Positions 1 to 64,000 of a stretch of DNA of 64,000 nucleotides are shown here, in pieces. The notes beneath the pieces are model-generated. The model did no database searches, was not told the DNA's origin, and worked only from the letters and a program-made list of their open reading frames with translations. This stretch comes from an uncultured Pelagibacteraceae bacterium. Its GTDB lineage: Bacteria; Pseudomonadota; Alphaproteobacteria; Pelagibacterales; Pelagibacteraceae. A program made the position numbers and the translations under genes. Location of the stretch: positions 1 to 64,000 of the forward strand of contig CACLTO010000002.1 of the NCBI GenBank assembly GCA_902609915.1, read 5' to 3'. Within the stretch, counting starts at the first letter, position 1. Every line of letters starts with the position of its first letter.

Positions 1-675
1 TTATTTATCATTTAATATTATTTGATTTTTTTGGCGAAAATCAATTTCTGACTTATTCTTAATTTTATTTTCATCAGATAAACGGACAAACAAATTTAGA
101 TTTTTTTCAACATTATCTTTTGACAACTTTATCAAATATCCTTTGGAAGTTTCAATATCCCATCTTTTTGATTTAAAATAATATAATTTTGTTATGTTTT
201 TAAATTCAAAATTTGATTTATCAATTTCACTCTTAAAATTTAAAAATTCATTAAGATCTAAATCACCAAATACAAATGGTAGATCAGAAGCTGAATAATT
301 ATTTTGAATTAGTTTTCCATTTGATCCAATAAAATAATCGTAGCCATTTCTTTTAGTTTGCGCAAGTATTTTTGTTTCCTTTATAAATATTTTTAGGGTT
401 GAAGGATAACTTTTGAATATTTCGAATTGATCAATAATATTAATTGAATTAATCTTTTTTTTTAAATATTGCTTATCTATGTTAAAAATATTTTTAAAAT
501 CAGCATCATAAATTATGCTTTCAATTTTTTTTCTCTCATTAATATTTAAACCTGTAATCTCTATGTTATTTATTTTTGGAAAACTTATATTTGTTAATGA
601 AATATTGTTTATTGTTACAAGAAAACAAAACAGTAATAAGTAAATTATAATTTTTTTACTTATTAATAGATGCAT
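1..675 (-). CDS. ftsQ: Cell division protein FtsQ (POTRA domain)
   Basis: N-terminal TM segment followed by a POTRA-like region (INNIEITGLNINERKKIESII); follows ddl in dcw order. Confidence 0.8.
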   Translation of the reverse strand: MHLLISKKIIIYLLLFCFLVTINNISLTNISFPKINNIEITGLNINERKKIESIIYDADFKNIFNIDKQYLKKKINSINIIDQFEIFKSYPSTLKIFIKETKILAQTKRNGYDYFIGSNGKLIQNNYSASDLPFVFGDLDLNEFLNFKSEIDKSNFEFKNITKLYYFKSKRWDIETSKGYLIKLSKDNVEKNLNLFVRLSDENKIKNKSEIDFRQKNQIILNDK

Positions 676-1570
676 CTTTTAAAATTAATTTTATTAGATT
701 TATGAAATTAATTCCATTATATGCTGATATCTCAGGTACTAAAGATAGTTTTGTCATACCAGGTTGTGTATTAATTTCTAAAAGATAAAATTTTCCTTTA
801 AAATATTTAAAATCTGATCTTGTGACCCCTCTACACCCTATCAAATTATGTACTTTAAAAGTCGTATCCATGAGAACTTTGAATTTTTTTTTAGGCAAGT
901 CTACTGGGATAATATGTTCTGTTTTAGCGTTAGAATTATATTTTGCCTGATAATCATAAAATTTTCTTTTTGGTTTAAGCTCAATTGCTCCAAGTTTCTT
1001 CTTCCCAATAATAGCTGATTGAATTTCTCTTCCAGGAATAAATTGTTCAATCATTATTTTTCTGTAATGTTTTAACAATTTTAAGTTTTTTAATAAATTA
1101 TTTTTGGTGCAAATATGCACATTTACACTAGAGCCTTCATTGATTGGTTTAATTACAACTGGAAAGTCTAACTTTTTTTTTACAAGACTTATAAGTTCTT
1201 TGTTAGTTTTGTTAAAATTATAAATGAAATATTTAGGTGTCAAAATTTTATTTTTTAAAAATATCTTTTTAGAAATTTCTTTATCCATTGCCTTGGCAGA
1301 GGCAATCACACCTGAGTGGGTGAAAGGTATACCTATTGTTTCTAGGATTGTTTGTATATATCCATCTTCACCAAACTGCCCATGTAGAGCATTAAAAATA
1401 CAATGGGGTTTGAAATTTCTTATTACAGATAATAAATCTTTATCAGGTTCGCATGTTTTGACTAAATAGTTATTTTTTTTTAATTCTTTAGCAACCTGCT
1501 TCCCAGTCTCTAAGCTGATAATTCTTTCTTTAGAAATACCACCTGAAATTATTAAAATTTTTTTTATCAA
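656..1570 (-). CDS. ddl: D-alanine--D-alanine ligase
   Basis: ATP-grasp motifs: HGQFGEDGYIQ, FPVVIKPINEGSSVNV, LLEINTQPGMT. Confidence 0.95.
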   Translation of the reverse strand: MIKKILIISGGISKERIISLETGKQVAKELKKNNYLVKTCEPDKDLLSVIRNFKPHCIFNALHGQFGEDGYIQTILETIGIPFTHSGVIASAKAMDKEISKKIFLKNKILTPKYFIYNFNKTNKELISLVKKKLDFPVVIKPINEGSSVNVHICTKNNLLKNLKLLKHYRKIMIEQFIPGREIQSAIIGKKKLGAIELKPKRKFYDYQAKYNSNAKTEHIIPVDLPKKKFKVLMDTTFKVHNLIGCRGVTRSDFKYFKGKFYLLEINTQPGMTKLSLVPEISAYNGINFINLIKLILKDASINK

Positions 1571-1571
1571 A

Positions 1572-2480
1572 TTATTCCAATATTTTAATTTCTTTATCTA
1601 ATTTTATGCCAGTTTTTTTCAAAACCATTTTTGAGACAAAATCAATTAATTTTTTCATATCATTAAATGTTGCATTACCTTTATTTACAAAAAAATTTGA
1701 ATGTTTTTCTGAAATATGTGCATCACCAAATTTAGTGTCCATGGACACTGACTCTCTTATTAATTCCCAAACTTTTTTATCTGTTTGATTTATTGGGTTT
1801 TTAAAAGTGCTTCCGCCAGTTTTAATTTTCATTGGTTGATTTTTTTCCTTAAGAGATTTCATTTTTCTTACTTCACTGTTTACTTTTTTAAAATCACTTT
1901 TCACTCCTTTAAATGAGGCGCTTAAAAAAATTAAATCTTTGGATAAATCGTTGCTTCTATAATCAAAATTAATTTCTTTTGATGGAATTGTTATTAAATT
2001 CCCTTTTTGGTCTACGGCTTGAATTGAAAGAAGAATATCTCTAAATTCTTTTCCAAAACATCCAGCATTCATTTTAATCCCCCCACCTATAGATCCTGGA
2101 ATACAAGATAAAAATTCAAACCCGCTCAAGTGATTTTCAGAGGCAAAATCAGACAAACTTTTATCTAAAACAGCACTACCAGATATAATTACATCCTCTC
2201 TTAATAAGGATATTCTATTAAAATTTTTACTGAGCTTTATCACTACTCCATCAAAAATATTATCAGGGATTAAAGTATTAGAACCTGCACCTATAATAAA
2301 AATTTTTTCCCTATTATTGAGCAATTTGAGAAATTTTACTAAGTCCTTCAAATTTTCCGCTTTATAAAAAACTTTAGACTTTCCTCCAATATTAAACCAA
2401 TTTTTTTTCTTTAAGTCTTGATCATAAATTATGTTTTTATCAAAATCTTTTAGTAAATTTTTGAGTTGATTTATATGCAT
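1572..2480 (-). CDS. murB: UDP-N-acetylmuramate dehydrogenase MurB
   Basis: FAD-binding motif GAGSNTLI, GSIGGGIKMNAGC; the ORF track starts at 2510, but ATG 2480 (MHINQ) overlaps the murC stop and is preferred. Confidence 0.93.
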   Translation of the reverse strand: MHINQLKNLLKDFDKNIIYDQDLKKKNWFNIGGKSKVFYKAENLKDLVKFLKLLNNREKIFIIGAGSNTLIPDNIFDGVVIKLSKNFNRISLLREDVIISGSAVLDKSLSDFASENHLSGFEFLSCIPGSIGGGIKMNAGCFGKEFRDILLSIQAVDQKGNLITIPSKEINFDYRSNDLSKDLIFLSASFKGVKSDFKKVNSEVRKMKSLKEKNQPMKIKTGGSTFKNPINQTDKKVWELIRESVSMDTKFGDAHISEKHSNFFVNKGNATFNDMKKLIDFVSKMVLKKTGIKLDKEIKILE

Positions 2481-3874
2481 TACATTAATTCGGGTAATTT
2501 TTTCATCCAATTTGTAATTGAACCAGCGCCCATTCCTATAACGATTTTATTTCCATAAATATTTTGTTTTAGAAATTTAGCTAATTCAATGTTATTTTTA
2601 ATCATGAATAGTTTTACTTTTGAATTTTTTATTATTTCCCTTGCAAAATTATTATAATTAAAACCTAGTTTAATTTTTTCTCCAGCTGTATAAATAGGAC
2701 ATAAAATAACTGTATTAGCATCTTTGAAACAATGGGCAAATTCATTTCTTAAATCTTTTAATCTTGATATTCTATGAGGTTGAAAAATACACACTCTTTC
2801 AAACTTATCAAAAACTTTTTTTACTCCCTCTAAAACAGATTTTATCTCTGTTGGATGATGAGCATAATCATCATAGAAATCAACTCCATTAAATGTAAAT
2901 ATCTTATTAAATCTTCGCTGAACACCTTTAAAGTTTTTCAAACCTCTTTTTATATTAGAAACCGGGATACCAACTGTAATTGCAACTGCAATTGCAGCTG
3001 CAGCGTTTCTTATATTATGAATACCTAATAATGGAATCTGAAAGTTTTTTATAATTGTTTTTTTTTTATTTGGTAAACTTATTGATAAATCAAATTTAGA
3101 GAGTAGCTTGTTTTGAATAATATTTTTAATAAGAAAATTAGCATTAGATTTAATTCCATAAGTATAAAAATTTGTATTTTTGATATCTTTTATTAATTCA
3201 TTGTTCACTTTATCATCAATACAAATAAAAGATTTTCCAAATGATGGAACTTTTCTTATAAAGTGTAAAAAATGATTTTTTAAATCATTCATAGATTTAT
3301 AAAAATCCATGTGTTCTCTATCTATATTTGTAATAATTGAGTATGTAGGAGAAATATGGGTAAAGCTTCCATCTGATTCATCTGCTTCTAATATAGACCA
3401 GTCACTTTTACCTAATTTTGCAGTACTCTTAATTGAATTTATTATACCTCCATTTATTATCGTAGGATCTAACTTAGTGTTTTCAAAAATTGAACTTACC
3501 AGAGATGTTGTGGTTGTTTTACCATGAGAGCCTACAACTACAATATTTTTCATTAAAGAAACAAGATTTGCTAACATCTTCCCTCTTTTAATTATTGGTA
3601 ATTTTTTTCTTTTAGCTTCTAGTAATTCTGGATTATTTTTTTTAATTGCTGAGGAAGTCACTACAATTGTAACATCTTTTATATTTCGTTTTTTCTGACC
3701 AATAAAAATTCTAACACTCTGTTTTTTCAATTTTTCAATATTTTTGTTTTTATTAATATCACTTCCCTGAATTTGAAAACCTTTCGCTTTCATAATCAGT
3801 GCAAGACCACTCATGCCTATTCCACCAATGCCTATAAAATGAATAGTCTCTTTTTTAGCTAATTCAATTTTCAT
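2480..3874 (-). CDS. murC: UDP-N-acetylmuramate--L-alanine ligase MurC
   Basis: HFIGIGGIGMSGLA; GSHGKTTTTSLV; DDYAHHPTEI. Confidence 0.96.
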   Translation of the reverse strand: MKIELAKKETIHFIGIGGIGMSGLALIMKAKGFQIQGSDINKNKNIEKLKKQSVRIFIGQKKRNIKDVTIVVTSSAIKKNNPELLEAKRKKLPIIKRGKMLANLVSLMKNIVVVGSHGKTTTTSLVSSIFENTKLDPTIINGGIINSIKSTAKLGKSDWSILEADESDGSFTHISPTYSIITNIDREHMDFYKSMNDLKNHFLHFIRKVPSFGKSFICIDDKVNNELIKDIKNTNFYTYGIKSNANFLIKNIIQNKLLSKFDLSISLPNKKKTIIKNFQIPLLGIHNIRNAAAAIAVAITVGIPVSNIKRGLKNFKGVQRRFNKIFTFNGVDFYDDYAHHPTEIKSVLEGVKKVFDKFERVCIFQPHRISRLKDLRNEFAHCFKDANTVILCPIYTAGEKIKLGFNYNNFAREIIKNSKVKLFMIKNNIELAKFLKQNIYGNKIVIGMGAGSITNWMKKLPELM

Positions 3875-4928
3875 TAATAGTGTCCAGTATTTTTTGGTTT
3901 ATATCATTCCATGAGTTTTGGAAATTATGTTTTTCTAAATTATTTTTTTTTACATTGTACTCAAACTTATTCATAATTAAGTGATCTAAAAACTTTTCTA
4001 AATTAATGACATTAAAGTCTTTTTGACTCATAATCCAACAACAACCTAAATTTTTATAAAAATTTGCATTTTCAAATTGATGATTATCTTTTGCTGAAAC
4101 TAAAGGGACAGTTAAAAATGGTTTATTCATCATTGATAATTCTGCTAAAGTAGATGCACCAGCGCGAGTAATACACAGGTCAGATTGATTAATAAAATCT
4201 GCTAAATTTTCCTCAAAATCAAAAATGATATTTTCAACTTCAGCCTCATCATAAATATTCTTTAAGTTATCAATATTACTTTTATTAGTTTGTTGAATAA
4301 TTTTAATTTCATTTTTTTTTGAATAATTTATAATTACATCTTTTACTATGTCATCAAATATCTTTGCTCCTTGACTGCCGCCTACAACTAAAAGGCAGAA
4401 TACTTTATTTTCTGTTTTAACCTCTCTTTTCTCATATAAATTTTTTTTAACTAATGGAGATATTATTTGAATTTTATTTTTAAGTTTTTCAGGAAAGTTT
4501 TTTAAGTTTCTTGTATAAGAAAAAATTTTGTTACAAAATCGCAAAAAGAGTTTATTTGTTCTGCCTAAAACAATATTGGGTTCAAGTAAATATATTTTGA
4601 CTCCTAAAAATTTTGCTCCCAAACAAACAGGTAATGACATGTATCCCCCTGTTGAGAAAACAATACTAATTTTGTTTTTTTTCATTAATAATACTGCTTT
4701 AATCGCCAAGTAAATTACTTGAAATATTTTAAAGATAAAAAATATATTAAAGTTTAATTTGGGTGTATTTATCAAAACAACATCATTTTTTTTATCATCT
4801 AGATATTTCAACCCCCTTAAATCAGTAGAAATAAAAACATTAAAATTTGACTGCAAATGTTCACATAGAATTTTTGCTGGCACCACATGACCTCCTGATC
4901 CCCCCGTCGAAATTAATATATTTTTCAT
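3864..4928 (-). CDS. murG: UDP-GlcNAc--lipid I N-acetylglucosaminyltransferase MurG
   Basis: N-terminal STGGSGGHVVPA; GGSQGAKIFD; RAGASTLAEL. Confidence 0.96.
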   Translation of the reverse strand: MKNILISTGGSGGHVVPAKILCEHLQSNFNVFISTDLRGLKYLDDKKNDVVLINTPKLNFNIFFIFKIFQVIYLAIKAVLLMKKNKISIVFSTGGYMSLPVCLGAKFLGVKIYLLEPNIVLGRTNKLFLRFCNKIFSYTRNLKNFPEKLKNKIQIISPLVKKNLYEKREVKTENKVFCLLVVGGSQGAKIFDDIVKDVIINYSKKNEIKIIQQTNKSNIDNLKNIYDEAEVENIIFDFEENLADFINQSDLCITRAGASTLAELSMMNKPFLTVPLVSAKDNHQFENANFYKNLGCCWIMSQKDFNVINLEKFLDHLIMNKFEYNVKKNNLEKHNFQNSWNDINQKILDTINEN

Positions 4929-6052
4929 TCAATTATTTTTCTTTTCGTTAAATTTAAAATTATTCCAGATATAATAGAAATACTTATAATTGATGATCCT
5001 CCATAACTTAAAAATGGTAAGGTCATTCCAGTAGTTGGGAATAATCTGATATTTACTCCTATATGAATCATTGCTTGCATAAGTATTAAACTAATAGAGC
5101 CAGTTAGTATTAGTTTGATCTTTTTATCATTTTGCTTGTAAACCTTTTTCAAAACCGAAAATATTAATACTAGATAAGTTAATAAAATTAGCATTATGAA
5201 GATTACTCCAAACTCTTCTGAAATAACTGAAATAATGTAGTCAGTATGAGCTTCAGGGACTCTGTTTTTTAATGTTCCCTCTCCAATACCTTTTCCAAAA
5301 AAACCTCCACTTATTATAGCTTCTAATGCTTTATCTGATTGAAAGTTATGAGTGCCCATTTCAGGATTAAAAAAAGAAAATAATCTATCTTTTATATATT
5401 TAAATTGTGGCAGGTAGCTAATGACAGACATTAAAACGATTAAAGAAATAAAAAAGACTATACTCAAAAAAAATATGCTAATTCCAGAAATAAAAATCAA
5501 AACTAACCAACTAAAACCGATTAAAAGAGTTTGACCAATATCTGGTTGAAGTATCAAAAGACACGATATCAATATAGTTAATAAAAAAGATAAGAAGTAT
5601 TTCAAATTAAAATTACTATATTTTTGAGAACAAATTATCATACTTATTATTACTATTAAAAAAGGCTTTACAAACTCAATAGGCTGTATTCTTGGCAATA
5701 CCAACAAATCAATCCATCTCTTTGAACCTTTAATCTCCACTCCGATTATAGGAACAAGGAATAACAAAACTAATGATAAGCAGAAAAATATTACAGAAAT
5801 TCTATAAATTTCTTTCTCAGGTATAAAAGAAAGGAAAAAAATTAAAAAGAAGCCGAAAAAAACAAAAACTGTATGTTTAAAAAAAAAAAAATATGTATTC
5901 GTATCTAATTTATCTGATGCAATTAGAGAAGTTGATACAAGTGAGAAAAATAAACCCACCAAAAATAAAATTAAGATCAATGATAAAATAGGTTTATCAA
6001 TACTTTTCCACCATTGATAAAAGGAGATATAACTAAATAATTTTTCTTTCAT
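4925..6052 (-). CDS. ftsW: Lipid II glycosyltransferase FtsW (SEDS family)
   Basis: Multi-TM SEDS protein; GSKRWIDL, PTTGMTLPFLSYGGSS. Confidence 0.93.
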   Translation of the reverse strand: MKEKLFSYISFYQWWKSIDKPILSLILILFLVGLFFSLVSTSLIASDKLDTNTYFFFFKHTVFVFFGFFLIFFLSFIPEKEIYRISVIFFCLSLVLLFLVPIIGVEIKGSKRWIDLLVLPRIQPIEFVKPFLIVIISMIICSQKYSNFNLKYFLSFLLTILISCLLILQPDIGQTLLIGFSWLVLIFISGISIFFLSIVFFISLIVLMSVISYLPQFKYIKDRLFSFFNPEMGTHNFQSDKALEAIISGGFFGKGIGEGTLKNRVPEAHTDYIISVISEEFGVIFIMLILLTYLVLIFSVLKKVYKQNDKKIKLILTGSISLILMQAMIHIGVNIRLFPTTGMTLPFLSYGGSSIISISIISGIILNLTKRKIIE

Positions 6053-7343
6053 CGAAATGTCTTTTTATTAATTTATTAAAATATAAGCCTCTTTCCTCGA
6101 AATTTTTAAAACTATCAAATGATGCGGAAGCTGGACTAAATAAGATCGTATTATTTAAGTGTTTCTTTTTATGAATATTCTTAAAAATTGCAGATAGTGC
6201 AAGATTTAAATTTTTAAACCTTTTTAACTCTGCCTTTTGCTTTAAATCTTTTAAAAATTTTTTAAAGTTTTTACCAAAGACATAAATCTTAATATTTTTA
6301 AAATATTTTTTTGATAACAATAATTTGTCATCTTTTTTTGGAATACCGCCAATTAACCAATGAATATTTTCATACATTTTTAATAATTCTTTCGAAGAAG
6401 AATAACTTGTAGATTTAGAGTCATTAACTATAATTAATTTATTTTTGTTATAGATAATTTCCTGCCTATAATTCAATCCCTTAAATTTATTAATGCTTTT
6501 TAATAATTTATTTGATTTTACATTAAGTTTTTTTATCATTTCTAAAACAAACGAGAGATTTGCTTGATTTGATTTTGATAAAAAATATTTGTTTCTAATT
6601 TTTTTCAAAATAAAATTATTTAACTTTGTATCTACATTTACCAGTTTAAATTTATACTTTTTTATTTCAATTCTTTTTTGAATTAGATGATCGTCTTTGT
6701 TTACAAATCCAATTGTTCCTCTTTTTTGATTATTAAAAATTTTAAATTTCGCTTCTATATAATTATTTAGATTACCATGTCTCTCTAGATGATCTGGCCC
6801 AATATTAAGGATAGCGGCAAATTTTGATGAAAAAATTTTACTATATTCTAATTGGTAAGACGAAGCCTCAATTACGAAAATTGTTTTTTTTGAAATCTTA
6901 TTTGTAGATAGTATTGGTGTACCAATATTCCCCACTAATCTTACGTCTTTTTTTTGATCTTTTAAGATATCATACAAAAGTTTGCATGTGGTAGACTTTC
7001 CGTTTGTACCAGTTATTGTAAAAGAGACATTACTATAAAATGAGCAAAAAACATCTAGATCTGTATAAATATTCTCACTTTTTTTTTTAATTAAATTTTT
7101 TAACTTACATTTTTTTATATCAATTCCTGGGCTTAATATAATCAAATCAAATTTAGTTTTTAATAATTCTTTAAAATTGAGAATTTTTCTTTTAATTGAC
7201 TTATTAATTTTAAGACCCAGGTCATCATCAAATAAATATACATCATTTTTATTTTTTAAAAAATTGAACGACGAAAGGCCACTTTTTCCTAACCCATAAA
7301 TTAGAATTTTTTTATTAAAAAAAATTTGTGAATTATCATTCAT
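6033..7343 (-). CDS. murD: UDP-N-acetylmuramoylalanine--D-glutamate ligase MurD
   Basis: Mur ligase motif TGTNGKSTTCKLL, NIGPDHLERHG; ATG 7343 (MNDNSQ) overlaps the mraY stop; ORF track starts at 7400. Confidence 0.93.
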   Translation of the reverse strand: MNDNSQIFFNKKILIYGLGKSGLSSFNFLKNKNDVYLFDDDLGLKINKSIKRKILNFKELLKTKFDLIILSPGIDIKKCKLKNLIKKKSENIYTDLDVFCSFYSNVSFTITGTNGKSTTCKLLYDILKDQKKDVRLVGNIGTPILSTNKISKKTIFVIEASSYQLEYSKIFSSKFAAILNIGPDHLERHGNLNNYIEAKFKIFNNQKRGTIGFVNKDDHLIQKRIEIKKYKFKLVNVDTKLNNFILKKIRNKYFLSKSNQANLSFVLEMIKKLNVKSNKLLKSINKFKGLNYRQEIIYNKNKLIIVNDSKSTSYSSSKELLKMYENIHWLIGGIPKKDDKLLLSKKYFKNIKIYVFGKNFKKFLKDLKQKAELKRFKNLNLALSAIFKNIHKKKHLNNTILFSPASASFDSFKNFEERGLYFNKLIKRHFDERKII

Positions 7344-8428
7344 TATCTTAGTTTTAATGTAGCTAATCCAATCATCGCTAAAATTATAGAGATTATCCAA
7401 AATCTAATTACAACTGTTGATTCGGGCCAACCTTTCTTCTCAAAATGATGGTGGATAGGTGCCATTTTAAAAACTCTTTTACCAGTAATTTTAAATGATA
7501 TTACTTGAACAATAACCGAAACAGCCTCGAGAACAAATAAACCTCCGGTAATTGCTAAAACTATTTCATGTTTTGTTATTATACCGATTGCTCCTAGTGA
7601 ACCACCCAAAGATAAGGATCCTGTATCACCCATAAAAATTTTTGCTGGAGGAGCGTTAAACCATAAAAAGCCTAAACAAGAGCCAATGATAGCTCCACAA
7701 AAAATTGAGATTTCTCCAGTTCCTTCTATGTAAGGAATTTGTAAATAATTTGAAAATACAACATTTCCTGTAACATAACTTATAAATGCAAAACAAGCTG
7801 CAACAAGTATTACAGGCACTGTGGCTAACCCATCTAATCCATCAGTGAGATTTACAGCATTCGATGAACCAATAATTACAAATATTGAAAAAGGTATAAA
7901 AAACCATCCAAGATTAATGATAAGGTTTTTAAAAAAAGGAAAGTATAGATTTGTTAAATCTTGATAGTCATTAAAGTAAACATAAAAACTCACACCAATT
8001 ATTGCTAATATTATTTGCAAGGTTAATTTTAACTTTGACGAGATACCTGAAGAGTTACTATGCTTTATTTTTTTATAATCATCGAATGCTCCAAGTAGAC
8101 CAAAAGAAATTGCGATATATACACAAAATAAAACATTTAAATTTGATAAATCCGACCAAAATAATACTGATATCAACAAACCAAACAAAATAATTACTCC
8201 ACCCATTGTTGGAGTTCCAATTTTTTTTACTATATGATCTTCTGGACCATCATTACGGATAGGATTTAAAATTTTTTGTTTTGAAAAAAATTTTATAAAA
8301 GATCCTCCTATAATTAGAACAATAACCAACGAAGTAAAAAAAGATAAACCAGTCCTAAATGTTAGGTATTTAAATACATTCAAAAAACTAAAGGGATCAA
8401 CAAAATTAAGTAAAAATTGATAAAGCAT
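7343..8428 (-). CDS. mraY: Phospho-N-acetylmuramoyl-pentapeptide transferase MraY
   Basis: GTPTMGGVIIL, NAVNLTDGLDGLA, FMGDTGSLSLGG, PIHHHFEKKGWPE. Confidence 0.97.
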   Translation of the reverse strand: MLYQFLLNFVDPFSFLNVFKYLTFRTGLSFFTSLVIVLIIGGSFIKFFSKQKILNPIRNDGPEDHIVKKIGTPTMGGVIILFGLLISVLFWSDLSNLNVLFCVYIAISFGLLGAFDDYKKIKHSNSSGISSKLKLTLQIILAIIGVSFYVYFNDYQDLTNLYFPFFKNLIINLGWFFIPFSIFVIIGSSNAVNLTDGLDGLATVPVILVAACFAFISYVTGNVVFSNYLQIPYIEGTGEISIFCGAIIGSCLGFLWFNAPPAKIFMGDTGSLSLGGSLGAIGIITKHEIVLAITGGLFVLEAVSVIVQVISFKITGKRVFKMAPIHHHFEKKGWPESTVVIRFWIISIILAMIGLATLKLR

Positions 8429-11272
8429 TTAATTCAACCTCTTTAGGTTATTTGCTATACTATTGAAACCTGTCGCATTTGAGGCTTTAATCATTAAATA
8501 ATCATAATTATCTAAATCTTTCTTAATTAATTCAAATATTTCTAATTTATTTAGTAAAATTCTTCCTCTTTTAACTTTTATAATATTGTTAAATATTTCT
8601 CTGACCATTTTTCCCATAACAAATACTTTATCAATATTTGTCTTATTAATTAAAGGAGCCATCGATCTGTGAAGTTTTTTTGAATGTGTTCCAAGTTCCA
8701 TCATATCTCCAAGCAAAAGGTATTTACGATGTTTTTTTGTGTCAATATTATCATAATTCTTTAAAGCTGATTTTAAAGATAGAGGATTAGAATTATAACT
8801 TTCATCAATTAAGTTTATTTTTTTATCACCGATCTTAATAATAGAATGATCTCCTCTTCCGGCTGGACTTCTGAAATCTAAGAAAATTTTTTCATTTAAT
8901 TCAAGTACATTTTTGTAAATACTTATTACACTTAAAGCTCCTAAAATATTATAAATATTATTTTGAAAATTATTAGATATAATAAAATTTTTAAACTTAT
9001 CGTTTATTTTAACTTTAATCTTAAATAATTTTTTAATTTTTTTTATATTAAGCAGCTTAACATTTGCTTTTTTTCTTTTAATTCCAAAAGAAATCACATT
9101 AATATTGTTATTCAAGGCAATTTTTTTATGTAATTTGAAAAAACTATCGTCTGCATTCAAGATAACGAAACCATTAGGTAATATATTTTTAATTATCTCT
9201 GCTTTAGCTAAAGCAATTTGTTTGATATTTTTAAAATTTTTTGCATGTGCATAGTTAATATTAGTTATTAGGCCAACATTTGGTTTTATAATATTTGTCA
9301 AATTATCAATCTCGCCTTTTTTATCCATGCCAACCTCTAAAATTCCAAATTCATCACTATGTTTAAAATTAAGTAAACTTAAGGGTACTCCAAATTTATT
9401 ATTATATGATTTTGGAGAAATACTAACGTTAGAAAACTTTCTTAACACATTGCCCAATAATTCTTTAAGAGTAGTTTTCCCACAACTTCCTGTAATAGCT
9501 ATTATATTTGTATCGATATTTTTTCTAAAAATTTTTGAAATTTCAGTCATAAATTTTAATGTATTTTTTACTTTTATCTGACGTTTACTATCAAATTTAT
9601 TTTGAATTTTATTTACTACAACTAATGATGCTTTATTTTTAAATGCCTCTCCAATAAATTTATTTCCATCATTTTTTTTTCCTTTAATAGCAAAAAAAAT
9701 ATCATTCTTTTTTACCTCTTTGGAGTTAATTGTTGCTTTGTCTGCTTTTACTAAAGAAATTTTATTTTTGATTTTCAATGCTTCTTTAATAATATTTATC
9801 TTTAAGTTTTTTGATAAATTAATATTTTTAAGTTTAATACAATCTAAAATGATTTTTTTATCCGAAAAGAAAATTTTCTTTTTGCCAAAATCTTGTGTTT
9901 TTTCATGACCTTTTCCAGCGACTAACAAAATATCTCCTGTGTTTAAATTTTTGATAGCCTCAGATATAGCTTGTTTTCTATCTGGAATTTCTCTTATTAA
10001 AGTGTTTTGAATACCCTGCTTAATATCATCTCTAATTTTTCCCGGATTTTCAAATCTAGGATTATCATCAGTTAAATAAATTTCGTTAGAATAATTACTT
10101 GCAATCTTTCCCATTTTGAATCTTTTTTTTTTATCTCTATTTCCTCCACAACCAAAAAGTAAAATCATTTTTTTATTTGGAAATTGCTCTTTAAGGTTTG
10201 AAAGAGATATTCTTAGCGCATCTGGTGTATGCGCATAATCAAGTATTACTTTAGACTTATTTTTGATTTTACCAATTTTTTCAAATCTTCCATCTATTGG
10301 TTTAAGTTTTGACAATACATTTAGAATCTTGATTAAACTTAAATTGCTGTTTTTTGCTGCAATAATCGCCATTAAAATATTTTTTAATTGTATTTTTCCA
10401 ATAAGATTTATATTTACTTCTCTCTTAAGATTATTGTATTTCATCTTTAATATTTGTTTCTCACCTCTAAAACTATGAGATAAAATTTGAAATTGATTTT
10501 TGCTATTATTTAAATCCCATAATCTTAATCTTCTAGAAATTGCAATTTTTTTTATTCTTTTAAATTCTGGAATTGTTTCATCTACTATTACATTTCCTTT
10601 TTTTCTTATCAAATTTTCAAATAAATACTGTTTTGCTTTAAAATATTTTTTTAAATTTTTATGATAATCTAAATGATCCTGAGATAAATTTGTAAAAATA
10701 CCTGATGAAAACTTTAATCCATCTAACCTATGTTGACTTAGGCCGTGGCTGGATGCTTCCATAATTACATTATTAATTTTTTGAGATTTTAATTTAGATA
10801 ATACTTGTCCTATTCGAATTGGGTCTATTGTAGTATTTGGTAAATTGAATCTAATATTCTTTGATTTCACACCTAAAGTTCCAATTGAAGCAACTTTTAC
10901 TTTGTTAAGTTTTAATAATTGAAAATAAAAATCTGAAACAGATGATTTTCCATTTGTTCCAGTTACAGCAATTAAATTATTTGGTTTGTTCTTGTAAATT
11001 TTAAAAGCGATTTCTGCTAAAAGTTTTCTTATATTTTTAGTATGAATAAATAAAATATCCTTTTGAAAATTTGTAATTCTTTTCTCGCTAATAATAATTT
11101 TAGAGCCTTTTTTTATTGCCGTAGAAATGAATTTATTTCCATCAATGTTGTTCCCTTTTATAGCAAAAAATATATTATCCTTTTTAATATCTTTTGAATT
11201 GAATGAAATTCCAGAAAAAAAAAATTTTTTTTTACTACTATCTATATTGGTAAAATAATTGCCTAATAACAT
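8429..11272 (-). CDS. murE-murF: Fused MurE-MurF Mur ligases (947 aa)
   Basis: Two complete Mur ligase modules: TGTNGKSSVSDFYFQ with DNPR (meso-DAP motif) in the N half; TGSCGKTTLKELL and DESYNSNPLS in the C half. Confidence 0.93.
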   Translation of the reverse strand: MLLGNYFTNIDSSKKKFFFSGISFNSKDIKKDNIFFAIKGNNIDGNKFISTAIKKGSKIIISEKRITNFQKDILFIHTKNIRKLLAEIAFKIYKNKPNNLIAVTGTNGKSSVSDFYFQLLKLNKVKVASIGTLGVKSKNIRFNLPNTTIDPIRIGQVLSKLKSQKINNVIMEASSHGLSQHRLDGLKFSSGIFTNLSQDHLDYHKNLKKYFKAKQYLFENLIRKKGNVIVDETIPEFKRIKKIAISRRLRLWDLNNSKNQFQILSHSFRGEKQILKMKYNNLKREVNINLIGKIQLKNILMAIIAAKNSNLSLIKILNVLSKLKPIDGRFEKIGKIKNKSKVILDYAHTPDALRISLSNLKEQFPNKKMILLFGCGGNRDKKKRFKMGKIASNYSNEIYLTDDNPRFENPGKIRDDIKQGIQNTLIREIPDRKQAISEAIKNLNTGDILLVAGKGHEKTQDFGKKKIFFSDKKIILDCIKLKNINLSKNLKINIIKEALKIKNKISLVKADKATINSKEVKKNDIFFAIKGKKNDGNKFIGEAFKNKASLVVVNKIQNKFDSKRQIKVKNTLKFMTEISKIFRKNIDTNIIAITGSCGKTTLKELLGNVLRKFSNVSISPKSYNNKFGVPLSLLNFKHSDEFGILEVGMDKKGEIDNLTNIIKPNVGLITNINYAHAKNFKNIKQIALAKAEIIKNILPNGFVILNADDSFFKLHKKIALNNNINVISFGIKRKKANVKLLNIKKIKKLFKIKVKINDKFKNFIISNNFQNNIYNILGALSVISIYKNVLELNEKIFLDFRSPAGRGDHSIIKIGDKKINLIDESYNSNPLSLKSALKNYDNIDTKKHRKYLLLGDMMELGTHSKKLHRSMAPLINKTNIDKVFVMGKMVREIFNNIIKVKRGRILLNKLEIFELIKKDLDNYDYLMIKASNATGFNSIANNLKRLN

Positions 11273-11274
11273 TG

Positions 11275-12945
11275 TTAATTAACTTCCGTATATTTTGTGG
11301 CTAAAATAGGCCCAATCTTTTCTATAATTTGACCAACAACTTCAACCGAAGTCCAACCAGCAGTATTAAAAGGAGTTCCTTTGTATTTTATTTCTGATCC
11401 ATCTCTATAATCATAAACATACTCACTATTTGTTTTAGGCTCATCCAACATCACAACCAAGCTATACTTAGGATTTGAAGCTGGAAATACTGAGGCAAAA
11501 GTATTAATTTTTTTTCGGGAGTATTCACCCTCTAAAATTTTTTCTGCGGTACCAGTTTTTCCAGCAACCTCATAGCCTTCTACGTTAGCTAGTGTTGCAG
11601 TGCCTTCCTTTGTGGTAACAATTTTTCTCAATATTGAAACAAGATTTCTTGAAACATTTTCCTCCAAGATTCTATCACCTTTAGTATATTTTTCTTTTTT
11701 TATAAGAGTGGGATTAATCTTAAAACCACCATTAGCAATGCTGGAGTAAGCACTAGTTAATTGTAAAATTGTAGTGGTAATTCCATGTCCATATGAGGTA
11801 GTGGCAAGCTTACATTTTCCCCAATTAAAGGATATTGGTTTGCCCATTTCCTCAATATCAAATTGTATTGAGTTAATTAATTCGAGATCATTTAAAAATT
11901 TTTTGTATTTTTCAATACCAATTGATTGGCCAATTCTTACTGAACCTATGTTGCCTGATCGGATTAGAATTTCTTCAGCAGTTAAGTTTGTGGGAATTTT
12001 TTTATCGTATTCACTTATTTTATTTTTTCCACAGGTAATGCTTTTTTCTAAATTTTTAAACTCAGTATTAGTATTTATTATTTTTTCATTTAAGGCTGCT
12101 GCCAAGGTAAAAGTTTTAAAAACAGAACCCAATTCGTAAACACCTTTAGTTGCTCTATTGATATAATTTACATCTATGATATTTTGTCTTTGATTTGGAT
12201 CAAAATCAGGCAGTGAAACAATAGATAAAATCTCACCATTATTAATATCCATCAAAATTGAGGCACTACCCTTGGTTTTAAATATTTTATTAAATCTTAT
12301 TAACTCCTCTCTTATTAGAAACTGAATATCTTTATCTACAGTAAGTTGAATAGATTTATTGTTTTTTTTTAAATTTGTGTCTAATGATTTCTCTAATCCA
12401 GAGATACCAAAGTTATCATCATCAATTTGTCCAATTATATGACTAAATAAATTTTTTTGAGGATAAACTCTAGTAAGATTTTCATGTGGTTTTATTGATT
12501 TATCACCCAGCATCATAATTTTCTCATAGTTCTCCTCTGAAATTTTTTTTTCAAACCAAAAAAATTTATTTTTTGAAAGCTTGGAATTGATTAATTCAAA
12601 ATCTTTATCGGGAAATATATATTTTAGATTAAGTAATAATTTTTTTTTATCTATGGCTTCAACTGGATTTATTCCAATATCGATAGAATTAACAGTTTTA
12701 GCTAAAAAATTATTGTTTCGATCTAAAATATTTGCTCTCTGGATTTTATTAAAAGATTCATAATTTTCTGAAATATTGGATTTTAAATCTCTAGATCCAA
12801 GGTGAGTAAGGTGAATACAATAAATTACAGAAATAAGAAAAAAAATAAAAAAAATGAATGCAATTCTATTAAATCTAATATCAAAGTTTTTTTTATCATT
12901 CTTAAATTCAAATTCTTCTTTGTTTTCGTAGAGAATAAATTTCAT
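11275..12945 (-). CDS. ftsI: Peptidoglycan D,D-transpeptidase FtsI (PBP3)
   Basis: N-terminal TM; transpeptidase motifs GSVFKTFT, SGN, KTGTAE. Confidence 0.93.
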   Translation of the reverse strand: MKFILYENKEEFEFKNDKKNFDIRFNRIAFIFFIFFLISVIYCIHLTHLGSRDLKSNISENYESFNKIQRANILDRNNNFLAKTVNSIDIGINPVEAIDKKKLLLNLKYIFPDKDFELINSKLSKNKFFWFEKKISEENYEKIMMLGDKSIKPHENLTRVYPQKNLFSHIIGQIDDDNFGISGLEKSLDTNLKKNNKSIQLTVDKDIQFLIREELIRFNKIFKTKGSASILMDINNGEILSIVSLPDFDPNQRQNIIDVNYINRATKGVYELGSVFKTFTLAAALNEKIINTNTEFKNLEKSITCGKNKISEYDKKIPTNLTAEEILIRSGNIGSVRIGQSIGIEKYKKFLNDLELINSIQFDIEEMGKPISFNWGKCKLATTSYGHGITTTILQLTSAYSSIANGGFKINPTLIKKEKYTKGDRILEENVSRNLVSILRKIVTTKEGTATLANVEGYEVAGKTGTAEKILEGEYSRKKINTFASVFPASNPKYSLVVMLDEPKTNSEYVYDYRDGSEIKYKGTPFNTAGWTSVEVVGQIIEKIGPILATKYTEVN

Positions 12946-12949
12946 ATTA

Positions 12950-13261
12950 TTATTTATCGCTATCTATAATTTTAACACCTTTTGTAAGGATTTTTTCTCT
13001 TGTGAAGTCAATGATTTCGATTTCATTTATATTCATTTGGGTCAACTTATTTTCAAAATAAAGGTTTTGATAATTAATCAGTTTTTCTGCGGAGCTTAAA
13101 AACTCAAATTCAAGTTTTACGTTATCTAATTCAAGATTTAAATTTGATATATTCTCTTTTAAAATAAATAATTCTTCATCGATTTTCTTCGTAGAATTTT
13201 TTATAAAAGACGTAATTATAATAAGTGAAAAAATTAAACTAATAGTTAGAATTTTTTTCAT
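12950..13261 (-). CDS. ftsL: FtsL-like small division protein
   Basis: Short TM plus coiled-coil protein between rsmH and ftsI; assigned from position and topology. Confidence 0.65.
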
Positions 13262-14268
13262 AAGTTAAGTCCAAGCTTTTCAATTTCCATTAAATCCTTA
13301 AATTTATCTAAAATATCAGTTTTAAAATCATAAAAATTTTCTTTCTTTATTAAACATCTTAATTTTGCTGACCTAGATGGATAGTTTTCTTTAAGTTCTC
13401 GATTTGAGGGAAATATTGGTTTTTTTTGATATAATTTGAATAAAATTTCTTCCTGCATTTTCTCAGGTTGATATCTAGATATACTTTTATGTTCTGAGAG
13501 ACTTCTAAAAAAATATTTTACAATTTTATCCTCTAAAGAATGAAAAGTTACAACGACTAAAAGTCCATCTTTTTTTAAAACTTTGGCTGCATGGATCATT
13601 CCATAAATAAGCTCACTTATTTCCTTGTTAACAAAAATTCTTAAGGCCTGAAAAACTTTAGTTGCAGAATGAGTTCTTTTACTATTTCTTTTTTTTGATT
13701 TTTCAATAATCTCTACTAAGTGAGGGGTGTCTATTTCTTTTAATAATCTTTCTTTGAGAATATTTTTAACAATTAGTCTTGCATCTTTTTCATCACCAAA
13801 GGATTTAAAAATTTTTACAAGACTTTCACCATCTAATTTATTCACTGTTTCCTTGGCTGAGAATTCATTTAAACCCATCCTCATATCTAATGACCCACTA
13901 GAATTAAAAGATAATCCTTTTTTAGGATTTTTAATTTGAGTATAAGAATAACCTAAATCAAATATTACACCCCTAACATTCTCATTTTTAATCTTAAAAT
14001 TTCCTAACGCACTAAAGTTTAAATTCTTAAAGATAAATCGGCCGGGAAACTCTTTTTCAATTTTCTTTGCTATTTTTGAACTCTCAGCATCTCTGTCGAT
14101 GCCGATTACTTTATTATTCGGATTTTTTAGAATTTCTCTTGTGTAACCACCTTGACCAAATGTACAGTCAATAAATGTGCCACCATATTGAGGGGTAATA
14201 ATGCTAATAATTTCTTTTAGCAGTACAGGATAGTGTTTAAATCTATCCTGTACTATGGTGGCATCCAT
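13258..14268 (-). CDS. rsmH: 16S rRNA m4C1402 methyltransferase RsmH (MraW)
   Basis: [44 protein letters not shown]. Confidence 0.96.
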
Positions 14269-14286
14269 TTATTTTTTCGAAGACCA

Positions 14287-15759
14287 TTAATTTTTTTGTC
14301 TTCTTAAAAATGCGGGTATTTCTAAGTCATCCTCTTGATCCTCATTTTCAGTCGACGATAACCCTTCTGGAGTAAAAGTTTCGCTATCAGAACTAAATAA
14401 ATCAGGTGACTCATTATCGACTCCAAATTCTTTTAAATCATTATCTGATTTCTCCTCCTCAATTGAGTCTTCCATTGCATCTTTGGTAAAAGAATTTTCA
14501 TCATCTTTTAAGGTATTTTCAACAATGCTTTCCACTTTTTGATTCTTGAGTAATTCTTCGTGATACTGGTTGTTAATCTGATTTATATTTTCACTAGTAA
14601 CTGTATCTGTATCAAGAGTATTTTCACTCATTACCTCTGGATCCAATTTCAATGCAGTAGCACCACTTGATAATGGGCTACTGTTAGAAAAATTAAAAGA
14701 TGTATTGAATCCTAAATTTGAAAAATCAGAATATCCAGGATTTCTATTTTGAATTCGATGAACCATATTAATAACTGATTTTGTTTCAGGTTGTTGACCA
14801 TCTAACGAAGTAGCTACAATTGATACTCTCATTTTACCATCTAGTGAGGGATCTGTTATTGCGCCAATTATAATTTCTGCATCAGCTTCAACCTCTGATC
14901 TTATTTTATTAACTACCTCATCAACTTCAAATAATTTAAGATCTTTACCACCAGTAATATTAACTAATAATCCTTTTGCACCTTTTAAAGTGTAGTCGTC
15001 TATTAAAGGGTTACTGATTGCCATTTCTGTAGCTTTCATTGCTCTTCCATCGCCTTCTGATTCCCCTGTTCCCATCATGGCTTTACCCATAGATGCCATT
15101 ACTGTTTCAACATCAGCAAAATCCAAATTAATTATACCTGGTCTGACCATTAAATCTGTCACACTTTGAACCCCATGCATTAAAACATTGTTGGAAAGAT
15201 TGAAAGACTCCTCAAATGTAGTTAGTTCATTTGCAATCTTAAATAGATTTTGGTTAGGAATTACTATAATTGTATCAACGTGTTTTCTCAGTTCTTCTAG
15301 ACCAATCTGAGCCCTTCTCATTCTGGATGGACCCTCGTATAAAAATGGTAATGTCACCACCCCAACAGTTAAAATATTTAATTCCTTTGCTGCTCTAGCA
15401 ATTACATGTGCGGCTCCAGTTCCTGTTCCACCACCCATTCCAGCGGCTATAAAAACCATGTTAGCGCCTTGTAAAACATTAACAATTTCATTTAAAGACT
15501 CATCAGCAGCTGCCTGTCCTATATCAATTTTTGCTCCTGCACCTAAACCTTTAGTTAAATTTAATCCAATTTGAATTTTTAATTTTGCTTTACTGTGTTT
15601 TAAATCTTGTGCATCAGTGTTAACAGCAATAAATTCTACTCCTTGCATTCCATTTTCAATCATTTCATTAATTGCATTTCCACCTGCTCCACCAACTCCC
15701 ATTACTAAAAGTCTAGGTTGTAACTCCTTTATTTCTGGTGCTTTAAAGTTAATTGTCAT
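14287..15759 (-). CDS. ftsZ: Cell division GTPase FtsZ
   Basis: Tubulin signature GGGTGTGAA; GVGGAGGNA; C-terminal DLEIPAFLRRQKN binding peptide. Confidence 0.97.
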   Translation of the reverse strand: MTINFKAPEIKELQPRLLVMGVGGAGGNAINEMIENGMQGVEFIAVNTDAQDLKHSKAKLKIQIGLNLTKGLGAGAKIDIGQAAADESLNEIVNVLQGANMVFIAAGMGGGTGTGAAHVIARAAKELNILTVGVVTLPFLYEGPSRMRRAQIGLEELRKHVDTIIVIPNQNLFKIANELTTFEESFNLSNNVLMHGVQSVTDLMVRPGIINLDFADVETVMASMGKAMMGTGESEGDGRAMKATEMAISNPLIDDYTLKGAKGLLVNITGGKDLKLFEVDEVVNKIRSEVEADAEIIIGAITDPSLDGKMRVSIVATSLDGQQPETKSVINMVHRIQNRNPGYSDFSNLGFNTSFNFSNSSPLSSGATALKLDPEVMSENTLDTDTVTSENINQINNQYHEELLKNQKVESIVENTLKDDENSFTKDAMEDSIEEEKSDNDLKEFGVDNESPDLFSSDSETFTPEGLSSTENEDQEDDLEIPAFLRRQKN

Positions 15760-15776
15760 CTTCCCCCCTCTTTTTA

Positions 15777-16232
15777 TTATTTATTTAATTGATTATCCCA
15801 TTTAAGACTTGCTCGATTTAAATTTGCTTTTTTTCTTGCAGTTACCTTAAATTTCTCAAATATTGCAGGTTCCCATATTTGAAATGTTTTGCCTTGACCA
15901 ACAAACAACATACTTTTCTTTATTTTTGCGTGTTTTAATAATTTTAGAGTAAGTGAAATTCTTCCCTCACTATCAAATTGTAAATTTATACTTTCGGATA
16001 GTATTGATGTTGCAAAAAAATCTCTTTTCTCTTCAAAAGGATTTAAAGAGTCTATTGAATTTGAAATTTTTTCGACTCTATCCTGTGGCCACGCCTCTAT
16101 AGATTGATTGTTAAAAGAGGGGTAACAGATAACTCCATTATATCCCAAATTAGACAAATAAGATCTAAAACTAGCTGGCACTGATACTCTTCCTTTTTTG
16201 TCTATATTGTTTTCGTAAATAGATAAAAACAT
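15777..16232 (-). CDS. mraZ: Transcriptional regulator MraZ
   Basis: AbrB-like fold motifs (NNIDKKGRVSVPASFR, DSEGRISL); first gene of the dcw cluster. Confidence 0.92.
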   Translation of the reverse strand: MFLSIYENNIDKKGRVSVPASFRSYLSNLGYNGVICYPSFNNQSIEAWPQDRVEKISNSIDSLNPFEEKRDFFATSILSESINLQFDSEGRISLTLKLLKHAKIKKSMLFVGQGKTFQIWEPAIFEKFKVTARKKANLNRASLKWDNQLNK

Positions 16233-16261
16233 AAATCATAAAATCCTTTATTCCGCTTATA

Positions 16262-16286
16262 TGGGAATATTTGGGATAATATGGGT
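16262..16286 (-). promoter_or_regulatory. Predicted MraZ-binding repeats upstream of mraZ
   Basis: TGGGAATATT-TGGGATAATA-TGGGT: three TGGG repeats at 16262, 16272 and 16282, spaced exactly 10 bp, about 30 bp upstream of mraZ. Confidence 0.8.
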
Positions 16287-16391
16287 TTTTATTACAACTG
16301 TCAATAGAGACAATTCAGAGTTTAATATGCTCTATTTTGAGTTATATTTAAGAAATATTATGATTAAGAAACTCTTATTTTAAAGAAAGCT

Positions 16392-16744
16392 GCCAGATAA
16401 ACTATAAGCCGGGTTCTGTCATCTAAACCTATCATTTATCTAGGTTTGAAATTTCTCTCAAACTCAAGCGACTAACCCTGATGACTAGCCAAGGATGGCT
16501 TTTAGTTTTACAACAATGTCACCTCTACTTAGTCTTGCTCCCAGTGGGGTTTTCCAGCGTTCATTGTCGCCAATAGAACCGGTGTGCTCTTACCACACCT
16601 TTTCACCCTTGCCATGTTATGGCGGTTTATTTTCTGTGGCACTATCCCTAGGGTTTCCCCCGCCAGGCGTTACCTGGCACTGTATCCTTGCGGAGCCCGG
16701 ACTTTCCTCTTTAACTTGTTAAAGCGATAAGTCATTTATCTGGC
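16392..16744 (-). ncRNA. rnpB: RNase P RNA (bacterial type A)
   Basis: Minus strand GAGGAAAGTCCGGGCTCC...GGTAAGAGCACACCGG...CAGAACCCGGCTTATAG; terminal P1 helix GCCAGATAAA/TTTATCTGGC. Confidence 0.95.
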
Positions 16745-16789
16745 AATTATCAACTTATTCTTAAATAAATTTTTTTCAACAATAATTAT

Positions 16790-17521
16790 TTATGATTTTA
16801 ATAAATTTTGACTAATTATCAGGCATTCTTGATCACAAATACCATTAATCAAACCTTGTCTGTATCGGCGTTGAAATGCTTTAATTAAAAGACTTTTTTT
16901 TATAGTTGGATCTTTTTTTTTAATTCTAATATAACCAATCCTACCTAAATTTTTAAAAAAACTATTTTTTTCAACGACATTTAGTTTCAATAATCTTCTC
17001 CTCTTTAATTTTTTTTCATCTAAACCATGCCATTGGGAAAGTTTAAATTTTGATAAATCTTTCCATGGAAATTTTTCTCCAGGATCCTTTTTCCGATCTG
17101 GGGCAATATCGGAGTGTCCCAAAATGTTTTTGTAATTTATTTTATATGTATTCATTAAAAATTTTATTAGTTTTTTAAGTGAAATAATTTGTTTTAAGTA
17201 AAATTTTTCATAACGGTTATTGTGGCCAGAGTTTTGTATCTCTATACCAATGGAATATCGATTTAATGATTTAATATTTTTCCAATAAGATTTACCTGCA
17301 TGCCAAGCTTCATAGAGGTCTGGAACAAGATTTATTATATTTCCATTTCGTTTTATAAAATAATGCGAACTAACTCTAGATTTAAAACTACAAAGTCTAT
17401 TTATCGCTGATAATTCTTTATTCATTCCGGTATAATGAATAATTATATATCTAATGTTTTTTCGATACCTTTTTGGTGTACTGAAATTAGGTGAGTATTT
17501 GCTAGATATTTTAGGCCACAT
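16790..17521 (-). CDS. N-acetylmuramoyl-L-alanine amidase (amidase_2 family)
   Basis: IIIHYTGM, SSHYFIKRNG, YSIGIEIQNSGH, GHSDIAPDRKKDPGEKFPW. Confidence 0.88.
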   Translation of the reverse strand: MWPKISSKYSPNFSTPKRYRKNIRYIIIHYTGMNKELSAINRLCSFKSRVSSHYFIKRNGNIINLVPDLYEAWHAGKSYWKNIKSLNRYSIGIEIQNSGHNNRYEKFYLKQIISLKKLIKFLMNTYKINYKNILGHSDIAPDRKKDPGEKFPWKDLSKFKLSQWHGLDEKKLKRRRLLKLNVVEKNSFFKNLGRIGYIRIKKKDPTIKKSLLIKAFQRRYRQGLINGICDQECLIISQNLLKS

Positions 17522-17586
17522 TTAAGCTATAATTATGATTAATTGTTATTTTATTTTATTTAACATTGTAATATACAGAATAATAA

Positions 17587-18375
17587 ATGATCAAAAAAAT
17601 TATAGTTATTTTAATTACAACTTTTACGCTAGTAACGAGTGTTAATGCTGGCTCAGACGGTGAGCTAGTTTTAAAAAAAAACGAACCATCTGAAATAAGA
17701 GATTGCTCTGAAACATTTAACAAAGCATCATTCGCTCTTAATCAAGGATTAGATAAAATCATTTTTAAACCAGTTTCAAGTGTTTATCGAATATTACCTT
17801 CACCAGTAAAAACTGGTGTAAGTAATTCTCTTAATAATCTATCTAACGTAGTAACAATTCCAAATAATATTCTTCAGGGAGAATTTGCTTTAGCTGGCGT
17901 TAATACTGGAAGATTTATAATTAATACAACAGTTGGTATCTTGGGATTAATTGATGTTGCTACATACTTTGGATTTAGGGAATATATAAAAGAAGATTAT
18001 GGTCAAAGTCTAGCTGTAAGTGGTGTCGGACCTGGTTGTTATTTAGTGTTACCTGTTTTGGGCCCAAGTACGGCAAGAGATACAGTCGCATCATTAACAA
18101 ATTTTATTGGAGGTGATGCTTGGTACAACGTAACTGTGAAAAATGACACACATCATTTTAGTGATATAGATTATTATTCATCAAAAATTACAGGTGGAGT
18201 AGATTTTAGAGCTAAAAATTTTGATTCAATAGAAAATTTAGAAAAAAATTCACTTGATTTTTATGCTTCAGTAAAAAGTTTATATCTTCAAGACAGACAA
18301 CAAAAAATTTTAAATAATAAAAAGATTATTGAAACGCAAGATGACAGTGATTGGGAAGAGATAGAAACTCAATAA
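17587..18375 (+). CDS. mlaA: MlaA/VacJ-family lipid-asymmetry lipoprotein
   Basis: FNKASFALNQGLDKIIFKPVS and GPGCYLVLPVLGPSTARD signatures. Confidence 0.85.
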   Translation: MIKKIIVILITTFTLVTSVNAGSDGELVLKKNEPSEIRDCSETFNKASFALNQGLDKIIFKPVSSVYRILPSPVKTGVSNSLNNLSNVVTIPNNILQGEFALAGVNTGRFIINTTVGILGLIDVATYFGFREYIKEDYGQSLAVSGVGPGCYLVLPVLGPSTARDTVASLTNFIGGDAWYNVTVKNDTHHFSDIDYYSSKITGGVDFRAKNFDSIENLEKNSLDFYASVKSLYLQDRQQKILNNKKIIETQDDSDWEEIETQ

Positions 18376-18388
18376 CTTCCACTAATAA

Positions 18389-18979
18389 ATGACAAAAAAA
18401 AAACTGTTAATTGTTTTTACTTTTTTTATTTCTTTAACTGTTAATTCCTTCTCTATTGAACCTGATATATTTGTTCAATCAACTGTAAATAGGGCGTCCA
18501 AATTACTTGGTGAAAACATTACAAAAGAAAAAAAAATTGAGGAGTTAAAACTAATTGCAAAAGATACTGTTGATATTAGGGGTATCGGTTTTTATACCCT
18601 TGGTGCTAAAAGAAAAACCTTAACTAATGAGGAGAAAGATGAATATATCAAATTATTCGAAAAATATTTTTTAAAAAGTTTTGCAAGCAGACTAGCTGAA
18701 TATACTAATCCAGAAATTGATGTTACAGGTAAAGAAAAACTAAATAAAAATTATACAATTGTAAATAGTATTTTAAAAGCAACAAATGAGAGACCAGAAA
18801 TAAATATAGACTGGCGAATTTATACAAAAGACTCTCAAAATCCTCTTATAAGAGATTTGATAATTGAGGGACTTAGTTTGGCTCGAACACAAAAAGAAGA
18901 ATTTACATCAGTGCTAAATTCTAACGATAATAATATAGAGGCGTTATTTAAAGTTTTGAGAGAATTTTCTAAATACTAA
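18389..18979 (+). CDS. mlaC: MlaC/Ttg2D-family phospholipid-binding protein
   Basis: Signal peptide; DIRGIGFYTLG, EKDEYIKLFEKYFLKSFASRL, WRIYTKDSQNPLIRDLIIEGLSL. Confidence 0.85.
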   Translation: MTKKKLLIVFTFFISLTVNSFSIEPDIFVQSTVNRASKLLGENITKEKKIEELKLIAKDTVDIRGIGFYTLGAKRKTLTNEEKDEYIKLFEKYFLKSFASRLAEYTNPEIDVTGKEKLNKNYTIVNSILKATNERPEINIDWRIYTKDSQNPLIRDLIIEGLSLARTQKEEFTSVLNSNDNNIEALFKVLREFSKY

Positions 18980-18991
18980 ATTTTAACAAAA

Positions 18992-19068
18992 TGGTGGGCC
19001 CGCCAGGACTCGAACCTGGGACCAATACATTATGAGTGTACTGCTCTAACCAACTGAGCTACAGGCCC
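18992..19068 (-). tRNA. tRNA with CAU anticodon (elongator Met, or Ile2 if lysidine-modified)
   Basis: Full cloverleaf GGGCCTGTAGCTCAGTTGGTTAGAGCAGTACACTCATAATGTATTGGTCCCAGGTTCGAGTCCTGGCGGGCCCACCA; CCA encoded. Confidence 0.95.
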
Positions 19069-19171
19069 TTGGAATTAATTAGTTATTACAACAATTTTAA
19101 AATTCATACAAGTTAACTTTACAAATGATAAATTGTATTTTTCAAAAATTTTAGACACAAACTTTGCATTC

Positions 19172-19192
19172 GTTGGTAAATCCGTTGGTAAG
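19172..19192 (+). repeat. Paired GTTGGTAA direct repeats near left island end
   Basis: GTTGGTAAATCCGTTGGTAAG; matching pair at 31525-31544. Confidence 0.7.
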
Positions 19193-19229
19193 TAATTTTT
19201 ATTTTTTGGTAGTTAAAATGTCCTTATAT

Positions 19230-22200
19230 TTAACTATTCTTTTTTTTAATTATTAGTTTCTTTTCATATTTTTTTTTATTTTCTTCTTTTTCAAGATCTA
19301 AATACTTAGACTCTAAGCTATACCAATCAAGATCGTCCGTATTAATATGATCCATTCTGTTCCAATTTTTTCGGTAATCACTATCTTCTTCATAATCCTC
19401 TATATATTCATCGTAAAATTTAGGATTATCATATTTCTCTTTTTTAAAGGCTACTCTTGCATTTCTAAATTCAGAAAAACTTAGTGAGTTCCACATTATT
19501 TCTAAAGTCTTGATCTCTTTAATATTAATTATTTGATCAAAATTTATTGATTTAAATGGGATATATGTTTCATTACCATACTGCTGTATACAAAGAGTCT
19601 TTAGTTTCTTTAGTTTACTAATTTTCTTAAAATCTAAAACTTGTTTATCGAGTTTATGAGAAAATTGTTTATCTTCAGATAAGTAATAGTCAAAATATTC
19701 CGATCTAATAGCAATACCAAAGGTTAGATTGAGTTCTTCTAATGATAAAAGTCTGTTTGTAATATTGTTTATTATATCTTGGATAATCGTTTGATTTTTA
19801 ATATCCACATTTATATTCAATGTTAGTTTTTTTATTTTATGATTTATAAAATTTATAAATTCACCACTTCCTTTATAACTAGATGAAATATTTCCATAAT
19901 GATCATCTTTAAAGGGTCGATCTCCCAAACTTAAATTAATATCTTCAATTTTTTTACAATTTTTAAAAAATGATAAGTCTTGATCACAAATTTCTTTTTG
20001 GGGCTCGTAAATACTTAAATGATCATCTTTATTAAAATGCATTACTGAGAGACTTATTGTTTTTAAATTTTCAACAGATCTTAATTTGCTTAGATCAGAA
20101 GCTAATATTGCTGGATAAATTCTTATTTCCTCTAACTTATTTAAATGATGAAGCTGTGAAAAATCTACATTCATATAAGACCAAGTATCGTTATAACTTA
20201 AATTAGTTGAATATCCTGTATAACCTAGAGTGTGTTTAAATAATCCTTTATTATAAAAATTATGCAAATTTCTAATTTCAATCTTTTGAAGATTGGGGCA
20301 GTTCTCAAATTTTGATAATGTTACCTTATCTAAAGATTTTCTATGATGATTTTGAAAAAAATTCATTTTTAGAATTTTTAACTTTGGAAAATGAGGTAAG
20401 TCTAAATTCTCACTTTGTAAACAATCACTTAATTTCAAATATTCTAAATTCTCTATCGGTATAAATTTATCAAATTCATCTAATTTTATATATTTTTCTT
20501 GCCATGGATTTACACCCTCAATCCAACAATGAGTAAGGTTTTTAATTTTTTCATCTTTAATTTCTATATTATCTACTATCTGAGTGAAATCTGTAGATTT
20601 TAAAAAGTCTTCTTTAGATAAATTACTATCTTTAAAATCATTTGATAAAACAAATTTTTCACTGATATTTGTTGCAACAGAAAATAACTTATCTTTTATT
20701 TTATTTATCCCCTCTTCATTATTATTAACTAACACTCCTACAATTTTTTTGGCATTCCAATCCTTTTCTGTATAAGTCATTTGATGAGAAACGTGATGCA
20801 AAGAAGCCCCAAAATAAATATATATCTTTTTAAAATTTATATTTGGAATTTTGCCTATTGCAGTTTTTTTGATTACTAAAATTAAACTATTTTTATCTGG
20901 TTTAAAATCAGTATCCGAAAATCCAATTATTCTAATTATCTCTTCATATACATATTTAAACAGGTGATTTAATTTAGACCATTTTTTATCATCATCATTG
21001 ATATATTTAGGATAATGACTTTTTAAATCATCTATCTGATCATTATTTATAAATGTTTGATCGGGAAAATAGTTAGATTTATTATAAAAAATATCATCTA
21101 CAACAACTACTTGGTTGACATTTTCATTTATAAATTTATCAGTCAATAAATCTAACTGTTTATCGCTTGCACCCAATATTGTGAGTTTTTCTTTTAAATT
21201 ATTAATCTTTATTGAATTATAAAGATAAATTAAATGAATTTTGAAACTGTCTGAACTGTCTTTGTCATCTAGTAACTTTTTAATTTCAGGATGATAAATG
21301 AATATTTGAGTATCTTTATTATTTAATCTGAGTTCATAAATAAATTTTACTAAAAAACTTATTTGATCTGCACTCCAATCTTCATCACCATCATATTTAT
21401 CATTTTTAGATAAATCAAAAATAATTGTTTCTAATTTATTTTGATTTTTAAATAGATGTTCCATTACATCCAATTTTTTTCCTCTATCAGCTCCAGAATT
21501 GCTAATATTTAAAAACCTAAAACATGATTTAAAAATGAAAGATGATGGATTTGATTTGATAACTTCTTCATAACTTTTATTTTTTTTGATGACATAAGGT
21601 TTGCCATATTTATAAGTATCTTTGTAATAATCAAATTCACTGATATTAAAAACATTTTTATCTATAACTATATTATTTTCTTTCAAGATATTTAAAAACT
21701 CATTATCTAATTGAAGACAAAGGTTTGTTCTAGTATCTTTGTAACCACAGAAAAAATTTACAGTTTTAAAGTCTAGATTTAATTTTGATGTATTATTAAC
21801 ATTATTTATAGTGAAATTAGTTTTTTGTTTTTCTAAAATTTCTACAAAGTGATCTAATCCGTTTGTATATAAATCGCTTATATTTCCATTATCAATGACT
21901 ATATTTTTCAATTTTTTAAATCGTTTGAAATCATCTAATTTTGTATTCCAATAAATTTCTTTGAATATTTTTTTGTTGTCTTCATCATCTTTAAGTATTC
22001 TTTGTTTATAGGTTTTATAATTTATTAATTTAATAACCTCTAGGTTTGGAAACACAGTATGGCTATTTGGGACATCAGTTATTGAATTATGTTTATTCTG
22101 GTAGCTTTTTTGCCAATATGTATTTATTTCAAAATCTGGTTCGTCCAGATTTGGAAATTCCAGACAGAATTCTTTTAAAGAGGAAAGTTTTGAATTTTTT

Positions 22201-22466
22201 TCAAATTTGTCATTTTTTGATTTATTAAAATAACAATAATGATTAAGTTTTAATTTATTTAATTTTTTAAGTGAAAAAATTGCATTATAAAATTTCTTAA
22301 AATCGATGAAGCTATCTTTAAGAATTAATGTTTCTAAATTTTTAAGTTTAGATAATTTAGACCAATCATCATCTAAATTTATTCCTTCCAATTCTAATAT
22401 TTTAAAATTATACTTAGTATTTAATAAATCTAAATTTGATATTTTATTTGTATCTTCAATATTCAT
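19230..22466 (-). CDS. Giant leucine-rich-repeat-like protein (1078 aa), unknown function
   Basis: Repeated LRR-like units (LSKLKNLETLILKDSFI, LPHFPKLKILKMNFF, CPNLQKIEIRNL, ISKLKKLKTLCIQQYG) either side of a non-LRR central region. Confidence 0.7.
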   Translation of the reverse strand: MNIEDTNKISNLDLLNTKYNFKILELEGINLDDDWSKLSKLKNLETLILKDSFIDFKKFYNAIFSLKKLNKLKLNHYCYFNKSKNDKFEKNSKLSSLKEFCLEFPNLDEPDFEINTYWQKSYQNKHNSITDVPNSHTVFPNLEVIKLINYKTYKQRILKDDEDNKKIFKEIYWNTKLDDFKRFKKLKNIVIDNGNISDLYTNGLDHFVEILEKQKTNFTINNVNNTSKLNLDFKTVNFFCGYKDTRTNLCLQLDNEFLNILKENNIVIDKNVFNISEFDYYKDTYKYGKPYVIKKNKSYEEVIKSNPSSFIFKSCFRFLNISNSGADRGKKLDVMEHLFKNQNKLETIIFDLSKNDKYDGDEDWSADQISFLVKFIYELRLNNKDTQIFIYHPEIKKLLDDKDSSDSFKIHLIYLYNSIKINNLKEKLTILGASDKQLDLLTDKFINENVNQVVVVDDIFYNKSNYFPDQTFINNDQIDDLKSHYPKYINDDDKKWSKLNHLFKYVYEEIIRIIGFSDTDFKPDKNSLILVIKKTAIGKIPNINFKKIYIYFGASLHHVSHQMTYTEKDWNAKKIVGVLVNNNEEGINKIKDKLFSVATNISEKFVLSNDFKDSNLSKEDFLKSTDFTQIVDNIEIKDEKIKNLTHCWIEGVNPWQEKYIKLDEFDKFIPIENLEYLKLSDCLQSENLDLPHFPKLKILKMNFFQNHHRKSLDKVTLSKFENCPNLQKIEIRNLHNFYNKGLFKHTLGYTGYSTNLSYNDTWSYMNVDFSQLHHLNKLEEIRIYPAILASDLSKLRSVENLKTISLSVMHFNKDDHLSIYEPQKEICDQDLSFFKNCKKIEDINLSLGDRPFKDDHYGNISSSYKGSGEFINFINHKIKKLTLNINVDIKNQTIIQDIINNITNRLLSLEELNLTFGIAIRSEYFDYYLSEDKQFSHKLDKQVLDFKKISKLKKLKTLCIQQYGNETYIPFKSINFDQIINIKEIKTLEIMWNSLSFSEFRNARVAFKKEKYDNPKFYDEYIEDYEEDSDYRKNWNRMDHINTDDLDWYSLESKYLDLEKEENKKKYEKKLIIKKKNS

Positions 22467-22520
22467 GGGTTAACTTGTATCAGTAGAATATTATTATTTT
22501 GATATAATTGAAAATATAAA

Positions 22521-24068
22521 ATGAGTAAAATTATTGGTATAGACCTAGGAACTACTTATAGTGCGATTGCACAATTAGATGATTTAGGTACACCAGAGGT
22601 ATTAGCATCTACAGATAATAATAAAAAAATCACAGCAAGTTCTGTTTATATTAAAGATCAAAATATGATCGTTGGTGACAAGGCTCTTGATGCATTAGAA
22701 ACAACTCCAAAACAAGTTGTTACGGAGACTAAAAGGCAAATGGAAAATGATGTAGTTTATTCAGTTGATGAAGGAAAATGGGTAGATAGAGATGAAAAAA
22801 ATAAAGATTATTATTCTCCAGCTCAAATCTCTTCTTTCATATTATCAAAACTTAAAGGTTATGCATCTGATGTTAAGAAAGCAGTCATAACTGTTCCAGC
22901 ATTATTTGCTGAAAAAGCAAGAGTGGCTACATTAGATGCAGCAAAAATGGCTGGGATTGAAGTTATAAGTTTAATCAATGAGCCAACTGCTGCTGCTTGT
23001 TATTATGCAAGTCTGCCAAATGTAAAAAAAATTACAGGTAAAATTTTAGTATTTGATTTAGGGGGTGGAACATTTGATGTAACTGTTTGTGAAGTGCAAG
23101 GGGAAGAAGTTGAGGTAATAACTAGTAGAGGTGATAAATGGCTCGGCGGTAAAGACTTTGACAAAGAATTGATTAATTTAATTAATGAAAAATATAAAAA
23201 TCTAACTGGAAAAGAATTAGATATCGATAATAATTATTCTAAGTATATGGAAGTAGCTGAACAAGTAAAAAGGGTTTTGTCAGTTAGAGATAAACAAATA
23301 GAAACAGTTGATGGACCTGATGGTGCAAAAGAAATAGAAATTACAAAAGCAGAATTCGAACAATCAATACAAACACACATTGAAAAACTTAAAATGCTTA
23401 TGGAAGAAGCTCTTGATGGCAGTGGATTAAAAGCAGAAAATATCAGTCATACATTGCTAGTTGGTGGATCAACTAGAATTCCAATAATTACAAAAACCAT
23501 TGAACAGGTGATGAAAAAACCTCCATTGAAAGGTGTAAATGTTGATGAGGCTGTAGCTGCAGGGGCTGCAATTTATGCAGGTTTAAAATCAAAAAAAAAT
23601 TTAAATGAGGCACAAAAAAAAGCAATTTCAAACGTTAAACTTCAAGATGTTTGTAATTTTTATTTAGGAACATTAGTTCAAGAAGACGATCCTGTTTTGA
23701 ATAGATCAGTTACCAGTAATTTAATTTTGATAGATCGAGATACCGCTTTACCAGCAACGAAAAGTTCAAGGTTAGTAACACTCCATGATGATCAAGAGTC
23801 TATCTCGATAGATATTACTCAAAGTGAGGGAAGAGAAAGAAACAGAGAATTTGTAAATATTATTCACCAAGGTGAACTTAAATTCCCTGACAAAAAGCCT
23901 AAAGGTAGACCTATCGATGTAACTTACACTTATGACACTTCTGGTAAACTTCATTGTATTTTTGAGGACGAAGCAACTAAGGAAAAATACGAAGTATCAA
24001 TAAGACCAGAGTCTGCAGAAGATTTAAGAAAAAACTATGAAGCTATTGAGCACATAGTAATTGAATAA
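22521..24068 (+). CDS. Hsp70/DnaK-family chaperone lacking the C-terminal helical lid (515 aa)
   Basis: IGIDLGTTYSAIA, VFDLGGGTFDVTV, INEPTAAACYYA, LLVGGSTRIPI; ends after a beta-type substrate-binding region. Confidence 0.92.
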   Translation: MSKIIGIDLGTTYSAIAQLDDLGTPEVLASTDNNKKITASSVYIKDQNMIVGDKALDALETTPKQVVTETKRQMENDVVYSVDEGKWVDRDEKNKDYYSPAQISSFILSKLKGYASDVKKAVITVPALFAEKARVATLDAAKMAGIEVISLINEPTAAACYYASLPNVKKITGKILVFDLGGGTFDVTVCEVQGEEVEVITSRGDKWLGGKDFDKELINLINEKYKNLTGKELDIDNNYSKYMEVAEQVKRVLSVRDKQIETVDGPDGAKEIEITKAEFEQSIQTHIEKLKMLMEEALDGSGLKAENISHTLLVGGSTRIPIITKTIEQVMKKPPLKGVNVDEAVAAGAAIYAGLKSKKNLNEAQKKAISNVKLQDVCNFYLGTLVQEDDPVLNRSVTSNLILIDRDTALPATKSSRLVTLHDDQESISIDITQSEGRERNREFVNIIHQGELKFPDKKPKGRPIDVTYTYDTSGKLHCIFEDEATKEKYEVSIRPESAEDLRKNYEAIEHIVIE

Positions 24069-26715
24069 TTATTTTGTGATTAAAAAAAAAGATATTAAAA
24101 AAGATCCCCAAAGACTTAAACATTCAGTAAGGTTTGACATAGAATTTTTTTTAGATCCAAAGGAAAAAAAAGTCAAAAAATTATTAATAGTATTTGTTCA
24201 AAAAGGAGGAATTGCTGATAAAAAATTCTTAATTGGTGACGTAATTAAATCTGTTAATGGTGTTACGGTTACAAATAGAATTGAATTAGATAATGAGGTA
24301 AATAAAATAGATTGGGGGGATGAAGTTATTTTTGATGTAGAAAGAAAAAATAAAATACAGGAAGTAAAGATTAAAACATTATCTTTTGATAATTATAGAA
24401 AAAACCATACAGTTTGGGCAATAGATCTTAAAAAAGAAAAAAATCAAATGATTATTGATAGTTATGGTATTGAATACAATTACCATGATTATGTAGAAAA
24501 AGGAGACATATTATTAGAAATCAATTCTGTAGAAATAAACTCTCTTGATGATTTCAATAAAGAAAAATCAAAATATAAAGTTGGTGATACTATTGAGTTT
24601 AAAATAAAAAGAAAAAAAATTTCTCAGATAAAAAAATTTGAGATCAAATTAATAAATTTTAAAAAAGCAATAGAATTGAACAAAAAGTCATGTGATGACT
24701 ATTGGTTAAAAAAAGCAGGATCACTATTGTTTAAAGAGTGGGTGGATGCAGACTATGGTTACAACCATGAAGATTGGTGGGGAAGACGTGAGGAAATTTT
24801 AAAGTTAGAAACTATTGCAGAACGTTTTTCTGATTCAAGACATTCTTATAATTCTGACTATATAAAAGATTGGAAAAACAAAGATGCCAAACTACTTACA
24901 AGCTTATTAAAACCTGAATACAAAGATATCAATTTCAAACTTAATTTTTTTAGTTTGATTTTTAATTCAAAAATTATTTCAAAATTAAGAAGTCTGAATT
25001 TAAAAAAAGAGTGTTGCTATTCATATATTTTAACAGGAAAAGCTGTTGGCGGAGATTTGGATAAAGATGTACCTGCAAATATTAAAAATTTTGAAAAATT
25101 AATTTCTGTCAAAGATAAAAAAAAGGAAGTATTCGTTGATGAAATTTCAGAAACATCCTTAAACTTTTTTTTTAATGAAATGGTTGATAAAAAAAAAAAT
25201 ATTTTTATCAAATATGAATCAGATAAGAAGTTTTGGCAATTTTCAAATAAAAAAAAAGCAGAGCTTTCCACTAAACCTACTTTAGAAAATTTTAATAATA
25301 TTGGTTTTGAAAATATTGCAAATATTTTTGAACATTGGTTAATATCAAAGTATAGATTTAATAAAGCTCAATCTAAGTTAGCAGTGGACGATTTCTGTAA
25401 AAGTTTTTTTTTAGAATACCCAGATTTTAATATTGAGAGAATAAAGGAGATTGAAAAAATGGATCTTCAAGTTGAGCCAGAATATGATGAAGATGATTAT
25501 GATTCCGATTACCAAGATAAAATTTATGTGTCAACAAGTGTCACTAAAAAGAAAGTTGCTGGAAAAGAGTCATTTGTGGTTAAATTGAATAATTTACCTA
25601 CTGATGAAGAAATAGAAAATCATACTGTTGGAGGAAAAAAAATATATCTAAAAATTTATGTTTATGATGTAACAGATTTAGATGAAGATAAATACTTCAA
25701 GATTCAAGACAATGGTGAAGATACAGGTCAATATTTTCTTAACAATTGTCATGTAGTTAAAACAGAAGATTTATCATGGTCTGAAGGTAACGGAATTTTA
25801 GTTCAAACTACAGAATTGGAAACTTATGGAATGACACAACTATCTGAATTGGCTTTTCCATACTCAAAATTACAATTACCAAAATATGGAAAAAGAAAAC
25901 TATCTTTTAGAACTTTTATTTGCAACGAAAATCAAAAATTTGATGAAAACAACGGAAGATTTATTAGTTACGATAATCCATCTTTTAGAGCAGAAGAATA
26001 TTTTTTAGAAAGTTATTCAGAAGGATTTGATGAATATAATGATTATCCAGATATTTTATCCTATTCATCTTCTGAAATAGAAGTTGAGTACAAACAGCCA
26101 GGATATTTAGAAATTAATAGACGTAAATATAATGATCTAAAAATTGCTTTAAGCTTAGCTTTAAACCAGGATGATAAAAATAATCAGAAAGCTAATTTAG
26201 AAAAAATTAAAGACTCAGTGAGATATGGCGATTTTACTGTTGAGGGAAATATCTATAAAATACTTAGTTTGAAAAAAAATTATGAAAAATCTTTAAATGA
26301 AAAATTAAATTTAGATAATATTTTAAAAGATTTAAAGAAAAATTCTGTAATACACGAAAGATATGAAATAATAGATTTTTTACTTAACCTAGCTACACAA
26401 GATGAAACTTTTAATAGTAAAGAAAATAAATTCATAGACAAGGTTTCAAAAGAACTAGAATTAAATAAAGAGAAATATCAAGAAATTAAAAAACAAAAAA
26501 CTTCATCTGTAAAATTTGTAGATTTTGGCGATGAGGTAGAAGAAAGTGTATTTGGGATTAATAAAGATATGACTAAAGATGAGAAGCTTAAAATTTTAAG
26601 AAAAGAATATAGTAGATGGAATGCTCTAACAAATAATACTGACAAAATGATCAGAGAAAGAGCTAAAGAAATGAGAGATTTAGCGGCAAATTTAAGATCT
26701 CAATATAATAAATAA
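24061..26715 (+). CDS. Hsp70-partner candidate: two PDZ-like domains plus TerB-like/helical C-terminus (884 aa)
   Basis: TTG start overlapping the hsp70 stop; PDZ-like GGIADKKFLIGDVIKSVNGVTV and YVEKGDILLEINSVEI; C-terminal acidic helical region (DFLLNLATQDETFNSKENKFIDKVSKELEL) and FGINKDMTKDEKLKILRKEYSRWNALT. Confidence 0.65.
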   Translation: MNNYFVIKKKDIKKDPQRLKHSVRFDIEFFLDPKEKKVKKLLIVFVQKGGIADKKFLIGDVIKSVNGVTVTNRIELDNEVNKIDWGDEVIFDVERKNKIQEVKIKTLSFDNYRKNHTVWAIDLKKEKNQMIIDSYGIEYNYHDYVEKGDILLEINSVEINSLDDFNKEKSKYKVGDTIEFKIKRKKISQIKKFEIKLINFKKAIELNKKSCDDYWLKKAGSLLFKEWVDADYGYNHEDWWGRREEILKLETIAERFSDSRHSYNSDYIKDWKNKDAKLLTSLLKPEYKDINFKLNFFSLIFNSKIISKLRSLNLKKECCYSYILTGKAVGGDLDKDVPANIKNFEKLISVKDKKKEVFVDEISETSLNFFFNEMVDKKKNIFIKYESDKKFWQFSNKKKAELSTKPTLENFNNIGFENIANIFEHWLISKYRFNKAQSKLAVDDFCKSFFLEYPDFNIERIKEIEKMDLQVEPEYDEDDYDSDYQDKIYVSTSVTKKKVAGKESFVVKLNNLPTDEEIENHTVGGKKIYLKIYVYDVTDLDEDKYFKIQDNGEDTGQYFLNNCHVVKTEDLSWSEGNGILVQTTELETYGMTQLSELAFPYSKLQLPKYGKRKLSFRTFICNENQKFDENNGRFISYDNPSFRAEEYFLESYSEGFDEYNDYPDILSYSSSEIEVEYKQPGYLEINRRKYNDLKIALSLALNQDDKNNQKANLEKIKDSVRYGDFTVEGNIYKILSLKKNYEKSLNEKLNLDNILKDLKKNSVIHERYEIIDFLLNLATQDETFNSKENKFIDKVSKELELNKEKYQEIKKQKTSSVKFVDFGDEVEESVFGINKDMTKDEKLKILRKEYSRWNALTNNTDKMIRERAKEMRDLAANLRSQYNK

Positions 26716-26719
26716 TTTA

Positions 26720-27850
26720 CTATAATTTTATCGTTTCAATTAATTTTTTTAAAATAGAACTTGCATCCTTATTATGATTATCAGACTCAGCAAATATTTC
26801 TTTTAAAGTAGATATTATTTTTTGTTTATCAGATTTCATTAAAATTTTAGCTTCATTAAAGGCATTTTCTATTCTTTTTTCTACTACAGACATCTTTGAT
26901 ATATTCAAAAGACTTTTTATACTTACTGCTGCTTTTTCTCCAAATCTCTTTTTGAATTTTTCTTGTTCGTCTTTAGAAAACTTTTTATCTGCAAGATAGA
27001 TACTTAATGAGCCCCATAATAAAGCTTTATTAATTATTTCTTTATTAGAGTTATCTAATTCATTTCCAGTTACTTTTTTTATACTTTCATTAATCTTTCT
27101 ATCAACCACTTTTAAATCATAGATACCTTTTTTGTCTGTTTTGAAAAATTCGTTATATTCATGGCTCATTGAGAACCATATTAAAGCCTGCATTCGATTA
27201 AGAAATGTTGGATGAGTTGCATAAAGTAAATTTTTATTTCCTTGTAACTCTTTTAACTCTCTCAATTGATCTAAGTAAGAACTAAAATTAAAAGATATGT
27301 GTTCATCACTAAGACCTGTGGAAATTTTCAGCATTGCTCTTAAAGAATTTTCAATACTTCCTGAGCCTAATAAACCAGCACGATCAGCTGATATTTCTGC
27401 AGCCCTACTTAAATTAAGAAAATTAAGATATTCAGTTCTGGTTCTTGCTTTTTCAATAGGTGGATAAAGGCTATGTTGATAATAAAAATGAGAAATCTCA
27501 TGGGCAATAACGCTCTCTAATTCACCTGAATTTAGTAATTCAACCATTTTCGAGGTAATAATTATTTCTGCATTCAAACTTTGAGGCATCATTGCACAAG
27601 CTGCTTGGGTTTGAATGTGATTTGCAGTGATAAAAAAATTAAAGTTATTTTTAACACCAAGTCTTTTAAAAACATTGTCGATGGAACTGGCAATTTTTGG
27701 AAATAAGTTTTCACTTACTTTAACTGAACTTGATAACAAATTTCTCAAGTTTTCATTATTAAAATTTTTGGTCTCGTTTTTGTTATTTTGAACAATTCCT
27801 AATTCATTCAAATCATCATAGGTATATCTAAATCTATCTAAAAAATTCAT
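26720..27850 (-). CDS. M48-like zinc metallopeptidase with TerB-like C-terminus
   Basis: HEISH motif in SVIAHEISHFYYQH, downstream EISADRAGLL; C-terminal YLADKKFSKDEQEKFKKRFG. Confidence 0.8.
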   Translation of the reverse strand: MNFLDRFRYTYDDLNELGIVQNNKNETKNFNNENLRNLLSSSVKVSENLFPKIASSIDNVFKRLGVKNNFNFFITANHIQTQAACAMMPQSLNAEIIITSKMVELLNSGELESVIAHEISHFYYQHSLYPPIEKARTRTEYLNFLNLSRAAEISADRAGLLGSGSIENSLRAMLKISTGLSDEHISFNFSSYLDQLRELKELQGNKNLLYATHPTFLNRMQALIWFSMSHEYNEFFKTDKKGIYDLKVVDRKINESIKKVTGNELDNSNKEIINKALLWGSLSIYLADKKFSKDEQEKFKKRFGEKAAVSIKSLLNISKMSVVEKRIENAFNEAKILMKSDKQKIISTLKEIFAESDNHNKDASSILKKLIETIKL

Positions 27851-27873
27851 TTATTTATGTGTTTTTAAATGTT

Positions 27874-28467
27874 TCATAATAATATTTTTTTCTGTCTTTC
27901 CCTTCTTTGATATTCTCTATCTCTTTCTTTCTTTATTTCCCATTCTTCATCAGAAATATTTTTCCATCTTTTCTTTGCTGCAATCATATCGTATTTCTTT
28001 TTATGTTTTCTTTGCTCAACTGACATATTTTCATAATATTTTATATTCCTCTCATTTTTTTTTTCTTTTTGTTTATCAGTTAAGTTTTCATAAATTTTTT
28101 TATCATATGCTCTCTTTTCACTTTCGCTCATATTGTCTCTTATTTGCTTGGTGGATGCTCTGTTTCTAAGTATATATAAATCTATTTTTCCACTATTAAA
28201 TTCACTAATACTATTTGTTGTTGAGTGCATTATTATTTTATTGATATTTGATCTTTTGCCGATTTGATAAAATTTTAAAGAATTTCTCTCAGTTTCTTTC
28301 CTTGTAAGAAGAGCACTTCTTTTATTCAGATTTAACTTGCCCTCACCTCTAAAATCTTTCTTGGTCCAAGTGGGATGTTTATCAATTATTTTTTGAATTT
28401 CCTCATCACTTCTTAATTTCCATTGATTGTGACCTTCTGGATTTCTGTTATAGTTTTTTTTTTTCAA
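27874..28467 (-). CDS. Highly charged protein with degenerate N-[MLI]-[ST] repeats, unknown function
   Basis: ORF in a tight minus-strand operon; four repeat-like units (NMSESEKRAY, NLTDKQKEKK, NMSVEQRKHK, NISDEEWEIK). Confidence 0.6.
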   Translation of the reverse strand: MKKKNYNRNPEGHNQWKLRSDEEIQKIIDKHPTWTKKDFRGEGKLNLNKRSALLTRKETERNSLKFYQIGKRSNINKIIMHSTTNSISEFNSGKIDLYILRNRASTKQIRDNMSESEKRAYDKKIYENLTDKQKEKKNERNIKYYENMSVEQRKHKKKYDMIAAKKRWKNISDEEWEIKKERDREYQRRERQKKILL

Positions 28468-28468
28468 A

Positions 28469-28648
28469 TTATTCTATTAGATCTTTCCAACTTTTTTCAG
28501 CTTCAGAATTAGAGTTATCGTTATTTTTATTACTATCTTTTTCTTTTTTCATTTCTTTATAGAGATTAATAAAATCTTGTCTGGAACCTTTTTTCTTCCC
28601 CATTTCTCTAAATTTATTCGTCCATTTATTTCTATTTTTTTTATCCAT
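28469..28648 (-). CDS. Small charged protein (59 aa), absent from the ORF track
   Basis: ATG at 28648 to TAA at 28469: MDKKNRNKWTNKFREMGKKKGSRQDFINLYKEMKKEKDSNKNNDNSNSEAEKSWKDLIE; fills the operon gap exactly. Confidence 0.6.
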   Translation of the reverse strand: MDKKNRNKWTNKFREMGKKKGSRQDFINLYKEMKKEKDSNKNNDNSNSEAEKSWKDLIE

Positions 28649-28649
28649 T

Positions 28650-29738
28650 TTATTTTTTATTTATTTTCCATTTCATTATAAATGCCTCGACTCCAATCTT
28701 TTTAATTTCTTCATACAATTCTTCTAAATTATTTTCACTTGTTTCATTTAATTCAATTACATCTTCAATATTCTTTTTAGTTAGTTCTAGTTTCTTTCTT
28801 TTTTTTTCAGCAATATTTATTTGTTGCATAAGTATATTTGTAACCTCAGGACTTTCGATGAATTTGATAGCTGATAATACGTTATCTTTACTGCCTTCAT
28901 TTTGTTTATTTTTTTCAGCTAAATACCATCTTTGTGTAGTAGCAAGAGCTCTTAGAGCAGTAAAATCATATTTACATATAAATATACTACCTTTATGAGC
29001 ATAAGGCACATCTTTTGGAAAATCTTTGGGTGTTGTTCGGGTAAATATAATGCCAACATCAGATTTTGAGTCTTTCATGTCGTTTTGAAGTTTTATAATC
29101 CAATCATTACTCCAAGCCTTAGTATTTTTTCTCTCATAAAGTATTTTTGCAACGACCATATCATCTTCTTTAATTTCTTGTAACCAGTCACCACCAGCTA
29201 CACCTTTGGCATATTCAGCAATTTTATCATTTTTATCATTGAATATTTTTTTTAAAAAATCACCTAATTGCATTTCTGAGGATGAGCCTTGATCAACAGT
29301 AGTGCCCTGTGTCATTTTTTTTCGAAGATCTTCAACTGTTGCAATGTATCTCTGCTCTTTTAGTTGCCACAGTTTTTTTTCCTCGTCTTTTTGTTCTTTT
29401 AAATTTTCTTTTTGTTCTTTAAGTTTAGTCTCATAAAGAGTTTCATAATGCTCTTTATTTTCTTTATCTAAATTTTTAACTTTTGTATCAACAGCCTCTT
29501 TTACAGCTTTTTTAATATCATTTTCTTTTTGTTCGTTAATTGATTTAATTTGGTTTTCCTTTTCTTTATTTGAATCTTCTAAATCTTTTAATTTCTTTAA
29601 ATTTTCTTTTAATTTTTGACCTTCTTCTTTTTTAATTCTATCTCTTGTATTTGTCTCTATTTCTCTTAAATGTGAAGACAAACCATCTTCCATCGGAAAC
29701 TCTTTTTTACAATGTGGACATTTTATTGTTTGGCTCAT
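28650..29738 (-). CDS. DUF2130-like protein: zinc-finger plus coiled coil plus nuclease-like C-terminus
   Basis: N-terminal CPHCKKEF; coiled coil; SSSEMQLGDFLKKIF...GGDWLQEI...ILYERKNTKAWSNDWIIKLQ. Confidence 0.8.
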   Translation of the reverse strand: MSQTIKCPHCKKEFPMEDGLSSHLREIETNTRDRIKKEEGQKLKENLKKLKDLEDSNKEKENQIKSINEQKENDIKKAVKEAVDTKVKNLDKENKEHYETLYETKLKEQKENLKEQKDEEKKLWQLKEQRYIATVEDLRKKMTQGTTVDQGSSSEMQLGDFLKKIFNDKNDKIAEYAKGVAGGDWLQEIKEDDMVVAKILYERKNTKAWSNDWIIKLQNDMKDSKSDVGIIFTRTTPKDFPKDVPYAHKGSIFICKYDFTALRALATTQRWYLAEKNKQNEGSKDNVLSAIKFIESPEVTNILMQQINIAEKKRKKLELTKKNIEDVIELNETSENNLEELYEEIKKIGVEAFIMKWKINKK

Positions 29739-30452
29739 TTAATTTTCTTTATTTTTTTTTTCATTATACCATCTACAATTATCACAATCATCACCCGAAT
29801 TTGGCATTTTTTCAGATTCTAAACAATTCTTTAAATCAACCAAACTATCTTCAATATAATCTGTTTTTAATTTATAAGATAATAGTGTTGTTTTAAAATT
29901 GACTTTTTTATTAAATGTTTTTTGACTTTCATCTTGAGCATTGCAAATCAACCAATAACCAGTGTCGTGAACTTTAAAGTCATTAAGTTTTAAAAGATAA
30001 GCGTAAAAATCAAGCTGTCTTAGATAGGACTTGTGATAATGTTTATCAGATGAAGTATATTCTTCTAATTTTTTATTAGATGTTGCTTTATAATCCAAAA
30101 CAACAATTTCATCGGTATCTTTGTTTAACCATAAGTCGTCTAAAGCTCCAAAGATTTCTATATCAGTTTTTTTTGACCTAGCCCTAACACCAACTCTATT
30201 AAACCTGTATTTTTTTAAAGTCTCTGGATCAAGACCATTGTAGGGAATAAAATTTAATTCATATTCTTTAAATATTGGATGGGGTTCACCTTTTGCTCGT
30301 AATTCATCAAATTCCTCTTTTAATAAAGCGTCTACTCTAGAATTAATTGGATGACCTGGAGTACCCGGAGGTTTGATTTGATGCTTTTCTAAAAGATAAA
30401 AACACAAAGGACATTTTATAAAGCTATCCCACTTAGATCTACTTATTGCCAT
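29739..30452 (-). CDS. PD-(D/E)XK nuclease, RecB/Cas4-like
   Basis: SRSKWDSFIKCPLCFYL, IFGALDDLWL...IVVLDYKATS, SYLRQLDFYAYLL, C-terminal CDNC. Confidence 0.82.
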   Translation of the reverse strand: MAISRSKWDSFIKCPLCFYLLEKHQIKPPGTPGHPINSRVDALLKEEFDELRAKGEPHPIFKEYELNFIPYNGLDPETLKKYRFNRVGVRARSKKTDIEIFGALDDLWLNKDTDEIVVLDYKATSNKKLEEYTSSDKHYHKSYLRQLDFYAYLLKLNDFKVHDTGYWLICNAQDESQKTFNKKVNFKTTLLSYKLKTDYIEDSLVDLKNCLESEKMPNSGDDCDNCRWYNEKKNKEN

Positions 30453-30738
30453 AAGTTCTCCAATTTTTATTCTCTTTTAATTTTTTTGATAAAACTATCA
30501 TCTCTATCTCATTTTTTTTATAATCATGTCTTATCCTTAAGTAATGTACTAATCTCAATAGATTATATGGTAAAAAATATATGTTTAAAATAAGTTTTAA
30601 GACAGGCCTTGTTTTGTAAAATTCTTGATCGGCTTGTTTTGTAATTTCCTTGTTAACTAAATACATGTCAATATCATGTTTCCAGCTTTTACAGTAAGTT
30701 AGACGATCTTTAAGTTTATTTTTAAAATAGTTATTCAT
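30439..30738 (-). CDS. Small basic hypothetical protein
   Basis: Operon ORF; ATG 30738 (MNNYFKNKL) gives an ATGA overlap with the upstream small ORF, so the track start at 30768 is probably too long. Confidence 0.5.
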   Translation of the reverse strand: MNNYFKNKLKDRLTYCKSWKHDIDMYLVNKEITKQADQEFYKTRPVLKLILNIYFLPYNLLRLVHYLRIRHDYKKNEIEMIVLSKKLKENKNWRTYGNK

Positions 30739-30896
30739 TTTACATACCTCGCAATTTGTTTGTAGCATTGTGGTTTGACTGAAGATTTACCTAGGATTTT
30801 AACTTCCTCATTTTTATAATAGTAAATCCAATAATAGTGTTGATCATTTTTTTCATCAAAAACTTCCTCTATCCTAATTTCTGTTATCTTATCCAT
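30735..30896 (-). CDS. Small protein (53 aa), absent from the ORF track
   Basis: MDKITEIRIEEVFDEKNDQHYYWIYYYKNEEVKILGKSSVKPQCYKQIARYVK; translationally coupled at both ends (TAATG and ATGA). Confidence 0.6.
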   Translation of the reverse strand: MDKITEIRIEEVFDEKNDQHYYWIYYYKNEEVKILGKSSVKPQCYKQIARYVK

Positions 30897-31165
30897 TAGT
30901 GAAGAACCCTTTCTTTTTGAATTAATTCAAAATAAATACGATAAAAAGCTAGACGTGATTTTCTCATAAAATCATCCCACTCTTTATCAGTGTTAGTGTT
31001 TAACCAAGGTAGTTCTGATTCTTTAAGATTAAATAATTCAATAAAAACTCTATCAATTGAACTAAGTAACTTACTGATATCTTTCTCGCCCTGAACAGCT
31101 ATTAAGTTAATAAGCTTTTCGTGATCTGAGAGTGATTTTATCTTTTTTGATTTTTTGACCTTCAT
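30896..31165 (-). CDS. Small hypothetical protein, first gene of the island operon
   Basis: ATG 31165 (MKVKKSKKIK) preceded by AGGAAGG; the track start at 31192 lacks this RBS. Confidence 0.6.
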   Translation of the reverse strand: MKVKKSKKIKSLSDHEKLINLIAVQGEKDISKLLSSIDRVFIELFNLKESELPWLNTNTDKEWDDFMRKSRLAFYRIYFELIQKERVLH

Positions 31166-31357
31166 ATTTACCTTCCTGAACGTTAAGCTCAAAAAAGATA
31201 AATCTGTCTATTTTACTGACCATATATATTTTACCATTTAGAACTTTCGTTCTTAATTGTTAGTTTTAGGTAAACGATTTTTAGATTGCGTACACTTATT
31301 CCAATTAAGTCTCAGATAAAACTAAAAGTTTTACCTCTTAAAAGGTCGGCAATGCAC

Positions 31358-31412
31358 TGAAGGCAGGAAATATACACTGGTCAGTAAAATTTATGTATAT
31401 ATCTTGCCTTCA
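31358..31412. repeat. Long imperfect inverted repeat / stem-loop
   Basis: TGAAGGCAGGAAATATAC (31358-31375) pairs with GTATATATCTTGCCTTCA (31395-31412), 16/18 identical arms, 19-nt loop. Confidence 0.75.
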
Positions 31413-31524
31413 ACAAACATTTAAACCTTACCTAAAGAATACTATATAAGATTTTAAATATTTTTTCAATTTATAAATTTTTTGCATAGCAAAGATCTAA
31501 AAGTTTGTCTCAGACATTGATTTT

Positions 31525-31544
31525 GTTGGTAAATAGTTGGTAAA
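31525..31544 (+). repeat. Paired GTTGGTAAA direct repeats near right island end
   Basis: GTTGGTAAATAGTTGGTAAA; counterpart of 19172-19192. Confidence 0.7.
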
Positions 31545-31618
31545 TTTTTATAGAAAAAAAAGTCCTCTAATGGAGGTTGATTTTAAATACCAATTTAAGA
31601 TATTTTTTTGAGTCGTAA

Positions 31619-31660
31619 ATTATAAGTGTACTGCTCTAACCAACTGAGCTACAGGCCCTT
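31619..31660 (-). pseudogene. Truncated 5' half of the CAU tRNA (displaced att site)
   Basis: AGTGTACTGCTCTAACCAACTGAGCTACAGGCCCTT is identical to the intact tRNA from anticodon loop to 2 nt beyond the 5' end; no T-arm follows. Confidence 0.9.
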
Positions 31661-31752
31661 AATAAGTTTGTTGTTTACAACGTTTTTCATCACCACGCAA
31701 GTTGAGATATTTTGTTTTTAATTTATGATAATGATTTAATTGATATTGAAAT

Positions 31753-32610
31753 ATGAATAAAAATACAAAAAATCTCTCGATCTTTAAGTTTTTCAAAAAT
31801 TCAAAAAAATTTTCTATCAAATGGAGCAGTTATTTTCAAGTTTATGAAAAAATTTTTTCAGAATATAGAAATAAAAAAATCAAATTTGTTGAGATAGGTG
31901 TTGCAAATGGTGGCTCTTTACTTATGTGGCAAAAATACTTTGGCAAAAAAGCAAAAATAATTGGTATCGATCTTAATCCCAAGGCTAAAAAACTAGAAAA
32001 AAACGGTTTCAAAATTTACATCGGCAATCAAAGTGATAAAAATTTTTGGGATAATTTCTATAAAAAAGAGGGTAAAGTAGATATTATCCTGGATGATGGT
32101 GGTCATAAGAATTTACAGCAAATAAGCACTGTACATTATTCTTTACCTTTTATTAGAGATGGTGGAAAAATTATCGTTGAAGACACAGGTACAAGCTATA
32201 TTAAAAAAGAATTTAACAATCCATCTAGATATTCTTTTATGAATTATGCGAAAAATATAATTGATAATATTCATAGGAGGTCACCATTATTGAAAAAAAA
32301 ATTGAGTTTTTACTCAAAAAAAATTTTTTTAGTTGAATTTTTCGAGTCAATTGTTGTTTTTTCAATAGACTCAAAAAAATGCTTCCAAAATAAGGAGGTC
32401 TATAATAAAGCACAGAATGAGTGGGCAATTGATTATCGTCATAATGAGTATTTTGGAAAATTAAAAATGAAACTCGATCGAAAATATGGCCTCTTAAATA
32501 AAAGAAGTCCCTTAAGGAGAATTATAAGAAAAATATTTTATAGAAACCTCATATTCAATATTCTGGATAATATAAAAATTAAAAAAATATTTAAGGAATT
32601 AGAAAATTAG
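31753..32610 (+). CDS. Class I SAM-dependent methyltransferase (CmcI/macrocin-O-methyltransferase-like)
   Basis: KFVEIGVANGGSLLMWQKYFG, IIGIDLNPKAK, VDIILDDGGHKNLQQ. Confidence 0.75.
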   Translation: MNKNTKNLSIFKFFKNSKKFSIKWSSYFQVYEKIFSEYRNKKIKFVEIGVANGGSLLMWQKYFGKKAKIIGIDLNPKAKKLEKNGFKIYIGNQSDKNFWDNFYKKEGKVDIILDDGGHKNLQQISTVHYSLPFIRDGGKIIVEDTGTSYIKKEFNNPSRYSFMNYAKNIIDNIHRRSPLLKKKLSFYSKKIFLVEFFESIVVFSIDSKKCFQNKEVYNKAQNEWAIDYRHNEYFGKLKMKLDRKYGLLNKRSPLRRIIRKIFYRNLIFNILDNIKIKKIFKELEN

Positions 32611-32619
32611 GAAGCTTAA

Positions 32620-32694
32620 TGGTGGGCCGTGTTGGTTACGCTCCAACTACCCCTGCAATGTCAATGCAGTACTCTACTATTGAGCTAACGGCCC
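32620..32694 (-). tRNA. tRNA-Val (GAC), atypical D- and T-loops
   Basis: GGGCCGTTAGCTCAATAGTAGAGTACTGCATTGACATTGCAGGGGTAGTTGGAGCGTAACCAACACGGCCCACCA; all four stems pair. Confidence 0.8.
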
Positions 32695-32697
32695 AAA

Positions 32698-34524
32698 TTA
32701 ACTTTCTAAGAAGCTTTTAAGTTGTTTTGACCTACTTGGATGCTTTAGTTTTCTTAAAGCCTTCGCTTCTATTTGACGTATTCTCTCTCTAGTGACAGAA
32801 AATTGTAACCCCACTTCTTCTAAAGTATGATCAGTATTCATTCCAACTCCAAATCTCATTCTTAAAACACGCTCTTCCCTTGGTGTTAAAGTTGAAAGTA
32901 TTTTTGTAGTTGCTTCTCCTAAATTTGATTTAATTGCTTGCTCTAATGGTGCTAGAGCTTTTGTATCTTCAATAAAGTCACCCAGACTACTGTCTTCTTC
33001 ATCCCCAACTGGTTTTTCTAAAGACACAGGTTCTTTTGAAATTTTTAAAACTTTCCTAACTTTATCTAAAGGCATTCTTAGTTTTTTAGCCAACTCTTCA
33101 GGAGTTGCTTCTCTTCCAAACTCACTCAAAATTAATCTTTGAGTTCTTACTATTTTGTTAATTGTTTCGATCATGTGCACAGGAATTCTTATTGTTCTTG
33201 CCTGATCTGCAATTGATCTGGTTATTGCTTGTCTAATCCACCAAGTTGCATATGTAGAAAATTTATATCCCCTTCGGTATTCGAACTTATCCACTGCTTT
33301 CATCAATCCGATGTTACCTTCTTGGATCAAGTCTAAAAACTGAAGACCTCTGTTTGTATATTTTTTAGCAATTGATATTACTAATCTTAAATTAGCCTCT
33401 ACCATTTCTTTTTTAGCTATTCTGGATTCTTTTTCGCCTTTTTGTACACGACTAACTAACTTTTTAAAATCAGTAACTGACATTCCAAGTTTGTGACTAA
33501 TTTCAACTAATCTTTCTCTAATATTCTTGAATTCTTCTTTATTTTTACTAAAAAATTGTTTCCAAAGCGTATTTGTGTCCAAAAATTTTTTCAAATTAGG
33601 ATTAATTTCATTTCCAATATAAAATTTAATAAATTCATTTCTTGGTATTTTTTGATTCATTGCTAGTCTCAAAAGATTACCTTCTAAAGAAATTATTTTT
33701 TTATTTTCCACATAATGCTTTTGCACGAGTTCCTCTAATACCGAAGGAGATAATTGTAATGACTTAATATTTTCCAAAATATCATTTACAGTTTTTTCAT
33801 ATCCTCTCACTTTAGAAGGTGAAAATGTTTTAGAATTAAGAATACAATCTAGTTTTTCTTTTTGATATTTTATTAATTTACGATACTCTTTTGTAAGCAA
33901 ATGAACTGTCTTTAGAACTTTTGGTTTGATTTCTGACTCCATTGCTGCAAGAGTTGGGTTGAAATCATCATCACTTTCATCGGATGAATTTTCATCTTTC
34001 TCATCTTCGCCAGCATTTTTTTGTTTAGCACTTGGACCAGTATTTTCATCTTCCATATAGTTTGTATCTATGTCGATTATTTCTCTGACAAGAATTTCAT
34101 CTTTTTGTAATTTATCGTCCCAATCAAAAAACTGTTGAGCTGTAATCGGACTTTGGGACAAAGCGATCAGCATTACATCTTTTCCTGCCTCAATTCGCTT
34201 TGCTATAGCTATTTCACCTTCTCTAGACAAAAGCTCAACTCCACCCATTTCTCTAAGATACATTCTTATTGGGTCATCACTTTTTTCAATTGTTTTACCT
34301 TCTTCTTTAGATAAATTTTCTTTTTTTCTTAATACTTTAAAGTCTGATTTTTTTTCAACTAATATAATCTTCTCATCTAAAATATGAATAAATGCTTGGG
34401 ATAAATTTTCATCTGAAAGATTTCTTTTACCTAGAGATTTACTTAATTCTTCGTACGTAATAAATCCACGATGGACACCTCTCCCCATCAATCTAGCAAA
34501 CGATTTAGTAATTATTCTTTCCAC
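32698..34524 (-). CDS. rpoD: RNA polymerase primary sigma factor RpoD
   Basis: [23 protein letters not shown]-terminal [20 protein letters not shown]. Confidence 0.97.
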
Positions 34525-34590
34525 AGTAAATTTTGTTAGAAGACTTATATAATGTCAATTTGGTAAAAATCCATTGATAATTTATCAAAA

Positions 34591-36366
34591 TTAGTTTGTT
34601 TTTCTCTCGTTTTTAAGCTCTTTTAGCTTATTAAAAGTCGTTTCACTCAAATCTTCTGATAATTTAGATTCTAATTCTTGAATTCTAAACTCTAAATCAA
34701 AATTAAATAAATCTTTGGAAATATCATCAAGTAACTCTATCACTTGATTGTCATTTTTAGGTTTATTTTTTAGAATATATTTAATTGGTGCAAACTTGTT
34801 AATCTTATCTAGTAATTGTTTATCCAAATTAAGACTCTCAATATTAATTTTATCTCTAGACTTTAAGTGATCAATAATAGAATTAAATATCTGCTTATTA
34901 ATTTCTGTGAATAACTTAATATTTTCAACTAGATGAGTATTTTCTTGAAAAAGAGATAAATTGTTAATGAGCAAATATAACAACGAAAACTCTTTCAACT
35001 CAACACCTGTTAGAGCTTGGCTTTCATTAAAAAATTTTTTTGTCGAAGCAAGTGATTTTATTTTCTTAAAAAAAGGCTTATTTTTATTTTGATTTGAATG
35101 AGGAGTTAACTCAGCAATTTTCTCTAAAAAATATTCAAGAACATATTTTTTTATAAAATTATCTTTAATCATATTTGCAATAGATCTCAGTCTTTTCTCA
35201 AATTTTGCCATTGATGAAGGATTGTTATCTGTTTGTTTTTTGTAATGATTAAAAATAAATTGATGAATAGAAAGTTTATTTTGTTTGGTAAAATCTAAAA
35301 AATAATTTTTACCATTTTTATTCACAAAACTATCAGGGTCTTCTTTATTTGGTAAAAATAAGAAAGATATTTGTTTTTCAGGTTTTAACTCTTTTATGGA
35401 ATTTTCAGCAGCTCTTAAGGCAGCTTTGTAACCACTTTCGTCACCATCAAAACAAATTATAATATCATCAAAAAACTGATTTAATGTTAGAATTTGTTTA
35501 TCAGTCAAAGATGTCCCAAGATTAGCGACTACATTCTCAATTCCATTCTTGCTTAGCGCTACTACATCCATATAACCTTCGACTAAAAAAATATGATCTA
35601 TCTTATTTGATAATTTTCTAGCTAAATCTAAATTATAAAGATTAGAACCTTTTTTAAAAAAAACAGTCTCTGGTGAATTTATATATTTTGCTAAATAATC
35701 TAAACTTTCTATTATTCTGCCGCCTAAGGCTATTGGTTGTCCTGAAATATTATTTATTGGAAATATTAATCTTCCCCTGAACCTTTCTACGTAAACATTT
35801 TTTTTTTCATCAAAATAAAATAAGCCGCTTTCTAATAAAATCTTTTCACTAAATTCTTGTCGTAGTTTATCAAAAAGACTTGGATTTTTTTCAATGAAAC
35901 CAATTTTAAATTTTTTAACTTCATCTTTGCCCAATGATCTATTTTTCAGATAGTCTCTAGCATTTGAATGTTTTTCATTTTTTAATAGTTCACCATGATA
36001 AAAATCAACATACTTACTGTAAATTGATAAGTACTCTCTCCATTTTTTTTCTCTTTCTTCATCTTGTTTTGTAAACATATAAGGTTGCATACCTGCAATA
36101 TTTGCAAGATATTTTACTGCTTCTCCAAATTTTAAATTTTGGGTTTTCATGACAAAATCAAAAATATTTCCATGCTCTGATGTTGCAAAACAATGGTAAA
36201 ATTCTTTCTCATCATTAACTGTGAATGATGGTGTCTTTTCATTTTTGAAGGGCGATAGCCCAACATACTCTTTTCCTCTTTTTTTCAAAGCTACAACTTT
36301 AGAAACTACATTTGATACTTTAAGACGAGTTTTGATTTCTTCTAAATATTCTTTTGGGTATTTCAT
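34591..36366 (-). CDS. dnaG: DNA primase DnaG
   Basis: CHC2 zinc-finger region, TOPRIM LVEGYMDVVAL, IICFDGDESGYKAA. Confidence 0.95.
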   Translation of the reverse strand: MKYPKEYLEEIKTRLKVSNVVSKVVALKKRGKEYVGLSPFKNEKTPSFTVNDEKEFYHCFATSEHGNIFDFVMKTQNLKFGEAVKYLANIAGMQPYMFTKQDEEREKKWREYLSIYSKYVDFYHGELLKNEKHSNARDYLKNRSLGKDEVKKFKIGFIEKNPSLFDKLRQEFSEKILLESGLFYFDEKKNVYVERFRGRLIFPINNISGQPIALGGRIIESLDYLAKYINSPETVFFKKGSNLYNLDLARKLSNKIDHIFLVEGYMDVVALSKNGIENVVANLGTSLTDKQILTLNQFFDDIIICFDGDESGYKAALRAAENSIKELKPEKQISFLFLPNKEDPDSFVNKNGKNYFLDFTKQNKLSIHQFIFNHYKKQTDNNPSSMAKFEKRLRSIANMIKDNFIKKYVLEYFLEKIAELTPHSNQNKNKPFFKKIKSLASTKKFFNESQALTGVELKEFSLLYLLINNLSLFQENTHLVENIKLFTEINKQIFNSIIDHLKSRDKINIESLNLDKQLLDKINKFAPIKYILKNKPKNDNQVIELLDDISKDLFNFDLEFRIQELESKLSEDLSETTFNKLKELKNERKTN

Positions 36367-36827
36367 TGTTTATTTAATAATTGTTTTAAAAAGTTCCCAG
36401 CTTTTGAAAAATCAATTTCATCAGTATGTTGTTTTTTTAATTCGCTCATTACTTTTCCCATATCCTTTATAGATTTTGCGCCTAATTTAGAAATAATTTC
36501 CTCGCATATTTTTTTAGTATCTTCATCATTGAGTTGTTTGGGAAGAAAACTTGATAGAATATTAAATTCGTTTTGCTCGATTTCTAACAAATCAGATCTA
36601 TTATTTTTCTTATAAATATCGATTGATTCGGCTCTTTGCTTTACCATTTTTTTTAAAAGCTTTTTTATATCCTCGTCATCAGTCTCTTTTTTATTGGGGC
36701 CAGATCTGTTAGATATATCTAAATCCTTTATTGAGGAGAGTATTAACCTATAAGTTGAGATTTTTGTTTTATCTTTGGCTTTTAATGAGCTTTTATATTC
36801 GGTTTCGATTGTTTCTTTTAATGACAT
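36363..36827 (-). CDS. GatB/YqeY domain protein
   Basis: Typical YqeY composition; FLPKQLNDEDTKKICEEII, DMGKVMSELKK. Confidence 0.88.
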   Translation of the reverse strand: MSLKETIETEYKSSLKAKDKTKISTYRLILSSIKDLDISNRSGPNKKETDDEDIKKLLKKMVKQRAESIDIYKKNNRSDLLEIEQNEFNILSSFLPKQLNDEDTKKICEEIISKLGAKSIKDMGKVMSELKKQHTDEIDFSKAGNFLKQLLNKQ

Positions 36828-36953
36828 GATTTTTTAATTTACTGCAAAGATAAAAATCTTCAAAAGAAAAATTGTTTTTTTACAATTTTTTAATACATCT
36901 CTGTTGCGATAATAAATCAATTATTGTATTAACCTTTAACTTATGAGTTGTAA

Positions 36954-38147
36954 TTGATCAAAAAAGTAAAAAAAATTAACTCAAAAAATTCACAAATCAA
37001 TACAGGTATTTTAGTTCTTGAAAACAAGAGAATTTTTAAGGGTATTGGCATTGGTTATCAAGGAGAAGCAACGGGCGAGGTTTGCTTTAACACTTCATTA
37101 ACAGGATACCAAGAAATTATTTCAGACCCATCTTATGCAGGACAAATTATAAATTTCACATTCCCTCATATTGGAAACGTTGGGACCAATAAAGAAGATT
37201 TTGAGTCTGACAGAATATGGACTAAGGGAGTAATTTTTAATTCTGAGATAACTTCACCTTCAAATTATAGATCTTTTCAACATTTAGATTTATGGCTTAA
37301 AAAAAACAAAATAGTTGGAATTACAGGACTAGATACAAGGAGCTTAACTAATTCAATAAGAGATAAAGGTGCTCCAAAAGGAACTATTGCTTACTCAAAA
37401 AAGGGTAAATTTAATATTAGTAAACTCACAAACTCAACAATAAAATGGAGTGGTTTAAAAAATTTAGACCTTGCAGAGAAAGTAACCACTCCAAAAAATT
37501 ATATTTGGAAAGGACTTCAAACCTGGAAAAAAGGGTTTGGCTTTAAAAAAAATACTAAAAGTTCTTTTCATGTTGTGGCTATAGATTATGGAATAAAGAA
37601 AAATATTTTGAGATACTTTTCTGACTTCAATTGTAAAGTAACAGTAGTTTCTTGCAAAACACCAGCTGAAAAAATTCTAGAACTTAAACCTAACGGTATT
37701 TTTTTATCTAATGGTCCGGGAGATCCAGCGGCGACTGGTAAATATGCAATTAAAATAATTCAAGATCTAATTAAAAAAAATTTACCGTTATTTGGTATTT
37801 GTCTTGGTCATCAAATTCTTGCTTTAGCACTAGGAGGAAAAACAAAAAAAATGAAACTTGGTCATAGAGGTGCAAATCATCCCGTTAAGAATTTAGTAAA
37901 TGATAATGTAGAAATAACCAGTCAAAATCACGGCTTTGAAGTTGTAAAAGAATTTTTACCTAAAACTATTCAAGTTACTCATAAATCTTTGTTTGATAAT
38001 AGTATCGAGGGTATTAAATTAAAAAATAAACCTGTATTTTCTGTTCAATACCACCCAGAGTCAAATCCTGGGCCACAAGACAGTGTGTATTTATTTCAAG
38101 AATTTATTAACAACATAAAAAAAAATGCCAAAAAGAAAAGATCTTAA
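36954..38147 (+). CDS. carA: Carbamoyl-phosphate synthase small subunit
   Basis: [39 protein letters not shown] start. Confidence 0.96.
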
Positions 38148-41100
38148 AAAGATATTAGTTGTTGGTGCTGGGCCAATTATTATCGGACAAGCATGTGAAT
38201 TTGATTATTCAGGAACACAAGCATGCAAGGCATTAAGAGATGAAGGTTATAAAATTGTTTTGATCAATTCAAATCCAGCGACCATCATGACTGATCCAGA
38301 TGTTGCTGATAAAACTTATATAGAACCTATTACTTTAGAAGTTTTAGAAAAAATTTTAATAAAAGAAAAACCAGATGCAATTCTTCCTACAATGGGTGGT
38401 CAAACAGCTCTTAATCTTGCAATGGAAGCTGAAAAAAAAGGAATTTTGAAAAAATATAAAATTGAATTAATCGGGGCGAATTCTAAAGCAATTGCTAATG
38501 CAGAGGATAGAAAAAAATTTAGAAAAAATATGATCGATATCGGTTTAGATTTGCCTAAATCAGAAATTGTAAACAATATTAAACAAGCATCAAATGCTTT
38601 AAAAAAAATTGGTTTGCCAGCAATTATAAGACCAGCATTTACGCTCGGGGGTCTTGGAGGGGGAATTGCAAAAAATAAAAAGGATTACCTTAAGATTATT
38701 AAAAGTGGATTACATGAATCTCCTGTTAGCCAAGTGTTAGTTGAAGAGTGCTTGGAGGGTTGGAAAGAATTTGAAATGGAAGTTGTAAGAGATAAAAAAG
38801 ATAATTGTATAATAGTCTGTTCAATTGAAAATGTTGATCCAATGGGTACACATACAGGAGACTCAGTTACAGTAGCTCCTGCACTTACTTTGACTGACAA
38901 AGAATACCAGGTAATGAGAAATGCTTCTATAGCATGCTTGAGAAAAATTGGAGTTGAAACTGGTGGTTCGAATGTTCAGTTTGCTATTAATCCTAAGAAT
39001 GGTCGTATGGTAGTCATTGAGATGAATCCAAGAGTATCAAGATCATCAGCTTTAGCATCAAAAGCAACAGGTTTTCCAATTGCGAAGGTTGCTGCAAAAT
39101 TAGCAGTCGGCTACACTTTAGATGAGTTAAAAAATGAAATTACTAAAGTAACCCCAGCATCGTTCGAGCCCAGTATCGATTATGTAGTAACAAAAATCCC
39201 AAGATTTACTTTTGAAAAATTTTCCACTTCCCCAGCAATCTTGGGGACTTCAATGAAGTCAGTTGGAGAAGCAATGGCGATCGGTAGGAACTTTAAAGAG
39301 TCCCTACAAAAAGCTCTGGTTTCTCTTGAAACTGGTTTTTCAGGATTAGATAGTGTCTTTGATTTAAAAAAAAAACAAATAGAAAAAAAACTTAAAGACA
39401 ATATTCCAAATAAATTACTCTTGGTTGCTGAAGCAATTAGAAAAAAAATTAATTTAAAGAGAATATTTTTATTAACTAAAATTGACCCATGGTTCTTGGA
39501 ACAAATAAAAGAATTAGTGGATAATGAAATTAAGATTAAAAATAATGGATTACCAAACAATTTTAACGAATTTAATATGATAAAATCTATTGGTTTTTCT
39601 GACAAAAAATTAGCAGAATTGACCAATACCTCGGAGAATATAGTCAGACAAAAAAGATCTGCACTTAAAATTTTACCAGTATTTAAAAAAGTTGATACTT
39701 GTGCTGCTGAGTTTAAATCTTTCACGCCCTATATGTACTCAACTTACCAACGAAATTTCTCAATTAAATCTGACTGTGAGGCTAATCCATCTATGAGGAA
39801 AAAAATTATAATATTAGGTGGAGGACCTAACAGAATAGGACAAGGAATTGAATTTGACTATTGTTGTTGTCAGGCAAGTTTTTCTCTTAAAGATGCAGGT
39901 TTTGAAACCATTATGGTTAATTGTAATCCTGAAACAGTTTCAACTGATTATGACACAAGTGATAGGTTATATTTTGAGCCATTAAAAGAGGAATATGTTT
40001 TTAATATAATTAAGAAAGAAAAAGAAAAAGGAAACTTAATTGGGATTATCGCACAGTTTGGTGGTCAAACTCCTATTAAACTAGCAAAGTTTTTGCACGA
40101 AAATAAACTTCCAATTTTAGGAACACAATATACTTCAATAGATTTAGCAGAAGACAGGGATCTGTTTAGAAATCTTCTCAATAAATTGAAACTTAAACAA
40201 GCAGAAAGTGGAATTGCAAAAACTTACAAACAAGCAATCCAAATTGCTGAGAAAATTGGCTTACCGCTAGTCGTTAGACCTTCATATGTATTAGGTGGTA
40301 GAGCAATGGAAATTGTTCATGAAAAAAGTCAGCTTAAAAAATTTGTTCAAGAGGCGTTCAAAGCTGCTGAGGATAACCCAATTTTGATAGATAAGTTTAT
40401 TGATCATGCGATGGAAGTCGACGTAGATGCAATATCAGATGGAAAGCAAGTTCATGTTGCAGGAATTATGCAACATATCGAAGAAGCTGGAATTCATTCA
40501 GGAGATTCTGCTTGTTGCTTGCCTCCAGTATCAATCAAACCTTACTTAATAAAAGAAATTGAAAATCAGACTCAAAAGTTAGCTTTAGCTTTAAAAGTTA
40601 AAGGTTTTATGAATATTCAGTTTGCTATCAAAAAAGATGAGATTTATGTAATCGAAGTAAATCCTAGAGCTAGTAGGACAGTGCCATTTGTCTCAAAAGC
40701 TAAAGGCTTACCTCTTGCTAAAATTGCATCAAGAGTAATGACTGGAGAAAAATTATCCAAATTTAATTTAAAAGATAAATCTAAAAATATGTATGCAGTT
40801 AAAGAGGCGGTATTTCCTTTTAATAAATTCCCTAATAGTGATTTGCTTTTAGGTCCAGAAATGAAGTCTACTGGTGAAGTCATGGGTTTTGATAGGAATT
40901 TTGGAATGGCATTTGCCAAAAGCCAAATTGCATCAGCAAACTCATTACCCAAAAATGGCCTTGCCTTTATATCATTGAAGGATTCCCATAAAGATGAAGG
41001 AATATATTTAGCCAAAGAACTAATAAAATTAAATTTTACTTTATGTGGAACAAAAGGTACAGCAGAATATATTCGTAAGCACAAAATGAAATGTAGAATT

Positions 41101-41349
41101 ATAAATAAAGTGAGTAGTGGTTCTCCTCACATAGTTGACATTTTAGACTCTAAAAAAATTGGACTTGTTATTAATACTGGTGGAGGTGTAAGTGAGCATA
41201 GATTAGATGATGCAATTGCTCTAAGGAGAGGAACTCTTAAAAATAAAGTTCCTTACTGTACTAATATGTCAACTGCACTAGCATGTTTAGAGGCTATTAA
41301 GTCACTTAAAACTAAAAGATTTGAAGTCACCTCTCTTCAGGATATTTAA
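38125..41349 (+). CDS. carB: Carbamoyl-phosphate synthase large subunit
   Basis: Duplicated ATP-grasp; [41 protein letters not shown]. Confidence 0.98.
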
Positions 41350-42011
41350 TTATTTACCTTCCAATCAGTTTCAAATGTCACATAGTTTAACTGAATACAT
41401 CTTCTCTCTTTAACTATTTTCTTCTTTTCCATTCCATGCCAAGTATTTGGTCCGCTAGTAAATAAATAACCATAATTATGTTTATAAGGAACCGTTTTCA
41501 CTTTTTCTAATTTATCATTGTAAAAATCTGTGCCCAAATCTTCAGACTCGTTAGCATTATTTACAAATATTAATCCTGACATGAGTTTTTCTTTAATATC
41601 ACAATGAGGTTTAAGCCAAAAACCTTCTCGATCACAAATAACTTCCAATCGAACATATGAATTTGATAGATCTTTATTTATCATTTTTGAAACTTTTTCA
41701 TAAACTTCCTTAGACTGTAATTCATTAATAAATTTTACTAAATGAGGAAATTGTAGAGCATTTTCTTTTGTCACAAAACATCTGAATTTAATAGCCTTGC
41801 CACCTGAAGAGTCACCTTCTCTAAACTCTGCTGCACCACCATCGATTGCTCTTGTACCATCATAGTTAAGATTGTGTTTGCTTACATCTGGAATGTCAGC
41901 TTTGACTATTTCTTCTATTGCATCATCTGTAAGAGCGTTATGATATTCATAATGATCAAAAGGAAATTCATTTTTTTTAGATTGTTTTTGAATTGAATTT
42001 AAAAAAGTCAT
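41346..42011 (-). CDS. 2OG-Fe(II) oxygenase-like protein
   Basis: [20 protein letters not shown] and [21 protein letters not shown], HxD...H arrangement. Confidence 0.65.
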
Positions 42012-42955
42012 TTAAAATTTATTTTTTGTTTGATTATTTTTGCTACTCTATTAGTTTCGTCAAGTTTTTGATAGTTCCAATTTTGCTCTTCCTCACCTAA
42101 ATTTCTAATTATATTTAATTGTCTGAATAAGTTTCTAAATTTTTGAAATCTTTTATCATTTTTTTTTGGTAAAATATTTGCGACATATATGGGTTTTCCA
42201 GTTAACGCTGCTTCTGAGATCATTGAGCTTGAGTCACAAGTTACAATTATAATCTCAGATATAGATAAAGCAGATAAATAAGCTTTTTTATCTACATTAT
42301 CTATAATTGTATGATTTTTGCCAAAATATTCTCTAGCATAATCTATTGAATTTTTTGGAGTCCTCATTGATGGAATTACAACAAGCTGAAAATCATTTTT
42401 TTTTAGTAAATTATTTAGATTAGAAAAAATATTTTTTATATTCACTGAAGAGTAGTCATAATATTTTGTTGGACCACCCAAAATTAGTGAACAAATTTTT
42501 CTTTGGTCTTTTTTAACAAATGAATTTAAATAATCTTTATTTTTGATAATTTCATCATCTGTTAGATAGTGAATCGCTCCCTTTGTATTAATTACATTTT
42601 GACCATATATAGAGTCGTGCTCAGGAGCAACAATGAAATCAAAATGATTAAGGTTTACTTTGGGATCTTGGATGTGAATGTTAAATACTTTTTTTTTCGA
42701 ATTATTTTTTAAATGAATTGATGGAATTACACTCTTTCGTCCACAAGAAATAATTAAATCAAACTCTGATTGATTAATCTTTTGATAAACACTTTGAGAG
42801 ATTGGAGTAAGTTTTGGTGGAAATATTTTCCAAAAATTATTTAGTTCAACTGTATGGTGTGTAAAATCAATATCTAATGCTTTCGCCAGTCCCTCAACTT
42901 GGCTAATCATTCCATGCATGCCTTGAGTCAATAATATACCTTTTAATTTATTCAT
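42008..42955 (-). CDS. ELM1-family protein (mitochondrial fission ELM1-like)
   Basis: LTQGMHGMISQVEGLAKAL, DLIISCGRKSVIPS, ILGGPTKYYDY, VTCDSSSMISEAALTGKPIY. Confidence 0.78.
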   Translation of the reverse strand: MNKLKGILLTQGMHGMISQVEGLAKALDIDFTHHTVELNNFWKIFPPKLTPISQSVYQKINQSEFDLIISCGRKSVIPSIHLKNNSKKKVFNIHIQDPKVNLNHFDFIVAPEHDSIYGQNVINTKGAIHYLTDDEIIKNKDYLNSFVKKDQRKICSLILGGPTKYYDYSSVNIKNIFSNLNNLLKKNDFQLVVIPSMRTPKNSIDYAREYFGKNHTIIDNVDKKAYLSALSISEIIIVTCDSSSMISEAALTGKPIYVANILPKKNDKRFQKFRNLFRQLNIIRNLGEEEQNWNYQKLDETNRVAKIIKQKINFK

Positions 42956-42976
42956 TAATTACTATATAGCTTCCAT

Positions 42977-43924
42977 ATGAGTCAAAATCCAACTAAACAC
43001 ACAAAAGTGTTAATAATTGGATCCGGTCCAGCTGGATATACTGCTGCAGTTTATGCGGCGCGCGCAATGTTAAATCCAATTTTAGTTTATGGATCTGAGC
43101 CCGGAGGACAGTTAACAACAACAACTGATGTTGAAAATTATCCGGGGTTTGCTGATGTTATTCAAGGACCTTGGTTAATGGATCAAATGAAGGATCAAGC
43201 CAAGGCAGTTGGAACAGAAATGATCCAAGACCATATCCAGTCAGTCAATTTAAAATCTACACCATTTGAGGCAATAGGAGATACTGGTCAAAAATTTACT
43301 GCGGATAGCATTATTATTTCAACTGGTGCTCAAGCAAGATGGCTTAATATTAAGTCAGAACAAGAATTTAGAGGCTTTGGAGTTTCAGCGTGTGCTACAT
43401 GTGATGGATTTTTCTTTAAAGAAAAAGAAGTAGCAGTAGTTGGTGGTGGAAATGCAGCTGTAGAGGAGGCAATGTTCCTTACTAAATTTGCATCCAAAGT
43501 TAAATTAATTCATAGACGAGATAGTTTAAGAGCTGAAAAAATGCTTCAAAAAAAATTAATGGAAAATAAAAAAATTGAAATTATTTGGGATACAGTCATT
43601 GAAGATGTAGTAGGTGATAAAGAACCTAAAAATGTTAAAGGTATCAAAGTAAAAAATGTGAAAACAAATAAAATAGAAGAAATTAAGGTTGATGGATTGT
43701 TTGTTGCAATTGGTCATGATCCAGCAACCTCTCTATTCAAAGATCAATTAAAAATGGACAATGAAGGATATTTGATTACCAAACCAGATTCTACAGAAAC
43801 TAATATTCCTGGAGTTTACGCTGCAGGAGATGTGAAGGACAAAACTTTTAGACAGGCTGTAACTGCTGCAGGTATGGGGTGTATGGCAGCGCTTGAGGCC
43901 GAAAAGCATCTTTCGCATAAATAA
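42977..43924 (+). CDS. trxB: Thioredoxin reductase
   Basis: IIGSGPAGYTAAVYAARA; CATCDG redox motif; GVYAAGDVKDK. Confidence 0.97.
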   Translation: MSQNPTKHTKVLIIGSGPAGYTAAVYAARAMLNPILVYGSEPGGQLTTTTDVENYPGFADVIQGPWLMDQMKDQAKAVGTEMIQDHIQSVNLKSTPFEAIGDTGQKFTADSIIISTGAQARWLNIKSEQEFRGFGVSACATCDGFFFKEKEVAVVGGGNAAVEEAMFLTKFASKVKLIHRRDSLRAEKMLQKKLMENKKIEIIWDTVIEDVVGDKEPKNVKGIKVKNVKTNKIEEIKVDGLFVAIGHDPATSLFKDQLKMDNEGYLITKPDSTETNIPGVYAAGDVKDKTFRQAVTAAGMGCMAALEAEKHLSHK

Positions 43925-43925
43925 A

Positions 43926-44873
43926 GTGAAGAATAATTTACACGTTTTTTTAGGAGCCACTGTAGCTGATGCTGCAGCTAGACCATTGCATTGGGTTTAT
44001 AATCAAAAAAAACTTCTAAGCTACATTAAAGGAAAAAAAGATTTTACTTTCTTAAAAAAAAATAAAAGTCCTTTTTACGATATTAAAACTGGCAAAGTTT
44101 CTGGTTATAATGAAGTAGGTCAAGTCATGTTCAAAACTTTAGTTGAGAGTGATCAAGATATAGAGGAAAGATTTAAAAAAAATATTACAAAAAATTTTGG
44201 TCCAGGAAGTATTTACTGGAAAAATTTAAATTTAAGAGCAAAATACAGAAAAGTTAAAGACTGGCGAGGAATAATAAAAGGACCATGGATCCATCAAAAT
44301 ATCATTGAATCTGTAAGAAATATTAAGTCTAAAAAAAAATTAACTGGAGGTAAAAAGGTGAATGAGTCTGATGGTTATTGTGCTGCTCTTCCCTATTTTT
44401 TGTATGGTTACAATTTAAAGAGCATTAAAAAAATTATCTCCACAGTAACTGTCTCAAAAATAAGCCTCAAATATGCTTTAGCAAAATTTTATCTATTAGA
44501 TTTAGCTCTAAAAGGTAGTAAAGATCCTATAAATGAATTCATAAAAAAATTCAAAAAAAATTCATATTTTAAAAATGTTATTCAAGACATTCAAAAAGTG
44601 AAAAAATATAAATTAAAGCCTCACCCATTTATAGTTAAAAAATTAGGAATGGCCTGTAGCTATCCCGGAACGTTTAATAGCTCAATTCATTCAATTATTA
44701 ATTCGAAAAATTTTAAAAGTGCAATTTTAATGACAATTAAGGCTGGTGGCTGCAACTGTTCAAGAGTCAACTTTATTGGAGCATATTTTGCTGCTCTAAA
44801 GGGTGTGAACACTATCCCAAAATCTTGGATAAGAAAAACTATTCCTGCTAAAAAAATTTTAGATCAAAAATAA
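43926..44873 (+). CDS. ADP-ribosylglycohydrolase-like protein
   Basis: FLGATVADAAARPLHWVY, late ILMTIKAGGCNCSRVNFIGAYFAA; GTG 43926 follows the trxB stop, track start at 43893 overlaps trxB. Confidence 0.65.
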   Translation: MKNNLHVFLGATVADAAARPLHWVYNQKKLLSYIKGKKDFTFLKKNKSPFYDIKTGKVSGYNEVGQVMFKTLVESDQDIEERFKKNITKNFGPGSIYWKNLNLRAKYRKVKDWRGIIKGPWIHQNIIESVRNIKSKKKLTGGKKVNESDGYCAALPYFLYGYNLKSIKKIISTVTVSKISLKYALAKFYLLDLALKGSKDPINEFIKKFKKNSYFKNVIQDIQKVKKYKLKPHPFIVKKLGMACSYPGTFNSSIHSIINSKNFKSAILMTIKAGGCNCSRVNFIGAYFAALKGVNTIPKSWIRKTIPAKKILDQK

Positions 44874-44879
44874 TATTAT

Positions 44880-46067
44880 CTATCCTAAACTTTCGCAGAA
44901 AGATTTAATTCTATCCATGGCTTTTTTTAAATTCTTCATTGAGGTCGCATAAGAAATTCTAAAATACCCGTCTAAGCCAAATGCAGATCCTTGAACAACA
45001 GCTACATTTTCTTTTTCAAGTAACTTTTTTACAAAATCAGTATCAGTCTTTAATTTTGTTTTTTTATTTAAAAGACCTTTACAGCTAGGAAAAACATAAA
45101 ATGCTCCATTAGGTTTGAGACAACTGATACCTTTTATGCTATTTAAACTTTTAACTACAAAGTCTCTTCTTTGCTTAAAAGCATTTGACCTCTTTTTAAT
45201 AAAACCTTGCTTTCCATTCAATGCTTCAACAGCAGCTGCCTGACTTATAGAGGAGGGATTTGAGGTTGATTGTGATTGAATTTTACCTATAGCTTTAATT
45301 ATATCTTTTGGTCCTGCTGCATATCCTATTCTCCATCCTGTCATTGCATAAGATTTACTAACACCATTCATGGTCAGTGTTCGATTTTTGAGTTTTGAAA
45401 TTTGAGCAATTGTAAAGAAATTAAAATTATCATATCTAACATGTTCATAAATATCATCACTTAAGATATAGATTTTTTTATTTCTCATTAAAACTTTGGC
45501 TAGACTTTGAATTTCTTTTTTTGTATATCCTGCTCCAGTAGGGTTTGATGGTGAATTTAAGATGACCCATTTAGTTCTTTTTGAAATTGCTTTTTTAAGT
45601 TTTTTTGCTGTAAGTTTAAAACCTTCTTGCTCTGTACATTTTACTATTTTTATTTTTCCTCCAGCTAAAAGAACCATATCTGGATACGAAACCCAAAATG
45701 GTGCTGGAATTATAACTTCATCACCTTTATTTAAGGTTGCCATAAAAGCATTGTAGAGAACTTGCTTTCCCCCAGTACCTACTGTTATTTGATCAGTTGA
45801 ATAATTTAATTTGTTTTCTCTTCTAAATTTTCTAATAACAGCTTTTTTTAATGCCGGAGTACCGTCCACAGCAGTATATTTTGTGTCCCCTTTTTTAATA
45901 GCTCTAATCGCAGCATTTTTAATATTATCTGGAGTATCGAAGTCTGGTTCACCAGCACCAAGGCCAATCACATCTTTACCTGCTGTTCTAAGTTCTCTTG
46001 CTTTCTGGGTCACTGCGATTGTTGGCGAGGGTTTAATTCTCTTTAAACTGTCTGATATTATGCTCAT
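44880..46067 (-). CDS. aspC: Class I pyridoxal-phosphate aminotransferase (aspartate aminotransferase-like)
   Basis: GAGEPDFDTPDNI, NSPSNPTGAGYTK, GVSKSYAMTGWRIGYAAG. Confidence 0.92.
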   Translation of the reverse strand: MSIISDSLKRIKPSPTIAVTQKARELRTAGKDVIGLGAGEPDFDTPDNIKNAAIRAIKKGDTKYTAVDGTPALKKAVIRKFRRENKLNYSTDQITVGTGGKQVLYNAFMATLNKGDEVIIPAPFWVSYPDMVLLAGGKIKIVKCTEQEGFKLTAKKLKKAISKRTKWVILNSPSNPTGAGYTKKEIQSLAKVLMRNKKIYILSDDIYEHVRYDNFNFFTIAQISKLKNRTLTMNGVSKSYAMTGWRIGYAAGPKDIIKAIGKIQSQSTSNPSSISQAAAVEALNGKQGFIKKRSNAFKQRRDFVVKSLNSIKGISCLKPNGAFYVFPSCKGLLNKKTKLKTDTDFVKKLLEKENVAVVQGSAFGLDGYFRISYATSMKNLKKAMDRIKSFCESLG

Positions 46068-46102
46068 TGAAAAATAATTTAATTCTACTACTTTCTTAAT
46101 AT

Positions 46103-48277
46103 ATGGAAAATACTTATCAAGATTTAATTACAGATATTCAGAGTAAAAATCCAAAAATCAGTGGAAAACTTGAAGGAGGAAAAAGGTTCAAAATTAAATC
46201 AGATTTTAAACCAGCAGGGGACCAACCAGAGGCTATCAAAAAATTAGTAAATGGAGCAAATAAAGAGGCATTTAATCAAGTTCTACTAGGAGTTACAGGT
46301 TCTGGAAAAACATTTACAATGGCAAAAGTTATTGAAGCCACAAATAGACCAGCTTTAATTTTAGCTCCCAATAAAACTCTAGCTGCCCAACTTTATGGTG
46401 AAATGAAAACTTTTTTTCCAGATAACGCTGTGGAATATTTTGTCTCTTATTATGATTACTATACCCCCGAAGCATACGTACCTAGATCAGATACCTATAT
46501 CGAAAAAGAGGCGTCTATTAATGAACAAATAGATCGAATGAGACATTCAGCAACAAGATCTCTTCTTGAAAGAGATGATGTATTAATTGTTGCAAGTGTG
46601 TCATGTATATATGGTTTAGGCTCAGTTGAAGCGTATAGTAAGATGACCTTAACACTTCAAAAAAATTATGCATATAATAGAGAACAAATAATTAAATCTT
46701 TAGTAGCGCTTCAATATAAACGAAATGATCAAAATTTTTACAGAGGTACATTTAGAGCCAGAGGTGAATATTTAGAAATTTTTCCATCACATTTAGAAGA
46801 TAGAGCTTGGAGATTAAGTCTCTTTGGAGATAAACTTGAAAAAATAGAAGAATTTGATCCTCTAACAGGAGATCAAGTGAGAGAGTTAAGTTTGGTTAAA
46901 ATATATGCCAACAGCCATTACATCACTCCCAAACCAACTATCGAACAAGCAGTTATTAATATAAGAAAGGAGTTAGAAGCTACTCTAAAGAAACATAAAG
47001 CAGAAAATAAATTGCTTGAGGCTCAAAGATTAGAAGAAAGAACAAAATTTGACCTTGAAATGATTGAAGCGACAGGATCTTGTGCTGGAATTGAAAATTA
47101 TTCAAGATTTTTATCTGGAAGAAGACCAGGCGAACCACCTCCTACCCTTTTTGAATATTTCCCAGACAATACATTAATTTTCGTTGACGAATGCCATGTT
47201 ACAGTTCCACAATTAAATGGAATGTACAAAGGTGATAGATCAAGAAAAAGCACTCTAGCTGAATATGGGTTTAGACTTCCATCATGTATGGACAACAGAC
47301 CATTAAAATTTGAGGAATGGGATTTGATGAGAACCCAAACTGTTTTTGTCTCAGCTACTCCTGGTCCATGGGAATTAGAGCAGACCAAAGGAAAATTTAT
47401 TGATCAAGTAATTAGACCTACTGGATTAATTGATCCTCCAGTTGAAATAAGACCTGCAAAAAATCAAGTGGACGATCTAATGCATGAATGCAAAAAAGTA
47501 ATTGAAAAAAATCATAGAGTTTTAGTTACTACTCTAACAAAAAAGATGGCCGAAGATTTAACTGAATACCTCCATGAAAATGGGGTTAAAGTTAGATACC
47601 TTCACTCAGATATAGATACATTAGAGAGAATAGAAATCATGAGAGACTTGAGAATGGGAGTTTTTGATGTTCTTGTTGGGATAAATTTATTAAGAGAGGG
47701 TTTAGACATCCCTGAGTGTGCTTTGGTGGGAATTTTAGATGCTGACAAAGAGGGTTTTTTAAGATCGGAAACCTCCTTAATTCAAACAATTGGTAGAGCA
47801 GCAAGGAATGTTGAGGGTAAAGTAATTTTGTATGCAGATAAAGAAACTAAAAGTATTAAAAAAGCAATTCAAGAAACAGATAGAAGAAGGAAAATTCAAT
47901 TAGATTATAACACAAAGCATAAAATAGATGCTAAGTCAGTCAAAAAAGAAATCAGTGATATCTTAGAGAGTGTTTATGAGAAAGATTATGTCAAAATTAG
48001 CGAGGGTTCAAATGTCGGTGGAAATTTAAAGAAACATCTTAAAGCTTTAGATAAAAAAATGAAGGAAGCCGCTTCTAATCTGGAGTTTGAAGAAGCCGCA
48101 AAAATAAGAGATGAAATAAGAAAATTAGAGAGTACAGAATTAGAAATTACATTAAATCCTAAAATCAGACAGTACGATGTAAAAAATAAACTTTACCCAA
48201 AAGGTAGATCGACTATGGGTATGCCAGGGACTAAAGTAACCAAAAAAAGAGATAAAAAATGGAAGCACGCAAAATAA
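46103..48277 (+). CDS. uvrB: Excinuclease ABC subunit B
   Basis: [42 protein letters not shown]. Confidence 0.98.
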
Positions 48278-49014
48278 TTATTACTGGAGGAGCGACCAGA
48301 ATAGGTGCTGCAATAGCAAAAAAATTATCGGGGCCAAAAATTGAAATTGTAGTTCACTATAATAAATCTAAATCTAAAGCAGAAAAGCTTAAAAAAGAAT
48401 TAAAAAAGAATGGTACTATTGTTTATTTAGTAAAAGCAGATCTGGGTAACGAAAATGATGTTGATAAAATTGTCAAATTTTCAAAAATAAAATTAAAATA
48501 TTTTGACTGTTTAATTAATAATGCCTCCTTATTTGAAAATGATAAATTAGAAAATTTTTCAGTCAAAAGTTGGGATCTTCATTTAAATGCAAATCTTAAA
48601 GCACCTGCATTACTATCAAAAGGTTTTGCCAAAAATACCAGAGGAAAAAATAACAATATAATAAACATTATTGACCAAAGAGTCTTTAAATTAACACCTT
48701 ACTTTCTTTCATATACGTTAAGTAAAACGGGCCTTTATACTTTAACCAAAACAAGTGCAATGAGCTTAGCACCAAAAATACGTGTAAATGGCATAGCTCC
48801 AGGTCCAACAATTAAAAATAAAAGACAAACTGAAAAACACTTTAAAAAACAGTATTTTGCCACGCCGTTAAAACAACAAGTTAATGTTAATGAAATCTGT
48901 AGTGCTGTTGACTTTTTTATAAAAAACAGCTCTATTACTGGTCAGGTTTTAGCAATTGACAGTGGACAAAGTTTAAACTGGCAAACACCGGATATAATGG
49001 GTGGTAAAGAATGA
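48259..49014 (+). CDS. SDR-family oxidoreductase (pteridine-reductase-like)
   Basis: [37 protein letters not shown]; upstream of folB. Confidence 0.85.
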
Positions 49015-49436
49015 AAAGAAATAATCTTAGAATAATTAAGATCGATAAATCAAAAAGCTTATTTAATTACGAGAAAAAAATTTTAATTAATGAACTTATT
49101 TTAGATCTTAAACTTGGTTATTATGATTTTGAAAAAGAGAAATCTCAAAAAATTAAGTTTAGTCTTGAAATTGACTATGAGAATAAAAAACCTACTAACG
49201 ATAAAGACATTAAGTCCATAGTAAATTATGGAACAGTGGTTAAATTAATAACAAAACTAGTCAAAAAGAAACACTACAATTTTTTAGAGTCCCTTGCAGA
49301 GGCAGTTTTTGATGAATTATTTAAAGACAAGAGGATTGGTAAGATAATGTTAAAAATTGAAAAATTAGAGATTTTAAAAGACTGCTCATCAGTTGGTATT
49401 CAAATTACCAAAAAAAGAAGTCATGATAAGTTCTGA
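49011..49436 (+). CDS. folB: Dihydroneopterin aldolase-like (FolB)
   Basis: [50 protein letters not shown]. Confidence 0.78.
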
Positions 49437-51258
49437 AATAGGAAAAGAAGTAATTAAAAAAGAACTCACTCTTATTCCTAAATTACCTGGGGTCTATAGA
49501 ATGCTAAATGATAAAGGGGATATTCTTTATGTTGGTAAAGCAAAAAATTTACCAAATAGACTGAAAAGCTATGTATCTGAAAAAAATCATATTATTAGGA
49601 CTGAGAGAATGCTCTCACAAACTAGGAAACTAGAGATAACGACTACATCAAATGAAAGTGAGGCACTACTTCTTGAGGCGAATTTAATTAAAAAACATAA
49701 ACCTAAATTCAATATTTTATTACGAGATGATAAATCTTTTCCATTTATCTTTATTAGTAATAAAGAAAAATGGCCACAGATAAAAAGACATCGTGGAAAG
49801 AAAACAAATGAGGGTTTTTATTTCGGGCCCTTTGCATCTGCAGGTTCGGCCAATTGGACAATTAAAATGATACAAAAGATTTTTCATTTAAGAGTTTGTG
49901 ATGATACAGTTTTTAAAAATAGAGAGCGCCCATGTATTTTATACCAAATTAAAAGATGTTCAGGACCTTGTGTTGGTTATATAGAAAAGGAGGATTACAA
50001 AAAAACAGTAGATGATGCAATAGAATTTGTATCTGGTAAATCTAGAAAAATACAAAAAAGTCTTTCTGATCAAATGGAAAAGGCAAGCGGGGATTTGGAC
50101 TTTGAGAAAGCAACAATTCTAAGAGATAGGATTAAATCTTTGAATATTATTCAATCCTCACAAAGAATTAATGAAGCAAACTTGATCGAGGCAGATGTAA
50201 TAGCAGGGTATAAAGAGTCAGGCAAAACTTGTATCCAGGTTTTTTTCTATAGATCAAAACAAAACTGGGGTAATCAAGCTTTTTTTCCAAAACACGACCC
50301 AGATGAAAGATTAAGTAATATAATAAATTCTTTTGTTTCACAATTTTATGAAAATAAAAGTGTCCCATCATCAATAATTTTATCTGAGGAAATTAAAGAG
50401 AGGGTATTGATTGAAAAGACACTTTCACAAAAAGAGGGTAAGCAGATTAATATCTCTGTGGCTAAAAAAGGCTCAAAGCTAAAAGTAATCAATCAAGCCA
50501 TTAAAAATGCTAAAGATAGTTTAAATAGAAAACTTTATGAAAGCCAGAATAACCGAGAATTATTTGAAGCAGTAACTGCTAAATTTAATTTAGAAACAAA
50601 TATAAATCTTATTGAAGTTTATGATAATAGTCATATGCAGGGAGCTAATAGTGTTGGTGCTTTAATATCTTATGGAGATGAAGGATTTATAAAAAAAAGG
50701 TACAGAAAATTTAATATAAAAAACAAAAAAAATGAGCAAGATGACTACGGAATGATGCGTGAAGTTTTAAATAGAAGATTTAAAAAAGCTGTCCAAGAAA
50801 AAGATAATTATTTATCTTTTCCAGATTTAGTCATGGTTGATGGCGGAAAGGGACAATACTCTATAGCAAGAGAAACCTTAAATGAATTAGGACTCCACGA
50901 TATCCCTATTATTGCTATAGCAAAAGGTAAATTTAGAAATAGTGGCAATGAAACTTTTTTTCATAATGGAAAAGAATTCAAATTTACAAAAAATGATCCT
51001 ACTTTATTTTTTCTTCAAAGAATTCGTGACGAATCTCACCGATTTGCGATTAGTGCTCATAGAGCAAAAAGGAAAAAGGGAATAAGTAAATCATTGTTAG
51101 ATCAAATAGAGGGGATCGGCTCAATAAGAAAAAGGGCACTTTTAAATCATTTTGGATCTGCTAGAGCTGTTGAGTCGGCTAGTCTTGATGAGATAAAATC
51201 AGTAGACGGTGTTGAAGTAAAAGTTGCAAAAAAGATATATAACTTTTTTCACGAATAA
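49423..51258 (+). CDS. uvrC: Excinuclease ABC subunit C
   Basis: GIY-YIG domain ([22 protein letters not shown]), UVR domain, HhH tail; ATG 49423 preferred over track start 49393. Confidence 0.96.
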
Positions 51259-51265
51259 AAAAATT

Positions 51266-51850
51266 ATGCTAAACAAAATTCCAAATATTTTAACTATAGG
51301 AAGAATTTTAATTGTTCCTTTTTTTGTTTTAGCTTTTTACTTACCCGGGTTTTATGGAGACTTGACAGCTTTAATATTATTTATTGTGGCGTCTTTTACA
51401 GATTTTTTAGATGGCATGTTAGCAAGAATTCTTGGTGAAGAGTCTAAGTTAGGTGAATTACTAGATCCAATAGCAGATAAAATTATCGTAGCTACCGCAT
51501 TAATCTTGTTAGTAATGGATGGAACAATAAGAAGTTATGAAGTGATTGCAGCAATAATTATTTTAACAAGAGAAATTTTAATTTCAGGTTTAAGAGAATT
51601 TTTAGCTAAGGGAAAAATCAAATTACCTGTTTCAAATTTGGCAAAATTAAAAACAGTTTTGCAAATGGTTTCTATAGCACTGTTACTTTCAGGTGAAACT
51701 GGGAACAAAATAATTAATTTTCAAGATTACAATGCTCAAACAATAGGAATAATCCTTTTATGGTTATCGGCTGCTCTAACACTTTTTACTGGTTATGAAT
51801 ATATGCGTAGAGGAATTGATCATGCAATATCAGAGGATAATAAAGATTAG
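51266..51850 (+). CDS. pgsA: CDP-diacylglycerol--glycerol-3-phosphate 3-phosphatidyltransferase
   Basis: DFLDGMLARILGEESKLGELLDPIADK (CDP-alcohol phosphotransferase motif); ATG 51266 avoids overlap with uvrC. Confidence 0.94.
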   Translation: MLNKIPNILTIGRILIVPFFVLAFYLPGFYGDLTALILFIVASFTDFLDGMLARILGEESKLGELLDPIADKIIVATALILLVMDGTIRSYEVIAAIIILTREILISGLREFLAKGKIKLPVSNLAKLKTVLQMVSIALLLSGETGNKIINFQDYNAQTIGIILLWLSAALTLFTGYEYMRRGIDHAISEDNKD

Positions 51851-52728
51851 GCTGCCTTATTATTCCTAACCAAGGATTGATAACTCTCATTTAAACCAAT
51901 AATCAAATCACAAACTTTAAATTGATTTTCAGCGATACAAGATACTGGAGTAACCTCTGCTGCTGTACCTGTTAAAAAACATCCTACAAAATTTTTTAAT
52001 TCATCTGGATTAATTTTTCTCTCATTAACCTTGATATTTTTAGATTTTGCAATTTCAATTACGGTTCTTCTGGTTATTCCATCCAAAAAAGAGTCGGGTA
52101 CAGGAGTGTGGAGTTCACCATTCTTATCTTTAAAAAAAATATTAGCTCCCGTAGCTTCAGCAATATTTCCTTCATGGTCCAACATTAAAGAGTCTGTAAA
52201 ACCATTTTTTTCAGCTTCATGTTTTGATAGTGTGCAGATCATATATAAGCCCGAGGCTTTTGTATCCCAAGGTATTGTATTTGGTGCAGGTCTTCTCCAA
52301 TTAGAAATATTTAATTTTATTCCTTCAATCTTTAATTTCGGATCAAAATAAGAGCCCCACTCCCAAGTAGCTATTGCAACATGAATTTTTGTTTGTTGAG
52401 CTGAGATAGCCATCATTTCACTTCCCCTCCATGCTACAGGTCTAACATATCCGTTTTCAACTCTTTGATTTTTAATTATAGAATTTGATGCGGCATTTAT
52501 CTCATCTTCAGTAAAGGGTATTTCAAATCCCATTCTTTTTGCAGAGTAAAAAAACCTTGAAGTATGTTCCTCTAATTTAAAAATTGACCCCTCATAAACT
52601 CTCTCACCCTCAAAAACACAACTAGCATAATGTAAACCGTGGCTTAAAACATGTACTTTAACATCAGACCAATCCACTAATTTGCCATTGTACCATATGT
52701 TTCCTGATCTTTTGTCGTAAGGTATCAT
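51847..52728 (-). CDS. ilvE: Branched-chain amino acid aminotransferase
   Basis: GLHYASCVFEGERVYEG, EATGANIFF, DGITRRTVIEIA. Confidence 0.93.
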   Translation of the reverse strand: MIPYDKRSGNIWYNGKLVDWSDVKVHVLSHGLHYASCVFEGERVYEGSIFKLEEHTSRFFYSAKRMGFEIPFTEDEINAASNSIIKNQRVENGYVRPVAWRGSEMMAISAQQTKIHVAIATWEWGSYFDPKLKIEGIKLNISNWRRPAPNTIPWDTKASGLYMICTLSKHEAEKNGFTDSLMLDHEGNIAEATGANIFFKDKNGELHTPVPDSFLDGITRRTVIEIAKSKNIKVNERKINPDELKNFVGCFLTGTAAEVTPVSCIAENQFKVCDLIIGLNESYQSLVRNNKAA

Positions 52729-52794
52729 GTATGAAATTTAAAAATATTACTGAAAAATATCTGTGTATATATAATATGTCAATATAACTTACCT

Positions 52795-53235
52795 GTGATG
52801 AAAGAGCTTTTATATTTAAAAGATGAACAATTAAAACACTTAATTGAAAAATTATTTATAGGTTATAGAGAAACATTTTCAGATTCTAAAAAAATTCTAA
52901 ACAAATATCATATTGGTTTAGCTCACCAAAAGACAATACACCTAATATCCATGTATGAGGGAATTTCAATATCAGAGCTTATGAGAAAACTTAAGGTTAC
53001 CAAACAAAGTCTAAATAGGGTCTTAAAGGACTTAATAAAATTAGATGCCATTTTCTTCAATAAAGATATCAATGACACTAGAATAAAGCATATTTTCCTA
53101 AATGAAAAAGGAAAAAAAATTTTTAACGAAATTTTTGAAATCCAGAAGAAAAGAATTTATAATGCTTTGCTTAATTCTAGCTCACAAGAAGTTCTAAATT
53201 TTGACGAAGTTTTAAAAAAAATAATTAATGGATGA
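52795..53235 (+). CDS. MarR-family transcriptional regulator
   Basis: wHTH: EGISISELMRKLKVTKQSLNRVLKDLIKLD, DTRIKHIFLNEKG. Confidence 0.85.
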   Translation: MMKELLYLKDEQLKHLIEKLFIGYRETFSDSKKILNKYHIGLAHQKTIHLISMYEGISISELMRKLKVTKQSLNRVLKDLIKLDAIFFNKDINDTRIKHIFLNEKGKKIFNEIFEIQKKRIYNALLNSSSQEVLNFDEVLKKIING

Positions 53236-53905
53236 TTTCAGCGCACATATCTTAGTAGTGGATGATGACGAGGGTATTCGATCTTTAGTAAAAAAGTATT
53301 TAAATGAAAAAAAATACTTGGTTACAACAGCTAATAGTGCTGAAAAAGCTAAGGAAAAAATCGAAATTATCAAATTTGATTTAATTATTTTAGATATAAT
53401 GATGCCTGGAAAAAGTGGTCTTGATTTTTTGAATGAACATAAAAAAGATATTAGTACTCCAATAATTTTATTGACAGCTAAAGGTGAACCTAATGAAAGA
53501 ATTGAGGGATTAGAGATGGGTGCTGATGATTATTTAGCAAAACCTTTTGAGCCGAAAGAACTTGATTTACGAATAAAAAATATAATTAATAAAACTAAAG
53601 AAAATAATTCAAAAAGAATCATTGAGTTTGCAAAAGTTAAAATTGATTTGAATAAACAAGTAATTTTTCAAAATGATTTAGAGTTTAAAATCAACGTCAC
53701 TGAGAAAACAATATTGGAAAAAATGATAAATAATCCTGGAAAAGTATTTGCCAGAGAAGAAATAGGTAAATTTATTGATTTGGATAAAGAAAGATCAATT
53801 GACGTAATCATAACAAGATTAAGAAAAAAAATTGAGGTTGATCCAAAAAACCCAAAATTTCTTCAAACAATAAGAGGAGTGGGATATGTTTTATGGATTG
53901 AGTAA
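53228..53905 (+). CDS. OmpR-family response regulator
   Basis: Receiver VVDDDEGIRSLV, LDIMMPGKSG; C-terminal wHTH RSIDVIITRLRKKIE. Confidence 0.93.
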   Translation: MDDFSAHILVVDDDEGIRSLVKKYLNEKKYLVTTANSAEKAKEKIEIIKFDLIILDIMMPGKSGLDFLNEHKKDISTPIILLTAKGEPNERIEGLEMGADDYLAKPFEPKELDLRIKNIINKTKENNSKRIIEFAKVKIDLNKQVIFQNDLEFKINVTEKTILEKMINNPGKVFAREEIGKFIDLDKERSIDVIITRLRKKIEVDPKNPKFLQTIRGVGYVLWIE

Positions 53906-55205
53906 ATTTTTTAAAAATCTGTTGCCTAAACGACTATTTTATAGAGCGTTACTAATAGTTGCTATACCAGTGATTTTAATTCAATTAACTATCACTATAG
54001 TTTTTTTTGATAGTCTTTGGATAAAAACTAACAAAGGTATGACTAGAGCTTTAGTGAGTGAGATACAAACTTTCATTGAAGTTTACAGTAATGATAATTA
54101 TGAAAAAGAAGAAATAAAAAATATTTTTTCTTTATATCAAGATTTGAATATTGAATTTGTTGAAGACAAAAATTTTAAATTTTCTTTTGATGAACGATGG
54201 TTCAGTCCTATAGATAGAACTCTTAGAAGAGAGTTGAAATCTAAATTTGGGCCTGAAATTTTTTGGTTTAACACGACAAACTACAAAGAATTATTTGATT
54301 TAAGAATTAAATATCAAAATGGATATTTTAAATTTTTAGTTCCCAAAGACAGGCTTACAAGCACCTCTGCAAGATTATTTGGACTATGGATAACAGTTCC
54401 TGCTTTTATAGTTGTTATCATATCATTAATATTTTTAAAGAATCAAACAAGACCAATAACAGCTTTAGCAAAAGCAGCCGAAAAATTTGGTAAAGGGGAA
54501 AATGTTGACCAATTTAAACCCTCTGGTGCAGCTGAGATACGTCAAGCAGGTTACGAATTTGAGAGAATGAGAAAAAGGATAATGAGGCATCTAAATCAAA
54601 GATCAGAAATGTTATCAGGTATTAGTCATGATTTACGAACTCCTCTTACAAGAATGAAATTACAAACAGCATTTATAAAAGATAAGTCAACAGCAGAAAA
54701 GTTAACCGAAGACATTAATGAAATGGAAAAAATGCTTAATGAATATCTTCAGTTTACAAGCTCATCATTTGTAGAAAAAGATGAATTATTTGATCTAAGT
54801 GAGTTAATGGATGAAATTATAGACAAATATAACAATAGAAATATATCTAGAGATATTCCATCAAGAATTTACTTTAATGGCAGAAAAAATTTGATTAAAC
54901 GATGTTTTAATAATCTTATAGAAAATTCTATAAGATATGGAAATAAGCTAAATGTTGAACTATCGAAGAAAAAACTAAATTTAGTTGTCAAAGTTGAGGA
55001 TGACGGGCCTGGCATTCCAGAAAATGAATATGAAAATGTATTTAAACCTTTTTATAAAATTGATAAAGGAAGAGCAGACTCAAAATCAAGCGTAGGTTTG
55101 GGTTTATCAATAGCTTCTGATATTGTTCGATCACATGGAGGTAATATCAGATTAAATAAATCCTCCTTAAATGGACTAGAGGTTAAGATTTTTTTGCCCG
55201 TTTAA
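53886..55205 (+). CDS. EnvZ-like sensor histidine kinase
   Basis: HAMP; GISHDLRTPLTRMKL H-box; DDGPGIPENEY, SSVGLGLSIASDI. Confidence 0.92.
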   Translation: MFYGLSKFFKNLLPKRLFYRALLIVAIPVILIQLTITIVFFDSLWIKTNKGMTRALVSEIQTFIEVYSNDNYEKEEIKNIFSLYQDLNIEFVEDKNFKFSFDERWFSPIDRTLRRELKSKFGPEIFWFNTTNYKELFDLRIKYQNGYFKFLVPKDRLTSTSARLFGLWITVPAFIVVIISLIFLKNQTRPITALAKAAEKFGKGENVDQFKPSGAAEIRQAGYEFERMRKRIMRHLNQRSEMLSGISHDLRTPLTRMKLQTAFIKDKSTAEKLTEDINEMEKMLNEYLQFTSSSFVEKDELFDLSELMDEIIDKYNNRNISRDIPSRIYFNGRKNLIKRCFNNLIENSIRYGNKLNVELSKKKLNLVVKVEDDGPGIPENEYENVFKPFYKIDKGRADSKSSVGLGLSIASDIVRSHGGNIRLNKSSLNGLEVKIFLPV

Positions 55206-55431
55206 TTTTTTTTGTTTTAGTTTTATTTTTTTCAAGTTTTTTTTCTAGTATTTCAACTCTTTTAGACAAAACATCAAATTCATCTTTACTAGTTAGCTTC
55301 ATTTTAAATACAATTTCATCTCTTTTTGATTTTAGAATATTAACCATTTCACTTGCTAAATCTCTAGAAGAAATTAAACCTTGTTCCAATAACTTAGAAA
55401 TCTTATCAAACATAAATTTTGAATTTTTCAT
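55183..55431 (-). CDS. UbiK/BMFP-like accessory factor
   Basis: Short protein with C-terminal coiled coil (DEFDVLSKRVEILEKKLEK), BMFP-like. Confidence 0.68.
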   Translation of the reverse strand: MKNSKFMFDKISKLLEQGLISSRDLASEMVNILKSKRDEIVFKMKLTSKDEFDVLSKRVEILEKKLEKNKTKTKKIKRAKKS

Positions 55432-55481
55432 ATATTTACTAATTTAATTATTATATCTTTACCTTATTATTTTAATTTAAA

Positions 55482-56258
55482 ATGTTCATTAATAATTTTG
55501 ACCCAGTTGCTTTTAGTATATTCTCACTTAACTTTCGATGGTATTCTTTAGCCTATGTATTTGGAATAATAATAGGATGGATTTTAGCTAAAAAATTTTT
55601 CATCAAAAATGATAAAATTATAGAAAAATTTGATGATTACATAACTTTTTTAATTATAGGTATTATTGTTGGAGGAAGACTAGGTTATGTAATATTTTAC
55701 AATTTAGATTACTATATAAATAATATATTAGAAATTTTTATTATTTGGCAAGGCGGTATGTCATTTCACGGGGGACTTTTAGGAGTTATTCTTACAAGTA
55801 TTTGGTTTGCAAAAAAAAACAATCAAGATCCATATGTTTATCTTGATATTGTATCAACTGTAGCGCCTATTGGAATTTTCTTTGGAAGAGTTGCTAATTT
55901 TATTAACTCTGAACTATATGGTACAGAGACAAGTTTGCCATGGGGAGTAAAGTTTATTCAAATAGACAATTTATATCGCCACCCCTCGCAGCTCTATGAA
56001 GCATTTTTTGAGGGAATATTGTTATTTTTTATATTGCTTTATTTAAGAAAAAAATTTTGGAAAAAAAATCCAGGATTTATTTCAGGAATGTTTTTATTAA
56101 TTTATTCTGCATTTAGATTTTTTATAGAATTTTTAAGAGTGCCAGATGAGCATTTGGGCTATATCTTGTTAGGTCTAAGTATGGGACAAATAATTAGCTT
56201 AATATTTTTAATAATTGGTATTTATTTAAGTTTTTTAAAATATGCCATCGAAAAATAA
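55482..56258 (+). CDS. lgt: Prolipoprotein diacylglyceryl transferase
   Basis: IIVGGRLGYVIFYN, GGMSFHGGLLG, GRVANFINSELYG, RHPSQLYEAFFEG. Confidence 0.97.
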   Translation: MFINNFDPVAFSIFSLNFRWYSLAYVFGIIIGWILAKKFFIKNDKIIEKFDDYITFLIIGIIVGGRLGYVIFYNLDYYINNILEIFIIWQGGMSFHGGLLGVILTSIWFAKKNNQDPYVYLDIVSTVAPIGIFFGRVANFINSELYGTETSLPWGVKFIQIDNLYRHPSQLYEAFFEGILLFFILLYLRKKFWKKNPGFISGMFLLIYSAFRFFIEFLRVPDEHLGYILLGLSMGQIISLIFLIIGIYLSFLKYAIEK

Positions 56259-57288
56259 TTTTAGTATTCCTTTAGATAAGTTTATAGATTTAGCTCTTTA
56301 CGATAAAAAAATTGGTTACTACATGAAAAAAAATCCTTTTGGAAAAGATGGTGATTTCGTTACAGCACCCAACATTTCAAGATTATTTTCTGAGGTGATA
56401 GCTATTTGGACAATAGGGTTTTGGGAAAATTTAGGTTCTCCTAAAAATTTTAATTTAGTTGAGCTTGGAGCAGGAAATGGTTCGATGATGAAGATATTGA
56501 TTGAAACTTTTAAAAAATTTCCAAATTTTTTTAATTCTTGTAACATTATAATTCATGAAAAAAGTCCAAAACTTATCAAAAATCAAAAGAAAGAATTATT
56601 AAAAGAAAAGGTGACCTGGGTCTCAGATATTGAAAAAATTAAGCCTAGTCAAACTATTTTTATTGCAAATGAATTTTTTGACTCAATAGCAATTAAACAA
56701 TTCATTAAAATAAATAACCTATGGTTTGAGAGATATGTAAATATTAAAAACAAAAAAAAACCCTTTTTTTTTTGTAAAAAAATCAATATGAAAAAATTTG
56801 AGAAAAAAATTAATTACAGTATTTCTAAAGACCAAAATTTTATTGAATATTCATTACTTAGCGTAAAATATTTGAAAAAAATCGCTAAAATTATAAAAAA
56901 AAATAATGGTGGATTATTAATTATAGATTATGGGTATTTTGAAAAAAAAATGACAGATACTCTGAAAGCAATATCAAATCACAAATATAAGGATATTTTA
57001 AAAAAAGTTGGAAAGTCAGATATCACGTACAATATAAATTTTTATTTATTTAAAAAAATAATTAAGAGATTTGGTGGTTTAAATAATATTATGACTACAC
57101 AAGGAGACTTTTTAGTAAAAATGGGGATTAAAAAAAGAGCTGAGATAATATCTAAAAATAAAAATTTCTCAGAAAAAACAGATATTTATTTTAGATTAAA
57201 AAGACTCATTGATGAAAACCATATGGGAAATATATTTAAAGTTATGTTCGTAAAAAAACAAAAAAATAATTTTAAAATGGGGTTTTAA
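56242..57288 (+). CDS. SAM-dependent methyltransferase, NDUFAF7/COG1565-like
   Basis: YYMKKNPFGKDGDFVTAPNISRLFSEVIAIW, LVELGAGNGSMM. Confidence 0.88.
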   Translation: MPSKNNFSIPLDKFIDLALYDKKIGYYMKKNPFGKDGDFVTAPNISRLFSEVIAIWTIGFWENLGSPKNFNLVELGAGNGSMMKILIETFKKFPNFFNSCNIIIHEKSPKLIKNQKKELLKEKVTWVSDIEKIKPSQTIFIANEFFDSIAIKQFIKINNLWFERYVNIKNKKKPFFFCKKINMKKFEKKINYSISKDQNFIEYSLLSVKYLKKIAKIIKKNNGGLLIIDYGYFEKKMTDTLKAISNHKYKDILKKVGKSDITYNINFYLFKKIIKRFGGLNNIMTTQGDFLVKMGIKKRAEIISKNKNFSEKTDIYFRLKRLIDENHMGNIFKVMFVKKQKNNFKMGF

Positions 57289-58047
57289 CTGATTTTTTCA
57301 AAAAAATTATCCAAATTTAAAAAAATTAAGCATGGTTTTTTTAATAAAAGTGGTGGTAGATCAAAAGGTATTTATAAAAGTTTAAATTGTGGGGTTGGCT
57401 CAAAAGATAAAAAAACAAAAGTTTTACAAAATTTAAATATTGTAAAGAACAAAATTAGTAAAAATGCCAAAAATATATTTCTGGTTCATCAAGTACATAG
57501 TAATAAATTTGTTTTTTTAAATAATATTCCAAAAAAATTTAGTAGATTCAAAGCGGACGCGATAATTACAAATGTTAAAAAATTACCAATAGCTGTTTTA
57601 ACAGCGGATTGTGCACCAGTTTTACTTTACAGTCATAAAAAAAAAATGATAGCTGTTATTCATGCGGGATGGAAGGGAGCTATTAAGGGAATCATCTCAA
57701 AAGTGATAAGCTTCATGATAAATAAAGGTTGTGCGACAAATGATATAACTGCTGCAATCGGTCCATGTATTGCTCAAAAAAATTATAAAGTGAAAGACGA
57801 TTTCAAAAAAAAATTTTTAAAAAAAAATAAAAAAAATATTATATTTTTTAAAAAAAGAAAAAATCTAATATATTTTAATCTTCCTAACTATGTAAAATCT
57901 CAACTTAAATTAATGAAAATATCAAAAATTGAGACAATAAATATTGATACTTTCGATAAAAAAAATAAATTTTTTAGTGCAAGACAGTCCTTAACTTCGA
58001 ATCATGATGATTATGGTAGAAATATTTCCTTAATTATGATTAATTAG
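57289..58047 (+). CDS. pgeF: PgeF/YfiH-type polyphenol oxidase/laccase-domain protein, non-ATG start
   Basis: Frame is open from the previous stop (57286-57288): ..KIKHGFFNKSGGRSKGIYKSLNCGVGSKDKK..LTADCAPVLLYSHKKKMIAVIHAGWKGA; track ORF at 57646 is an N-terminal truncation. Confidence 0.82.
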   Translation: MIFSKKLSKFKKIKHGFFNKSGGRSKGIYKSLNCGVGSKDKKTKVLQNLNIVKNKISKNAKNIFLVHQVHSNKFVFLNNIPKKFSRFKADAIITNVKKLPIAVLTADCAPVLLYSHKKKMIAVIHAGWKGAIKGIISKVISFMINKGCATNDITAAIGPCIAQKNYKVKDDFKKKFLKKNKKNIIFFKKRKNLIYFNLPNYVKSQLKLMKISKIETINIDTFDKKNKFFSARQSLTSNHDDYGRNISLIMIN

Positions 58048-58988
58048 TGTTTTCAATGAAACTATTAACTGGAAATAGCAATAAAATTTTAAGTAAGAAT
58101 ATTGCTAAATACTTAAAAACAAAATTAGTAAATTCAAGCATCAGAAAATTTGCAGATGGAGAAATTTATACAGAAATTAATGAAAACATCAGGGGTAATA
58201 GTATTTTCATTATTCAATCTATTTCATCTCCAGCTAACGACCATTTAATGGAATTATTATTATGTATAGATGCACTTAAAAGATCATCAGCAAAAAACAT
58301 AACTGCAGTAATACCTTATTTTGGTTATGCTAGACAAGATAGAAAAGTTGTTCCAAGAACATCTATATCAGCAAAACTAGTTTCAAATCTAATTACAAAA
58401 GCAGGTGCTGATAGAGTTGTAACAGTTGATTTGCATGCAGGTCAAATTCAAGGATTCTTTGATATTCCAGTAGACAATCTTTTTTCTACTCCAATATTTG
58501 CAAGACATGCGAAAAAAAAGATCAAAAGTAAAAAAATTATTTGTGTTGCTCCAGATGTTGGTGGAACAGAGAGAGCTAGAGCGCTTGCAAAACTTCTGAA
58601 TGTTGGTCTTGCCATTGTTGATAAACGAAGACCTAAACCTGGCCAGTCACAAGTAATGAACGTAATTGGTGATGTAAGAGGTCAGACTTGTATTATAGTA
58701 GATGACATAATTGATTCAGGTGGAACAATTGTAAATGCTGCTAAAGCTTTAAAATCCAGAGGAGCAAAAGAGGTATATGTCTATATAACTCATGGAGTAT
58801 TAACTGGTGATGCAATCAAGAAAATAAAAAATTCGGTAATAAAAAAGTTAGTCATAACAGACACAATAGATAATGATCAAAAAACAAAAAACGTTAAGAA
58901 TATTGAGGTTTTACCGATTTCAGGTCTTATGGGTGAAGCAATAAAAAGAATTTCAAACTCAACTTCGGTATCAGATTTATTCAAATAA
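58047..58988 (+). CDS. prs: Ribose-phosphate pyrophosphokinase
   Basis: RKFADGEIYTEI, YFGYARQDRK, TVDLHAGQIQGFF, IVDDIIDSGGTI. Confidence 0.96.
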   Translation: MFSMKLLTGNSNKILSKNIAKYLKTKLVNSSIRKFADGEIYTEINENIRGNSIFIIQSISSPANDHLMELLLCIDALKRSSAKNITAVIPYFGYARQDRKVVPRTSISAKLVSNLITKAGADRVVTVDLHAGQIQGFFDIPVDNLFSTPIFARHAKKKIKSKKIICVAPDVGGTERARALAKLLNVGLAIVDKRRPKPGQSQVMNVIGDVRGQTCIIVDDIIDSGGTIVNAAKALKSRGAKEVYVYITHGVLTGDAIKKIKNSVIKKLVITDTIDNDQKTKNVKNIEVLPISGLMGEAIKRISNSTSVSDLFK

Positions 58989-59028
58989 ATGTCTTGATTA
59001 TTTATAAACATGGGTTAAAAAACTCTCC

Positions 59029-59769
59029 TTGATGAATTCACTTGATGCAAATGTAAGAGATAGCTCTACAAAGGGTCAGTTAAATGCGATAAGGAATAGT
59101 GGTAGTATTCCTGCTATCGTTTATGGTGGAAAGGATATAAATCAAAAGATATCTATTTCTAAAAAATTACTTAAAAACTTCATCGAAAAAAAAAATTTTT
59201 TTTCTAATATAATTTCATTGAATGTTGATGGCAAATCTCAAAATGTATTACCTAAAGAAATTAAATATCATGTTATAAGTGATGAACCTATTCATGTAGA
59301 CTTTTTAAGAGTAGTGCCAGGAGTAAAGATTAAAATCGAAATACCTGTTAATTTTATAAATCATGATAAGTCTCCAGGATTAAAAAAAGGTGGTGTACTT
59401 AATATTGTTCGAAGAAAAGTTGAACTAAAATGTCCTAGTGAAAAAATTCCTGAAAATTTAGTGTTAGATCTGGATGGTATTGACATAGGAGAAAGTTTTA
59501 AAATTTCTTCAGTAAAATTGGATCCTGAAGTCGTACCGACAATACAAGGAAGAGATTTTGTCATTGCAACTTTAGCTGCACCAACAGTTATGAAAGAGCC
59601 TGAAAAGCCTGCTGAGACCGAGGCTGCCGAGGGCGAAGAAGGAGCTGAAGGAACCACTGCGGTAGCTGCAGATGGAGATAAATCAGCAGCAGAGGCAGCA
59701 AAAGGTGATAAAAAAGAAGGTGACGAAAAAAAACCAGCCGACAAAAAGCCTGCTGAAGAAAAAAAATAA
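59029..59769 (+). CDS. rplY: 50S ribosomal protein L25/CTC with long Ala/Glu/Lys tail
   Basis: IPAIVYGGKDINQKISISKK, HVDFLRVVPG, C-terminal low-complexity tail. Confidence 0.92.
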   Translation: MMNSLDANVRDSSTKGQLNAIRNSGSIPAIVYGGKDINQKISISKKLLKNFIEKKNFFSNIISLNVDGKSQNVLPKEIKYHVISDEPIHVDFLRVVPGVKIKIEIPVNFINHDKSPGLKKGGVLNIVRRKVELKCPSEKIPENLVLDLDGIDIGESFKISSVKLDPEVVPTIQGRDFVIATLAAPTVMKEPEKPAETEAAEGEEGAEGTTAVAADGDKSAAEAAKGDKKEGDEKKPADKKPAEEKK

Positions 59770-59801
59770 TCAACTGAAATTGAAAATTTAATATTAGATT
59801 T

Positions 59802-60362
59802 ATGCTATTATTTGTAGGTTTGGGTAACCCAACACCCGATAGTCAAAACAATCGACATAATGTTGGGTTTAAAATTATAGATTCTATAAATAAAAAATTC
59901 AGTCTCTCAAAACAGAAACCAAAATTTAAAGGACTTCTGACTACCGGTAACATAGGAAATAAAAAAGTATATGCCATCAAACCTCTTACTTTTATGAATA
60001 ATTCAGGAATTTGTATAAGAGAATTAATTGAATATTTCAAAATTGATGCACAAAATGTAATAGTTTTTCATGATGACCTTGACATTGAATTTGGAAAAAT
60101 AAAAGCTAAATTTGGTGGATCAAGTGCAGGTCATAATGGGATTGCTTCAATTGATAAGTTTATTGGCAAAGACTATTCCAGAGTAAGAATTGGAATAGGA
60201 AAACCTAAAGATAATATTGAAGTTGCTGACTATGTTTTACAAAATTTTGATGAAGATGAGTCATTAGGTATAGAAAAGATCTCGGATCATATTGTAGATG
60301 AAATTTCATTTCTAGTTGACAAAAAACTAGATTTGTTTTCTAGCACAGTTAATAATAAATAA
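59802..60362 (+). CDS. pth: Peptidyl-tRNA hydrolase
   Basis: VGLGNPTPDSQNNRHNVGF, KPLTFMNNSG, HDDLDIEFGKIKAKFGGSSAGHNG. Confidence 0.97.
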   Translation: MLLFVGLGNPTPDSQNNRHNVGFKIIDSINKKFSLSKQKPKFKGLLTTGNIGNKKVYAIKPLTFMNNSGICIRELIEYFKIDAQNVIVFHDDLDIEFGKIKAKFGGSSAGHNGIASIDKFIGKDYSRVRIGIGKPKDNIEVADYVLQNFDEDESLGIEKISDHIVDEISFLVDKKLDLFSSTVNNK

Positions 60363-61435
60363 TGAGTTTCAAATGTGGAATTGTGGGTTTACCAAATGTT
60401 GGTAAATCTACTCTCTTCAATGCTTTGACTAATTCAAATAAAGCACAAGCTGCGAATTTTCCTTTTTGCACTATAGATCCTAACATAGGCGTAGTTGGTG
60501 TTCCTGATAAAAGATTAGATAATTTAGGAAAGATTTCAAATTCCAAAAAAATTATTCATACAACAATTTCTTTTGTTGACATCGCCGGTTTAGTAGAAGG
60601 AGCATCAAAAGGTGAAGGCTTGGGCAATAAATTTCTATCACATATAAGAGAAGTCGATGCTGTGATTCACATGATTAGATGCTTTGATTCTGATGATATT
60701 CAAAATGTAAATCCCACTGTCGATCCTGTTAGAGACCTAGAAATAATTGAAACAGAAATGATGTTAGCTGACTTAGAGTCTATTCAAAAAAGATTAGAAA
60801 AAAATAACAAAAAAAATGTCGACAAAGATCAAATTAAAATTCTAAAAGCTGCTTTGGAATTAATTAATACTGATAAGGATTTAATTAGTTTGAAATCTCA
60901 ATTTAATAAAAAACAACTTTATTCGAGTGGACTATTATCTTTAAAACCTAAAATATTTGTTTGTAATGTAGACGAAAAAAGTATTCAAAATGGAAACGAT
61001 TACACTAAAACTTTTATTAATAAATTTGGACAAGAAAATACTTTGATTATATCTGCTGATATTGAAAATCAAATAAATGAATTAGAAAATAGCGAGAAAA
61101 AAAACTATATGGAAATGATTGGGCTTAAAGAAACAGGTTTAAATATGTTAATTCAGAAAGGTTATAAAATTTTAGAACTAGAGACATTTTTTACCTCAGG
61201 TCCAGAGGAGACACGGGCTTGGACTATACAAAAAAACTGTGCCGCACCTAAAGCTGCAGGTGAAATTCACTCTGATTTTGAAAAAGGATTTATTAGAGCT
61301 GAAACAATCTCATATAACGACTTTGTTGCTAATGATGGATGGGTAAACTCTAGAACTAATGGTAAAATGAGATTAGAAGGAAAAGACTATATAGTTAAAG
61401 ATGGTGATATCTTAAACATCCGTTTTAACACGTGA
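60362..61435 (+). CDS. ychF: Ribosome-binding ATPase YchF
   Basis: GIVGLPNVGKSTLFNALT, NFPFCTIDPNIG, C-terminal TGS-like domain. Confidence 0.97.
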   Translation: MSFKCGIVGLPNVGKSTLFNALTNSNKAQAANFPFCTIDPNIGVVGVPDKRLDNLGKISNSKKIIHTTISFVDIAGLVEGASKGEGLGNKFLSHIREVDAVIHMIRCFDSDDIQNVNPTVDPVRDLEIIETEMMLADLESIQKRLEKNNKKNVDKDQIKILKAALELINTDKDLISLKSQFNKKQLYSSGLLSLKPKIFVCNVDEKSIQNGNDYTKTFINKFGQENTLIISADIENQINELENSEKKNYMEMIGLKETGLNMLIQKGYKILELETFFTSGPEETRAWTIQKNCAAPKAAGEIHSDFEKGFIRAETISYNDFVANDGWVNSRTNGKMRLEGKDYIVKDGDILNIRFNT

Positions 61436-62191
61436 CCAAATTCTTTTCATGCTAAAATAAACTAAAGTTGTTAAAATAATTAAATATACGATTGCTTTAA
61501 AACCCATTCTATGACGTGTTTCTAAATGAGGTTCTGCAGTCCACATTAAAAAAGTCGACACATCTTTAGCCATTTGTTCAACACTAGCGTTTGTCCCATC
61601 AGAATATTCTACTAAGCCTTCAGAAAGCTGATTAGACATTTTAATTTTATTTCCATACATGTACTTGTTATAATAAACACCATCGTCTAAGCTTACTCCA
61701 ATTGGTGGATCTTCATATCCTTGAAGAAGTGAGTAAATATAATCGACTCCACCCCCTCTAGCTTTTACCAAAACAGTCATATCAGGAGGATATGCACCAC
61801 CATTAGCAGCTTGAGCAGCTTTTTCATTTTCATAAGGCATAACTAATTTATCCGACAGCCTTCCTGGTCTCATAAACATTTCACCATCAGCATTTGGTCC
61901 ATCTTTTACTTCAAACGACGCTGCAATAGCTTTTGCTTGTTCCACTGAAAATTCAGGTCCACCTTTCTCTACTAAATTTCTATAACTTAAATATTTCATT
62001 GAGTGGCACGAAGAACATACCTCTTGATAAACTTGGTATCCTCTTTGAAGTGCAGCTCGATCAAACTTACCAAAAGGACCTTTGAAACTCCAATCAGTTT
62101 TTAAATACTCTACTTTTTCTGCAGCGTTAGAGCTTAATTGAAATCCAATAAATAAAAATATTAAGAATGATATTCTAGAAAATTTTTTCAC
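61412..62191 (-). CDS. petC: Cytochrome c1
   Basis: [15 protein letters not shown] heme motif, C-terminal TM anchor; next to cytochrome b and Rieske genes. Confidence 0.96.
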
Positions 62192-63450
62192 CCTTTAAAA
62201 CTGTCCTTATTTTTCACTGTAGCAAGATTTGGGGATCCACCTAAAATAGGCTCTGTAATGCTTAAAGGAACGGGTGTAGTTCTCTCCTTAAAACCTAAAA
62301 TTGGGAGAACCACTAAAAAATGTAAAAAATAGTATGCAGTTGCTATCCGTGCAATCAATAGGTAAAGACCTTCTGCTGGCATAGCTCCAACATATCCTAA
62401 AATTAAAACATCAGCTACTAAGATCCAATAAAACTGTTTATATAAAGGCCTGAAAACTGCAGATCTAATTTTTGATGTATCCAACCAAGGTAATGCGGCT
62501 AATATTAAAATAGCAGACAACATTGCTATAACACCTAAAAGCTTATCCGGAACTGATCTTAAGATTGCATAAAAGGGTAACAAATACCATTCTGGAACTA
62601 TATGCGCTGGCGTTACAAGAGGATTCGCTTCAATGTAGTTGTCAGCATGACCTAAAATATTTGGTGTATAAAAAACAAAAAAAGCAAAAACAATCATGAA
62701 CATTAATAGTGCAAAACCATCCTTAATTACTATGTAGGGATGAAATGGCACTGTGTCTTTTGAAGGTTTTTTAACATCGATACCAATCGGGTTATTATTT
62801 CCGGGAACATGGAGAGCCCAAATATGTAAAACAACTAAACCTAAAATTAAAAATGGTATCAGGTAGTGTAAAGTAAAAAATCTTGTCAACGTTGGATTGT
62901 CTACAGAATATCCTCCCCACAACCATGTTACTATCCCCTCACCCACTAAAGGAATAGCGCTAAACAGATTAGTAATAACTGTTGCGCCCCAAAAACTCAT
63001 TTGTCCCCATGGAAGAACATAACCTAAAAAGGCTGCTGCCATCATAAGAAGATAAATAATTATACCAATTATCCATATAATCTCTCTTGGCGATTTATAA
63101 GACCCGTAGAACAAAGATCTAAAGATATGAATATAGACTGCTAAAAAAAACATTGAAGCTCCATTAGCGTGGATATATCTTATTAGCCATCCATAATTAA
63201 CATCTCGCATAATATGTTCAACACTTCCGAAAGCCATATCAGCATGAGCAATGTAATGCATAGCCAGAACTAATCCTGTGACTATTTGAGTGATTAGGCA
63301 AAAAGTAAGAATTCCACCAAACGTCCACCAATAATTTAAATTTTTAGGTGTTGGATAATCTGTTAAATGGTTTGCTAATGTTAGAAGTGGCAATCTATCA
63401 TTAAACCATTTTCCAACTTTTGATTTCGGTATGTATTCGTGTTCACTCAT
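62188..63450 (-). CDS. petB: Cytochrome b of the bc1 complex
   Basis: [44 protein letters not shown]. Confidence 0.97.
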
Positions 63451-63456
63451 AAAAAA

Positions 63457-63966
63457 TTATCCAATCTTAATTGTGTTAGCATCAACAAATTTATATTCTG
63501 GTATCTCCATATTTGTTGGAGCAGGACCCTTCCTAATTCTTCCAGAAATATCATAATGAGAGCCGTGACAAGGGCAGAACCAACCATTGTAATCTCCTTT
63601 TTGATCTAAAGGTACACAACCCAAATGAGTGCAAACTCCAAGCATTACTAACCACTCAGGATTTTTTGCACGATCTTCATCTTTTTCAGGATGTTTCAAT
63701 TTCTCTATGTCAACAGATTTTGCCTCAGCTATTTCATCTTGGGTTCGTCTTCGAATAAAAACTGGTTTACCTCTCCATAACACTGTTATAGTTTTTCCAG
63801 GATCTACTGAGCTTACATCAACTTCAGTACTTGCTAATGCTTTTACGGATGCATCCGGATTCATTTGGTCTATCATGGGCCAAACTACAGCCGCTGCTCC
63901 TACGGCTCCAACTGCATAAGTTGCTGTAAATAAAAAATCTCTTCTTTTAGTTTTGTTTTCTGTCAT
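63457..63966 (-). CDS. petA: Ubiquinol-cytochrome c reductase Rieske iron-sulfur subunit
   Basis: TAT-like [15 protein letters not shown] and CPCHGSHYD. Confidence 0.97.
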
Positions 63967-64000
63967 TAGTAAATTTATTAAATATATTTTTTATAGAATA

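Follow-up and report, generated by a model that had tools for sequence, protein, structure and literature searches.

How can a genomic island enter a tRNA gene when it has no integrase of its own, and why is the tRNA half found at its far end the 5' half? The question is raised by a 64,000-nt stretch of DNA (the window), taken from the beginning of contig C2 in a 70% complete genome of SAR11 type (Pelagibacteraceae). In SAR11 bacteria, whose genomes are streamlined, flexible genes must have some way in.

Insertion in the CAU tRNA gene and displacement of its 5' half

The following features define the locus.

18992–19068, minus strand: tRNA gene with a CAU anticodon, a hybrid of the native 3' half and an island-supplied 5' half (ARAGORN; empty site at L048; alignments of the ends)
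19031–19070, plus strand: attL, the left attachment core, equal to the tRNA 5' half through the anticodon loop (39/40 identity with 31621–31660)
19069–19170, minus strand: island-supplied tRNA upstream region, a probable promoter replacement (93% identity to the equivalent G043 site; unlike the empty site)
31621–31660, plus strand: attR, the right attachment core, equal to the displaced native tRNA 5' half (repeat alignment)
31659–31752, minus strand: displaced native tRNA upstream region (71–73% identity to the tRNA upstream regions of G014, the empty site, and G045)

The tRNA 5' half at 19031–19070 was repeated at 31621–31660 with 39 of 40 bases the same. The final 36 (31625–31660) were identical, which is the recurrence that a preliminary description of this DNA had reported, and no match was obtained in 100 shuffles of the sequence. 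A longer alignment of the two copies covered 45 nt at 96% identity, and a weak match (85% over 72 bp) extended to about 31687. A search of the genome's own assembly found no further copy of comparable length. The repeats bracket about 12.6 kb with nine larger genes, and the full tRNA and the displaced fragment lie at opposite ends, in the same orientation and on the correct side for a tRNA-integrated island. ARAGORN labels the gene as tRNA-Met; the sequence may be tRNA-Ile2 (CAU, lysidine), in which case the island lies in an AUA-decoding tRNA.

The copies differ at one base, within the anticodon triplet. Nine of 10 other islands retain ATTATGAG over the anticodon in their right copy, and thus the homology spans tRNA position 1 to about 39. 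This extent is consistent with crossover within the anticodon loop, where integration is known to occur (PMC8371274; PMC4383910). Site-specific recombination in or near that loop would have brought the 12.6-kb island into the tRNA gene.

An empty site is present in G014 (L048), a genome of the same genus, where mlaA, mlaC, the tRNA, a methyltransferase gene, tRNA-Val, rpoD and dnaG follow one another without an insertion. There mlaC-tRNA is fused straight to the sequence found after 31660, as had been predicted for a relative lacking the island, and in many further genomes of the genus mlaC-tRNA is joined directly to tRNA-Val and rpoD. The right flank of the island aligned with the tRNA upstream region of the empty site at 71% identity (score 31.5; shuffles 4.2 ± 4.0), whereas the current tRNA upstream region on the left did not match it (score 4.0) and instead shared 93% identity with the left end of the G043 island. 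These alignments indicate that the host 3' half stayed in place while the native 5' half and its upstream region moved rightward and were replaced by island copies, in agreement with the displacement originally proposed. The attachment site of the island would have brought in a tRNA 5' half together with upstream sequence; recombination would then have joined the host 3' half to the island 5' half and sent the host 5' half and upstream sequence to the far end. Expression of the tRNA would consequently be driven from the island-supplied region. A consensus promoter scan found no strong promoter at either island end. The arrangement makes it testable whether insertion alters tRNA expression. On the 3' side of the same tRNA, about 0.5–2 kb of extra DNA separates it from mlaC in many relatives (L050, L062, L065–L069, L071, L073).

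This polarity, described beforehand as unusual, is indeed uncommon yet known: 159 of the 3,919 islands found by Islander have a 5' fragment and 3,760 a 3' fragment (PMC4383910). The opposite, 3'-half duplication was found at the same tRNA in the integrase-less elements of G045 (L046:2460–3915) and G031 (L061:1687–3855), and in G488 (L148), which carries an integrase and has a left end like that of G031. Both polarities therefore use the CAU tRNA of the window. A second CAU tRNA has elements beside its 5' end with integrases of 314–326 aa (L132:5021–7654, an element of 2.6 kb with the 5' half duplicated as two copies of 56 nt; L133:1–3305). Both arrangements occur there: G283 has the 5'-half form, with 56 nt present twice, and G082 has an integrase gene with a lone 3' half beside it; integrases from elements of the two arrangements are 62% identical. 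The shorter L132/L133 integrase was rejected as a helper for the window island because it targets this other tRNA and its repeats differ (TGTCACAA type); it is an analogue and not a donor. Beside tRNA-Thr in G186 an integrase gene was found, with no second tRNA half on the contig. Polarity is probably set by which tRNA half the attachment site of an element holds and not by special chemistry, and with both polarities present at one gene, it can be tested whether either half can be restored by an integrase family acting at the anticodon loop.

Shared ends and variable cargo

A tandem motif, GTTGGTAAAT(N1-2)GTTGGTAA, lies about 90–105 bp inside both ends of the island.

19172–19191, plus strand: left arm-type motif GTTGGTAAATCCGTTGGTAA
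31525–31543, plus strand: right arm-type motif GTTGGTAAATAGTTGGTAA

The tandem motif was present in 13 of 201 genus genomes, and a reversed control gave 0 matches. The tRNA 5' half was present twice in 13 of 300 genus genomes, and arm pairs were present at both ends in all 13, with sequence variants in G129 and G287 (left arm) and in G244 (GTTGGTAATACGTTGGTA at both ends). In the 201 genomes where both features were searched for, the motif occurred in 9/9 genomes with two copies versus 4/192 others (Fisher P = 6e-13); each of these four is interrupted by a contig end. A scan of 85,488 species genomes yielded at least 25 left ends and at least 30 right ends at the CAU tRNA. Arm-to-core distances clustered at 92–95 and 103–105 bp for the 25 left ends listed and at 85–86, 94 and 105–106 bp for the 30 right ends listed, a spacing of about 10 bp, near one helical turn. 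The GTTGGTAA motifs paired near each end are probably bound by a tyrosine integrase as arm-type sites. The same arm motif also lies directly upstream of an unrelated-looking 405–407-aa integrase (Arm-DNA-bind_3) in Methylophilaceae (L267:1–1900; L275:2983–4273), and in L267 it adjoins an apparent tmRNA region.

Between its arms the window island carries the following cargo.

19230–22466, minus strand: 1078-aa protein without a family match, leucine-rich in appearance (relatives in other genomes)
22521–24068, plus strand: HSP70/DnaK-like protein, 515 aa (PF00012, 300 bits)
24061–26715, plus strand: PDZ and TerB protein, 884 aa (PF13180, PF05099)
26720–27850, minus strand: M48 family peptidase, 376 aa (PF01435)
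27874–28467, minus strand: 197-aa protein without a family match
28650–29738, minus strand: DUF2130 protein, 362 aa (PF09903)
29739–30452, minus strand: PD-(D/E)XK nuclease family protein, 237 aa (PF12705; weak Cas4 models)
30439–30768, minus strand: 109-aa protein common to 6 islands of the family
30896–31192, minus strand: 98-aa protein common to 3 islands

Defence-system models found nothing in the window island beyond the weak Cas4 matches of the nuclease. Complete islands of the family measure about 2.4 to 19.6 kb, and their cargo varies to include DNA methyltransferases, PrsW proteases, ligand-gated-channel-like proteins and an amine oxidase; some large cargo proteins are presumably of Z1 type. 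Two of the ligand-gated ion-channel-like proteins are encoded at L258:3116–5893, and the longer has relatives in G019, G244 and G287. Islands stand in tandem in two genomes, G107 and AG-899-N21. At the centre of the G107 tandem (L106:8060–8090) three motif units overlap with no tRNA half, as if the middle core had been deleted. On sequence grounds, the window island is a member of a widespread family with shared ends and variable cargo. One chromosomal address is thus reused by elements with common ends and interchangeable cargo, and one sibling strain has the likely engine, described below.

Cargo genes that the window shares with G187, G165 and G144 were 77–92% identical at third codon positions, versus 55–68% for the flanking core genes mlaA, mlaC, rpoD and dnaG in the same comparison. 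Since silent positions of the cargo are far more alike than those of the flanking genes, cargo moves between genomes. The high identity starts at the tRNA, with mlaC at 74–77% and the adjacent left end of the island at 89–94%. Furthermore, the 1078-aa protein was also found in G071 at a different place, adjoining a thioredoxin-like gene, so the cargo is not bound to the CAU tRNA site. Capture and horizontal transfer of the island are well supported by these sequence comparisons.

The missing integrase and its possible source

A PF00589 profile search found no match inside the window island; the one match in the genome was a 323-aa frame on contig C7. A tblastn search for integrase remnants was negative for the window island and for the other integrase-less islands, and its one side match, not significant (E = 0.24), lay within the G214 element, which already bears an integrase. 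The island therefore lacks an integrase gene of its own, and the earlier failure to recognise a recombinase is borne out by both searches. The window's genome, 70% complete, yielded no integrase with such arms. Island-bearing host genomes examined had at most one clear tyrosine recombinase each, Xer-sized (307–325 aa) and away from the island.

The preliminary description had suggested looking for related islands with an integrase, and one was found at the same tRNA. In the single-cell genome AG-899-N21 (L311, L258 and L355, contiguous), an element, here element A, encodes a tyrosine integrase of 474 aa (PF00589, phrog_216). Small genes come next, and then a DNA polymerase A of 606 aa (92 bits) and a small terminase of 255 aa (34.5 bits); element A terminates in its own arm and tRNA 5' half. 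Directly after it in tandem lies an integrase-less cargo island with the same ends and its own arm and tRNA 5' half. The left end of L311 shared 95% identity with the corresponding end of the integrase-less G105 island; compared with the window it has the same arms and the same 5'-half core, with left ends 74% alike. Both G105 and the window island thus have ends matching those of an integrase-bearing element, as expected of elements mobilised in trans. AG-899-N21 is the sole integrase-bearing relative with these ends that was found at the window's tRNA, and the 474-aa integrase is rare, with three distant full-length relatives in 399 genus genomes. The original statement that mobility would depend on a helper or have been lost can now be extended by a specific candidate helper, the AG-899-N21 integrase, which would act in trans.

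Viral contigs were searched for the exact arm motif GTTGGTAAATAGTTGGTAA and for the 31-nt tRNA 5' half, and neither was found. A gapped form of the motif matched 22 viral contigs, none with a detected integrase nearby or detectable similarity to the islands, and a peptide-pattern search of viral contigs for relatives of the 474-aa integrase gave none. A 9.2-kb contig of the viral collection (L402), reached via its small terminase, does encode a relative of this integrase. From the integrase gene to polA its gene order is that of element A, with terS at the opposite end of the contig (about 35–63% identity), and 11-bp-period TTGGT-type repeats stand immediately upstream of the integrase gene, as they do for integrases of the same family in G036 and G122. 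L402:1–8490 resembles a circularly permuted AG-899-N21 satellite.

We consider it probable that the window holds a mobile, integrase-less genomic island in a CAU tRNA, whose movement most likely depends in trans on the integrase of an element resembling a phage satellite. In this scheme the integrase encoded alongside polA and terS in AG-899-N21 would act on the arms and cores of the cargo islands. Action in trans is the best explanation, and its main rival is decay to immobility, in which each island lost its integrase separately and accumulated cargo later. A 32-aa N-terminal integrase remnant at the same tRNA in G200, and the presence of an integrase at just 1 of the 25 left ends listed, would fit such a history. 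However, arms and cores are retained at both ends despite very different cargo, cargo was recently shared among genomes with much more diverged flanking genes, and the tblastn search found no remnant in the integrase-less islands; we therefore regard decay as unlikely.

Spread by homologous recombination through conserved flanks or island ends would account for the 89–93% identity among left ends of several islands and for the tandem islands. We judge it improbable, since the high identity ends at the tRNA, and the precise duplication of the tRNA half and the phased arm distances are a signature of integration. Least credible, and very improbable, is integration by host Xer recombinase, as for dif-targeting elements: a single Xer-sized gene is the only tyrosine recombinase found in most hosts, but Xer sites do not have paired arm motifs, and the arm motif type adjoins the integrase gene in L311, with similar repeats in L402, G036 and G122.

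Mobilisation in trans by the satellite integrase might be taken a step further. Tentatively, the cargo islands could be parasites of a parasite, making use of the integrase, and possibly also of the small terminase, of a phage satellite that in turn lives off pelagiphages; genes would then be delivered in two steps, possibly by packaging with phage, and the tRNA upstream region would be swapped at each insertion. No excision or circular form of the cargo islands was seen. If trans-mobilisation is true, the islands dropped by integrase-based searches are an active gene pool.

Comparison with known systems

Like the window island, VEIMEs and tycheposons have marine hosts, insert at tRNA genes and carry variable cargo. 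The integrase, DNA polymerase A and small terminase of element A agree with a VEIME or phage satellite, which has its own integrase with replication and/or packaging genes; the window island lacks this set. Tycheposons are defined in PMC10872708 as tRNA-associated with their own tyrosine recombinase; the window island shares the tRNA association and lacks the defining recombinase. In Fig. 4F of that paper, a 20-bp Methylopumilus repeat, described as the last 20 bp of tRNA-Lys, reads as a tRNA 5' end when reverse-complemented, and the Methylopumilus islands may be another 5'-half family.

Islander-type tDNA islands likewise have a full tRNA at one end, a displaced fragment at the other and an inferred crossover near the anticodon loop. 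The window island differs in displacing a 5' fragment and in having no internal integrase, and would be rejected by the Islander integrase filter. Archaeal pTN3-like integrases also have an attachment site in the tRNA 5' half (PMC8371274); the likeness concerns the attachment site alone, since these systems are archaeal and the integrase is carried by the element. Mobilizable 'hitcher' elements and phage satellites that need a helper rely, as the window island seems to, on the machinery of another element (PMC11389934). What the window island seems to borrow, in contrast to hitchers, is the integrase, and its likely donor is a satellite.

Follow-up and report, generated by a model that had tools for sequence, protein, structure and literature searches.

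Within the 64,000-nucleotide stretch of uncultured Pelagibacteraceae DNA analysed here (the window), a mobile island carries a lid-less Hsp70, a multidomain partner protein and an M48 zinc peptidase. Across 29 distinct loci, these three genes are found together unless the contig ends first. The reading that we favour, at a probability of about 0.55, is that they form a dedicated Hsp70 machine coupled to the peptidase, to which it would deliver the proteins that it recognises.

Gene content and genomic setting

The features of the window are the following:

18992..19068, minus strand: tRNA-Met, left border of the island
19230..22466, minus strand: large leucine-rich-repeat-like (LRR-like) protein, a lineage-specific fifth component that adjoins the module in 8 genus loci
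22521..24068, plus strand: lid-less Hsp70 (NBD, linker and SBD-beta), 515 aa (Pfam HSP70, 4.1e-89)
24045..24065, plus strand: conserved Hsp70 C-terminal tail, IEHIVIE-COOH in the window (column entropies)
24076..26715, plus strand: partner, in the order PDZ, PDZ, unknown, beta, TerB, J-like; GTG at 24076 is a likelier start than TTG at 24061
24178..24618, plus strand: two PDZ domains, about residues 40-186, an exchangeable cassette (Pfam PDZ_2, 8.8e-16, two stretches)
26269..26490, plus strand: Pfam core of the TerB domain (8.3e-06), whose full extent is probably about 26140-26510
26542..26712, plus strand: J-like three-helix tail, about residues 828-884 (AF2 helices, profile match)
26720..27850, minus strand: soluble zinc peptidase of family M48, 376 aa; the third core gene, here convergent with the partner gene (Pfam Peptidase_M48, 5e-14)
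32620..32694, minus strand: tRNA-Val, right border of the island

The unit comprises three or four genes: M48 is constant across the loci, and most of them add a GrpE-fold factor. The original prediction had named only the Hsp70 and the gene that follows it; this pair is real and co-conserved in every locus where the contig continues, but the unit was incomplete: the M48 gene at 26720-27850 (minus strand) had been overlooked, and most loci elsewhere also have the GrpE-fold factor. The hosts are mostly Alphaproteobacteria, with some Gammaproteobacteria and two MAGs labelled as other phyla; the cultured Parahaliea maris (L060) and Alcanivorax sp. DP30 (L063) are among them. Within the genus the distribution is patchy (12 of 399 genomes). 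Low-score class-search matches (E > 1e-7) and HtrA-type PDZ matches are left out of the member count. No database family and no paper among those consulted describes the module, although papers on Ter systems may mention TerB/Hsp70 neighbours. Of the original proposal, a chaperone system with a PDZ/TerB/J-like partner is supported: the module is without a database name, conserved elsewhere and located on a mobile segment. In line with what was stated at the outset, no grpE or dnaJ was found within the island; a different contig carries the canonical dnaK, grpE and dnaJ.

As for mobility, the module occupies 13.55 kb between two tRNA genes that are close neighbours in most relatives (in 7 of 10, tRNA-Val lies 50-75 bp from tRNA-Met), and its synonymous divergence is low, with a dS of 0.35-0.59 against 1.1-2.0 for the flanking genes; the carriage on a mobile island that had been proposed agrees with both observations. 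Close copies of the Hsp70 and of M48 have a dN/dS of 0.03-0.05, denoting purifying selection, and the PDZ pair, of which a type A and a type B are distinguished, has been swapped between conserved partner backbones. At locus L115, the LRR-like gene follows M48 immediately and in the same orientation, and the LRR_14 matches of this protein (3.6e-4 at L115, 7.5e-4 at L110) are under the Pfam cut-off. The neighbourhood includes recombinases and a DNA methylase at L044, a serine recombinase at L065, a GmrSD endonuclease at L070 and a NERD protein at L063.

Could the module be a conflict or immune system? In such a case, the sensing of an invader or of a host factor that is damaged would fall to the variable PDZ region, together with the LRR protein, and M48, once released by the Hsp70/J-like switch, would cut a host or phage protein. 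The position between tRNA genes that mostly adjoin elsewhere, the contrast in dS, the PDZ exchange, the rarity within the genus and the four neighbourhoods just listed all speak for it, as does the fact that HSP70, GrpE and DnaJ are combined in published conflict systems (PMC7159879). However, PADLOC 2.0 returns no significant match for the core proteins and, for M48, only a weak capP-like hit with E between 5e-4 and 4e-3, a search of phage, plasmid and viral collections, where defence genes often travel, found nothing of the module, and defence genes are not a regular feature of the flanks. We hold this explanation to be possible, on the unlikely side. In broader terms, a defence/conflict or stress function of the module is plausible, on the circumstantial grounds of mobility, patchiness, PDZ exchange and some recombinase or restriction neighbours.

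The lid-less Hsp70 and its J-like partner

The Pfam HSP70 profile covers residues 4-499 of the window protein and its match stops at profile position 501 of 599; likewise, the alignment with DnaK runs over residues 1-499, through SBD-beta, and then ends, so that the lid is absent. The protein terminates about 15 residues past SBD-beta, as do all members of the family (474-521 aa). Both the end after the beta substrate-binding region and the intact nucleotide-binding domain had been recognised from the sequence alone: the catalytic and phosphate residues checked (D8, T11, T12, K70, E171, D194, G196-198, T199 and D201, E. coli numbering) are kept in 19 of 19 aligned Hsp70s. The module Hsp70s form one clade, with support of 100/100, separate from DnaK, and in the NCBIfam test for DnaK equivalogs the window protein scores 302 bits, under the cut-offs of 648 and 823. 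The linker is altered as well, from VLLLD to I/V-x-V/L-x-E/D.

A further change concerns position 167, which is S in the window. The arginine is absent from all 26 module Hsp70s and present in all eight DnaKs from host genomes; R167 is the residue that contacts the HPD aspartate (PMC7289447). Among the candidate changes on the J-docking surface, only this loss held up as clade-specific; D481N and the missing acidic hairpin (residues 209-211) were rejected because host-genome DnaKs share both. At the other end of the protein, the tail has the family consensus I-[DE]-K-F-x-V-[ED], and its column entropies, over 17 distinct tails, are about 1-1.6 bits at -7, -6, -5, -4, -2 and -1 versus 2.2-3.3 at -8 to -20. 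The tail is probably a docking peptide for a core partner.

The open reading frame of the partner, as called mechanically, spans 24061-26715 (plus strand) from a TTG. Its homologues at L110 and L048 begin at the equivalent of GTG 24076, about 7 bp beyond the Hsp70 stop, and the overlap with this stop that had been described holds only under the less likely TTG. The two PDZ-like domains first reported are found by Pfam PDZ_2 as two stretches, and NCBIfam HtrA-type matches cover residues 39-108 and 120-186. These domains are a lineage-specific addition rather than a core feature of the partner, and the partners without them nearly always have an N-terminal predicted membrane segment. Candidate ligands of the PDZ domains are clients or the module's own parts. 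The large unknown middle is real, at about residues 200-480, and is followed, after a beta part, by the TerB domain, supported by Pfam (residues 737-810, with relatives reaching 2e-13) and by fold, with a Foldseek match of this region to 2h5n that has a probability of 0.96 and a TM(target) of 0.66, but an E of 0.41.

The segment FGINKDMTKDEKLKILRKEYSRWN, presented originally as the TerB-like/helical part, exists as described, but it sits after TerB and makes up helix I/II of the J-like tail. The J-like character of this tail is suggested by its profile and by the predicted order and lengths of its helices, which AF2 places at model residues 355-361, 370-387 and 393-414 with a pLDDT of about 80-89. 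Compared with real J domains by hhalign, it gives an E of 5e-4 and a probability of 32% (reversed control, 0.025), a modest homology. No J domain is among the Foldseek matches listed for the partner model, which is neither evidence against nor for a J fold because the overall quality of the model is mediocre (mean pLDDT 58). The claim that the domain has no HPD motif extends to the whole family: HPD occurs in none of 28 distinct partners and W[NS] in 27 of them, and in the window W-N, at 26617-26622, occupies the place of yHPD. As part of the best explanation, we infer that the contact between the J-like domain and the Hsp70 has been rewired through the joint loss of HPD and the Hsp70 arginine and the gain of W-N; the system should therefore operate separately from the housekeeping DnaK/DnaJ.

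These losses also suit another view, in which the J-like tail has no co-chaperone role. The partner would then serve as a scaffold, and the Hsp70, regulated by nucleotide, would act in assembly or as an adaptor rather than as a folding or unfolding motor. HPD, Arg167 and the lid are all absent, the linker is altered, and the Hsp70-like domains of CoCoNuT are thought to have lost most of their ATPase activity (PMC11090510). Yet every ATPase residue checked is kept in the module Hsp70, and an exchange factor of GrpE fold would have no purpose without a nucleotide cycle; we consider this view improbable.

The peptidase, the GrpE-fold factor and the proposed mechanism

The M48 gene lies 4 bp past the stop of the partner, and the two adjoin in every locus with a continuing contig. 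The window protein scores 53 bits in Pfam against a cut-off of 20.3, and 31 against 285 bits for the HtpX family, with no membrane segment predicted. HExxH is found in 26 of 26 M48 proteins and E..[AS]DR in 21 of 26. A second TerB-like domain at the M48 C-terminus was considered and is not supported (hhalign E 0.017, probability 2.7%).

In 19 of the 29 loci the fourth gene, upstream in the relatives, encodes an exchange factor of GrpE fold, predicted to be anchored in the membrane by one or two segments. By sequence alone the assignment is weak: hhalign gives a probability of 53% (E 1.3e-4), Pfam GrpE on the L048 protein gives 2.3e-05, just under the cut-off, and a PDB profile search matched coiled coils only. 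Its identity is settled by the fold comparison, in which the top seven Foldseek matches are all GrpE/GrpEL1 (best E 9.9e-05, probability 0.99-1.0). The gene is absent from the window and from several relatives, and a search of the window and of its 70%-complete genome found the housekeeping copy only.

The membrane segments of these GrpE-like proteins, and the N-terminal one of nearly all non-PDZ partners, would fit accessory proteostasis under membrane stress, that is, a membrane-tethered Hsp70-GrpE-M48 machine that clears damaged envelope proteins, like HtpX/FtsH, as a niche adaptation. M48 is the family of HtpX, purifying selection is strong, and the hosts are mostly marine and non-phage. 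Nevertheless, no core protein of the window, L109 or L110 versions has a predicted membrane segment, the distribution is rare, patchy and recombining, and PDZ exchange is unexpected for housekeeping; we hold this explanation, too, to be possible, on the unlikely side.

The Hsp70-peptidase machine is favoured because the core genes are linked, the Hsp70s form a single clade, the GrpE fold is present and the ATPase residues are intact, and because of the loss of R167 and HPD, the conserved tail, HExxH, the low dN/dS and the PDZ exchange. Counted against it are the modest J homology, the lack of GrpE in the window and in several relatives, and the fact that M48 peptidases also act alone. In such a machine, which presupposes a physical complex, the partner would capture or sense its targets. 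In the lineage of the window it would do so by the exchangeable PDZ pair, perhaps with the middle region as well, and elsewhere by other N-terminal parts. Its TerB/J-like C-terminus would present them to the private Hsp70, which, having no lid, may hold clients only briefly. The ATP cycle would be reset by the GrpE-fold factor of the module or, in the window, presumably by the housekeeping GrpE, and the unfolded chain would be handed to the co-encoded M48 and cut. A bolder version is a self-contained recognition system, in which a W-N-based J-like switch replaces HPD/Arg167, exchangeable PDZ cassettes pick non-self or misfolded proteins to feed M48, and the role is one of mobile defence or conflict; we judge it rather unlikely.

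Significance and relation to known systems

By textbook accounts, J proteins can control Hsp70 only with the HPD motif and the Hsp70 arginine that meets it. Here, a whole clade has lost both and keeps a conserved alternative, W-N, and the full set of ATPase residues, often with a GrpE-fold factor, which makes it a natural test of Hsp70 triggering without HPD. Further points of interest are the operon-level link between an Hsp70 and a metallopeptidase, the conserved Hsp70 tail, which is reminiscent of EEVD, and the recombining recognition cassette of one lineage. Should the machine bring chosen proteins to the peptidase, they would be degraded with the help of ATP by a route other than the AAA+ proteases.

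With DnaK/DnaJ/GrpE, the module shares the three roles of the nucleotide cycle, the Hsp70 ATPase residues and the GrpE fold; it differs by having no lid, Arg167 or HPD, by its separate clade and by the attached peptidase. Pam16/Tim16, the mitochondrial HPD-less J-like protein, is alike by description, as it belongs to an Hsp70 machine at a membrane; Pam16 partners the true J protein Pam18, whereas the module encodes no true J protein. DjlA (NCBIfam PRK09430) also carries TerB and then a J-type domain in one protein, often membrane-anchored. Its match to the partner is weak (E 4.1e-05 to 5e-3; 16-23 bits against a cut-off of 162), and the partner differs in the absence of HPD, in its additional beta-rich and PDZ domains and in its link to a private Hsp70 and M48. 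HtpX and LoiP are M48 peptidases with HExxH, too; unlike them, the module M48 has no predicted transmembrane segment (marginal at L070), lies far under both cut-offs and is always linked to the Hsp70 and the partner.

The GAP1-N2 GTPase-centric conflict systems (Kaur et al. 2020, PMC7159879) are patchy accessory operons that resemble the module in combining an HSP70 with its own GrpE and a DnaJ-type domain. They are equipped with GTPases, FNIII proteins and genuine DnaJ domains, and occur in actinobacteria and firmicutes; in contrast, gene maps and Pfam scans of the module's neighbours found no GAP1-N2 GTPase and no FNIII protein, and the module combines an HPD-less J-like domain with M48 and TerB, mainly in Alpha- and Gammaproteobacteria. 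Lastly, CnuD of Type III CoCoNuT systems (PMC11090510) has an Hsp70 NBD and SBD in an accessory system, as here; its ATPase motifs are degenerate and it is tied to McrBC-like nucleases, whereas the module Hsp70 keeps its ATPase residues intact and its partner enzyme is a peptidase.

Genes of the module and their distribution

The module occupies three genes in the window:

22521-24068, the Hsp70, as first described
24061/24076-26715, the partner: two PDZ domains, a middle of no known type, a TerB domain and, last, a J-like tail of 57 residues
26720-27850, minus strand, the M48 peptidase, the third gene, with 4 bp between its end and the partner

The original prediction had described a two-gene unit; the Hsp70/partner pair stands, but the M48 gene had been missed. 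As predicted, the alignment with DnaK runs through the substrate-binding region (SBD-beta), after which the Hsp70 stops, and domain matches bear out the two PDZ domains, the unassigned middle and the TerB domain of the partner, the last backed by Pfam and by a fold match to 2h5n (probability 0.96). The C-terminal segment once quoted as TerB-like does exist, but it sits after the TerB domain and is the J-like tail. Nor does the partner probably overlap the Hsp70 stop: GTG 24076, 7 bp past it, is the likelier start because close homologues start there.

The partner was surveyed in relatives, class and genus and in one scan of 85,488 species genomes; after removal of duplicates across collections, it was found in 29 distinct loci. 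In gene maps, both Hsp70 and M48 adjoin the partner wherever the contig is long enough, and the Hsp70 is full length in all but one of the loci whose contigs reach that far. In L043/L061 its reading frame is split in two; in L047, a locus of genome G278, it is cut down to a 231-aa piece keeping SBD-beta and tail. That remnant (11062-11757, minus strand) comprises part of the NBD, SBD-beta and the conserved tail; the partner and M48 genes beside it are intact, a groEL-like ORF was identified by eye nearby, and GrpE was not found in this 97%-complete genome.

Nineteen loci have a fourth gene, 5' of the Hsp70; seven, the window among them, lack it. In locus L059, the GrpE-like/Hsp70 pair is transcribed divergently from the partner/M48 pair, so that a single operon does not always hold all four; the ORF at 4027-5862 (plus strand) there begins ~200 residues ahead of the usual start.

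The hosts are Alphaproteobacteria, Gammaproteobacteria (Parahaliea maris, Alcanivorax sp. DP30, AqS3) and MAG contigs labelled, perhaps wrongly, Marinimicrobia and Flavobacteriales. Within the genus, 12 of 399 genomes carry the module; the class has it in about 7 of 395, and it was absent from all 398 others in a phylum sample.

As for neighbours, island genes for a DUF2130 protein and a PD-(D/E)XK nuclease-like protein that weakly resembles Cas4 lie side by side in the window (28650-30452, minus strand), and genes related to them turn up again next to module copies L049, L110, L112 and L113. Locus L068 (1-1441, minus strand) has a tandem array of three or four small ORFs, secreted or lipoprotein-like, whose signal peptides are nearly identical (MKKLLLILICLFV). 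In the non-PDZ subtype, a protein family of about 200-230 aa (MG[IL]FDIFK...), with no significant Pfam match, lies directly 3' of M48:

L049, 11878-13246
L112, 6662-7360
L113, 5872-6468
L114, 8223-9555

Hsp70, J-like tail and exchange factor

The module Hsp70s form a clade apart from DnaK (support 100/100), and every ATPase residue checked is the same in all 19 members aligned. A Marinimicrobia-labelled member and Parahaliea nest within Alphaproteobacteria, which fits transfer or wrongly labelled MAG contigs. The VLLLD linker is altered, and the C-terminus is a conserved tail, I-[DE]-K-F-x-V-[ED], preceded by a variable stretch. This tail is older than the PDZ domains, and its putative docking site therefore probably lies in one of the core partners.

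In DnaK, arginine 167 meets the aspartate of HPD, the J-domain trigger motif (PMC7289447). Residue 167 is R in all eight DnaKs from host genomes and Y, N, S, E, F or Q in all 26 module Hsp70s; HPD is found in none of the 28 distinct partners. Motif and contact have thus been lost together. The housekeeping dnaK of draft genome G071 (C13:12094-13879) has an in-frame TGA and gives two overlapping matches, probably through a sequencing or assembly error.

Does the tail of the partner nevertheless have a J fold? An AlphaFold2 model of the C-terminal 415 residues in the window places a short helix, an 18-residue helix and a 22-residue helix in the tail (pLDDT about 80-89), in the order of a J domain. 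A 15-sequence tail profile aligns in register with HPD-bearing J domains of host genomes (score 21.8, E 5e-4; reversed-profile control, 14.2), and W-N occupies the place of yHPD, W[NS] being present in 27 of the 28 partners. Helix order, profile match and W-N position make a J fold probable, if not proved.

The fourth gene was modelled over its cytosolic part from 13 relatives (mean pLDDT 77). In Foldseek against the PDB, the top seven matches are all GrpE and GrpEL1 (probability 0.99-1.0, best E 9.9e-05), the eighth coming only at E 0.46; TM-scores do not exceed 0.51, a low value due to a different bend in the long helix. The gene in L048 also matches Pfam GrpE (2.3e-05). One or two membrane helices are predicted from hydrophobic segments ahead of the GrpE part. 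The modelled fold and these helices indicate that the complete module carries its own exchange factor, which is probably located at the membrane's inner face.

Mobility and exchange of the PDZ cassette

Between tRNA-Met and tRNA-Val, 50-75 bp apart in seven of ten relatives, the window holds 13.55 kb with the module and other genes; in genome G995 the module (L110) lies beside the same tRNA-Met. Between these two, dS is 0.35-0.59 for module genes and 1.1-2.0 for the flanking MlaC, MlaA and one more gene. The lower module values date its spread to after the parting of the host lineages and, with the insertion, uphold the carriage on a mobile island proposed originally. Among close copies, dN/dS is 0.03-0.05 for Hsp70 and M48.

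The partner is a mosaic: the window and L109 are 98% identical over the last 240 residues and only 53% over the PDZ segment, in which synonymous sites are close to saturated. PDZ type A unites the window with L110 (79%) and type B L109 with L116 (81%), whereas the backbones group L116 with L110 (92-99%) and the window with L109 (85-87%). Types that cross backbone groups show the PDZ pair to be a cassette exchanged through recombination, rather than a stretch that simply changes fast. For an LRR-like gene (window 19230-22466, L048 6128-9346, both minus strand), dS between the window and L048 is 0.48 against 2.19 for the adjoining Hsp70, so that it was apparently exchanged independently of the other module genes.

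Possible function and known systems

With the domain content, co-conservation and selection of the module observed, the simplest reading is a hand-over: the partner would recognise proteins and pass them to its private Hsp70, from which the unfolded chain would move on to the M48 peptidase; complex, hand-over and cutting are all what we infer. The mobility of the module, the exchange of its PDZ pair and, at some loci, neighbouring recombinase or restriction genes suggest a conflict function. Against it, PADLOC has no model for the module, and no copy was found in the phage, plasmid or viral collections searched.

A literature search, with subscription papers such as the 2012 Ter-system survey outside its reach, found no description of the module; within that scope, the original view of an undescribed chaperone system holds. 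The closest arrangement in print, an HSP70-GrpE-DnaJ theme, comes from GAP1-N2 GTPase conflict systems (PMC7159879); these have true DnaJ domains and no peptidase, whereas the module has an M48 peptidase and an HPD-less J-like tail. The TerB-J order of the partner is shared with DjlA.
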